Shown: positions 1 through 39,462 of the stretch, one piece after another | Position numbering within the stretch: position 1 is the first letter of the stretch | How the letters are laid out: every line of letters starts with the position of its first letter | Source of the DNA: an uncultured Oscillospiraceae bacterium | GTDB taxonomy: Bacteria; Bacillota; Clostridia; Oscillospirales; Oscillospiraceae | Direction: 5' to 3' | Length of the DNA stretch: 39,462 nucleotides | Assembly (NCBI GenBank): GCA_947589545.1 | Contig: CANQBA010000038.1 | Location: 1-39,462, forward strand | The notes under the pieces: model-generated | What the model was told of the DNA's origin: nothing | Database searches by the model: none | Seen by the model: only the letters and a program-made list of their open reading frames with translations | Position numbers and translations under genes: made by a program

Positions 1-14
1 AAATCTGGCGTTGT

Positions 15-77
15 GTTATATAATGAGCTTGTTTTCAAATTCAGCGCTTGAATTTGAAAAAGTACACTTTTTCAAAC
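15..77. promoter_or_regulatory. Palindromic upstream region of the first SLH gene; part of a putative invertible promoter, apparently OFF
   Basis: Two overlapping inverted repeats are visible. One at 32-60 has perfect 12-nt arms (TTTTCAAATTCA and its complement) around GCGCT. The other at 53-76 has perfect 11-nt arms (TTTGAAAAAGT and ACTTTTTCAAA) around AC. Bases 11-77 match the reverse complement of 35487-35553 at 54 of 67 positions, so the element lies in the opposite orientation to the one before the right-hand surface-protein gene. The equivalent promoter reads on the minus strand: CTGAAT (complement of 39-44), an 18-nt spacer, TATAAC (complement of 15-20), pointing away from the gene. 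Because TTATATAA is itself palindromic, a plus-strand TATAAT also exists at 19-24. Its -35 would fall at or before base 1, so a forward promoter cannot be excluded. The partner repeat would lie left of the window. Confidence 0.6.
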
Positions 78-90
78 TGGAGGTAACGAA

Positions 91-3000
91 ATGAAACGGC
101 AAATTTGCAAGCTTCTGGCGATCCTGTTGGCAATCACCATGGTCGCGGCGTTGGTGCCGGGTATGGCGCTGGCTGCTGGCGACGGTACGGCTACCGGGAC
201 AATGGACGGAGCTGCGTTTATCAACTCCGCCAAGGACGGCAAGATCACCCTCACGGGCGACGTGACGCTGACAAGCGCGGCAAATGTCTCGGGCAAGTTG
301 GAGATCGACTTGGCGGGTCACAAGCTGACAAACACGATCCAAGGATCTTCCACTGGCGGCATAAACTGTGTTATTATTCTCAATAATAAGGCGGCTGTTT
401 TGACTGTCACCGACAGCGATACCCAAAAGAGGGGCGTGATCGTCGGCGGCGACAGAAAAGACAGCGAGATAACGAGCTACAACACCGTAGACGTAAGCGG
501 CGCGATTTTGGTCAAAACCGCCGGGGCGACGCTGACCGTCGACGGTGCAAAGATCAAGGGCGGCGACGCCTATGCCACAAAGTACGCGGATCACGCAATT
601 TACGTCAGCGCGACCAACAACACCGTTGAAACGAAGATCAACGTCATCAACGGCGCAGAAATCATTGGCGGTACCGTACATAAGAAGGAAGCCGGAAATG
701 ACAGCCCGAAATCTACTGCCACGCAGGAATCCGGCGCCGGCATCAAAATCAATCCTTGGCCAGCTACCACTAACCGCAGCGTCAAGCTCGTGGTTGACGG
801 CGCTACCGTCACCGGCGGCGGTGACGATACGGGCACCTCTGCCGGTGTGGGAATTAATGTGCAGCATGCGGAAGTAGAGATCAGAAATAAGTCCGTTATC
901 TCCGGCGGAAAGTGCGACAAAGCGACCAGAAGCAACGACGGAGAAGCGATAGACGCATATACCAATACAAAGTTGGTTATCAACGGCTCCACGGTCACCG
1001 GCGGCACGGGCGGTAACGCGATCAGCGCTACCAGCGCCACCGATGAAACGGAGATCATTGATTCCGCCATTACGGGCGGTAATGGTTCAGATCCCGGCTC
1101 TGCGGTTTACTACAGCAACGGAAAACTCACGGTTAAGGGCAGCAAGCTGTATGGCGGTCTGAATAATTCCAGCGATAATTCGCTTGGCTGTGGAATTGAG
1201 ATCAATTCTACTACTAAATATTACATCACCGTTGAGGAAAGCGAAATCTACGGTAGCGAATATGCAACGGGATACAGATATACTAATGGCGATAAGTTTT
1301 ACGGAAACGCCATCTATTTGATAAGTGGCAACCACAACAACGGGGACAGCAGCATTGCGCTCAAGGATACAAAGCTGTTTGCGAGGAACGACTACTACGG
1401 ACTTATCGGCGATGAAAAGACAACCAGCAATCCGCTGAACGTGACGCTTTCCGGGACTATCACCGTCCTTCACGAAAGCGGGCGCGAGGGCGTTGAGGCC
1501 GGTATCACCGGCAAGACCTTGGCAAATGTAAATATCACCATCCCCGAGGGCGAGAGCCTCGTCATTGACGGCGCTATTGGCACGGCTTCCGCTAAGGCGA
1601 CGATTGGTGCGGAAAAGACCGAAATCCCCACCGGTACCACCCTTTACATCGCGCCCAACGGAGTGGAGAACGGCGTGACCTATGAGGGCGTCACCTACAC
1701 AGGCACCGGCACGCTGGCCAAGTCCGGCGAGGGCACCATCACCGCCACCGGTACCGTGACCGCCGCGTTCTCGGAGATTGGTAAGACCGTCGGCACGATT
1801 GACGGCAAGACCTACAAGGCCGCCACGGAAGACGCCTCCATCGTCATTACGGACGGTACGGTCACAGCCGGCGACGGCTGCGTGCTTGGCGCCGAGTCTG
1901 ATGGCGTCATTCCCGTCAAAAAGCTTGCCAAATCCGACGTTACCGTTCAGACCACTGCCGGCGGCAGCGCGGCCGTGGACAAGGAAAATCCTGTGACTGA
2001 GGACGAAACCGTTACCGTCACCGTTACCGCCAACGAGGGATATGAGATCAACAGTGTGACCGCGACATCCGGGGAGGAAACAGTTGAAGTCAAGGACACC
2101 GGGGCGGAGGGCAAGTACACCTTCACCATGCCCGCCGGGGATGTGACCGTCAATGTGACCTTTGTGATGAAGCAGGAGGACGAAGAAGCGCCTCCCACCA
2201 TCGTTGACGAGCCCACAGTGGAGACGGAAATTCCTGAGGATGTGGCCCAGCAGCTTCCGGCTGATTATAATCCGGGCGAAGGATTTGACATTGACAGCAG
2301 CGAGGCCGTCCAGGAGATGGAAAACGCCGGGATCGGGGCCGTGGACACTGTACCCGAGGCGAATCTTGAAGAAGCGGTGGAAAAGCTGAAGGACGGCGAC
2401 GAGGAAACCGAGGTCTACATCCACGTTATCACCACCATCGACACGAAGGTGACGGGGTACACGGCGAGCGGTGACGAAAAGACGCTCACGCTGGAAATTG
2501 CCCCCCACTACCACATCATCGCCACCACCGCAGAGGACAAGGAGGATATTACCGATGACAATGCGGTAGAGCTGAAAAGCGCGGAGATCACCGTCACAAA
2601 GCCGGTCAACATCACCGTGCCTATCCCCGCCGATCTTGCCGGGGAAGGCAAGCCGGTCTATATCAAGCATGAAAAGGACGGCGGCAAGATCTATTGGTAC
2701 TCCGGCACGGTAACGGACGGCACCGTGACCTTCAACAACCCCCACGGCTTCTCGACCTTTACTGTTACCAACACGCCGCCCAAAGCCGCCGCGAAAATCG
2801 AAGGCACCTCCTATGAGACGCTTCAGGACGCGCTTGACGAGGTGAAGGACGGCGACGTTATCGAAGTTTTGGTTGACGATCCCCTGACGGCGACGGCCCC
2901 CGCGAAGAACGTCACCTTCACGGTGAAGGGAGCCTCTGGTATTGAACCCGATGTCACCATCCGGGATAACGGCAATTACCACGTCTCCAAGGGCGCTGAT

Positions 3001-3633
3001 GGCAAATACACCGTGACCTACGTTGCGCCTCCCGTGCCCACCACCCCGACCCCGTCCAAGCCTGACGAGCCCGACGAACCCGACACCGACCCGGTCGACG
3101 TGTTCGTGGACGTGCCCGCCGGCGCGTGGTACCGCGATGCCCTCAACTACGTGCTCGAGAACACCACCGGCGTCATCAACGGCACCGACGCGACGCACTT
3201 CTCCCCCAACGAGAAGCTGACCAGGGCCGCGTTCGCCAAGATCCTCTGGGCTATCGAGGGCAGTAAGCCCACCACCGCAGAGAATCCCTTCACCGACGTG
3301 AAGTCCGGCGACTGGTTCTACGACGCGGTGATCTGGGCCAACGCTCAGGGCATCATGCTGGGCAAGGGGGAGAACCTGTGCGCCCCCAACGACAACATCA
3401 CCCGTGAGGAAATGGCCCTGATGATCCAGCGCTGGAAGGCCGGCAAGGCCGCCGGAGAGGTCGCCTTCCCCGACGCGAAGGATGTCCACGACTGGGCCGC
3501 CGATGCGGTAGCCTGGGCCGCCGAACAGAGCTATATCAAGGGCAAGGACGACGGCAGATTCGCCCCGCTGGACTCCCTGACCCGCGCCGAAATGATCACG
3601 GTCGTGGCCCGCACCCTGGGCTTCGAGGGCTGA
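91..3633 (+). CDS. Secreted SLH-domain surface protein with beta-helix-like repeats
   Basis: A 1180-aa exported protein predicted to attach non-covalently to cell-wall polymer through three C-terminal SLH domains (about residues 1003-1065, 1066-1125 and 1126-1178; for example FVDVPAGAWYRDAL and FTDVKSGDWFYDAV). The signal peptide is MKRQICKLLAILL followed by a hydrophobic stretch ending ALA. Residues 40-530 hold degenerate VxGGT/ITGG-type repeats typical of right-handed parallel beta-helices. Residues about 614-694 resemble a 'bacterial repeat' domain (GYEINSVTA...TFTMPAGDVTVNVTF). Residues 775-950 form a module shared with the paralog at 35641. A Pro/Asp/Glu-rich linker precedes the SLH domains. 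The start is set by GGAGGT at 79-84. The beta-helix half is visibly less GC-rich than neighbouring genes. The ligand or function is unknown; adhesin or S-layer-associated antigen is an inference. Confidence 0.9.
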   Translation: MKRQICKLLAILLAITMVAALVPGMALAAGDGTATGTMDGAAFINSAKDGKITLTGDVTLTSAANVSGKLEIDLAGHKLTNTIQGSSTGGINCVIILNNKAAVLTVTDSDTQKRGVIVGGDRKDSEITSYNTVDVSGAILVKTAGATLTVDGAKIKGGDAYATKYADHAIYVSATNNTVETKINVINGAEIIGGTVHKKEAGNDSPKSTATQESGAGIKINPWPATTNRSVKLVVDGATVTGGGDDTGTSAGVGINVQHAEVEIRNKSVISGGKCDKATRSNDGEAIDAYTNTKLVINGSTVTGGTGGNAISATSATDETEIIDSAITGGNGSDPGSAVYYSNGKLTVKGSKLYGGLNNSSDNSLGCGIEINSTTKYYITVEESEIYGSEYATGYRYTNGDKFYGNAIYLISGNHNNGDSSIALKDTKLFARNDYYGLIGDEKTTSNPLNVTLSGTITVLHESGREGVEAGITGKTLANVNITIPEGESLVIDGAIGTASAKATIGAEKTEIPTGTTLYIAPNGVENGVTYEGVTYTGTGTLAKSGEGTITATGTVTAAFSEIGKTVGTIDGKTYKAATEDASIVITDGTVTAGDGCVLGAESDGVIPVKKLAKSDVTVQTTAGGSAAVDKENPVTEDETVTVTVTANEGYEINSVTATSGEETVEVKDTGAEGKYTFTMPAGDVTVNVTFVMKQEDEEAPPTIVDEPTVETEIPEDVAQQLPADYNPGEGFDIDSSEAVQEMENAGIGAVDTVPEANLEEAVEKLKDGDEETEVYIHVITTIDTKVTGYTASGDEKTLTLEIAPHYHIIATTAEDKEDITDDNAVELKSAEITVTKPVNITVPIPADLAGEGKPVYIKHEKDGGKIYWYSGTVTDGTVTFNNPHGFSTFTVTNTPPKAAAKIEGTSYETLQDALDEVKDGDVIEVLVDDPLTATAPAKNVTFTVKGASGIEPDVTIRDNGNYHVSKGADGKYTVTYVAPPVPTTPTPSKPDEPDEPDTDPVDVFVDVPAGAWYRDALNYVLENTTGVINGTDATHFSPNEKLTRAAFAKILWAIEGSKPTTAENPFTDVKSGDWFYDAVIWANAQGIMLGKGENLCAPNDNITREEMALMIQRWKAGKAAGEVAFPDAKDVHDWAADAVAWAAEQSYIKGKDDGRFAPLDSLTRAEMITVVARTLGFEG

Positions 3634-3666
3634 GAAAGCGAAAAAACCCGAACATACAACGCAAAT

Positions 3667-3700
3667 AAGGGAGCTCCCCCGCCGGGGGAGCTCCCTTTTG
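3667..3700 (+). terminator. Intrinsic terminator after the SLH gene
   Basis: A perfect 14-bp stem (AAGGGAGCTCCCCC at 3667-3680 with its complement at 3684-3697) closes on a GCC loop, and the descending arm runs into TTTTG. It lies between two convergent genes. In the upp direction the hairpin is followed by TTATTTG, so it may also stop upp transcripts. Confidence 0.85.
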
Positions 3701-3724
3701 TACTATATAAATAAGGCAATGCGT

Positions 3725-3746
3725 CGGGCCGGCCGGGTGTCCGGCC
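3725..3746. repeat. 22-nt GC-rich palindromic repeat, copy 1
   Basis: This 22-nt sequence recurs exactly, as its reverse complement, at 15251-15272. It contains GGCCGG/CCGGCC arms around a GTGT/ACAC centre, as in REP-like elements. Both copies lie between convergent gene ends, just beyond a terminator hairpin. With only two copies visible, its family status is an inference. Confidence 0.6.
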
Positions 3747-3761
3747 GTACGGGCGAAAAGG

Positions 3762-4391
3762 TTATTTCGTCCCGAAGATGCGGTCACCGGCGTCCCCCAG
3801 ACCGGGGACGATGTAGGCGTGGTCGTTGAGGCCCTCGTCCACGGCGGCCACGTAGATGTCCACGTCGGGGTGGCTGCGGCGGACGACGTCGATGCCCTCC
3901 GGGGCGGCGATAATATCCACCAGGGTGATGTCCTTGCAGCCGTACTCCTTGATGAAGTCGATAGCCGCGGCGGCGGAGCCGCCGGTAGCCAGCATGGGAT
4001 CCACGATGATGACGGAGCTCTCGGCTATATCGTCGGGCATTTTGCAGTAATATTTGATGGGCTCGTGGGTGTCCGGGTCACGGAAGAGGCCGATATGACC
4101 CACGCGGGCGGAGGGCAGGAGCTTCAGCATGGGATCCACCATGCCGAGGCCGGCTCTCAGGATGGGGACGATGGTGATCTTGCGGTCGCCCAGCGTCCGC
4201 ACATGGGCGGGGGCGACGGGCGTTTCCACCACCTTTTCCACGGTGGGAAGATTGCGGGTGGCCTCGTAGCACATGAGGGTGGAGATCTCTCCCACGATCT
4301 CACGGAACTCCTTGACGCCGGTGTTCCTGTCCCGCAGGACGGACAGCTTGTGATGGATGAGGGGGTGATCGAGAACGTGAAGCTCTGCCAT
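3762..4391 (-). CDS. upp: Uracil phosphoribosyltransferase
   Basis: Cytoplasmic pyrimidine-salvage enzyme converting uracil and PRPP to UMP and pyrophosphate. The 209-aa length is typical. The type I phosphoribosyltransferase PRPP loop [14 protein letters not shown] is at residues 127-140, and the uracil-binding end motif [11 protein letters not shown] is at the C-terminus. The N-terminal PILRAGLGM motif (residues 76-84) is also characteristic. The ATG is preceded by GGAGG (complement of 4400-4404). It is the last gene of a minus-strand group tsaE-tsaB-upp, 35 nt after tsaB, so probably co-transcribed. It converges on the SLH gene. Confidence 0.97.
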
Positions 4392-4426
4392 GGTCTTATC
4401 CTCCGTAAAATTAAGATTTCTTTTCG

Positions 4427-5125
4427 TTATGCCTGGCCCTTCAGCCGCTCCAGGCGCTCCCGTTCCGCCTGGGAGAGCCGGAGATAGTTGGGCGTCAGGT
4501 CGTCTCCCGGCTGGAGCGGCTGCCCCTTCGCGGCCATAGCCACGCCCCAGGCCGTCTGCAATAAAAGCGGAGCGGGGGCGAGACGGGCGGGAAGACCCTC
4601 CGCTAAAAATCTATTATAGCACATCCGCGCGCCGTCTCCAACAAAAAAATACGAAATTTTTTCTTTTTTTGCTTCCTCTACCAGCTCCTCTAGGGAGATG
4701 GCCCTGTCGCCGGCGAGCCGCAAAAGGGTTTCGCCCTCAAAACGGAACTTGGCGTTGTAGATCTGTCCCCGGCGGGCGTCCATGGCGGGGCAGACGACGC
4801 AATCGGTGTGCCCCAGGCCCTGCCAGGCCATAGCCTCCAGGGTGGACACGCCGGCGCAGGGGAGATCCCCGCCCCAGCACAGGCCCTTGGCCGCCGCCAC
4901 GCCGATGCGGATGCCGGTGAAGGAGCCGGGGCCCCGCGCCACAGCCACGGCGTCCACATCCCGGAGCGTCAGCTCCAGATCGGTCAGCATGTCCTCCGCC
5001 ATTTTCAGGAGCGTTCTGGAATGGGTCAGGCCGCTGGCCTGATAATATTGGGCGATCAGCGCCCCGTCCCGGCACAGCGCCACGCTGGCGGCCCTGGCCG
5101 AGGATTCGATGGCAAGTATGTTCAA
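4427..5125 (-). CDS. tsaB: tRNA threonylcarbamoyladenosine biosynthesis protein TsaB
   Basis: TsaB is the non-catalytic ASKHA-fold partner of TsaD in the complex that makes t6A37 on ANN-decoding tRNAs. The 232-aa protein opens with [16 protein letters not shown], the TsaB N-terminal signature, followed by GLTHSRTLL and the [20 protein letters not shown] motif. I set the start at TTG 5125: GGGAGG (complement of 5135-5140) sits 9 nt upstream and the TTG overlaps the tsaE stop as TTGA, giving [10 protein letters not shown] longer open frame upstream has no TsaB similarity. It is translationally coupled to tsaE. Confidence 0.95.
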
Positions 5126-5544
5126 AAGCGCCCGCCTCCCGATACGGTGATTTTTCGCGCGTTTTCGCCGGTCTTCTCGATGGTCACCGTCACGGCCTCC
5201 GCCGGCATGGCGTCCGCCACGTTCTCCGTCCACTCCACACAGCATACGCCCCCGCGGGTAAGGTAGTCCTCCCAGCCGATCTCAAAGAGCTCGTCGGAGG
5301 AGCCCAGGCGGTACATATCGAAATGAAAGAGGGGCACCGGGCCGGGGTATTCGTTGACGATGGTGAAGGTGGGGCTGGACACCCGGGACGCGATGCCAAG
5401 GCCCCTGGCCACGCCGCGTATAAAGGCGGTCTTTCCCGCGCCCAGATCCCCATAAAAGGCCAGAACATCCCCGGGCAGGAGCTTTTTCCCCGTCTCCTCC
5501 CCGGCCAGGACGGTCCCCGCCTCGCTGTTTGTTTCGATGACCAC
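5122..5544 (-). CDS. tsaE: tRNA threonylcarbamoyladenosine biosynthesis ATPase TsaE
   Basis: P-loop ATPase that cycles with the TsaB-TsaD complex during t6A synthesis. It is 140 aa long with Walker A GDLGAGKT (residues 32-39), then SPTFTIVNEY and the FDMYRL and EWTENV blocks of the YjeE/TsaE family. The start is a GTG at 5544 preceded by AGGGGTG. Its stop overlaps the tsaB start by 4 nt. It is the first gene behind the SigA-type promoter at 5611-5639 and divergent from the sporulation operon. Confidence 0.95.
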   Translation of the reverse strand: MVIETNSEAGTVLAGEETGKKLLPGDVLAFYGDLGAGKTAFIRGVARGLGIASRVSSPTFTIVNEYPGPVPLFHFDMYRLGSSDELFEIGWEDYLTRGGVCCVEWTENVADAMPAEAVTVTIEKTGENARKITVSGGGRF

Positions 5545-5610
5545 GGTCTCACCCCTTTACGCGTGGATACGATCCGCTTTCGAAAGCCGCGGAACCGATT
5601 CCCGTCCGCT

Positions 5611-5639
5611 ATTATAGCAAATCGCGGCGGAGGTGGCAA
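5611..5639 (-). promoter_or_regulatory. SigA-type promoter for tsaE-tsaB-upp
   Basis: On the minus strand: TTGCCA (complement of 5634-5639), a 17-nt spacer and a perfect TATAAT (complement of 5611-5616), about 66 nt before the tsaE start codon. Confidence 0.8.
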
Positions 5640-5688
5640 GGGGGAAAATAAAAAGAGGGCGGGGGGCCGTACCGGGAGCGCGGGGCCG

Positions 5689-5717
5689 GTATATTCACGG
5701 GCCTGTCCGCATAAGCT
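5689..5717 (+). promoter_or_regulatory. SigE-type (mother-cell) promoter of the spoIIIA operon
   Basis: GTATATT at 5689-5695, a 14-nt spacer and CATAAGCT at 5710-5717 resemble the SigE consensus (ATATT, about 14 nt, CATACAAT). The spoIIIA operon is SigE-dependent in Bacillus subtilis. The site is 27 nt before the spoIIIAA start codon, which suits a short leader. Confidence 0.6.
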
Positions 5718-5743
5718 TGACCATCACAAAAGGGGGAGTGCTT

Positions 5744-6661
5744 ATGACGGAGACGGACAGATACCGGGACGCGGCGCGGCTGCTGCCGGAGACGGTGAGG
5801 CGTCGGGCCTTTTTACTGGAGGAGCGGGGACGGGCGGCGGCGGAGGAGCTGCGCCTCCGGGTGGGACAGCCCCTGTCGGTAGTCCTGCCGGAGGGGGAGC
5901 GGGAGCTGGGGGACGAGGCTGTGACGGGCCGGGAGCTTTCTCTGCTCATCGAGCTTGCCACCGGCGCCTCCGCCCAATCAGCCCGGCGGGAGCTGGCCTC
6001 CGGCTACATAGCCTGCCGGGGCGGCCACCGGGTGGGCCTGTGCGGCAGCGTCTATCTGGAAAACGGCCATATGGCGGGCTTCTCCGCCTGTACCTCCGCC
6101 GCCGTGCGCATCGCCCGGGAGAAACGGGGCGTGGCCGACGGGCTTCTCTCCGGCCTTTTCCGGGACGGACAGTTCCGCTCCACGCTGATCTGCGCCCCGC
6201 CCGGCGCCGGGAAGACCACGCTTCTGCGGGAGCTGGTGCGGGTGCTGTCCTCCCCCTCCCGCCTGTGTCCGGCCTACCGGATCTCCCTGTGCGACGAGCG
6301 GGGAGAGCTGGCCGCCCTGTGGGACGGCGCGCCACAGCTGGACGTGGGGGAGCGGACGGATATTCTGGACGGCTGTCCCAAGAGCGAGGCGGTGATGACG
6401 GTGCTCCGGGCCATGAACCCCCAGATCGTCGCTCTGGATGAGATCACCTGCCCCGCGGACACGGCGGCCATTGACCGGGCGCGCAACTGCGGCGTGGCCC
6501 TCCTGGCCACCGCCCACGCCGCTTGTCCTGACGATCTGCGGGCCCGCCCCCTCTACCGGGACATGCTCTCCGGCGGGGTGTTTGAGAATTTCATCTTCAT
6601 CAAACGGCGGGGCGGGGAGCGGACATACCAACTGACGAAGGGGGACGCGGATCTATGCTGA
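5744..6661 (+). CDS. spoIIIAA: Stage III sporulation protein AA, secretion-type ATPase
   Basis: Mother-cell ATPase energising the SpoIIIA-SpoIIQ channel that spans the two membranes round the forespore. The 305-aa length is close to the 307 aa of B. subtilis. Walker A APPGAGKTT is at residues 151-159 and Walker B IVALDEI at 228-234, with the VGLCGSVY block before the P-loop. I start at ATG 5744, behind AGGGGGAG; the upstream open frame lies in promoter DNA. The stop overlaps the spoIIIAB start (ATGCTGA), so the two are translationally coupled. Confidence 0.97.
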   Translation: MTETDRYRDAARLLPETVRRRAFLLEERGRAAAEELRLRVGQPLSVVLPEGERELGDEAVTGRELSLLIELATGASAQSARRELASGYIACRGGHRVGLCGSVYLENGHMAGFSACTSAAVRIAREKRGVADGLLSGLFRDGQFRSTLICAPPGAGKTTLLRELVRVLSSPSRLCPAYRISLCDERGELAALWDGAPQLDVGERTDILDGCPKSEAVMTVLRAMNPQIVALDEITCPADTAAIDRARNCGVALLATAHAACPDDLRARPLYRDMLSGGVFENFIFIKRRGGERTYQLTKGDADLC

Positions 6662-7170
6662 GATGGCTTGGCGCGGGACTGGTGATCCTGGCTACCGGCT
6701 CCATGGGCCTGCACGGCATCGCGCGTCTCCGGCGGCGGGTCGCCGTTTTAGAGGGGCTGATCGTGTCCCTGCAGCTGATGGAGAGCGAGATCTGCACCCG
6801 TATGGCCCCGACCAGGGACGTGCTGGAGCTGCTGTCCCGGGAGGCCCCGCCCCCTGTCCGGGGACTTTACCGGCGGGCCTGGGGCGGTCTGGAGGCCCTG
6901 GGGCGGTGCTCCTTTTTCACCATCTGGAAAATGGCGGTGGAAAAAAGCGCGGAGCTGGGCCTGCGCCGGGAGGAGACGGAGCTGATGACCGCCCTGGGGC
7001 TCAGTCTGGGCCGCTACGACGTCCGGGAGCAGGCGGAGGCCATCGGCCGCACCCGCCGGCGGCTGGAGACGGCTTTAAAGCGCGCCGAGGAGGAGCGGGA
7101 TCGGGACTCCAGGCTCCACGCCTTCTTCGGCCTTGCCTCCGGACTTTTCGCGGCGATCATACTGTTGTAA
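6655..7170 (+). CDS. spoIIIAB: Stage III sporulation protein AB
   Basis: A 171-aa protein with an N-terminal membrane segment (LGAGLVILATGSMGLHGIA) and a C-terminal one (FGLASGLFAAIILL) around a helical, arginine-rich middle. This is the topology of SpoIIIAB, which resembles type II secretion platform proteins (GspF-like) in the SpoIIIA channel. Its start overlaps spoIIIAA by 7 nt. It is followed not by spoIIIAC directly but by about 250 bp of structured non-coding DNA. Confidence 0.93.
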   Translation: MLRWLGAGLVILATGSMGLHGIARLRRRVAVLEGLIVSLQLMESEICTRMAPTRDVLELLSREAPPPVRGLYRRAWGGLEALGRCSFFTIWKMAVEKSAELGLRREETELMTALGLSLGRYDVREQAEAIGRTRRRLETALKRAEEERDRDSRLHAFFGLASGLFAAIILL

Positions 7171-7421
7171 TTTTTTCAATCCTCGCCGCTTTGCGGCGAA
7201 ACATTACACTATTACTGGCCGCGAGCCCAGAGAAGCGGGTCGCGGCCAGAGAGGAGGAGCGACGCGTGCGCCCGAGGGCGATCGGGCTCTCCGCCGGGCT
7301 GTGGCCCGGAGGGGAGAGGAGAAGCGGCGTTTACGACTGAGGGCGAATATTTGGAGCCCGAAGCAGAGTGGACGCCAGCGACGACGAGAGCCCGAGGCAA
7401 AGCCGTGTCAGCGACGACGCA
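7171..7421 (+). other. GC-rich hairpin-rich insert between spoIIIAB and spoIIIAC
   Basis: No convincing gene here. There are four clean inverted repeats: 7183-7199 (7-bp stem, TTT loop), 7215-7249 (10-bp perfect stem CTGGCCGCGA, 15-nt loop), 7270-7287 (6-bp GCCCGA) and 7294-7309 (CCGGGC, TGTG loop). The rest is rich in short GACG/GAGG/CGAG strings. Open frames across it translate to low-complexity Arg/Glu/Pro-rich peptide. Elsewhere the operon is tightly packed, so this looks like an inserted repeat or a structured RNA segment. The first hairpin follows TTTTTT rather than preceding it, so it is not an ordinary plus-strand terminator. Confidence 0.5.
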
Positions 7422-7637
7422 ATGAATGTTGACTTGATCTTTAAAATCGCCGCCGTGGGGATCCTGGTGGCGGTGCTGAATCTGCTCCTGGGCCGCTCAG
7501 GCCGGGACGAGCAGGCGCTGATGGTGACCATCGCGGGGCTTGTGGTGGTGCTGGTGGTGCTCCTGCGGGAGATCTCCTCCCTCTTTGACACCATCAAATC
7601 CCTGTTTGGCCTTGCGGGCCTGCCCCGTATACGCTGA
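7422..7637 (+). CDS. spoIIIAC: Stage III sporulation protein AC
   Basis: Small (71 aa) membrane protein with two hydrophobic helices (LIFKIAAVGILVAVLNLLL and ALMVTIAGLVVVLVVLL) and the conserved FDTIKSLFGL end, as in SpoIIIAC of the forespore channel. I start at ATG 7422 (MNVDLIFKIAAV); a longer frame adds only residues from the GC-rich insert upstream. No strong ribosome-binding site is visible before the ATG, which is odd and fits disturbance by the insert. The stop overlaps the next start (TGATG). Confidence 0.93.
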   Translation: MNVDLIFKIAAVGILVAVLNLLLGRSGRDEQALMVTIAGLVVVLVVLLREISSLFDTIKSLFGLAGLPRIR

Positions 7638-8032
7638 TGGAGCTGCTCATCAAGACGGCCGCCGTCTGCATCCCGGCGGCGTTGATGGCGGGCGTCCTCA
7701 AAAAGGACAGCCCCGCCATGGCCCTGCTCATCGCCCTGGCCGCCGGGTGCGTGGTCATAGCCACCTGCGCCGGGGCGCTGCGGGAGCTGACGGCCTTTGT
7801 CACCGAGGTGGCGGAGACGGCGGGCATCTCCAACGCCGTGCTGGCGGTGCTCCTGAAGGCCGTGGGCATCGCCCTGATCTCCCGCCTGGCCGCCGATCTA
7901 TGCCGGGACGCGGGCCTGGGGAGCGCCGGCTCCGCCGCCGAGCTGGCCGGGGCCGCCGCGGCCCTGTACGCCGCCCTCCCCCTGATGCGGGGCGTGTTTC
8001 GGATGATGAGGGAGCTTCTATGGACAAGCTGA
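7637..8032 (+). CDS. spoIIIAD: Stage III sporulation protein AD
   Basis: A 131-aa integral membrane protein with about four hydrophobic stretches, starting MELLIKTAAVCIPAALMAGV and containing DSPAMALLIALAAGCVV. This is the usual SpoIIIAD organisation. It starts within the stop codon of spoIIIAC and overlaps spoIIIAE by 13 nt, so it is coupled at both ends. Part of the mother-cell half of the feeding-tube channel. Confidence 0.94.
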   Translation: MELLIKTAAVCIPAALMAGVLKKDSPAMALLIALAAGCVVIATCAGALRELTAFVTEVAETAGISNAVLAVLLKAVGIALISRLAADLCRDAGLGSAGSAAELAGAAAALYAALPLMRGVFRMMRELLWTS

Positions 8033-9120
8033 GATTTCCCACCGCCCTGGCGGCCGTCCTGCTGACGGCCATTTTGACCGCGGGCTGTGCCCATGCCGCC
8101 GGGGAGTACGGCTGGCTGGGCCTTGACGCGCTGACCGACGCCCTTCCCGAGGCGGCCAGGGACGTGCTGGAGGCGGAGGACGGCGCGGATCCCGTCCCCG
8201 CCTCCCTGGGCCGGGTGCTCTCGGAGACGCTGGGCGGCGCCGTGCGGAGCGCGTTCCGGGCGGGCCTTGCCACGTCTGCCGCCGTCCTGGCCGCCTCCGT
8301 CCTGTGCGGCGTGGCCGGGGAGCTGACACCCGACCGGGGCAAGGGGATCGATTACGTGAATCTGGCCGGTACGGCGGCCATCGCCGTGTCGGCGGCGGGC
8401 GGCTTTACCACGCTGATGGGGGAGGCCGCGTCGGCGGTGGGGGAGCTGACGGATCTGGGGACGATGCTCCTGCCCGTGATGGCCTCCGTCTCCGCCGCCA
8501 CGGGGGCGGTGTCGTCGGGGGCGGCCAAATACGCGGCCTCGGCGCTCTTTCTGAACGTGCTGGGGACGCTCTCGAAAAAGCTGGTGATCCCGCTGATCTA
8601 CATGTACCTGGCGGCATCCCTGGGACAGGCCGCCTTCGGCGGCGGAGCCGGGGGCGTGGCGAAGCTGATCGCGGGGCTGGTGAAGCGCGCCCTGGTCATC
8701 ACGGCGCTGGCCTTCTCCGTCTATCTGGGCGCGGTAAGTCTCATCGCCTCCAGCGCCGACGCGGCGGCGGTGAAGCTCACCAGGACGGCCATCTCCACCC
8801 TCCTGCCCGTGGTGGGCGGCATGGTGGCGGACGCGTCGGACACCCTGCTTTCCGGGATGGGCGTCATCCGGGGCGCTCTGGGCGCTGCGGGGTTGGTGGC
8901 GGTGGCGGCGGTGTGCCTGGGGCCGGTGGCGCGGCTTTTGATCAACGCCGCCCTGCTGCGGTGCGCCGCCGCCCTGGCCGGAACGGTGGCTCCCCGGCCC
9001 GTCTCCGACTTCATCGCCTCGGTGGCGGAGGGGTATTCCCTGATGTTGGCCCTCACCGGCGCGGAGGCGGCCATGCTGGCCATAGCCGTGATCTCCGCCG
9101 CCAAGACGGCGGGGGGATGA
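8020..9120 (+). CDS. spoIIIAE: Stage III sporulation protein AE
   Basis: A 366-aa polytopic membrane protein of the SpoIIIA channel (B. subtilis SpoIIIAE is about 400 aa). The N-terminus (KLRFPTALAAVLLTAILTAG...AHA) is a signal peptide. An amphipathic region with LPEAARDVLEAEDG follows, then six or more membrane helices (for example FLNVLGTLSKKLVIPLIYMY). I start at ATG 8020, inside the end of spoIIIAD; the longer open frame upstream is out-of-frame spoIIIAD sequence. The run TAGC resembles a lipobox but lacks Leu at -3, so ordinary cleavage after AHA is more likely. Confidence 0.94.
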   Translation: MDKLRFPTALAAVLLTAILTAGCAHAAGEYGWLGLDALTDALPEAARDVLEAEDGADPVPASLGRVLSETLGGAVRSAFRAGLATSAAVLAASVLCGVAGELTPDRGKGIDYVNLAGTAAIAVSAAGGFTTLMGEAASAVGELTDLGTMLLPVMASVSAATGAVSSGAAKYAASALFLNVLGTLSKKLVIPLIYMYLAASLGQAAFGGGAGGVAKLIAGLVKRALVITALAFSVYLGAVSLIASSADAAAVKLTRTAISTLLPVVGGMVADASDTLLSGMGVIRGALGAAGLVAVAAVCLGPVARLLINAALLRCAAALAGTVAPRPVSDFIASVAEGYSLMLALTGAEAAMLAIAVISAAKTAGG

Positions 9121-9157
9121 GAGGCGGAAACGGCCCACGTGGGAAAGGAGGAAACGG

Positions 9158-9640
9158 ATGCTGGACATTTTGCGAAACTGGATCCTGGCTATCTGCGGCA
9201 CCGCCCTGCTGTGGGGCGTGGGGATGGCCCTGGCGGGGGAGAGGGGGCGAAAGACCCTGGGCGTCATCGGCGGCTTTGCCACCATGGCGGCTATGCTGTC
9301 CATAGCCGGGGACATAGACGCCTGGGGCGTGGGCGTGTATGTGGACCGCTACCGGGAGGAGGCGGGGGAGATCGCCGGGGAGGCCCAACGCCAGGCGGCG
9401 GCGGAGACAAGATTTATCATAGAGGAGCGGTGCGAGGCATATATATTGGACAAAGCCGGACAGCTGGGCGTTACGCTTCGGGACGTCACGGTCACGGCCA
9501 AATGGAGCGGCGAGGGTTTTTGGTACCCCGGCCGGTGTACGCTGAGAGGGGTGGAGAGCCGTGAGCTTTCAAGGGCGATAGAGGCGGAGCTGGGAATACC
9601 GCTGGAAAATCAGACATGGAGCACAGACGATGGACGTTAA
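9158..9640 (+). CDS. spoIIIAF: Stage III sporulation protein AF
   Basis: A 160-aa protein with two N-terminal membrane helices (residues about 7-27 and 35-52) and a soluble domain carrying TRFIIEERCEAYILDKA, the SpoIIIAF ring-building-motif-like domain. It has a strong ribosome-binding site (AAAGGAGG at 9145-9152). Its end overlaps spoIIIAG by 11 nt. SpoIIIAF is thought to contribute to the ring stack of the channel. Confidence 0.94.
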   Translation: MLDILRNWILAICGTALLWGVGMALAGERGRKTLGVIGGFATMAAMLSIAGDIDAWGVGVYVDRYREEAGEIAGEAQRQAAAETRFIIEERCEAYILDKAGQLGVTLRDVTVTAKWSGEGFWYPGRCTLRGVESRELSRAIEAELGIPLENQTWSTDDGR

Positions 9641-10160
9641 GAAAAGATTCGACGCCGCCGTGGAGAAGCTGAAGGGCGCGAAATACGTCCTGCTGGTCCT
9701 GCTGGCGGGGCTGGTGCTCCTCCTGCTCCCCACGGGGCGGGAGGAGACAGCGGAGAAGGAGCCGGCGGAGGAGAGCGCTGCCCAGGCGTCCCCGGACGGG
9801 GATCTGGAGAGCAGGCTCCAGGAGATCCTGTCCCTCATCGACGGGGCGGGCCGGGTGCGTGTTTTGCTGACCCCCGCCGACGACGGGGAGCGGGTGCTGG
9901 CCAAGGACACCGAGAGCGTCCGGGAGAGTCGGGACGGCGAGACCAGGTCGGAGGACACGGAATCCAGCGTGGTGATCCAGCGCTCCGGAGGCGGCAGCGA
10001 GCCGGTGGAGATCACCTGCCGCGCCCCCCGCTACCGGGGGGCCGTCATCGCCGCCCAGGGCGCGGACAACGCCAAGGTGCGGCTGGATATTCTGGAGGCC
10101 GTCAAGGCCGCCACGGGCCTTACCGGCGACGTCATCACGATCGTAAAGATGAGATCGTAA
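9630..10160 (+). CDS. spoIIIAG: Stage III sporulation protein AG
   Basis: A 176-aa single-pass protein: membrane helix YVLLVLLAGLVLLLL (residues 19-33), a charged linker, then a domain with GAGRVRVLLTP and RGAVIAAQGADNAKVRLDI, typical of SpoIIIAG. The SpoIIIAG ring forms the large-diameter channel component on the mother-cell side of the intermembrane space. It overlaps spoIIIAF by 11 nt and precedes spoIIIAH by 26 nt. Confidence 0.95.
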   Translation: MDVKKRFDAAVEKLKGAKYVLLVLLAGLVLLLLPTGREETAEKEPAEESAAQASPDGDLESRLQEILSLIDGAGRVRVLLTPADDGERVLAKDTESVRESRDGETRSEDTESSVVIQRSGGGSEPVEITCRAPRYRGAVIAAQGADNAKVRLDILEAVKAATGLTGDVITIVKMRS

Positions 10161-10186
10161 TTTTATTTGCATTTCAGGAGGTCAAC

Positions 10187-10831
10187 ATGAAGGCTGTCAA
10201 GAGAAACGCGGTGGTGCTCACCGTGATGCTGTTTATTTGCGCGGCGGTGTATCTCAACTGGTCCTACAACAGGAAGGTGGAGGACGCCGCCAAGGTGGAC
10301 GGGCCGAATCTGCCGCAGGATACCTCCGCCGACACAACCACCGGCGGCGGGAACCAAAGCGGCGGGGACATCCCGGCGGGGGACGACGCGGGGCTTTATT
10401 ACAGCGTCACCGGGGAGGACACCGCGGGGACGGGCGTCGGGGGCGCAGAGAATCTGCCCGCCGTCAGCAACGGCGCCTATGACGCCTACTTCGCCCAGGT
10501 GCGCCTGGAGCGCAGTCAGGCCAGGGACGAGGCCGCCGCCACCCTCCAGGCCGTGGCCAGTACCGACGGGGCCTCCCAGGAAACCATCGACGGGGCGCTG
10601 AAGGCCATGACGGAGATGGCCGGGTACGCCGTCAAGGAGGCGGAGCTGGAAAATCTCATCCGGGCCAAGGGCTTCATCGACTGCGTGGTGTACCTGACCG
10701 CCGATTCCGCCACCGTCACGGCAGCCCGGGAGGGGGGCCTGGACGCGGCCTCCGCCGCCCAGATCACCGATATCATCGTCACCGGCACGGGCCTGAAGGC
10801 CGCCGACCTGACCATTACGGAGATCAAATAG
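10187..10831 (+). CDS. spoIIIAH: Stage III sporulation protein AH
   Basis: A 214-aa single-pass protein with helix AVVLTVMLFICAAVYLNWSYN at the N-terminus and a periplasmic-side domain (ARDEAAATLQAVA...CVVYLTADSATVTA). SpoIIIAH meets forespore SpoIIQ between the two membranes, and the fold is related to YscJ/FliF ring proteins. A Gly/Thr-rich linker follows the helix. Ribosome-binding site CAGGAGG at 10174-10180. It is the last gene of the sporulation operon. Confidence 0.94.
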   Translation: MKAVKRNAVVLTVMLFICAAVYLNWSYNRKVEDAAKVDGPNLPQDTSADTTTGGGNQSGGDIPAGDDAGLYYSVTGEDTAGTGVGGAENLPAVSNGAYDAYFAQVRLERSQARDEAAATLQAVASTDGASQETIDGALKAMTEMAGYAVKEAELENLIRAKGFIDCVVYLTADSATVTAAREGGLDAASAAQITDIIVTGTGLKAADLTITEIK

Positions 10832-11029
10832 CCCCCGGGGGAGATTTTCAGGGAGAATTCTTAGAAATTTGACTTTATTTTTCCCGCCGGATGTGTTAGA
10901 ATCAAGATGGATACTTATAAGGCGGTTTGTGAAAGCAAGAGGGACATTCTCCGGCGGCCTGTACGCCGGGAAATGTCCGCACATTCCATTTTAAGAAGTC
11001 AACTCGATTCTGACCATCAGGAGGGCATT
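10832..11029 (+). promoter_or_regulatory. Intergenic region with hairpin, before the Asp23 gene
   Basis: It contains an imperfect hairpin at 10942-10978: outer arms GGACATT/AATGTCC, inner arms CCGGCG/CGCCGG, loop GCCTGTA. There is no T-run, so it is not a clear terminator. TTGACT (10869-10874) and TAGAAT (10897-10902) are promoter-like but 22 nt apart, too far for a normal SigA promoter. AGGAGG at 11019-11024 serves the next gene. Confidence 0.4.
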
Positions 11030-11395
11030 ATGGGCGAAAACAAGGATTACATCACGCACCCCGACGAAAAGGGGAGCATCAATATCTCCGAGGAGGTCAT
11101 CTCCGTCATCGCCGCGTCCGCAGCGCTGGAGACGGAGGGCGTGGCGGCTCTGTCCGCGGGACGGGATCTCTCCGAGCTTCTGGGCAAGAAGAACGTCGCC
11201 AAGGGCGTGCGCCTGGCCGTGGAGGGCGAGACGGTTCGGGTGGATCTCTGGCTGACCGTCAAGCTGGGCGCCTCCGTCAACACCGTGGGGGCCAGGGTTC
11301 AGGAGGCCGTGGCCGGGAGCGTGGAGTCTATGACCGGCTTCAAGGTCACCGAGGTCAACGTCCACATCATCGGCGTGAGCCTTTCCAGGAAATAA
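11030..11395 (+). CDS. Asp23/Gls24 family envelope stress response protein (YqhY-like)
   Basis: A 121-aa Asp23/Gls24 domain protein with GSINISEEVISVIAASAAL and VEGETVRVDLWLTVKLG. In many Firmicutes a YqhY paralog lies just before nusB, as here, and is linked to control of acetyl-CoA carboxylase and membrane lipid synthesis. The accB/accC genes that often accompany it are absent. I start at ATG 11030 behind AGGAGG; the longer open frame runs through the upstream hairpin. Cytoplasmic. The molecular role in this organism is an inference from synteny. Confidence 0.88.
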   Translation: MGENKDYITHPDEKGSINISEEVISVIAASAALETEGVAALSAGRDLSELLGKKNVAKGVRLAVEGETVRVDLWLTVKLGASVNTVGARVQEAVAGSVESMTGFKVTEVNVHIIGVSLSRK

Positions 11396-11402
11396 CTGAG
11401 AC

Positions 11403-11436
11403 TGCCGGAAAAAGCCCTTCAGGGCTTTTTCCGGCA
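11403..11436 (+). terminator. Terminator/attenuator hairpin abutting the nusB ribosome-binding site
   Basis: Perfect 16-nt inverted arms (11403-11418 and 11421-11436). The inner hairpin AGCCCTTCAGGGCT followed by TTTTT is a compact intrinsic terminator. AAGGGGAG, the nusB ribosome-binding site, follows at once. The T-run lies inside the larger stem, so two alternative folds are possible, and folding could set read-through into nusB. Confidence 0.7.
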
Positions 11437-11448
11437 AGGGGAGATTTT

Positions 11449-11898
11449 ATGAACAGATCGGAAGCAAGAGAGATCGCCATGCGGCTGTGCTTTGAGATCT
11501 CCAGCCGCGCCTGCGACGCCAGGGAGGTTCTGGACACGTTCTTCGACGGGGAGTACTACGCCTCCCTGGCCGTGGAGGACAAGCTCTATGAGGGGATGCC
11601 CCAGCCCAACCACCGGGAGTATATCGAGGAGCTGGTGCTGGGCATCGGCGAGCACTCGGCGGAGCTGGACGGGTATGTGGCCAAGTACGCCAGGGGCTGG
11701 AAGTTCGGCCGCATCTCCCGGACGGCGGTGGCTGTGCTGAAAACGGCCATGTACGAGATCATGTACATGCCCCAGATCCCCAACGGCGCGGCCATCAACG
11801 AGGCGGTGGAGATCGCCAAGAAATACGACGAGCCCGAGACGGTGGCCTTTATCAACGGCGTCCTGGGCGCCTTCGTTAGAGAAGAGCTGCCGCAATGA
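11449..11898 (+). CDS. nusB: Transcription antitermination protein NusB
   Basis: RNA-binding antitermination factor that pairs with NusE (S10) at boxA in rRNA operons. The 149-aa all-helical protein has MNRSEAREIAMRLCFE at the N-terminus and the NusB signatures ISRTAVAVLKTAMYEI, PNGAAINEAVEIAKKY and FINGVLGAFVRE. The stop overlaps the next gene (ATGA). It heads the run nusB, TsaD-like, xseA, xseB, ispA. Confidence 0.96.
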   Translation: MNRSEAREIAMRLCFEISSRACDAREVLDTFFDGEYYASLAVEDKLYEGMPQPNHREYIEELVLGIGEHSAELDGYVAKYARGWKFGRISRTAVAVLKTAMYEIMYMPQIPNGAAINEAVEIAKKYDEPETVAFINGVLGAFVREELPQ

Positions 11899-12815
11899 AA
11901 AAGATCGCCGTCGCCTTTGACACCTCCAATTACACCACCTCCTGCGCCTTTTTTGACGGGGAGGGGGGAGCCAACGTGGGACGCCTGCTGGATGTGAAGC
12001 CCGGGGAGCTGGGCCTTCGCCAGTCGGACGCCCTTTTTTCCCATGTCCGCCGCCTGCCGGAGATCGTGGACGCCCTCCCAATCCCCGGGGAGATCGCCGC
12101 CGTGGGCGCCTCCGAGACGCCCCGGGAGACGGAGGGCAGCTACATGCCCTGCTTCCTGGCCGGCGTGGCCCAGGCCCGGGCGCTGGCCCATTTTATGGAC
12201 GTCCCCTATTTCGGATTCTCCCACCAGCAGGGCCACATCGCCGCCGCGGCCTGGTCGGCGGGGCGCCTGGAGCTTCTGGAGACGCCCCATCTGGCCTGGC
12301 ACCTGTCCGGCGGCACCACGGAGCTGCTGCTTGTGCGGCCCCAGGGGGTGGCCGTGCGGTGTGAGATCGTGGGCGGCACCAGGGACGTGTCCGCCGGCCA
12401 GCTCATCGACCGCACGGGACAGCTTTTGGGCCTGCGCTTCCCGGCGGGGAAGGAGCTGGACAGGCTCTCCGGGGAGGCGGTGGAGAAGAAGTCCTACCTC
12501 CCCAAAAAGGACGGCTGTCATTTCTCCCTCTCCGGCGTGGAGCACAAGATGCATGAGATGAGCAAAGCGGGGGAGAAGGACGCGGAGATCGCCTATTTCG
12601 CCCTGGCCAGCGTCGTCCGCGCCGTCCACCAGGCCACGGCGGAGGCCCAAAAGCGCTACGGCGGCCTCCCGGTGCTCTATTCCGGCGGCGTGGCCTCCAA
12701 TTCGCTGCTACGAGCCATGACCCCGGAGGGGATCTTCGCCCAGCCCAAATATTCCACCGACAACGCCATGGGGACGGCCATCCTCACCTGGAGGGCGGTG
12801 AACGCCCTTGGATGA
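11895..12815 (+). CDS. TsaD/Kae1-like (peptidase M22 family) paralog
   Basis: A 306-aa ASKHA-fold protein of the TsaD (Gcp) superfamily, shorter than typical TsaD (about 335-340 aa). It retains an N-terminal AFDTSNYTTS phosphate loop, the two metal-binding histidines as HQQGH (110-114), SGGTTELLLV (138-147, where TsaD has SGGHT), YSGGVASNSLLR and STDNAMGTA near the C-terminus. The usual HMEGH is replaced. This paralog sits between nusB and xseA in many Clostridia, and the true tsaD is probably elsewhere. Function unproven; t6A-related or regulatory are both possible. Starts at the nusB stop (ATGA). Confidence 0.85.
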   Translation: MKKIAVAFDTSNYTTSCAFFDGEGGANVGRLLDVKPGELGLRQSDALFSHVRRLPEIVDALPIPGEIAAVGASETPRETEGSYMPCFLAGVAQARALAHFMDVPYFGFSHQQGHIAAAAWSAGRLELLETPHLAWHLSGGTTELLLVRPQGVAVRCEIVGGTRDVSAGQLIDRTGQLLGLRFPAGKELDRLSGEAVEKKSYLPKKDGCHFSLSGVEHKMHEMSKAGEKDAEIAYFALASVVRAVHQATAEAQKRYGGLPVLYSGGVASNSLLRAMTPEGIFAQPKYSTDNAMGTAILTWRAVNALG

Positions 12816-14001
12816 CAGGAACATCCTGACCGTCACGGAGCTCAACGAGTACTTAAAGCGCGTCTTTGACTCCATGCCCCGGCTGGAGAACGTCTACATC
12901 CGGGGGGAGCTTTCCAATTACAAGGTCTACCCCTCCGGCCACCACTATTTCACCATGAAGGACGCCGGCGGGGCGCTCCGGTGCGTCATGTTCAGATCCA
13001 GCGCCGTCCGTCTGCGCTTCCGGCCCCAGGACGGCATGAAGGTCATCGCCCTGGGCCGGGTCACGGTCTATCCCCGGGACGGGGCCTACCAGCTTTACGT
13101 CACGTCCATCACCCCCGACGGGGTGGGGGATCTGCAGATGGCCTTTGAACAGCTGAAGGAGAAGCTCTATAAGGAGGGCCTTTTCGACTCCGCCCACAAA
13201 AAGCCCCTTCCGCTCTACCCGATGCGGGTGGGCGTCGTCACCAGCGCCGCCGGCGCGGCGGTGCACGACATTATCCGCGTCCTCCGAAAGCGCTGGCCCG
13301 TGGCCAAGCTCCTCCTGCTGCCGGTGCGCGTCCAGGGCGAGGAGGCCCCGCCGGAGATCGCCGCCGCCGTCCGTTACGCCGGGAAATACAACGTGGCCGA
13401 CGTGCTCATCGTGGGCCGGGGCGGCGGGAGCATGGAGGATCTGTGGTGCTTTAACGACGAGCGTGTGGCGCGGGCCATCTACGACTGCCCCATCCCTGTC
13501 GTTTCCGCCGTGGGCCACGAGCCGGACGTGACCATCGCCGACTTTGTGGCCGACCTCCGGGCCGCCACCCCCTCCAACGCCGCGGAGCTGGTGTCCCCGG
13601 ACATCGCCGATCTGCGCGGCGCGGCGCGGGAAAACGCCGCCCGCCTGGCCTCCGGTATGGAAAAGCGTCTCCGGCGGGAGCGGGAGCGGCTGGACGCCCT
13701 GGCCCAGCGGCCCGTCCTGCGGGATCCCAAGAATTACCTGGCCGTCTGCCGCCAGACCCTGGACGCCGAGAGCGAGCGCCTCACGTCCCTGATGACCGCA
13801 GTCCTGGCGGAGGCGAAGGGCGCTTTCGCCGAAAAGGCCGCGCGGCTGGACGCCATGAGTCCCCTGAAGGTGCTGGGCCGGGGCTACGCCATCGCCGTCC
13901 GGCCCGACGGGAAGGTCATCAAGAGCAAAAAAGACATCAAAAGCGGCGAAGCGTTCACCCTGAAGCTGAAAAAAGACGAGATCGGGTGCCAGGTCCTGTA
14001 G
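12808..14001 (+). CDS. xseA: Exodeoxyribonuclease VII large subunit
   Basis: Catalytic subunit of the nuclease that degrades single-stranded DNA. 397 aa: N-terminal OB-fold (VYIRGELSNYKVYPSGHHYFTMKD), then the nuclease domain with VGVVTSAAGAAVHDI, the hallmark GRGGGSMEDLWCFNDE and VGHEPDVTIADFVAD, and a helical region ending with LGRGYAI. The start is a TTG at 12808 (LDDRN...) that overlaps the previous stop, with GGAGGG 11 nt upstream. Pairs with xseB downstream. Confidence 0.96.
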   Translation: MDDRNILTVTELNEYLKRVFDSMPRLENVYIRGELSNYKVYPSGHHYFTMKDAGGALRCVMFRSSAVRLRFRPQDGMKVIALGRVTVYPRDGAYQLYVTSITPDGVGDLQMAFEQLKEKLYKEGLFDSAHKKPLPLYPMRVGVVTSAAGAAVHDIIRVLRKRWPVAKLLLLPVRVQGEEAPPEIAAAVRYAGKYNVADVLIVGRGGGSMEDLWCFNDERVARAIYDCPIPVVSAVGHEPDVTIADFVADLRAATPSNAAELVSPDIADLRGAARENAARLASGMEKRLRRERERLDALAQRPVLRDPKNYLAVCRQTLDAESERLTSLMTAVLAEAKGAFAEKAARLDAMSPLKVLGRGYAIAVRPDGKVIKSKKDIKSGEAFTLKLKKDEIGCQVL

Positions 14002-14035
14002 GGACGTTGGCCCTGTGAAATAGTAGGAGGTACCC

Positions 14036-14269
14036 ATGCCCGCCAAAAAACTCACCTTTGAACAGTCCCTCGCCCGCCTGGACGAGATCGTCAAGGCCCT
14101 GGAGAAGGGCGAACTGCCCCTGGAGGAGGCCCTGGGGCTCTTTGAGGAGGGCACCGGCCTGATTCGCTCCTGCGGCAAGGTGCTGGATCAGGCCGAGCAG
14201 AAGATCGTCACCCTCTCCCGGGGCCCCGACGGCGCGCCTGTGGAGGCCCCCTTCCTGGAGGCGGAGTGA
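14036..14269 (+). CDS. xseB: Exodeoxyribonuclease VII small subunit
   Basis: A 77-aa helical protein with LTFEQSLARLDEIVKALEKG and LPLEEALGLFEEGTGLI, the XseB family pattern. Several copies bind each XseA chain. Ribosome-binding site TAGGAGG at 14023-14029. The stop codon overlaps the ispA start (TGATG). Confidence 0.95.
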   Translation: MPAKKLTFEQSLARLDEIVKALEKGELPLEEALGLFEEGTGLIRSCGKVLDQAEQKIVTLSRGPDGAPVEAPFLEAE

Positions 14270-15141
14270 TGGAGCTGACGCAAGAGCTTTCCGTCCTGAA
14301 AGCGCGGGTGGAGACGGCGCTGGCGCAGCTGTTTACCGCGCAAGCGCCCTATCAGAGGCTCACCGAGGCCATGCGCTACTCCCTTTTAGCCGGGGGCAAG
14401 CGCATAAGGCCCATCCTGACCCTCAAATTCTGCGAGGCCGCCGGGGGAGACGGGGAGGCGGCCATGCCCCTGGCCCTGGCCGTGGAGATGATCCACACCT
14501 ACTCCCTCATCCACGACGATCTGCCCTGTATGGACGACGACGGCCTCCGGCGCGGCAAGCCCACCTGCCACGTGGTCTACGGCGAGGGCCGCGCCACCGT
14601 GGCCGGGGACGCCCTGCAGGCCGCCGCCTTTGAGACGGCCCTCTCCGCGCCCCTCCCGCCGGAGCGGGTCGTCAAAGCCGCCCGGTATCTGGCCGCCTGC
14701 GCCGGGCCGGCCGGCATGTGCGGCGGGCAGGAGCTGGACACGGCGGAGGACTCCGACCGCTCCCTGGGCGGCCTTACGGTGGTCAACGACCTGAAGACCG
14801 GCGCCATGCTCCGGGCCGCCTGCGTCTTGGGCGTCATCGCCGCCGGCGGCACGCCGGCGGAGCTGGCCGCCGCCGAGAGCTACGGCCTCCACCTGGCCCG
14901 GGCCTTCCAGATCCGGGACGATATTCTGGACATCACCGCCACCGAGGCGGAGCTGGGCAAGCCCATCGGTTCCGACGCGAGGAACGAGAAGCCCACCTAC
15001 GCCTCCGTCCTGGGCGCACAGGCGGCGGAGGAGCTGGTTCTGGCCGAGACACGCAAGGCCAAAGCCGCCCTGTCCGGCGCCTTCGCCGACACCGCCTTTT
15101 TTGACGACCTGGCCGGCCTTCTGGCGGTTAGGCGAGCGTGA
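14269..15141 (+). CDS. ispA: Farnesyl/geranyl diphosphate synthase
   Basis: Short-chain trans-prenyltransferase condensing IPP with DMAPP/GPP to FPP, the precursor of undecaprenyl and other isoprenoids. 290 aa from ATG 14269 (an in-frame GTG lies one codon earlier). First aspartate-rich motif DDLPCMDDD at 83-91, second DDILD at 217-221. GGKRIRP (42-48) binds IPP. Position after xseB is standard in Firmicutes. Usually a dxs gene follows; here convergent genes follow instead. Confidence 0.94.
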   Translation: MELTQELSVLKARVETALAQLFTAQAPYQRLTEAMRYSLLAGGKRIRPILTLKFCEAAGGDGEAAMPLALAVEMIHTYSLIHDDLPCMDDDGLRRGKPTCHVVYGEGRATVAGDALQAAAFETALSAPLPPERVVKAARYLAACAGPAGMCGGQELDTAEDSDRSLGGLTVVNDLKTGAMLRAACVLGVIAAGGTPAELAAAESYGLHLARAFQIRDDILDITATEAELGKPIGSDARNEKPTYASVLGAQAAEELVLAETRKAKAALSGAFADTAFFDDLAGLLAVRRA

Positions 15142-15182
15142 AGGGGACGGCGCGCGAATTACCGCATAACGTATAATTAAAT

Positions 15183-15214
15183 CGTATGGGCCGCCTTTTC
15201 AGGCGGCCCATACG
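15183..15214. terminator. Bidirectional terminator between ispA and the amidohydrolase gene
   Basis: A perfect 14-bp stem (CGTATGGGCCGCCT and complement) with loop TTTC. On the minus strand it is followed by ATTTAATTAT, and on the plus strand only by GCGTTTC, so termination is probably better for the minus-strand operon. It lies between convergent genes. Confidence 0.75.
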
Positions 15215-15250
15215 GCGTTTCAGGGAAGCTTTTCGGGAATTTGATACACG

Positions 15251-15272
15251 GGCCGGACACCCGGCCGGCCCG
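15251..15272. repeat. 22-nt GC-rich palindromic repeat, copy 2
   Basis: Exact inverted copy of 3725-3746. Here the palindrome is longer: 9-nt arms ACGGGCCGG (15248-15256) and complement (15265-15273) around ACACCCGG. It again lies just past a terminator between convergent genes. Confidence 0.6.
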
Positions 15273-15321
15273 TACGGATTTTCTGTGGGCAGCTTTCCGG
15301 GGATTCGATGTCCGGCGCGGA

Positions 15322-16473
15322 TCAGCCTTCAAACACCACGTCCCCGTTGATGACCACGGCCCTGACGGTGTGAAAGACCTCGAAGGGGGATCCGTCGGTG
15401 ACGACGATGTCCGCGTCCTTCCCGGCCTCCAGGGAGCCCACCCGGCCGCCCACGCCCGCGTGGCGGGCGGCGTTGACGGTGATGGCCCTGAGGGCGTCGA
15501 AGGGATCCATACCCGCCTTGACGGCCATGCCGGCGCACAGGGGCAGGTACTGCTGGGGGATGACGGAATTGTCCGTGATGACGGACACCCGGCACCCGGC
15601 CCTGGCGAGAACGCCGGGGGTCTCCCAGCTCTTGTTCTGCAGCTCAAATTTGCTGGCGTGGGTCAGGGTGGGGCCCACAGCCAGGGGCACGTCCTCGGCG
15701 GCCAGCTCCTCCGCGATGAGGTGCCCCTCGGTGACGTGCTCCAGGGTGATGTCCACGTCAAATTCGCGGGCGATGCGCAGGGCAGTGAAGATGTCGTTGG
15801 CCTGATGGGCGTGGGCCTTCAGGGGGAGCTTCTTCTCTAGCACGGGGAGCAGCGCCTCCATCTTCATGTCGAATTTGGGCATCTTTGTCACGTCGTCCCC
15901 GGCGGCGTCCTTCCGAGCCTTGTAGTCCCTGGCCTCAAAAAGGGCGCGGCGGAGGATGGCGGCGGTGGACATGCGGCTGGAGTCGCACTTGTCCCGGTAG
16001 CACCGCTTGGGATTCTCCCCGAAGGCGCACTTCATGGCTGCCTCGGCCTTTACGATCATATCGTCCACCCGCCGCCCCACGGTCTTGATGGCGGTGAAGG
16101 TGCCGCCCAGGACGTTGGCGCTGCCGGGGCCGGTGCAGACGGTGGTGACGCCGGCCTCCCGGGCTGTTTTGAGGCTGGGATCCATGGGGTTGATGCCGTC
16201 GATGGCCCGCAGCTGGGGACAGCAGATGTCGTTCATCTCGTTGTAGTCCCGGCCCTCGTAGCCGATGCCGGTGCCGTCCAGGCCGATGTGGGTGTGGGCG
16301 TCCACGAACCCGGGCCAGACGTTGAGATTCGCAGCGTCCACCACCCGCGCGCCCTCCGGCGCGGAAAGCTCCGTGCCGATCTTCACGATCTTTCCCTCGC
16401 CTGCGAGGATGTCCGCTCTGTAGGGCTCCCGATTCACAGCGTCGTGGATAAGGCCGTTTTTGATGAGAAGCAT
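15322..16473 (-). CDS. Amidohydrolase family protein (imidazolonepropionase-like)
   Basis: A 383-aa metal-dependent hydrolase of the amidohydrolase superfamily. It has the N-terminal beta-sandwich with PGFVDAHTHIG (metal-binding HTH at 60-62), KAHAHQ, LEHVTEGH, catalytic-type SVITDNSV and the C-terminal GSLEAGKDADIVVTDG. The family covers imidazolonepropionase, prolidase-like and related cyclic-amide hydrolases; the substrate cannot be read from sequence. No signal peptide, so cytoplasmic. ATG 16473 is preceded by CAGGAGGG. Third gene after tldD and pmbA on the minus strand, separated from pmbA by a terminator-like hairpin, so perhaps expressed at a lower level. A peptide-turnover link is an inference. 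Confidence 0.85.
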   Translation of the reverse strand: MLLIKNGLIHDAVNREPYRADILAGEGKIVKIGTELSAPEGARVVDAANLNVWPGFVDAHTHIGLDGTGIGYEGRDYNEMNDICCPQLRAIDGINPMDPSLKTAREAGVTTVCTGPGSANVLGGTFTAIKTVGRRVDDMIVKAEAAMKCAFGENPKRCYRDKCDSSRMSTAAILRRALFEARDYKARKDAAGDDVTKMPKFDMKMEALLPVLEKKLPLKAHAHQANDIFTALRIAREFDVDITLEHVTEGHLIAEELAAEDVPLAVGPTLTHASKFELQNKSWETPGVLARAGCRVSVITDNSVIPQQYLPLCAGMAVKAGMDPFDALRAITVNAARHAGVGGRVGSLEAGKDADIVVTDGSPFEVFHTVRAVVINGDVVFEG

Positions 16474-16493
16474 ATGTTACCCTCCTGAAAAAG

Positions 16494-16515
16494 GGGCCGG
16501 AGACAGCTCCGGCCC
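16494..16515 (-). terminator. Terminator-like hairpin between pmbA and the amidohydrolase gene
   Basis: On the minus strand, a 9-bp perfect stem (GGGCCGGAG and complement, loop CTGT) is followed by CTTTTT and then directly by the CAGGAGG ribosome-binding site of the amidohydrolase gene. It probably reduces read-through. Confidence 0.7.
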
Positions 16516-16530
16516 GTGAATTGACGATGT

Positions 16531-17874
16531 TTATTTCCCGGCCACGGTGAGACCGTCCACCAGGACGCTGGGGGAGGTGAAGCCGGTGACTCCGCCGCCC
16601 CTGGGGGGCTCCAGGTTCGAGGCGATCTCGCGGATCTTACCGAGCATGTCGAAGAAATTCCCCGCCACGGTGAAGGACTTGACAGGCGCGGTCTTTTTGC
16701 CGTCCTCGATGAGGAACCCGCCGCTTTGGAGGGAGAAATCCCCGGTGATGGGGTTGGCCCCGGCGTGGGTGCCGCCCAGGGAGTTGATGTAGACTCCGTT
16801 CCCGGCCGCTTCCAGAAGCTCGTCCTCGGACATCTCGCCGGGGGCCAGGTACATGACGAAGGGCCGTACGCCCACCTTGGAGGCGTAGCCCCCTTTGGCG
16901 GCATTGCCGGTGGTGGTCTTGCCTGCCTTGGCGGCGGTCTGGAGATTATAGAGGAGCGTCACCAGCCTGCCTTTTTCGATGACGTTCTTTTTGTGGGTGG
17001 GGGAGCCCTCGGCGTCGAAGGGCACCATGGCGCCGCCCTCAAAGAACGGGTCGTCCACTAAGGTGACGTTGGCCCCGGCCACCATCTCACCCTCCTTGTC
17101 CCGGAGGGCGGAGAGGCCCTTCTGGGCCATCTCGGAGGAGAAGGCGGAGGAGAAGGTGCCCAGCAGGGAGCTCATGGCCTCGGGGGAGAAGACAACGGGC
17201 ATGGTTCCTGTGGCGGGGACGCCGCCGCCCAGGCTGTCCTTGGCCTTTTTCACGGCCTTGGCGATGACTTCCGCCCGGTCGATCCCGGCGAAGTCCCCGC
17301 GCTTCATCTCATAGGCGTTGCTCATCTCCTGCCCGTCGCCCACGATGGGCATCGCCATCAGCACGGCGTTTTGGGAGGTGTGCTTGAGATCCAGTCCCCG
17401 GGAGTTGCAGATGGCTACGGTGTTAGTGCTGACATACGCCCCACTCTGGCTGTTATCCAGCACGGCGGGATCGGAGCCCAGCATCATGTCCTGCATCTCC
17501 AGGACGGTTTTGATAAGCCGAGCGGCGTCGGGGAGGGGATACTCCTCCGGCTTGTGCGCCTCGTAGGTCTGTCCCCCCGCCACCAGCAGGGGCGTTTCCT
17601 CGCTCTCCAGGGTGGCGGCGTTCTCGGCGGCGCGGCGCACAAGGGCCGCGGCGGCGTCGGGGCTCAAATCCTCCGTGGAGGCGTAGCCCATGTGGCCGTT
17701 CACGGCGCAGCGGAAGCAGACACCGCCCTCAATCCCGGTGGAGAACTCGCTGATCTCATGCCGGAAGGCCTCCACGCTGGTGGCGTCGGACTGGCTGTAA
17801 TAAAGCTCGTAATCCGCGATGCCGCGCTTTTCGGTCTCGGCGATGACGGCTTTTTTGAATTCTTCAAATGTCAT
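16531..17874 (-). CDS. pmbA: TldE/PmbA family metalloprotease partner
   Basis: The 447-aa partner of TldD in the heterodimeric TldD/TldE protease, which in Enterobacteria matures microcin B17 and degrades unfolded or modified peptides. Visible family blocks: ISEFSTGIEGGVCFRCAV, VFSPEAMSSLLGTF, the LYNLQTAAKAGKTTTGN region and the C-terminal GNFFDMLGKIREIASN. TldE lacks the metal-binding motif, and none is seen. It starts 12 nt after tldD, so co-translated in a fixed ratio. Confidence 0.93.
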   Translation of the reverse strand: MTFEEFKKAVIAETEKRGIADYELYYSQSDATSVEAFRHEISEFSTGIEGGVCFRCAVNGHMGYASTEDLSPDAAAALVRRAAENAATLESEETPLLVAGGQTYEAHKPEEYPLPDAARLIKTVLEMQDMMLGSDPAVLDNSQSGAYVSTNTVAICNSRGLDLKHTSQNAVLMAMPIVGDGQEMSNAYEMKRGDFAGIDRAEVIAKAVKKAKDSLGGGVPATGTMPVVFSPEAMSSLLGTFSSAFSSEMAQKGLSALRDKEGEMVAGANVTLVDDPFFEGGAMVPFDAEGSPTHKKNVIEKGRLVTLLYNLQTAAKAGKTTTGNAAKGGYASKVGVRPFVMYLAPGEMSEDELLEAAGNGVYINSLGGTHAGANPITGDFSLQSGGFLIEDGKKTAPVKSFTVAGNFFDMLGKIREIASNLEPPRGGGVTGFTSPSVLVDGLTVAGK

Positions 17875-17886
17875 GTCAAACCCTCC

Positions 17887-19269
17887 TTATCTGCCGCCCA
17901 CGGTGATGCTGGAGACGCGGATCAGCGGCTGGCCCACGTTCGTGGGGACGGAGCCGGAGGAGGAGCCGCACATGCCCTGGCCCATCTCCATATCCGTGCC
18001 CACCATGTCGATCTTCTGGATGATCTCGGAGCCCTTGCCCACTAAGGACGCGCCCCGGACGGGCTCGCAGATCTTACCGTTTCTCACGATGTAGCCCTCG
18101 TCCACGGCGAAGTTGAACTCGCCCGTCACAGAGTTTACCGAGCCGCCGCCCATCTTTCTGGCGTAGAGGCCGTACTCGATGGAGGCGATGATGTCCTCGT
18201 TGCGATCCTCCCCCGCGGCGATGTAGGTGTTGGTCATGCGGGAGGTGGGGGTGTAGGAATAGCTCTCCCGGCGGGAGCTGGCGGTGGATTCCATACCCAT
18301 GCGCCGGCCATTGAACTTGTCGATCATGTAAGTCTTCAGGACACCCTTTTCAATGAGGACTCTCTTCCGGGAGGGCGTGCCCTCGTCGTCAATGTTGACA
18401 GAGCCCCAAGCGTTGGGGATGGTTCCGTCGTCGATGGCGGTGACCTTCTCATTGGCGATTTTCTGCCCCAGCTTTCCGCAGAACTGGCTGGCGTTGTAGG
18501 CCACGGAGCTGGCCTCCAGGGAGTGACCGCAGGCCTCGTGGAAAATGACGCCGCCGAAGCCGTTCTCAATGGCCACGGGCATCACTCCCGCCGGACAGTA
18601 GCCCGCCCCGGCCATCACCACCGCGTGGCGCGCCGCCTCCCGTCCCACCGCCGCGGGGTCGATGATCCCGTCAAACATCTCCATACCCATCCGCCGACCG
18701 GGGGAGCAGGAGCCTGTCTGAGTCTGACCGTTCAGCTCCGCCACGGCGTTGATCACCAGGCGCGTGCGGATCTGCCGGTCCTGGGCGTAGACGCCGTCGG
18801 TGCTGGCGATCAGGATGTTGTGATCCACATCGAGAAACCGGCCCGTCACCTGCCGGACGGCCTCGTTATAGCCCTTGGCGGCGTCGCTGGCGGCCCGCAG
18901 GATGTCCACCTTCCGGGCGTTTGCAACGCTGGAGGGCGCGTCCAGCACCGGATGGATGTTGGCGATCACCTGCTCGGCAAGACGGATGGCGATCTCCGCC
19001 CTGCCCTCTCCCAGAGCGTCGGCCACCCGCTGGGCGCACCGCATCAGCCCCTCCTCACTGGTGTCCACGGTGGAGGCCATGACGCTTCTGAGGCCCTTGT
19101 AGACCCGGATCGCCGCGCCGGCGACGACGCTGTCGTTGATGGCGTCCACCTTGCCGCCCACCATCTCGATGGAGTGGTTCAGGGTGTTTTCCGTGAAAAG
19201 CTCGGCATAGTCCGCGCCGGTGGAAACCGCGCGCCCAAGCACGCGCTCACAAAGCGCTTTTGAAATCAT
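17887..19269 (-). CDS. tldD: Metalloprotease TldD
   Basis: Catalytic subunit of the TldD/TldE peptidase. 460 aa from ATG 19269, chosen because GGGAGGGG sits just upstream and the protein then begins MISKALCERVLG; a longer frame runs into the promoter. The zinc-binding HEACGH motif is at 244-249. Further blocks: GLRSVMASTVDTS, TYMIDKFNGRRMG and VNSVTGEFNFAVDEGYIV. First gene of the minus-strand operon tldD-pmbA-amidohydrolase behind the promoter at 19305-19333. Confidence 0.95.
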   Translation of the reverse strand: MISKALCERVLGRAVSTGADYAELFTENTLNHSIEMVGGKVDAINDSVVAGAAIRVYKGLRSVMASTVDTSEEGLMRCAQRVADALGEGRAEIAIRLAEQVIANIHPVLDAPSSVANARKVDILRAASDAAKGYNEAVRQVTGRFLDVDHNILIASTDGVYAQDRQIRTRLVINAVAELNGQTQTGSCSPGRRMGMEMFDGIIDPAAVGREAARHAVVMAGAGYCPAGVMPVAIENGFGGVIFHEACGHSLEASSVAYNASQFCGKLGQKIANEKVTAIDDGTIPNAWGSVNIDDEGTPSRKRVLIEKGVLKTYMIDKFNGRRMGMESTASSRRESYSYTPTSRMTNTYIAAGEDRNEDIIASIEYGLYARKMGGGSVNSVTGEFNFAVDEGYIVRNGKICEPVRGASLVGKGSEIIQKIDMVGTDMEMGQGMCGSSSGSVPTNVGQPLIRVSSITVGGR

Positions 19270-19304
19270 TTGTACCCCTCCCGGATAAAAGCTTTTTCGT
19301 TGAA

Positions 19305-19333
19305 ATATTACCATATCCGCGCCTGTTTTTCAA
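19305..19333 (-). promoter_or_regulatory. SigA-type promoter for tldD
   Basis: Minus strand: TTGAAA (complement of 19328-19333), a 17-nt spacer and TAATAT (complement of 19305-19310), about 35 nt before the start codon. Confidence 0.75.
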
Positions 19334-19430
19334 TAGCGCCGGTTGCGGTTTATAAAAAAATGACACGGGCCGCCTCGCCAGGTGACACGTTCCTTCGAAT
19401 TTCCCGCCCGCCCCGGCCATTAATTTGGCC

Positions 19431-19459
19431 TTGTCCTGTCAGGGAAAATATGTTATACT
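19431..19459 (+). promoter_or_regulatory. SigA-type promoter for the two small membrane protein genes
   Basis: TTGTCC at 19431-19436, a 17-nt spacer and TATACT at 19454-19459, about 33 nt before the ATG at 19493. Divergent from the tldD promoter, about 100 bp away. Confidence 0.7.
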
Positions 19460-19492
19460 CCATATATAACATGTCGAAGGGTGGGAAACGCT

Positions 19493-19984
19493 ATGACCGA
19501 CGCTCCTGTGGAGCTGTATACCGACGCGGATGTCCGAGGGCTCCGGCGGAAGATAAAAGGATGGACTCTGGCGCTGGGCCTCTTCTCCCTCCTGGCCCTG
19601 GGCGTGTGTATCGCCCTGGCGGCGCTGACCACCACCGGGAACGCCCAGCGCATGGAGCTGGCCGCCATTGCCGTCAGCACCGTCTCCGGCTGGATCGTCC
19701 TCTACTGCGCCATCTTCACGGTGGGGAACGCCCGCCGGGAGCTGGGCCACGCCGGCACCCTCCGGGAGGGGGAGCGGGAGCGGGTGGAGGGCCGCGTCCG
19801 GGTGACCCGCCGCTGGCTGCGCATCAAAAAGAGCATCACCGCCCTGGCCGTGGACGTGGAGACCCCTGAGGGCGTCAGGAGCTTCTGGGTGTCCCGGAGC
19901 CGCGCCAAGCGCCTCTCGGAGGCCGGGCCCACGGCGCTTTACATCTGCCACGGCTACGTCGCCGCCTATGAGGTGACAAAATGA
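19493..19984 (+). CDS. Hypothetical two-helix membrane protein
   Basis: Not recognised. 163 aa from ATG 19493, chosen because AAGGGTGGG lies a few nt upstream; an in-frame GTG lies 12 nt earlier. Two membrane helices are visible (ALGLFSLLALGVCIALAAL and GWIVLYCAIFTV), then a basic cytoplasmic-looking tail with VRVTRRWLRIKKSITALAVDVE and FWVSRSRAKRL. The tail may form a small beta-rich domain. It overlaps the next gene by ATGA, so the two products probably act together. Confidence 0.7.
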   Translation: MTDAPVELYTDADVRGLRRKIKGWTLALGLFSLLALGVCIALAALTTTGNAQRMELAAIAVSTVSGWIVLYCAIFTVGNARRELGHAGTLREGERERVEGRVRVTRRWLRIKKSITALAVDVETPEGVRSFWVSRSRAKRLSEAGPTALYICHGYVAAYEVTK

Positions 19985-20469
19985 GATTTTTTAAAAATGT
20001 ATTTTCCCAGCTCCACACCTTCGTCCTCTGGGCGCTGATGTCCGCCATCTTCTGGGGCTGGATCTTCACCCTGGTTACCGACGCGCCCCCGGCCAAAAAA
20101 ATCACCGTCTACTGCTACGTGCCGGAGATCCGCGACACCGAGCTGGCCGTCCGGTTGGAGGAGGACAAGCCCGACGGCATCAAAATGATCCAGGTGCACA
20201 ACTTTGAGTATCTCCTGTTCAACTCCGGCGCCGTGGAATTCGGCGACATCCTCATCCTCCCGGCGTCCCGGATAGGGGAGTACGAGGAGCTCCTGCTCCC
20301 CGGCGTTGAGGGCGTCAAGATCTACGACGCCGCCTCCCGTTCCGGCGCGGCGGCGGCCTATCTGGGCTACACGGAGGAGGACTATTACCTCTTCCTGGGC
20401 GCCAAATCCGTCCATTTGGAGGACGGCGCGGCCCGGGCCGTGGCCGATTCCCTCCTGGCTGCTCCATAA
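19981..20469 (+). CDS. Hypothetical single-pass protein with extracytoplasmic domain
   Basis: Not recognised. 162 aa: N-terminal membrane anchor (FVLWALMSAIFWGWIFTLV, about residues 14-32), then a soluble domain with KKITVYCYVPEIRDTELAV and FGDILILPASRIGEYEELL. The pattern (short beta strand, xxDILILP) vaguely recalls part of a periplasmic-binding-protein fold, but the domain is far too short for a complete one. It starts at the stop of the upstream gene (ATGA) and lies 0.5 kb before the maltodextrin binding protein gene. A role in the same process is speculative. Confidence 0.65.
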   Translation: MRFFKNVFSQLHTFVLWALMSAIFWGWIFTLVTDAPPAKKITVYCYVPEIRDTELAVRLEEDKPDGIKMIQVHNFEYLLFNSGAVEFGDILILPASRIGEYEELLLPGVEGVKIYDAASRSGAAAAYLGYTEEDYYLFLGAKSVHLEDGAARAVADSLLAAP

Positions 20470-20484
20470 AGCTTAAATTTCTCT

Positions 20485-20507
20485 TGAGGCCGGCATCCCC
20501 GGCCTCA
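20485..20507 (+). terminator. Hairpin after the small membrane protein pair
   Basis: A 9-bp perfect stem TGAGGCCGG/CCGGCCTCA with loop CATCC, 15 nt past the stop. The following GCTTGTC has few T's, so this is a weak terminator at best. Confidence 0.5.
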
Positions 20508-20530
20508 GCTTGTCAAAAAACTCAAATTCA

Positions 20531-20760
20531 ATTTTTTCCCGGCGGCATGTACGTCGGAAAAAATCCCTTTTGTCGCCCAAGTGTGCTCATGGGGCCCCAT
20601 CCGGGCTGTTCTCTGGGAACCCAAGCGGCCCGTTGGCCGCTTGGGGAAGGCGGAGCGAGCGTTGCGACTGAGCCGTCACGCTTTGCGTGGCGGTGAGGCA
20701 TCGCGCGTTCCGCGACGCAGCCGGGGAGTTGCCGGCGCTTATGCGGGCTTCGAATTAGTA
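20531..20760. other. Gene-free hairpin-rich region upstream of the starch locus
   Basis: No supported gene. Structures seen: arms ATTTTTTCC/GGAAAAAAT at 20531-20539 and 20556-20564; a 12-nt palindrome ATGGGGCCCCAT at 20589-20600; a perfect 11-bp stem CCCAAGCGGCC with CGTT loop at 20620-20645; CCGTCACGC, TTT, GCGTGGCGG at 20673-20693; and TCGCG/CGCGA at 20701-20715. The texture (GC-rich stems with TTT or GTT loops, GAGCGAGCG strings, a CGACTGAG word at 20665-20672) resembles the 7171-7421 insert. Confidence 0.45.
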
Positions 20761-20794
20761 TGTCACATTTTGGACACTGACTTGAATCACTGTG

Positions 20795-20853
20795 CCGAAA
20801 CGTTGTGAAATTTGCACAAAAATTGTTAAAAAATTTTGTTGAAAACGTTTCCG
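20795..20853. promoter_or_regulatory. Putative paired LacI/CcpA-type operators for the starch locus
   Basis: TGAAAACGTTTCCG at 20840-20853 is close to the catabolite-responsive element pattern TGWAANCGNTNWCA. A second AACGTT centre is at 20799-20804 (CGAAACGTTGTG), 45 bp away. The same GAAAACGTT core recurs at 26421-26429 before the amylase gene. A maltodextrin-responsive LacI-family repressor (MalR-like) or CcpA would bind such sites; no regulator gene is in the window. The sites lie upstream of the -35 box, so activation or looping is possible. Confidence 0.55.
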
Positions 20854-20872
20854 TCTTTTTTGCCCCGCGCGG

Positions 20873-20901
20873 TTGAATTTACCGGAAACCTTTGGTATAA
20901 T
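20873..20901 (+). promoter_or_regulatory. SigA-type promoter for the maltodextrin transport operon
   Basis: TTGAAT at 20873-20878, a 17-nt spacer and a perfect TATAAT at 20896-20901. The leader is about 93 nt long before ATG 21001 and is highly structured. Confidence 0.85.
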
Positions 20902-20911
20902 GTAAAAAGGT

Positions 20912-20970
20912 AACAGCCGGAACAGGGGCCCCTGTTCGCCATCCCCACAAGGTGGGGATGATGGGCTGTT
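20912..20970 (+). promoter_or_regulatory. Three-way-junction leader RNA before the maltodextrin binding protein gene
   Basis: Three nested pairings fit one fold. P1 is AACAGCC (20912-20918) with GGCTGTT (20964-20970). P2 is GAACAGG (20920-20926) with CCTGTTC (20931-20937), loop GGCC. P3 is CATCCCCAC (20940-20948) with GTGGGGATG (20952-20960), loop AAG. No T-run follows, so it is not a terminator. It ends 17 nt before AGGAGG. Possible mRNA stabiliser or regulatory leader; it matches no riboswitch class I recognise. Confidence 0.55.
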
Positions 20971-21000
20971 CCCGACAAAAAATTTTCAGGAGGAATAAAA

Positions 21001-22608
21001 ATGAAAAAATTCTTAGCGATCATCCTGGCGCTTGTCATGGTGTTCTCGCTGGCCGCCTGCGGCGGAAACGGCGACGACACCGCCGGCGGCGGCAAGGACA
21101 CTGCCGGCGGCGGTAAGGACACCTCCAGCGGCGGTTCCGAGCTGGCCGGCACCTATGACATCACCATCTGGTGCCCCGACGCGGCCGTCTCCCTGACCGA
21201 GGCCCAGGTCAAGCAGTTCAACGCCACCAACACCATGGGCATCACCATCAACGCCACCGTGCAGCCCGTCTCCGAGGCTGACGCCGCCACCAACATGGTC
21301 AACGACGTGTCCGCCGGCGGCGATCTCTACTTCTTCGCTCAGGATCAGCTCTCCCGTCTGATCCAGGCCGCCGCCCTCATGAAGCTGGGCCAGGGCGCCG
21401 CCGACTACGTGAAGAACAACAACGTGGCCAGCTCCCTGGTTGCCGCCAAGTCCGGCGACGACTTCTTTGCTTATCCCCTCACCGCCGACAACGGCTACTT
21501 TATGTACTATGACAAGTCCGTGATCCCCGAGGAGGACATCGACAGCCTGGAGAAGCTGGTCGCCGACTGCGAGGCCGCGGGCAAGAACTTCTCCTACGAG
21601 CTGGAGAACGCCTGGTATACCGCCGGCTTCTTCTTCGCCGCCGGCTGCCACTCCGACTGGATCACCGACAACGACGGCAAGTTTATCTCCATCGACGACG
21701 ATTTTAACTCCGACAAGGGCCTCATCGCCGCCAAGGGACTTCAGAAGATCGTCACCTCCAAGAGCTACGTCAACTCCTCCGCCGCCGACTTCGCCAGCGG
21801 CTCCGCCGTTGTGGTCACCGGCGTGTGGAACTACGCCGACATCAAGGCCCAGCTGGGCGATAACTTCGGCGTGACCGACCTGCCCTCCTTCGAGGTGGAC
21901 GGCCAGAGCTATCACATCGGCTCCTACGCCGGCTGCAAGCTCCTGGGCGTGAAGCCCCAGGAGGACGCCAAGAAGGGCGCCGTCGTCAACCAGCTGGCCC
22001 AGTACCTCACCGGCAAGGAGTGCTCCCTCCAGCGCGCCGCCGACCCCGTTGAGGGCAAGACGCCCGACGGCACCGCCGAGAACGGCGGCCTCGGCTGGGG
22101 CCCCGCCAACCTGGAAGCCCGCAATGACCCCGCCGGCACCAACCCCGCCCTCGCCGCGCTTGAGGAGCAGAACAAGTACTCCGTCTCCCAGCCCAACATT
22201 CACGGCTCCTGGTGGGATATCGCCAAGGTCATCGCCACCGATATCAAGACCTCCGACGGCTCCGAGACCGCTCTGAAGGCCGCCCTCCAGAAGTATGAGG
22301 ACTCCATCGCCGCCGTCTTTGAGATGTCCGACGAGGTGAAGAACGCCTGGACCGTCATCGGCAACATCGGCGGCTCCAACTGGGACGTTGACTTCGAGAT
22401 GACCGCCGAGGGCGACATCTGGACCTCCAAGGATGCCTTCGAGATGACCACCGACTCCGAGTTCAAGGTCCGCCAGGGCAAGAGCTGGGATGTGAACTAC
22501 GGCGCCAACGCCACCCTCAACGGCGACAACATCAAGCCTGAGGCCGCCGGTACCTACAAGGTCCAGCTCAACGCCGCCACCGGCGAAGTGACCCTGCTTG
22601 CTCAGTAA
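21001..22608 (+). CDS. Maltodextrin ABC transporter binding lipoprotein with extra C-terminal starch-binding-like domain
   Basis: Lipid-anchored extracellular solute-binding protein (cluster of MalE-like proteins) feeding MalFG. 535 aa: signal peptide with lipobox SLAAC (Cys20), then a Gly/Asp/Lys/Thr linker containing two 7-residue repeats DTAGGGK (21-nt tandem repeat, 21076-21117). The binding domain is at about 46-440 (YDITIWCPD..., YPLTADNGYFMYYDKS). Unusually, residues about 448-535 form an additional domain (AWTVIGNIGGSNWDVDF..., WDVNYGANATLNGDNIK, AGTYKVQLNAATGEVTLL). Its pattern resembles SusE/SusF-type or related starch-binding beta-sandwich modules. Ordinary MalE is about 400 aa. 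The gene follows AGGAGG at 20988-20993. Confidence 0.9.
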   Translation: MKKFLAIILALVMVFSLAACGGNGDDTAGGGKDTAGGGKDTSSGGSELAGTYDITIWCPDAAVSLTEAQVKQFNATNTMGITINATVQPVSEADAATNMVNDVSAGGDLYFFAQDQLSRLIQAAALMKLGQGAADYVKNNNVASSLVAAKSGDDFFAYPLTADNGYFMYYDKSVIPEEDIDSLEKLVADCEAAGKNFSYELENAWYTAGFFFAAGCHSDWITDNDGKFISIDDDFNSDKGLIAAKGLQKIVTSKSYVNSSAADFASGSAVVVTGVWNYADIKAQLGDNFGVTDLPSFEVDGQSYHIGSYAGCKLLGVKPQEDAKKGAVVNQLAQYLTGKECSLQRAADPVEGKTPDGTAENGGLGWGPANLEARNDPAGTNPALAALEEQNKYSVSQPNIHGSWWDIAKVIATDIKTSDGSETALKAALQKYEDSIAAVFEMSDEVKNAWTVIGNIGGSNWDVDFEMTAEGDIWTSKDAFEMTTDSEFKVRQGKSWDVNYGANATLNGDNIKPEAAGTYKVQLNAATGEVTLLAQ

Positions 22609-22784
22609 TCGGCTTTCCTGAAAGTCCGGAGCTGTTTCGTACATAGCTTTGGCACAGCCTTCACGGCAATCACCGGCCGGGGCCCTTCCGGCTCCGGCCG
22701 GTTTATACCGGTTTTTCCCTTCCCCGCGGCAAAGACCTTTGACCGCGCCGATCGGAACCTCCGGTATTAAAAATAAGGGGTGAT
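22609..22784 (+). promoter_or_regulatory. Intergenic stem-loop between binding-protein and malF genes
   Basis: ACCGGCCGGGGCC (22672-22684) pairs with 22690-22702 through 13 bp with one G-U, loop CTTCC. TTATACCGGTTTTT follows with some delay. Such hairpins in malE-malF intervals usually protect the upstream mRNA or partly terminate, giving more binding protein than permease. No gene is seen in the interval. Confidence 0.6.
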
Positions 22785-24326
22785 ATGATGAAACAATACA
22801 GTGACCTCGAGTACCTGCGCCTTTCCAAATGGCAGCGGTTCTGCCACAAGCTTATCGCGTTCTTCTGCGCGATCCCTCACGCCATCGCCAGCTTTTTCAT
22901 CAACATCGGCAAAGCGGTGAAGAGCTTCTTCCTCAAGGTGGCGGCCGAGTTTAAGGATATCGGCCTGACCTTCGTCCAGGGGGACTGGAAGACGAAAACC
23001 TCCTTCCTGGTCATGGGCTTCGGGAACCTGGCCAACGGACAGATCCTCCGGGGCGTTTTGTTCCTCCTCTTTGAAGTGGTCTTCATTGTCTATATGATCG
23101 TGGCCGGCGGCTACTGGATGAGCATGCTGCCCTCCCTGGGCAAGCAGGGCCCCACCACTGAGTACGACCCCGTCTACGACACCTATAAGACCTTCTACCA
23201 CGACAACTCCTTCAAGATCCTGCTCTACGGCGTGCTGACCATCTTCTTCATTGTGGCCTTCATCTACACCTGGCGTATCAACGTCAAGCAGTGCAAGATC
23301 ATCCGTGACATCAAAAAGCGCGGCGGCAAGCTCAAGTCCGACAAGGACGACCTGCGGAGCATGGTGGATGAGCAGTTCTACAAGACTCTGCTGGCCCTGC
23401 CCCTCACCGGCATCCTGATCTTTACGGTGATGCCCATCGTCTTTATGATCCTGGTGGCCTTCACCAACTACGACGGCGCCCACAACGGCTACGCCAACAA
23501 CCTGTTTACCTGGGTGGGCCTGGACAACTTCAATACCATGCTCTCCTGGAAGGGCGGCGCCGGCGGCACCCAGTCCTACGCCGCCACCTTCGGCGAGATC
23601 CTGGCCTGGACCCTGATGTGGGCCTTCCTGGCCACCTTCACCAACTACTTCCTGGGCATGTTCGTGGCCATGATGATCAACAAGAAGGGCATCCATCTGA
23701 AGAAAATGTGGCGTACCATTCTTGTTATGACCATCGCCATTCCCCAGTTCATCTCCCTGCTGTACGTCTCCAAGATGTTCGCCCGCAACGGCCTTATCAA
23801 CCTGGCCTTACTGGATTGGGGGTGGATCAAGGAGCCGCTGCCCTTCTGGGAGGACGCCACCTGGGCCCGTGTCTCCGTGGTGCTCATCAATATCTGGATC
23901 GGCATCCCGCACCTGATGCTCATCGCCACCGGTATTCTGATGAATATCCCGGCGGACCTCTACGAGTCGGCCCGCATCGACGGCGCCAACGCGTGGCAGC
24001 AGTACATCAAGATCACCCTGCCCTATATGCTGTTCATCACCGGCCCCTATCTGCTCACCAGCTTCACCGGCAACATGAACAACTTCAACGTCATCTACCT
24101 CCTGACCGGCGGCGCGCCCACCAACGTGGCTGCCTCCGGCGCCGCGGGAAGCGTAGGCCATACCGACTTGCTGATCACCTGGCTCTTCAAGATCACTACG
24201 GGCGCGGAATCCCAGTACTACCTGGCCTCCGTCGTCGGTATCCTGGTCTTCGTGGTGGTGGCGCTGATCTCCCTGGTGGTCTACAACGTGCTGCCCTCTA
24301 TCAAGAATGAGGAGGATTTCCAGTAA
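22785..24326 (+). CDS. malF: Maltodextrin ABC transporter permease MalF
   Basis: A 513-aa integral membrane permease. It has an N-terminal cytoplasmic extension of about 60 residues rich in Lys/Phe, several membrane helices, and a periplasmic-side loop much shorter than the E. coli MalF P2 domain. The cytoplasmic EAA loop beginning ESARIDGANAWQQYIK is at 394-413; it docks to the ATPase. Helices such as FEVVFIVYMIVAGGYWM and ALPLTGILIFTVMPIVFMIL are clear. Start ATG 22785 or 22788, behind AAGGGGTG. The stop overlaps the malG start (TAATG). Confidence 0.93.
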   Translation: MMKQYSDLEYLRLSKWQRFCHKLIAFFCAIPHAIASFFINIGKAVKSFFLKVAAEFKDIGLTFVQGDWKTKTSFLVMGFGNLANGQILRGVLFLLFEVVFIVYMIVAGGYWMSMLPSLGKQGPTTEYDPVYDTYKTFYHDNSFKILLYGVLTIFFIVAFIYTWRINVKQCKIIRDIKKRGGKLKSDKDDLRSMVDEQFYKTLLALPLTGILIFTVMPIVFMILVAFTNYDGAHNGYANNLFTWVGLDNFNTMLSWKGGAGGTQSYAATFGEILAWTLMWAFLATFTNYFLGMFVAMMINKKGIHLKKMWRTILVMTIAIPQFISLLYVSKMFARNGLINLALLDWGWIKEPLPFWEDATWARVSVVLINIWIGIPHLMLIATGILMNIPADLYESARIDGANAWQQYIKITLPYMLFITGPYLLTSFTGNMNNFNVIYLLTGGAPTNVAASGAAGSVGHTDLLITWLFKITTGAESQYYLASVVGILVFVVVALISLVVYNVLPSIKNEEDFQ

Positions 24327-25195
24327 TGAATCAAACTACTGAAAAGCGGCATATGGGTTTGAAGGCGCTGAACCGCGCCAGCAACACCGCCATATACATC
24401 CTGCTGATCCTCATCAGCGTCATCTGGCTCATTCCCTTCATCTTCATCGTCCTCCAGTCCTTCCGCGTTGAGTCCACCTATCAGGTAGGCTACGTCATCC
24501 CCCACCAGTGGGGCCTGAAGAACTACATAAACCTCTGGAACTCCGACTTCAAGCGCTGGTATCTCAACACCTTCATCATCGCGCTGGCGGCCGCCGTTCT
24601 CACCACCATCATTCAGCTTTGCATGAGCTATACCCTGTCCCGCTTCCGCTTCAAAATGCGCGGGCCCCTCATGCGGTTCATGCTGATCCTGGGCATGTTC
24701 CCCGGGATGCTCACCATGATCATCCTCTACCGCGTCCTGGCCGATCTGGGACTGACCCAGGCCAACGCGGTGCCGGGCCTTATCCTCGTCAGCGTCGCCT
24801 CCTCCGGTATGGGCTACTACGTGTCCAAGGGCTTCTTTGACACGATACCCAAATCCCTGGACGAGGCCGCCCGCGTGGACGGCGCTACCCGCTTCCAGGT
24901 GCTCTACAAGATCATTCTTCCCCTTGCCAAGCCCATCGTCATCTATACCATCCTCACCGCGTTCATGGGCCCCTGGGGCGACTACGTCTTCGCCAGATAC
25001 GTGGCCATGGGCACCTCCGCAGGCTACAACGTGGCCGTCGGTATGTACAGCTGGCTGTCCGCCGACCAGATCGGCAGCTGGTACACCACCTTCTGCGCCG
25101 GCGGCGTGATCGTGGCGGTCCCCGTGACTATCCTCTTCCTCTGCCTGCAGAAGTACTACGTCGAAGGCGTCACCGGCGGCGCCGTCAAGGGTTAA
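24326..25195 (+). CDS. malG: Maltodextrin ABC transporter permease MalG
   Basis: A 289-aa permease with about six membrane helices (AIYILLILISVIWLIPFIFIV at the N-terminus). The EAA loop EAARVDGATRFQVLYKI starts at residue 180. The C-terminus ends LQKYYVEGVTGGAVKG, the typical MalG end. It starts at the stop codon of malF, so it is coupled to it. Confidence 0.95.
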   Translation: MNQTTEKRHMGLKALNRASNTAIYILLILISVIWLIPFIFIVLQSFRVESTYQVGYVIPHQWGLKNYINLWNSDFKRWYLNTFIIALAAAVLTTIIQLCMSYTLSRFRFKMRGPLMRFMLILGMFPGMLTMIILYRVLADLGLTQANAVPGLILVSVASSGMGYYVSKGFFDTIPKSLDEAARVDGATRFQVLYKIILPLAKPIVIYTILTAFMGPWGDYVFARYVAMGTSAGYNVAVGMYSWLSADQIGSWYTTFCAGGVIVAVPVTILFLCLQKYYVEGVTGGAVKG

Positions 25196-25216
25196 TTTGA
25201 AAGGAGAACACAGGAT

Positions 25217-26341
<1,125 letters not shown>

Positions 26342-26373
26342 TCCCATCCATTTCCATCCCATATGTATCTTCG

Positions 26374-26408
26374 GGGGGCTGTGACCGTTCACGGTCACAG
26401 CCCCCTTT
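26374..26408 (+). terminator. Intrinsic terminator after the transport genes
   Basis: A 14-bp stem (GGGGGCTGTGACCG and complement) with TTCA loop, followed by TTTG. It separates the transporter genes from the amylase gene. Confidence 0.8.
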
Positions 26409-26419
26409 GCGTGGGGCGG

Positions 26420-26433
26420 TGAAAACGTTACCA
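26420..26433 (+). promoter_or_regulatory. cre/LacI-type operator before the amylase gene
   Basis: TGAAAACGTTACCA fits the catabolite-responsive element pattern TGWAANCGNTNWCA at all but one defined position and shares GAAAACGTT with 20841-20849. It lies 49 nt before the amylase start and just past the terminator. I see no convincing -10/-35 pair here, so the gene may need read-through from the transport operon. Confidence 0.65.
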
Positions 26434-26481
26434 CATGCCCCGGAGGAACCTTTTTGACATTCATTTTAGGAGAGGAACGAC

Positions 26482-28188
26482 ATGAAAAAACGTGTTTTGG
26501 CCCTGACCCTGGCCCTTTTGCTGCTCCTGACGGGCTGTGCCGGGACGGGGGATACGAACGATACCGCCGGGGATACGGGCGCTTCCGATACCTCCGACAC
26601 GTCCTCTGTGCCGGAGGGCATGGACAGGACGGGGCAGTATCTCCTGAGCCCCGCCGGCGAGGCCGTCATCAACGACGAGGCGTGCGTGAATACCGTGACC
26701 ACGGAGGACAACTACCGCGTGTTCTATGAGATCTTCGTGGGCTCCTTCTCCGACTCCAACGGCGACGGCATCGGCGATTTGAAGGGCATCATCAACCGCA
26801 TGGACTACTTAAACGACGGCGACGACAGCTCCGGCCTCAGCCTGGGCGTGGAGGGCATCTGGCTGTCGCCCATCTTCAAGTCCCCCACCTACCACAAGTA
26901 CGACGTGGACGACTACTACCAGATCGACCCGGTCTTCGGCACCGAGGACGACCTGAAGCTCCTGCTGGAGCTGGCCCATGAGCGCAATGTGAAGGTGATC
27001 CTGGACATGGTCATCAACCACACCGGCCCCAACAACGCCTGGTTCAACGCCTTCAAGGCCGCCCATGTGAAGGGCGACACCGCCGACCCCTATTACGATT
27101 TCTACACCTACATCCCCCAGGGCCAGACGCCTCCGGGGGGGCGCACCTTCTCCAAGATCCCCGGCAGCGGCGATCTCTACGAGTGCAACTTCTCCACCTC
27201 CATGCCGGAGCTCAATTACGACAACGACGCGGTGCGTCAGGCTGTGCTGGACGTGGCCAAATACTACCTGGCCCTGGGCGTGGACGGCTTCCGCTTTGAC
27301 GCCGCCAAGTACATCTACTACGGCGACGACGTCCAAAGCGCGGCGTTCTGGAAATGGTTCATGGGCGAGCTCCGGGCCATTAAGCCCGACATCTACACCG
27401 TGGCCGAGGTCTGGGACGGCGACGGCGTGACGGATCTTTACTATCCCGCCCTCAACTGCTTCGACTTCACCACCTCCCAGACCAGCGGCCTTATCACCAC
27501 CACGGCCCAGGCCGGGGACGTGAACAAGTACACCGCCTACGTGGACGCCTACCTGGAGCGCGTGGAGGCCATGAACGAGAGCGCCATGATCGTGCCCTTC
27601 ATCGCCAACCACGACACCGACCGGGCCGGCGGATACCTCACCGCCGCCGGCGGGACGGCCCAGATGGCCGCCAACCTCTACATCCTCTCTTCCGGCTCCC
27701 CCTTTATCTACTACGGGGAGGAGATCGGGGCCCGGGGAAGCCGGGGCGGCGCCAATACCGACGCCAACCGGCGTCTCAAGATGGAGTGGGGCGACGGGGA
27801 CACCGTTGCCGACCCGGAGGGCAGCACCTATGACGCCGGCAACCGGGTCAGCGCCAGCGCCTCCCAGCAGTTGGGGGACGGCGCCAGCCTCCTGAGCTAC
27901 TACAAAAAGCTCATCATGATCCGCAAGGCCAACCCTGCCATCGCCCGAGGCGACTACACCCCCCTCCCGTTTAAGGATACCAAGGTGGGCGGCTTCACCG
28001 CCTCCTGGGAGGGCAAGACCGTGGCCGTCATCCACAACACCTCCAACTCCGCCGCCACGGTGGATCTGAGCGCCGTGGGCCTTACCGCCGTCACCCTCAA
28101 CGCCGCCATCGGCATGGGGACGGCCACTCTGGAGGGCACCACCCTCACCCTGGGGGAGAAGACAAGCGTTGTGCTAAACGTGGGATAA
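26482..28188 (+). CDS. Lipoprotein alpha-amylase (GH13)
   Basis: Cell-surface endo-acting alpha-amylase cutting alpha-1,4 bonds of starch outside the membrane. 568 aa: lipoprotein signal with LLTGC (Cys19), Asp/Thr/Gly-rich linker, then the GH13 barrel: YEIFVGSFSDSNGDGIGDLKG, DMVINHTG, nucleophile in GFRFDAAKY (Asp273), acid/base in VAEVWD (Glu309) and IANHDTDR (Asp378). A short beta domain ends the chain. The DSNGDGIGD run suggests calcium binding. AGGAGAGG precedes the ATG. An exo-acting or neopullulanase-like specificity cannot be ruled out. Confidence 0.93.
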   Translation: MKKRVLALTLALLLLLTGCAGTGDTNDTAGDTGASDTSDTSSVPEGMDRTGQYLLSPAGEAVINDEACVNTVTTEDNYRVFYEIFVGSFSDSNGDGIGDLKGIINRMDYLNDGDDSSGLSLGVEGIWLSPIFKSPTYHKYDVDDYYQIDPVFGTEDDLKLLLELAHERNVKVILDMVINHTGPNNAWFNAFKAAHVKGDTADPYYDFYTYIPQGQTPPGGRTFSKIPGSGDLYECNFSTSMPELNYDNDAVRQAVLDVAKYYLALGVDGFRFDAAKYIYYGDDVQSAAFWKWFMGELRAIKPDIYTVAEVWDGDGVTDLYYPALNCFDFTTSQTSGLITTTAQAGDVNKYTAYVDAYLERVEAMNESAMIVPFIANHDTDRAGGYLTAAGGTAQMAANLYILSSGSPFIYYGEEIGARGSRGGANTDANRRLKMEWGDGDTVADPEGSTYDAGNRVSASASQQLGDGASLLSYYKKLIMIRKANPAIARGDYTPLPFKDTKVGGFTASWEGKTVAVIHNTSNSAATVDLSAVGLTAVTLNAAIGMGTATLEGTTLTLGEKTSVVLNVG

Positions 28189-28282
28189 ATTCTGACGAAA
28201 GGGAGATCCCGGCGGGAACGGGGGAGACGCTTCCCCGCGCCGCCGGTAACACAGGCATAAAATGAAAAAGGAGGAATTATCA

Positions 28283-31105
28283 GTGAAAACAACCACCACA
28301 TCCACCAGGCGCAGGCTGGGGAGCGGCTTTCTCGCCCTCTGCCTGATCGCGGTGCTGCTCAGCGTATGCGCCGTGCCGGTGTTCGCCGACGGCGTCACCG
28401 TGGCCCTCCACTACAACCGGCCCGACGGCGCTTACGACGACTGGGACGTCTGGGCCTGGGCCGACGGCCAGGACGGCAACGGCTACGTCTTCCAGGAGGT
28501 GGACGGCGAGATGGTCGCCACTATCCCCGTGAACGCCGGCGTCACCCGCCTGGGCTTCATCGTCCGCAAGGGCGGCTCCGGCTGGGCCGGCAAGGACGTG
28601 GACATGGATCAGTTCATCGAACTGCCCGACGTCCTGCGGGGCACCGTCCACATCTACGTGGAATCCGGCGTGGAGGGCTATACCCGCGTTGACGGCGACG
28701 ACGTGGTCACCGGCGTGCTGGTGGCCTCCGCCAAATACGATTACGACAACGGCGTGATCGTCGTCACCACCACCGGCCCCGTCAAGGGCGAGCCGGCGGA
28801 GGTCTTTACCGTCCAGGGCCCCGGCGGCCAGGTGGCTGTCACCGGCGCTAATGAGTCCGCCGCCAACACCTATGCCCTGACGGTGGCGGAGCTGGATCTG
28901 AACCAGAGCTACAAACTGATTTATGACGGAACGGAGTACAAGATCAATATGCCCAACATCTACTCCACAGACAGCTTCGAGGCGGAATACACCTATTCCG
29001 GCAGCGATCTGGGCGCCACCTGGAGCGCGGAAAAGACCGCCTTCCGCGTCTGGGCGCCCACGGCGGAGAGCGTGTCCGTGAAGCTTTACGAGAGCGGCAC
29101 GCCGGGAACCGACGACCTTCTGGAGACGATCCCCATGGCCCTGGACGTGAACGGCACCTGGGTGGCCGAGAAGGCCGGCGACCTTAACGGAACCTACTAC
29201 ACCTACGAGGTCACCGTAGGCGGCCAGACCGCCGAGGCCTGCGACCCCTACGCCCGCACCACCGGCGTCAACGGCGGCCGCGCCATGGTCATCGACCTGG
29301 ATTCCACCGACCCCGCCGGCTGGGCCGAGGACAAGAACCCCAACGCGTCCCTGGGCGTCAACGACGCCGTCATCTATGAGCTCCACGTCCGCGATCTCAG
29401 CACCGACCCCAGCTCCGGCATCCAGAACGTGGGCAAATTCCTGGGCCTCACCGAGACGGGCACCAAGACCCCCGGCGGCATGGCCACCGGCATCGACCAC
29501 ATCAAGGAGCTGGGCGCGACCCACGTCCACCTGCTGCCCATTTACGATTTCGGCTCCGTGGACGAGACGAGACTTGACGAGCCGCAGTTCAACTGGGGCT
29601 ATGACCCGGTGAACTACAACGTCCCCGAGGGCAGCTACTCCACCGATCCCTACAACGGCGCGGTGCGCGTCAGCGAGATGAAGCAGATGGTGAAGGCCAT
29701 GCACGACGAGGGCCTCTCCGTCATCATGGACGTGGTCTATAACCACGTGCAGAGCGCCACGGACTTCTGCTTCAACAAGCTGGTACCCGGCTACTTCTCC
29801 CGGATCAACGACAACGGCTCCTACTCCAACGGCTCCGGCTGCGGCAACGACACCGCCTCCGAGCGGAGCATGGTGCGCAAGTACATCGTGGAGTCCGTGA
29901 AATACTGGTGCGACGAGTACCACATCGACGGCTTCCGCTTCGACCTGGTGGGCCTTCTGGACACCGAGACTATCAATGAATTGGTAGAGGCCGTCCACGC
30001 CGAGCGCCCCGACGTGATCTTCTACGGCGAGGGCTGGACCATGACCACCAGCGTCACCAAGGAGGGCGTTGAGATGGCCACCCAGTCCAACTCCCGCAAG
30101 ACCCCCGGCTTTGCCTATTTCAGCGACACCATCCGCGACGCCCTGAAGGGCAGTGTCTTCGACAAGGGCCCCGGCTTCGTCTCCGGCGACTCCAACAAGG
30201 GCGCCACGGTGTCCCAGAGCTTCATGGGCAAGGCCATCTGGTGCAAATCCCCCACCCAGACGGTGAACTACGCCTCCTGCCACGACAACAACACCCTCAT
30301 CGACCGCATCGCCCTGTCCAGAACCACCTCCTCCCGTGAGGACCTGATCCGTATGAACAACCTGGCCGCCGCCATCTACCTCACCAGCCAGGGCATCCCC
30401 TTCATGCAGGCCGGCGAGGAGATGCTGCGCACCAAGGTCAACCCCGACGGCACCTACAACGAGAACAGCTACAACGCCACCGACGAGGTCAACGCCATCA
30501 AGTGGGCCACCCTGGACGAGGCGGAGTACGCCAACGTGTTTGAATACTACAAGGGCCTCATCGCCTTCCGCAAGGCCCACCCGGCCCTGCGCCAGTCCGA
30601 CGCCGACTCCGTCTACGAATCCGTCAAGCAGGTGAACGGTATGCCCAAGGGCGTCCTGGCCTTCGAGATCGCCGGCGGCGCCAACGGCGATACGGCCCAG
30701 GGGATCTATGTGATCTTCAACGCCACCGAGGAGACCCAGACCGTGGCCCTGCCCGAGGGGTATCAGTGGGACGTGTGCGTCAACGGCGAGAAGGCCGGCA
30801 CCGAGATCCTGGAGAGCCTGTCCGGCGAAACCGGCGTGGCCCCTCTCTCCGCCCTGGTGATGCTCCGCGGCAGTGAGCTGGCGCCCGCCGGCGACGACCC
30901 CACAGACATCCCCATATACATCGCTCCAGACACCACGGGTGATACCACTGGCGATACCACCGGCGCGCCCTCCTCCGATCAGGACGGCGCCAGCGCCGGC
31001 CTCATCGCCGCCGTCACCGGCGGCGCGACCCTGGTGATCGCCGGCGCCGCCGTGGGGATCTCCTCCGCTAAGCGCAAAAAGAACGGCAAGAACGACAAGA
31101 AATAA
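28283..31105 (+). CDS. Surface-anchored type I pullulanase (CBM41-CBM48-GH13_14)
   Basis: Debranching enzyme hydrolysing alpha-1,6 bonds of pullulan and amylopectin at the cell surface. 940 aa from GTG 28283, preferred over ATG 28262 because AAGGAGG sits between them, 7-8 nt before the GTG. Signal peptide ends PVFA. A CBM41-like domain (VALHYNRPDGAYDDWDVWAW) follows, then a CBM48 region (TAFRVWAPTAESVSVKLYE), the type I signature FNWGYDP (436-442), and catalytic Asp554, Glu583 and Asp668. The C-terminus has three 12-nt repeats encoding DTTG (30929-30964), a hydrophobic helix and a KRKK tail: a membrane anchor without an LPXTG sortase signal. Confidence 0.95.
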   Translation: MKTTTTSTRRRLGSGFLALCLIAVLLSVCAVPVFADGVTVALHYNRPDGAYDDWDVWAWADGQDGNGYVFQEVDGEMVATIPVNAGVTRLGFIVRKGGSGWAGKDVDMDQFIELPDVLRGTVHIYVESGVEGYTRVDGDDVVTGVLVASAKYDYDNGVIVVTTTGPVKGEPAEVFTVQGPGGQVAVTGANESAANTYALTVAELDLNQSYKLIYDGTEYKINMPNIYSTDSFEAEYTYSGSDLGATWSAEKTAFRVWAPTAESVSVKLYESGTPGTDDLLETIPMALDVNGTWVAEKAGDLNGTYYTYEVTVGGQTAEACDPYARTTGVNGGRAMVIDLDSTDPAGWAEDKNPNASLGVNDAVIYELHVRDLSTDPSSGIQNVGKFLGLTETGTKTPGGMATGIDHIKELGATHVHLLPIYDFGSVDETRLDEPQFNWGYDPVNYNVPEGSYSTDPYNGAVRVSEMKQMVKAMHDEGLSVIMDVVYNHVQSATDFCFNKLVPGYFSRINDNGSYSNGSGCGNDTASERSMVRKYIVESVKYWCDEYHIDGFRFDLVGLLDTETINELVEAVHAERPDVIFYGEGWTMTTSVTKEGVEMATQSNSRKTPGFAYFSDTIRDALKGSVFDKGPGFVSGDSNKGATVSQSFMGKAIWCKSPTQTVNYASCHDNNTLIDRIALSRTTSSREDLIRMNNLAAAIYLTSQGIPFMQAGEEMLRTKVNPDGTYNENSYNATDEVNAIKWATLDEAEYANVFEYYKGLIAFRKAHPALRQSDADSVYESVKQVNGMPKGVLAFEIAGGANGDTAQGIYVIFNATEETQTVALPEGYQWDVCVNGEKAGTEILESLSGETGVAPLSALVMLRGSELAPAGDDPTDIPIYIAPDTTGDTTGDTTGAPSSDQDGASAGLIAAVTGGATLVIAGAAVGISSAKRKKNGKNDKK

Positions 31106-31114
31106 GCAAAACCC

Positions 31115-31147
31115 CGTTGGGCGGCCCTTTACCGGGGCCGCCCAACG
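31115..31147 (+). other. Intercistronic stem-loop without T-run
   Basis: A 13-bp perfect stem (CGTTGGGCGGCCC at 31115-31127, complement at 31135-31147) with loop TTTACCG. No U-tract follows, so it is more likely an mRNA 3'-end stabiliser or processing site than a terminator. Confidence 0.6.
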
Positions 31148-31176
31148 TCCCGATGACCCTTGAGGGAGGAATGACC

Positions 31177-33063
31177 GTGAGATTTACCTTTGATAAACAT
31201 GAGCTGACCGGGGGAGCGGGGGGCTGTTGGCTGCTGGCCAACGGCCTGGGGGGCTTCGCCTCCACGTCCCTGACCTTCGATGTCACCCGCTGTGACCAGG
31301 GCCTCCTGGTGGCGGCGGCGTCCCCCAGCCGCCGGGCTGTCCTGGCCCACTGCGTGAGGGAAACGCTGGACGGGGCGGCCCTGACCCCCGTCTCCTTTAC
31401 CTGGGAATACGGCCCGGAGTGGGTCTGTGAGGCGGAGGGCGTCACCGTCGTCCGCCGCTTCGGCATGGGCTTTCAGGAGAACGTGTCCGCCCTGACCTAC
31501 GAGATCGAAAACCGTTCGGACGCCCCCCGTACCCTGACCCTGACCCCCGTCTTTCAGATGGCCCCCAAGGGGGAGCCGCCCCGGGAGCAGGGGCGGGCGG
31601 CCTATGCGGACGGCCTTGTGGAGGCGGGCGGCCTTCAGTGCTTTGTGAAAACGAACGGTGCGCTGAGCGCCCTGCCCGTGACCTGGGAGACGCTCTCCTA
31701 TCCCGACGACAAAAAGGACGGGCGGCGGGAGACGGGCCTGGCCTTTACCTGCTGTCAGGCGTCCCTCACCGCCCCGGCGGGGGAGCGGGGGACGCTGGAG
31801 CTGGTCTTCTCCGTGGAGAAAACGGAAAAAACCGGCGCGCGGATCGTGGCGGAGTGCCGGGAGAGACAGCGCAAGCTTTTGGAGAACGCCCCCTTCGCCT
31901 CCCCAGAGGCCCGGGAGCTGGCCCGGGCGGCCGACGCCTTCCTGGCCTACCGGGGCTCCACCGGGGGCAAGACCGTCATCGCCGGCTACCCCTTCTTTGG
32001 CGACTGGGGCCGGGACACCATGATCGCCCTGCCCGGGTGCGCCCTGGCCACCGGCCGGTTTGAGGACGCCAAAAGCATCCTGCGCACCTTCCTCCACTAC
32101 GAGCGCGACGGCCTTCTGCCCAACTACTTCCCGGAGGGGCAGGAGGAGCCCCAGTACAACTCCGCCGACGCGCCCCTCCTGCTCATCAACGGCGTGTGGC
32201 TCTATTACGAGAAGACCGGCGACGCGGCCTTCGTCCGGGAGGCGTATCCGACCCTGAAAAGGATCGTGGCGGCGTATAAGGCCGGCACGCGCTACGCCAT
32301 CAAAATGGAGGCTGACGGCCTCATCTCCGCCGGGGAGGGGCTGGATCAGGTGACCTGGATGGACGTGCGCATCGGCGACATCCTCCCCACGCCCCGCCAC
32401 GGCAAGCCCGTGGAGATCAACGCCTACTGGTACTCGGATCTCGTGGCCATGGGGAAAATGGCGGCCCTCTCCGGGGAGAGCGGGGCGGAGTTCGATGCCC
32501 TGGCGGAGCGGGTAAAGCGCTCCTTCAACGAAAAATTCTGGATGGAGGATCGGGGGTATCTCCGGGACGTCCTTTCAGGCACCAGGGCGGACACACAGCT
32601 CCGGTGCAATCAGATCTGGGCGGTGTCCATGCCCTTCACCGTGCTGTCCCCGGAGCGGGAGGCGCGGGTGGTGGAGGCGGTGGGGAGGCGCCTTTACACC
32701 TCCCGGGGCCTGAGGACGCTGTCCCCGGAGGATCCGGAATTCCACCCCTTCTACGGGGGCCCCCAGCGGGAGCGGGATCTGGCCTACCACCAGGGGACGG
32801 TGTGGCCCTTCCCGGCGGGGGCGTACTATCTGGCGCTTTTGAAGGTGAAGGGAAACACGCCCGAGGCCGCGCGGGAGGTTCGCCGGCTCCTGGCGGAGAT
32901 GCCCGCCATCCTGCGGGAGGGCTGTGTCGGCCAGCTGCCGGAGATCTACGACGGGCTGACGCCCACTGTCTCCAAGGGGTGCTTCGCCCAGGCGTGGAGC
33001 GTGGGGGAGCTTCTGCGGGTATACGAAAAGCTGGAGGAGATTGAGGGAAATGACCGTGCTTGA
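31177..33063 (+). CDS. Amylo-alpha-1,6-glucosidase (glycogen debranching enzyme, GH133-type)
   Basis: Removes alpha-1,6-linked glucose stubs from (limit) dextrins. No signal peptide, so intracellular. 628 aa from GTG 31177, chosen because GGGAGGA is 6 nt upstream while ATG 31171 is too close to it. N-terminal GDE_N domain (WLLANGLGGFASTSL) and C-terminal (alpha/alpha)6 domain with GDWGRDTMIALPG (275-287), NAYWYSDLVAMGKM, AGEGLDQVTWMD and YHQGTVWPFPAGAYY. This is the archaeal/bacterial single-activity type, not the eukaryotic two-activity enzyme. It overlaps the following alpha-glucosidase gene. Confidence 0.92.
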   Translation: MRFTFDKHELTGGAGGCWLLANGLGGFASTSLTFDVTRCDQGLLVAAASPSRRAVLAHCVRETLDGAALTPVSFTWEYGPEWVCEAEGVTVVRRFGMGFQENVSALTYEIENRSDAPRTLTLTPVFQMAPKGEPPREQGRAAYADGLVEAGGLQCFVKTNGALSALPVTWETLSYPDDKKDGRRETGLAFTCCQASLTAPAGERGTLELVFSVEKTEKTGARIVAECRERQRKLLENAPFASPEARELARAADAFLAYRGSTGGKTVIAGYPFFGDWGRDTMIALPGCALATGRFEDAKSILRTFLHYERDGLLPNYFPEGQEEPQYNSADAPLLLINGVWLYYEKTGDAAFVREAYPTLKRIVAAYKAGTRYAIKMEADGLISAGEGLDQVTWMDVRIGDILPTPRHGKPVEINAYWYSDLVAMGKMAALSGESGAEFDALAERVKRSFNEKFWMEDRGYLRDVLSGTRADTQLRCNQIWAVSMPFTVLSPEREARVVEAVGRRLYTSRGLRTLSPEDPEFHPFYGGPQRERDLAYHQGTVWPFPAGAYYLALLKVKGNTPEAAREVRRLLAEMPAILREGCVGQLPEIYDGLTPTVSKGCFAQAWSVGELLRVYEKLEEIEGNDRA

Positions 33064-34693
33064 CAAGACAAAATTCGGCTGGTGGAAATCCGCCGTCTTC
33101 TATCAGATCTACCCCAAGAGCTTTCAGGACTCCGACGGCGACGGCCTGGGGGATATCCCCGGCATCATCAGCCGCCTTGACTATCTGGAGACGCTGGGGG
33201 TGGACGGCATCTGGCTCTCGCCGGTGTGCGCCTCGCCCCAGGCGGACAACGGGTACGATATCTCCGACTACCGGGCCATCTGGCCGCCCTTCGGAGATCT
33301 TGGGGATATGGAACGGCTCATCGCGGAGGCGAAAAAGCGGGGCATCTCCATCATCATGGATCTGGTGCTGAACCACACCTCCGACGAGCACCCCTGGTTC
33401 CGGGAGGCTTTGAAGAGCCGGGACAACCCCTTCCACGACTACTATGTCTGGCGGGACGGGACGCCGGAGCGTCCGCCCAACGATATGCGGGCCTGCTTCG
33501 GCGGCGCGGCCTGGGAATATGTGCCGGAGCTTGGGCAGTACTACTTCCACCAGTTCGCGGTGAAACAGCCGGATCTGAACTGGGATAACCCACAAGTCCG
33601 GCGGGAGCTCTACGACATGATCCGCTTCTGGGTGGCAAAGGGGGTGGAGGGCTTCCGGCTGGACGTCATCGACCAGATCGCCAAGGAGCCGGACCGGAAG
33701 ATCACCGCCCGGGGGCCGCGCCTGCACGAATATGTCCGGGAGCTGTCGGCCAACGCCTTTTTGGAGCCGGGCCTTGTGACGGTAGGCGAGGCGTGGAGCG
33801 CCGATCCCCAGGAGGCCAAGCGCTGGAGCGCCCAGGACGGCTCGGAGCTGTCGATGGTGTTCCAGTTTGAGCACATCACCCTGGATCAGGGGGCGGAGAA
33901 GTGGGACGTCGTGCCCCTGGAGCTTGTGAGGCTCAAGCGGTGCGTGGAGCGCTGGCAGCGGGAGCTGCACGGCCGGGGGTGGAACAGCCTCTTTTTCAAC
34001 AATCACGACCTGCCCCGCATCGTCTCCCGCTGGGGAGATCCGGGGAAATACCGGGTACAGTCCGCCAAATGTCTGGCCGTCCTGCTCCACGGCCTGGAGG
34101 GCACGCCGTACATTTTCCAAGGAGAGGAGATCGGCATGACCAACATCCCTCTGGCCCTGGAGGACTACGAGGATCTGGAGACGGTGAACATGGCGGCGGA
34201 GCGGCGGGAAAAGGGCTTTTCCGACGGGGAAATATTGGCCTCCGCCCGGGCCAGGAGCCGGGACAACGCCAGAACGCCCATGCAGTGGGACGACTCGGAA
34301 AACGCCGGCTTCACTACGGGAACGCCGTGGTTTTATGTAAACCCCAACTACCGGGAGATCAATGTGGCGGCGGCGCTCCGGGACCCGGATTCCGTCTTCT
34401 GGTTCTACCGGCGGCTGATCGCGTTGCGGAAGGAGCTGACCGTCCTGCGGGAGGGGGAATTTACCCTGCTGTGCCCGGAGGATCCGGCGGTTTTCGCCTA
34501 TCTGCGGCACACCGCCTGGGAGAAGCTCCTGGTGGTCTGCAACATGACCGGAAATGAGCAGGCTTTCGCCAGCCCCCCGGAATTTGCCTCCGGCAGACTT
34601 CTGCTTTCCAACTATGAAAACGACCGAAAAACCCGGGATCGCCCCGGCCTTTTGCGGCCCTGGGAGACACGAATGGAGTACCTGGGAGGGTGA
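33050..34693 (+). CDS. Oligo-1,6-glucosidase/alpha-glucosidase (GH13)
   Basis: Cytoplasmic exo-acting glucosidase releasing glucose from short malto- or isomalto-oligosaccharides. 547 aa from ATG 33050 (TTG 33041 and GTG 33056 are alternatives). FYQIYPKSFQDSDGDGLGDIPG is the GH13_31-like N-terminus. Nucleophile in GFRLDVIDQ (Asp205), acid/base in TVGEAW (Glu247), and NNHDLPR (Asp320). ARTPMQWDDSENAGF is typical of oligo-1,6-glucosidase. The Val-Ile pair after the nucleophile Asp favours alpha-1,6 specificity, as reported for this subfamily; treat this as inference. Overlaps the upstream gene by 14 nt. Confidence 0.92.
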   Translation: MTVLDKTKFGWWKSAVFYQIYPKSFQDSDGDGLGDIPGIISRLDYLETLGVDGIWLSPVCASPQADNGYDISDYRAIWPPFGDLGDMERLIAEAKKRGISIIMDLVLNHTSDEHPWFREALKSRDNPFHDYYVWRDGTPERPPNDMRACFGGAAWEYVPELGQYYFHQFAVKQPDLNWDNPQVRRELYDMIRFWVAKGVEGFRLDVIDQIAKEPDRKITARGPRLHEYVRELSANAFLEPGLVTVGEAWSADPQEAKRWSAQDGSELSMVFQFEHITLDQGAEKWDVVPLELVRLKRCVERWQRELHGRGWNSLFFNNHDLPRIVSRWGDPGKYRVQSAKCLAVLLHGLEGTPYIFQGEEIGMTNIPLALEDYEDLETVNMAAERREKGFSDGEILASARARSRDNARTPMQWDDSENAGFTTGTPWFYVNPNYREINVAAALRDPDSVFWFYRRLIALRKELTVLREGEFTLLCPEDPAVFAYLRHTAWEKLLVVCNMTGNEQAFASPPEFASGRLLLSNYENDRKTRDRPGLLRPWETRMEYLGG

Positions 34694-34695
34694 AA

Positions 34696-35424
34696 ATGGA
34701 CTTTTCGGATGTGATTTTTGACCTTTACGGCACTCTGGTTGACATAAAAACTGACGAAAACACCCCCGAATTGTGGGCGGAAATGGCCCGGATCTATACC
34801 GAAAACGGGGCAAAATACGGGGCTGAGGAGCTGAAAAACAGCTATTTTTCCACGGTTGCGGGGATGGAGGGGAGCGCTCTGCGCCGGGACGCCCACGAGG
34901 CGCACCCGGAGATCCGGCTGGAGCTGGTGTTTCAGAAGCTGTACCTCGACCGGGGCGTGGAGGCGGACATGGCGCTGGGCGTGGCCACGGGGATGCTGTT
35001 CCGGGAGGCGTCCACGGCGTACATACGGCTCTACCCCGGGGCAAAGGAGCTGCTGACGCAGCTGCGGGAGCGGGGGCGGCGGGTGTGGCTGCTGTCCAAC
35101 GCCCAGGCCATCTTCACCCGGCCCGAGCTCCGCAGGGTGGGGATCGACGGGCTCTTTGACGGCGTCTATCTCTCCTCCGACTACGGCGTCAAGAAGCCCG
35201 ACCGGCGTTTTTTTCAGCGTCTTCTCCTGGAACAGGGCATCGACGTCCAAAGGGCCGTGATGGTGGGCAACGACGGGGCGTGCGATATCGAGCCCGCCCG
35301 GGCCCTGGGCCTTGCCGCCGTGTACATCCGCTCCAATATCTCCCCCCGGGAGCCCGCGCCGGAGGCGGAGCTGCGGCTGGAGAGCCAGGATCTTGACAAA
35401 GTGCGCGCCTTTCTCCTGCCATAG
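34696..35424 (+). CDS. HAD-superfamily hydrolase
   Basis: A 242-aa haloacid-dehalogenase-type phosphatase with all four motifs: FDLYGTLVD (I), LLSNAQ (II), the VKKPDRRFF lysine (III) and VGNDGACDIEPARA (IV). A helical C1 cap lies between I and II. The substrate is unknown; it resembles YfnB/YjjG-like nucleotide or sugar-phosphate phosphatases. ATG 34696 follows GGAGGG; an in-frame GTG at 34690 overlaps the previous stop. Co-transcribed with the glucosidases, so a sugar-phosphate substrate is possible but unproven. Confidence 0.85.
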   Translation: MDFSDVIFDLYGTLVDIKTDENTPELWAEMARIYTENGAKYGAEELKNSYFSTVAGMEGSALRRDAHEAHPEIRLELVFQKLYLDRGVEADMALGVATGMLFREASTAYIRLYPGAKELLTQLRERGRRVWLLSNAQAIFTRPELRRVGIDGLFDGVYLSSDYGVKKPDRRFFQRLLLEQGIDVQRAVMVGNDGACDIEPARALGLAAVYIRSNISPREPAPEAELRLESQDLDKVRAFLLP

Positions 35425-35450
35425 GATCCCAGACGCCCATACGCGCAAAA

Positions 35451-35490
35451 ACCCGCGTCTCCAAAACCGGATACGCGGGTGATTTTGTTT
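35451..35490 (+). terminator. Intrinsic terminator of the starch locus
   Basis: An 8-bp stem ACCCGCGT/ACGCGGGT (35451-35458 and 35473-35480) with a 14-nt loop, followed by GATTTTGTTT. The T-rich tail runs into the inverted repeat at 35487. Confidence 0.7.
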
Positions 35491-35627
35491 GAAAAGGTGT
35501 ACTTTTTCAAACTCGACAGTTGAATTTGAAAACATGTCTATTATATAATGCAGGAACTAATTTTGCAATAAAAAAATACGGAAAAATTTGCGGAAATATG
35601 TGTTTGGAAAAGTACACATTTTCAAAC
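35487..35627. promoter_or_regulatory. Putative invertible promoter segment before the second surface-protein gene
   Basis: Left element 35487-35512 (arms GTTTGAAAAGGT and ACTTTTTCAAAC round GT) and right element 35602-35627 (arms GTTTGGAAAAGT and ACATTTTCAAAC round AC) are each near-palindromes with opposite asymmetric centres (GTGTAC versus GTACAC). The reverse complement of the left matches the right at 24 of 26 positions. The 89 nt between them hold the promoter. This is the layout of a site-specific inversion switch (compare C. difficile cwpV and flagellar switches, or Bacteroides capsule promoters). In the sequenced orientation the promoter faces the gene (ON). No recombinase gene is in the window. 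Confidence 0.6.
35520..35549 (+). promoter_or_regulatory. SigA-type promoter of the second surface-protein gene (ON orientation)
   Basis: TTGAAT at 35520-35525, an 18-nt spacer and a perfect TATAAT at 35544-35549. The -35 box lies within an imperfect inverted repeat (35504-35532). Transcripts would carry the right inverted repeat as a hairpin in the leader, just before the AGGAGGG ribosome-binding site at 35628-35634. Confidence 0.75.
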
Positions 35628-35640
35628 AGGAGGGAATCAC

Positions 35641-38600
35641 ATGAAACGGCAGATTTGCAAGCTTCTGGCGATCCTGCTGGTCGTATCCATGGTCGCGGCC
35701 CTGGCTCCGGCAACGGCTCTGGCGGAGGGTGCGGCTATAACCGGTTTCACGGAGCTTCAACAAGCAGTCAAAGACGCAACGGGCACTAAGGACGACCCGA
35801 CGGTGATCACCGTCAGCGGGACGATCGAGTGCACCGGCGGCTTCGCCATCGGCAGCGGGAAGCATATCAAGCTGGTGGGCGAAGATGGCGCGACGCTCAT
35901 AAGGAAAGACGGTAATTTTACGCTTTTTACCGTCGCGGGGAGCACCGGTGATGAACCTGATTGCAGCCTGACGCTGGAAAACGTCAAAATCGACGGCAAT
36001 GGGGGAACCGGCAATCTTGTCAAGGTCGATAACGGGGGAGCCGTGACCATCGGTCAGGGCGCGGTTCTGACCAATAACGCGATTACGGTTATCTACGTCA
36101 TCGCGCAACGGGGGTATACATCCACCTGCACCATCGACGGCGGTGAGATCAGCGGCAACACGATTGAGAATTATAAAGAGTCTCCGGTGATTGAGCTCAA
36201 TGCATCCGGATCATATGGCAGCGAGAAATGCGGCAAGCTCCTGTTCACGATGAAGAGCGGAGAAATCAAAGAGAACTCCGCTTATCAGGCCACGATCCGT
36301 GACAATGGCACCGGAGATTCCACGATCACCATTGCCGGCGGTAAAATTCATGATAATACGGTTAAGGGAAACGAAAGTATTCAGGGCTGCGGCGGCGCGA
36401 TCTACGGCAACCGCAAGGTCGTGATCACCGGCGGCGAGATTTACGGAAACCATGCGGCGAAGTTCGGCGGCGCGATCTATAATCCCATGGGTGCGGACCT
36501 GGATAAAGACGGCGGGGCGTCATTGACGATTACCGGCGGTAATATTCACGACAATACGGCTGGTTCCAAGGGAAACGGCATTTATGCCTATACCCTGGGT
36601 GAGCCCTTTATCGTCGGGGGCGACGCCCAGATCGAGGGCGTCTATCTGCGCAGCAGCTCCAAGCTGTCGATCCAGTCCAAACTGACGGGGAAAATCGAGC
36701 TGGAGTGCGAAAACCCGAATCCGTACTCGAATGGCGGTCCCACCCTGATTGCCGTGCCCTATGGGGACTACACCATCACTCAGGACGATATATCCAAGCT
36801 GGAATACAAGGGCGGCGAATACGGGTTTGACTTCCGGTCGGGCAGTAAGACGGACGTTGTGATCACGCTTCCGTTCCGCAACATCAATTATGAATTGAAA
36901 AACCTGAGCAAGACGGAGGATTCCGCCACCCGTGGCAATAATTATTCGCTCAACGGCGAGTTCTATGGCTATATCACCGCGGCAGAAGGGTTTGTATTGC
37001 CGCCGCTGTCGGCCGTTACCGTGACGAAGGGCGGCGAGCCCGCCAATCCGTCGCATTACACCAAAGGATTCGACGCGCAGGGCAGGCTGATGATCACGTT
37101 CAAGAGCGGACTGTTTGCGGAACCGGGTGATGTGACGGTGACAGCCGCAGGCATCCCTGAAGACGAGGCAGTCACCGATCCTGTGGCAATGAACGTGCAG
37201 CAGACCACGTATTACACCACTGTCGACGAAGCACTGGGCGCTGTGAAGGAAGGGGAGACCGTAAAGCTCCTTAAGGACGCGGAATTTGAGGGGTTTACGG
37301 TGGGATCCAGCTTTACGCTCGATCTGAACGGATGCATCCTGACGGCGGATAAATCAGGAGGATACGCATTTGGAGTATCTACATGGTCAGGAAATGCTGA
37401 TTTGACTATTATGGACAGCAATCCCACCGCGACGCATGAGTCGATTACCGCCTTGATTCCCAATGTGCCGGAGGACGCCGAAATCACCGGCGGCATAATT
37501 TCCAACAAAAGCGGCGGCGGTATCCGCGCCCAAGTTGGCGGAACACTCATTTTGAAGGGCGGCAGCATCGCGGGGTGCGCGGGCAGCGGCGTATTTTTGA
37601 ATGGCGGCGGATCCCTCGAGATGACCGGCGGATTCATTCAGTATAATAAGAAAAAAAGCGACGATGGCGGCGGTATCTCTTATAGCGGTAAAGGGACGGT
37701 CACCATTTCCGGCGGCGCCATCGCGCACAATGAAGCCACAAATGGCGGCGGCGGGGGAATATACGTTCTTGGGACTAGCCCGGTTGCTATGACCGGAGGG
37801 AGCATTTTCGACAACACAGCGGCCATCGGTGGCGGGGTCTATCAGGATACAGGGACCAGCTTCACGATGTCGGGAGACGCCAAAATCGTAGGCAATACTT
37901 CCACGAGTGACGGCGGTGGCGTTCTGGTTAAGGATGCTTTTACCATGAACGGCGGTGAGATTTCAGGGAATACTGCGACGAAAACCGGCGGCGGCGTTTA
38001 TGTTCTTGGAGGTAAAAAAACGATCGGATCTTTCAAAATGACCGGCGGGAAGGTCACAGAGAACGCCGCAGGTGTTGGCGGCGGCGGGATCGTCTTGTCA
38101 GAAACTAGTAATTCGGTCGTCACTAATTCAGTTATTGTTGAATCAGGTGAAATCTCTCATAATACCGCCAAATACGGTGCGGGGATCTATCAGACTGCGG
38201 GAACCCTCACCATGTCCGGCGGCAGCATCAGCGACAACGCCGCGGGCGCCACGGGCGGCGGTGGAGTGTATCTCCAAGCTGGTTCCTTCGCCATGACCGA
38301 CGGCGATATTACTGGCAATACGTCAGCGAAGAATGGCGGCGGCGTATTTGCACAAGCCGGAACCCTCTCCTTGACCGGCGGATCGATCACCGGCAACACC
38401 GCGTCGGCAAACGGCGGCGGCGTATATCTGGATACCAGCGGGTCTGTTTCCCTGAGCAGTGCGCCTGTGATCAAAGAGAACACCGGCGGCGGCATCGGCG
38501 CGGGTAACCTGTACATCAACGGTACCGCTTCTTCAAGCGGCGAGAAACTGATCACCCTGACCGGGGCGCTGACAGACGGCGCGGATATCCGCCTCTATGC

Positions 38601-39462
38601 GGCTCAGGAAAAGGACGGCTTTGTCCTGGTCAAGGCGGGGGAAGCGTATACGATCACAGACGGCGACCTTGAGAAGTTCGCCTATGATGGATTGAACTAT
38701 ACCCTCGCGCTTGAAGGCGGTCAGATCATTCTGAAAGCGGTCAAGATGATCGTGGATACGCCCGCCGTTGACTTCACAGACGATAAGGGTACAGATTTTA
38801 CAGCAGATAGCTTTAACAGCACAACGAATTCTCTTCTGACGCCGGAAGTCCTGACCGAGCTGCGGGATGACATTGCGGAGCAGGACGGGTATCAGCCTCC
38901 CGAGGGTCTGGACTACATCCATGTGGAGACTAAGCTGGACATCAAAGTGACCGGCTATGAGCAAAATTCCGGCGAGGGCCGTACCGACAGCGTCCTGACG
39001 CTGGAGATCACGCCCAAGTATCAGGTGGTCGCCACCAACAGCGAAGGAAAGCCCAGCGGATCTGAGAGTGCTACCGAGAAAGTACTGAGCAAAGGCCAGG
39101 AGGGCGCGGACAAAGACGGCTGGATCGAGATGGAGGTCAAGCGCTCCGTGGCCCTCACTATCCCGCTGCCTACAGGCTTTGCCGCAGACGGCCAGATCTA
39201 CATCAAGCACACCAAGGACGGCAAGGTCTACTGGTACACCGGCACGGTATCGGACGACGCGGTGACCTTCACCAACCCCGACGGCTTCTCCACCTTTGAG
39301 ATCCGCAACACGACGACTGCCCAGGCGAAGATCGGAGAGCAGTATTATAACACCCTCCAGGACGCCGTGGACGCCGTGAAGGAAGGCGAGACGATCACGG
39401 TTCTGACCGGCGATCCCCTGACGGCGACGGCCCCCGCGAAGAACATCACCTTCACGGTGGAG
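35641..39462 (+). CDS. Large secreted beta-helix surface protein, 3' end beyond the window (paralog of the gene at 91)
   Basis: Open for 1274 codons with no stop and cut by the window edge. Signal peptide MKRQICKLLAILLVVSM...ATALA nearly equals that of the first gene. Residues about 30-1035 are a long repeat region, densest from about 610 to 960, with recurring GG(S/E)I-xx-NTA units (for example GGSISDNAAGATGGGGVYL, GGSITGNTASANGGGVYL). This is the pattern of polymorphic-membrane-protein or adhesin beta-helices. Residues 1094-1274 match the module at residues 775-950 of the first protein, including a 34-nt exactly identical DNA stretch. The missing end very probably carries a linker and SLH domains. 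Lower GC than the starch genes. Function unknown; surface antigen or adhesin is an inference. Confidence 0.9.
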   Translation, partial: MKRQICKLLAILLVVSMVAALAPATALAEGAAITGFTELQQAVKDATGTKDDPTVITVSGTIECTGGFAIGSGKHIKLVGEDGATLIRKDGNFTLFTVAGSTGDEPDCSLTLENVKIDGNGGTGNLVKVDNGGAVTIGQGAVLTNNAITVIYVIAQRGYTSTCTIDGGEISGNTIENYKESPVIELNASGSYGSEKCGKLLFTMKSGEIKENSAYQATIRDNGTGDSTITIAGGKIHDNTVKGNESIQGCGGAIYGNRKVVITGGEIYGNHAAKFGGAIYNPMGADLDKDGGASLTITGGNIHDNTAGSKGNGIYAYTLGEPFIVGGDAQIEGVYLRSSSKLSIQSKLTGKIELECENPNPYSNGGPTLIAVPYGDYTITQDDISKLEYKGGEYGFDFRSGSKTDVVITLPFRNINYELKNLSKTEDSATRGNNYSLNGEFYGYITAAEGFVLPPLSAVTVTKGGEPANPSHYTKGFDAQGRLMITFKSGLFAEPGDVTVTAAGIPEDEAVTDPVAMNVQQTTYYTTVDEALGAVKEGETVKLLKDAEFEGFTVGSSFTLDLNGCILTADKSGGYAFGVSTWSGNADLTIMDSNPTATHESITALIPNVPEDAEITGGIISNKSGGGIRAQVGGTLILKGGSIAGCAGSGVFLNGGGSLEMTGGFIQYNKKKSDDGGGISYSGKGTVTISGGAIAHNEATNGGGGGIYVLGTSPVAMTGGSIFDNTAAIGGGVYQDTGTSFTMSGDAKIVGNTSTSDGGGVLVKDAFTMNGGEISGNTATKTGGGVYVLGGKKTIGSFKMTGGKVTENAAGVGGGGIVLSETSNSVVTNSVIVESGEISHNTAKYGAGIYQTAGTLTMSGGSISDNAAGATGGGGVYLQAGSFAMTDGDITGNTSAKNGGGVFAQAGTLSLTGGSITGNTASANGGGVYLDTSGSVSLSSAPVIKENTGGGIGAGNLYINGTASSSGEKLITLTGALTDGADIRLYAAQEKDGFVLVKAGEAYTITDGDLEKFAYDGLNYTLALEGGQIILKAVKMIVDTPAVDFTDDKGTDFTADSFNSTTNSLLTPEVLTELRDDIAEQDGYQPPEGLDYIHVETKLDIKVTGYEQNSGEGRTDSVLTLEITPKYQVVATNSEGKPSGSESATEKVLSKGQEGADKDGWIEMEVKRSVALTIPLPTGFAADGQIYIKHTKDGKVYWYTGTVSDDAVTFTNPDGFSTFEIRNTTTAQAKIGEQYYNTLQDAVDAVKEGETITVLTGDPLTATAPAKNITFTVE

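Follow-up and report, generated by a model that had tools for sequence, protein, structure and literature searches.

Our analysis indicates that positions 35486-35628 of a contig from an uncultured Oscillospiraceae bacterium are very probably an invertible promoter, or inverton, and one of at least 14 alike in the genome. The window, the whole 39,462-nt stretch that was analyzed, is contig C38 of this 3.83-Mb, 148-contig draft genome (G000). It contains two copies of the element: the copy studied here (C38b) and a truncated one at its left end (C38a). In the mechanism that we propose, a serine recombinase dimer would bind each 24- to 26-bp near-palindromic site, the two sites would synapse, and exchange at the 2-bp center would flip the 91-bp interior between them. 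With the TTGCAA-17-TATAAT promoter facing the gene, transcription would leave through the gene-side site and the ribosome-binding site into the gene for a large surface protein; with the interior flipped, it would head into the distal flank. Two observations are those expected of an inverton: inverted repeats bound an intergenic segment that bears a promoter, and both orientations of this segment occur in otherwise matching sequence, in the paralogous cassettes C85 and C35b.

The coordinates of the window features are collected in Table 1. The two inverted arms are 27 nt long, 93% complementary, and separated by 89 nt. The left arm is itself a near-palindrome (halves 35487-35498 and 35501-35512), and both window sites fit the palindromic 24-nt pattern on either strand. 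Once inverted, the AC center of the right site is the GT center of the left site. These findings agree with the original prediction of inverted, near-palindromic repeats that bracket a promoter, the right one abutting the ribosome-binding site, and the TTGAAT-18-TATAAT sequence that it named is indeed present on the plus strand. That first reading missed a second promoter on the minus strand, which shares one palindromic -10 element (ATTATATAAT) with the first. Each of the two matches 10 of 12 hexamer bases, and the minus-strand promoter has the better spacer. Just beyond the distal site lies a G+C-rich hairpin, although a terminator scan with its own criteria called no terminators. We also observed a third half-site-like sequence, TTTTCAAA, between the -10 element and the nearer site (35525-35533 in the window). 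It is exact in 7 of the 14 copies of the cassette and possibly provides an extra recombinase contact or a means of autoregulation.

Table 1. Features of the two cassettes in the window and of the genes that face them
Feature	Position	Strand	Remarks
Part of the second cassette's interior (C38a)	1..52	+	-10 TATAAT at 19-24 toward gene; apparently ON; -35 off contig, promoter direction deduced from alignment
24-nt site of second cassette	53..76	+	Partner site lost at contig start
Surface-protein gene facing second cassette	91..3633	+	1180 aa; three SLH stretches (PF00395), PF18998
G+C-rich hairpin, possible bidirectional terminator	35451..35480	.	By eye; just beyond distal site
Left (distal) recombination site, putative	35486..35512	+	24-nt core 35488-35511; center dinucleotide GT 35499-35500
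Interior, 91 bp, proposed invertible	35512..35602	.	
TTGAAT-18-TATAAT	35520..35549	+	Absent from the other 12 complete cassettes
Conserved promoter TTGCAA-17-TATAAT	35540..35568	-	Directed away from gene; apparently OFF as sequenced
Right (gene-side) recombination site, putative	35602..35628	-	24-nt core 35603-35626; center AC 35614-35615
Ribosome-binding site AGGAGGG	35628..35634	+	Outside invertible interior; adjoined by right element
Surface-protein gene	35641..39462	+	ATG 35641; at least 1274 aa, leaves contig; right-handed beta-helix PF13229

The element is repeated throughout the genome. A DNA search with the 241 bases around it gave 37 matches on 13 contigs. With up to three mismatches allowed, the 24-nt site occurs 27 times in the 3.83-Mb genome, whereas the reversed pattern does not occur at all. 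Thus, the window repeats are not due to chance. The 27 sites make up 13 pairs, with a spacing of 115 bp in 12 and of 114 bp in the other, together with the single site of the second window cassette, so that the sequence points to a family of at least 14 near-identical promoter cassettes. All 13 complete interiors contain TTGCAA-17 followed by TATAAT (10 copies) or TATACT (three). When hexamer matches out of 12 are scored and a 17-nt spacer earns 0.5 more, the best score on the opposite strand is 8.5 or lower in 12 of the 13 complete cassettes and 10 in the window copy alone. We accordingly rejected TTGAAT-18-TATAAT as the conserved promoter. Within the 75 nt inspected per side, 12 of 14 cassettes, C38a included, have GGAGG and an ATG on one side, and the distal flanks of these 12, where present, have no such gene start; several distal flanks have hairpins, as judged by eye. 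The two exceptions lie on one contig: C35a is flanked by a gene start on each side, and C35b by none. Left and right center dinucleotides agree in 12 of the 13 pairs. The exception is C67 (GC versus GT), which is predicted from its mismatched centers not to flip.

The genes that face these cassettes are alike as well. All 14 gene starts encode a similar signal-peptide-like stretch, as judged by eye (one is 14 aa long before its contig ends), and those of the window genes at 91 and 35641 are among them. Some contigs of the draft end in or near cassettes; six of the genes are complete (1004-1509 aa), and eight run off their contigs. SLH domains (PF00395) were found in all six complete genes, those of C3, C35a (right side), C96, C42, C85, and C38a, and in two incomplete ones, C13 and C2. 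The remaining six incomplete genes, that at window position 35641 included, show no PF00395 match before the contig end.

The strongest sequence argument for inversion comes from C85 and C35b. The two are paralogous loci, not variants of a single locus within a population, and over 600 bp of one flank they share 97.5% identity. Their interiors are identical at 91 of 91 positions after one is inverted, compared with 28 of 91 when aligned directly, which we read as direct sequence evidence of inversion. The inner half-sites follow the interior, and the outer halves remain attached to the flank, which places the exchange around the site center. The window copy fits the same picture: relative to C3, C26, C42, and C85, its inner half-sites are swapped while the outer halves remain with the flanks, as exchange at the center predicts, the difference amounting to one base per half. 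Across the 11 complete single-gene cassettes, the promoter points toward the gene in six (C3, C96, C72, C67, C26, and C13) and away from it in five (C2, C89, C42, C85, and C38b); with truncated C38a counted, seven of 12 point toward and five away. The family would thus predict which copies are ON and which are OFF. In the sequenced state, the window copy looks OFF and the left-end copy looks ON. Since the conserved promoter of the window copy now faces away from its gene, inversion should turn that gene ON. The original prediction had inversion turning the gene off, a direction that the conserved promoter does not support. The CC/GG inner half-site is distal in eight of the 11 complete single-gene cassettes, promoter direction notwithstanding. 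Therefore, not every orientation difference between paralogs is a simple recent flip, and some of them are old, with later point changes or conversion.

We consider the small serine recombinase encoded on contig C34 the likely enzyme, a view built on sequence comparisons. The protein matches the resolvase N-terminal catalytic domain PF00239 with 101.3 bits against a cut-off of 23.3. Because Pfam matches just the catalytic domain, we assigned its recognition helix, of the class xPxGxFYx(K/R)(A/V), by position. The genome has 56 matches to PF00589 (Phage_integrase) and 27 to PF00239. Among the latter are four frames of about 200 aa, of which C34 alone has the matching helix. An own-genome search with C34 at E <= 1e-40 returned only C34 itself and a second serine recombinase, C11. 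The closest solved chain by sequence is 2r0q ("Putative transposon Tn552 DNA-invertase bin3"), which we take to be Sin resolvase, followed by gamma-delta resolvase; solved chains named plain "DNA-invertase" score below both. Domain and helix are intact in C34. The start of its gene is peculiar (L073:4641-4680), with a good ribosome-binding site followed 8 nt later by ATC as the in-frame codon, which may serve as a rare start codon or may reflect a defect or an error in sequencing. The sole standard in-frame start before the domain is a TTG upstream of the ribosome-binding site. Since no standard start lies between that site and the domain, C34 may be poorly expressed or inactive. The original prediction proposed searching the genome for the element next to tyrosine or serine recombinase genes. 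The repeated element was found, in 27 sites, and so was the linkage, in relatives; no 24-nt site was found on contig C34 itself, which ends 125 bp past the stop codon of the gene.

The linkage in relatives was approached from both directions. A scan of genome contigs for the site-pair pattern, made without reference to any protein, returned 47 loci, of which 20 were clostridial and 27 from Bacteroidota by record title. A C34 homolog (tblastn) lies beside the pair in eight of the 20 clostridial loci (L023, L035, L047, L050, L054, L060, L066, and L068) and in none of the 27 Bacteroidota loci. In seven of these eight, no more than about 20 bp separates the end of the gene from the pair, and in L060 the cassette lies upstream of the gene. 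A core-only pattern found nine loci in eight other genomes of the order, with zero in controls, and seven of the nine have a recombinase inside the 1.9- to 3.1-kb locus (three of the seven, L133, L135, and L139, are L103, L104, and L096 of the set described next). Starting from the recombinase instead, we examined 39 loci that had 190 bp or more of downstream sequence. An adjacent pair was present in 16 of them, compared with none of 68 control windows and none of 1040 shuffles. The other 23 loci had no adjacent pair by the criteria used; a looser search found core-bearing pairs in L093, L101, L109, and L111. L035 and L090 are one locus, counted in both sets. As a further control, 760-bp windows of own-genome loci, which include real cassettes, held a pair in six of 189 cases.

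Genomes with a cassette but no recombinase in the fetched locus encode one elsewhere. All seven that were searched, out of nine unlinked clostridial genomes (those of L037 and L051 were left out; L051 belongs to one isolate record set with L066, which has a recombinase), have a homolog with 70-80% identity at E <= 1e-89. At the same threshold, the search of relatives found a homolog in 12 of 60 genomes, our own included. Each of the seven has at least one homolog with a GTFYxK(A/V) helix. In L148 (F. plautii), L152 (Evtepia), and L154, the unlinked homolog adjoins its own TTTG-type pair, with spacings of 228, 115, and about 116 bp, respectively; L152 and L154 each have an imperfect second site. 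Smaller versions of the system are carried by Flavonifractor plautii ATCC 29863 and Evtepia gabavorous KLE1738. The many-copy state appears unusual among the sampled genomes. The core pattern has 10 strict matches in our genome and one or two in each of the eight other positives among 245 genomes; the arm-and-pair pattern is present in two of 394 genomes from the order, and two of 60 relatives have the single site, our own counted in both cases.

Recognition helix and site arms also tend to go together. A C34-like helix is present in seven of eight recombinases beside TTTGnAAA-arm pairs versus one of 28 others (p = 7e-6, relatedness not being allowed for in this value). L091 and L150 have a C34-like helix, yet no TTTGnAAA pair adjoins them. 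A Mantel comparison of helices with arms over 22 loci, six of which had been chosen by their arms, gave no permutation as high in 5000. Without those six and near-duplicates (14 loci), r was 0.23, with 407 of 5000 as high, and for 11 loci from genomes alone it was 0.21, with 524 of 5000 as high. Given this weakness in the unselected set, we dropped the Mantel covariation as support in favor of the helix class count. Across the family there are 22 recombinase-plus-site pairs with differing arms, which should be useful for learning how serine invertases choose their sites.

The palindromes could alternatively be a pair of operators at which a dimeric regulator loops or blocks the promoter, with no inversion at all. 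The near-palindromic form of each site and the constant 114- to 115-bp spacing, about 11 helical turns, would suit such a regulator; a near-palindrome of this size is equally what a serine recombinase dimer binds (hix/gix-type). An operator pair predicts neither a perfectly inverted interior behind a nearly identical flank nor a serine recombinase gene next to such pairs, as seen in several genomes, and it has no need of the center dinucleotides matched in 12 of 13 pairs. Put forward in the original prediction as the main rival, this explanation now appears extremely improbable. A closer competitor accepts the inversion and assigns it to another recombinase, such as a tyrosine recombinase or C11. 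The 56 Phage_integrase matches leave ample candidates for such a role, and a comparable case occurs on a Lachnospiraceae contig, where two pairs (L048:7363-7501 and L053:4538-4676) have near-identical 600-bp left flanks, identical sites, and a 91-bp interior exactly inverted. These pairs share the 139-bp geometry of the family and adjoin a tyrosine-recombinase-like gene, so they perhaps represent another enzyme class. For that reason we left them out of the inversion evidence for the family; they stay among the 20 clostridial loci, and the seven unlinked genomes include theirs. Their arms differ, however (TTTACAAACC), and their genome also encodes a serine homolog with the helix MAKGTFYGKA. 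The helix class of C34 accompanies TTTGnAAA arms in seven enzymes of eight, whereas C11 is of the xTFLRW class, whose members with neighboring pairs (L110 and L113) have CAAAA arms. We set C11 aside as the enzyme on this account and regard control by a different recombinase as quite unlikely.

Two other readings concern the present state of the system rather than its nature. The cassettes may have inverted in the past and be fossil or locked in this strain. The lack of a standard start codon between ribosome-binding site and domain in C34, the mismatched centers of C67, and the single orientation per copy in the draft assembly would all be in keeping with this. Against it, the domain and helix of C34 are intact, 12 of 13 centers still match, and at least one exchange must be recent because the interiors of C85 and C35b remain 91/91 identical after inversion. 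We judge a fossil system rather unlikely. It is also conceivable that the plus-strand TTGAAT-18-TATAAT works, in which case the window gene would be ON as sequenced and inversion would turn it OFF. In the window copy this promoter equals the minus-strand one in hexamer matches; it occurs there alone, whereas the same strand does not exceed 8.5 in the other 12 cassettes and the TTGCAA promoter is present in all 13. We give this reading little weight. The account that we prefer is therefore the one with which we began, an invertible promoter driving the gene of a large surface protein, as the original prediction had proposed. It draws its support from the identical interiors inverted behind a matching flank and from the linked serine recombinase family. 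We infer that C34 is the enzyme, that it acts in trans on all copies, and that switching takes place in living cells.

It is useful to compare this arrangement with known systems. Hin, Gin, and Cin are small serine recombinases with a short C-terminal DNA-binding tail, and their sites are near-palindromes of 24-26 bp with a 2-bp center. C34 and the sites described here have the same character. Unlike those systems, the interior is only 91 bp and contains no recombinase gene. The invertase gene within or beside the segment that typifies Hin was not seen here, contig C34 ending 125 bp after the gene, and the two are linked in some relatives. Hin-type systems also use a recombinational enhancer bound by Fis, a protein that Clostridia are not expected to have. 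Control of an entire surface repertoire by a master invertase is best known from Bacteroides. As described in the accessible portion of PMC5903667, Mpi of Bacteroides fragilis is a master DNA invertase, a serine recombinase with at least 13 invertible regions, and RecV of Clostridioides difficile, which acts on the Cdi switches, is a tyrosine recombinase. Our system resembles that of Mpi in that a small serine recombinase would serve, in trans, at least a dozen short invertible promoters that are scattered over the genome and control surface structures. It differs in its enzyme, C34 scoring 47.4 bits on the NCBIfam Mpi model NF009949, below the cut-off of 272; in its targets, which are SLH-type proteins rather than polysaccharide loci; and in that some relatives keep the cassette directly beside the invertase gene. 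In contrast to RecV and the Cdi switches, the linkage here favors a serine enzyme, a conclusion tempered by the 56 tyrosine recombinase matches in the genome. The promoter of the C. difficile gene for CwpV lies outside the inverting segment, whereas here the promoter itself appears to invert. CwpV is phase variable through inversion of a short segment before its gene, according to the accessible part of PMC2784873. Both cases thus involve a giant cell-wall or surface protein of a clostridium behind a short inverting segment. Our cassettes also resemble the invertons of a 2025 gut survey of the PhaseFinder type, short and often intergenic segments near surface genes, in the available portion of PMC11892184. 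That portion links a Clostridia group of invertons to tyrosine recombinases, and the word "serine" occurs 0 times in the main text of PMC11892184.

Overall, we lean toward a broader model in which a single serine invertase, from a family that extends across Clostridia, acts in trans to run at least 14 independent flips, exchange between cassettes rearranges genes, and recognition helix and site arms have diverged together. Contig C35 (L010 1-5100) may illustrate the rearrangement. It carries a cassette with genes on both sides and, 4.8 kb on, a cassette whose flanks are gene-less on both sides, the layout that inversion between sites of two cassettes would be expected to leave. The first of these cassettes could toggle between two genes rather than between ON and OFF. 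If the model is right, thousands of surface-protein combinations could arise in one bacterium, and individual cells could differ in the coat proteins that they display. The findings make a sequence-level case that a clostridial lineage applies master-invertase logic to SLH-type proteins. Among the literature matches listed, in the parts accessible and with subscription journals mostly outside their scope, no clostridial serine invertase family and no invertons of SLH genes are described. Jiang et al. 2019 may list some of these loci.

Several further observations concern the wider family. Recombinase homologs with adjacent site pairs occur on the IMG/VR contigs L120, L121, L124, and L125, all classified as viral, so that prophages or other mobile elements may carry the module between hosts. 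The site pattern itself matched viral contigs once (L132), with just a converging 121-aa frame nearby. Some homologs (at L091:1245-1404, L097:1271-1431, and L117:1102-1184) have inverted pairs of a different type, ATACTAATnnCCnATT, in their vicinity. L022 and L056, considered as a flipped pair, were rejected once their flanks had been oriented. In the xTFLRW class (L110 and L113), the left site falls within the last codons of the recombinase, which read KSTPFG, a tail common to L107, L109, and L111. The putative invertible segment of this class thus contains the codons for the C-terminal tail, which an inversion would exchange. The C11 recombinase (L072:6297-6909) appears to enter such a site at its contig end.

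Elsewhere in the window, the long open frames at 7597-9315 (minus strand) and 5323-6438 (plus strand) have no Pfam match at E <= 0.001, and the former overlaps a 526-aa frame on the opposite strand. Between 21001 and 31102, genes for a solute-binding protein, a permease, an alpha-amylase, and a pullulanase-type enzyme lie close together, in what looks like an ordinary starch-use cluster.
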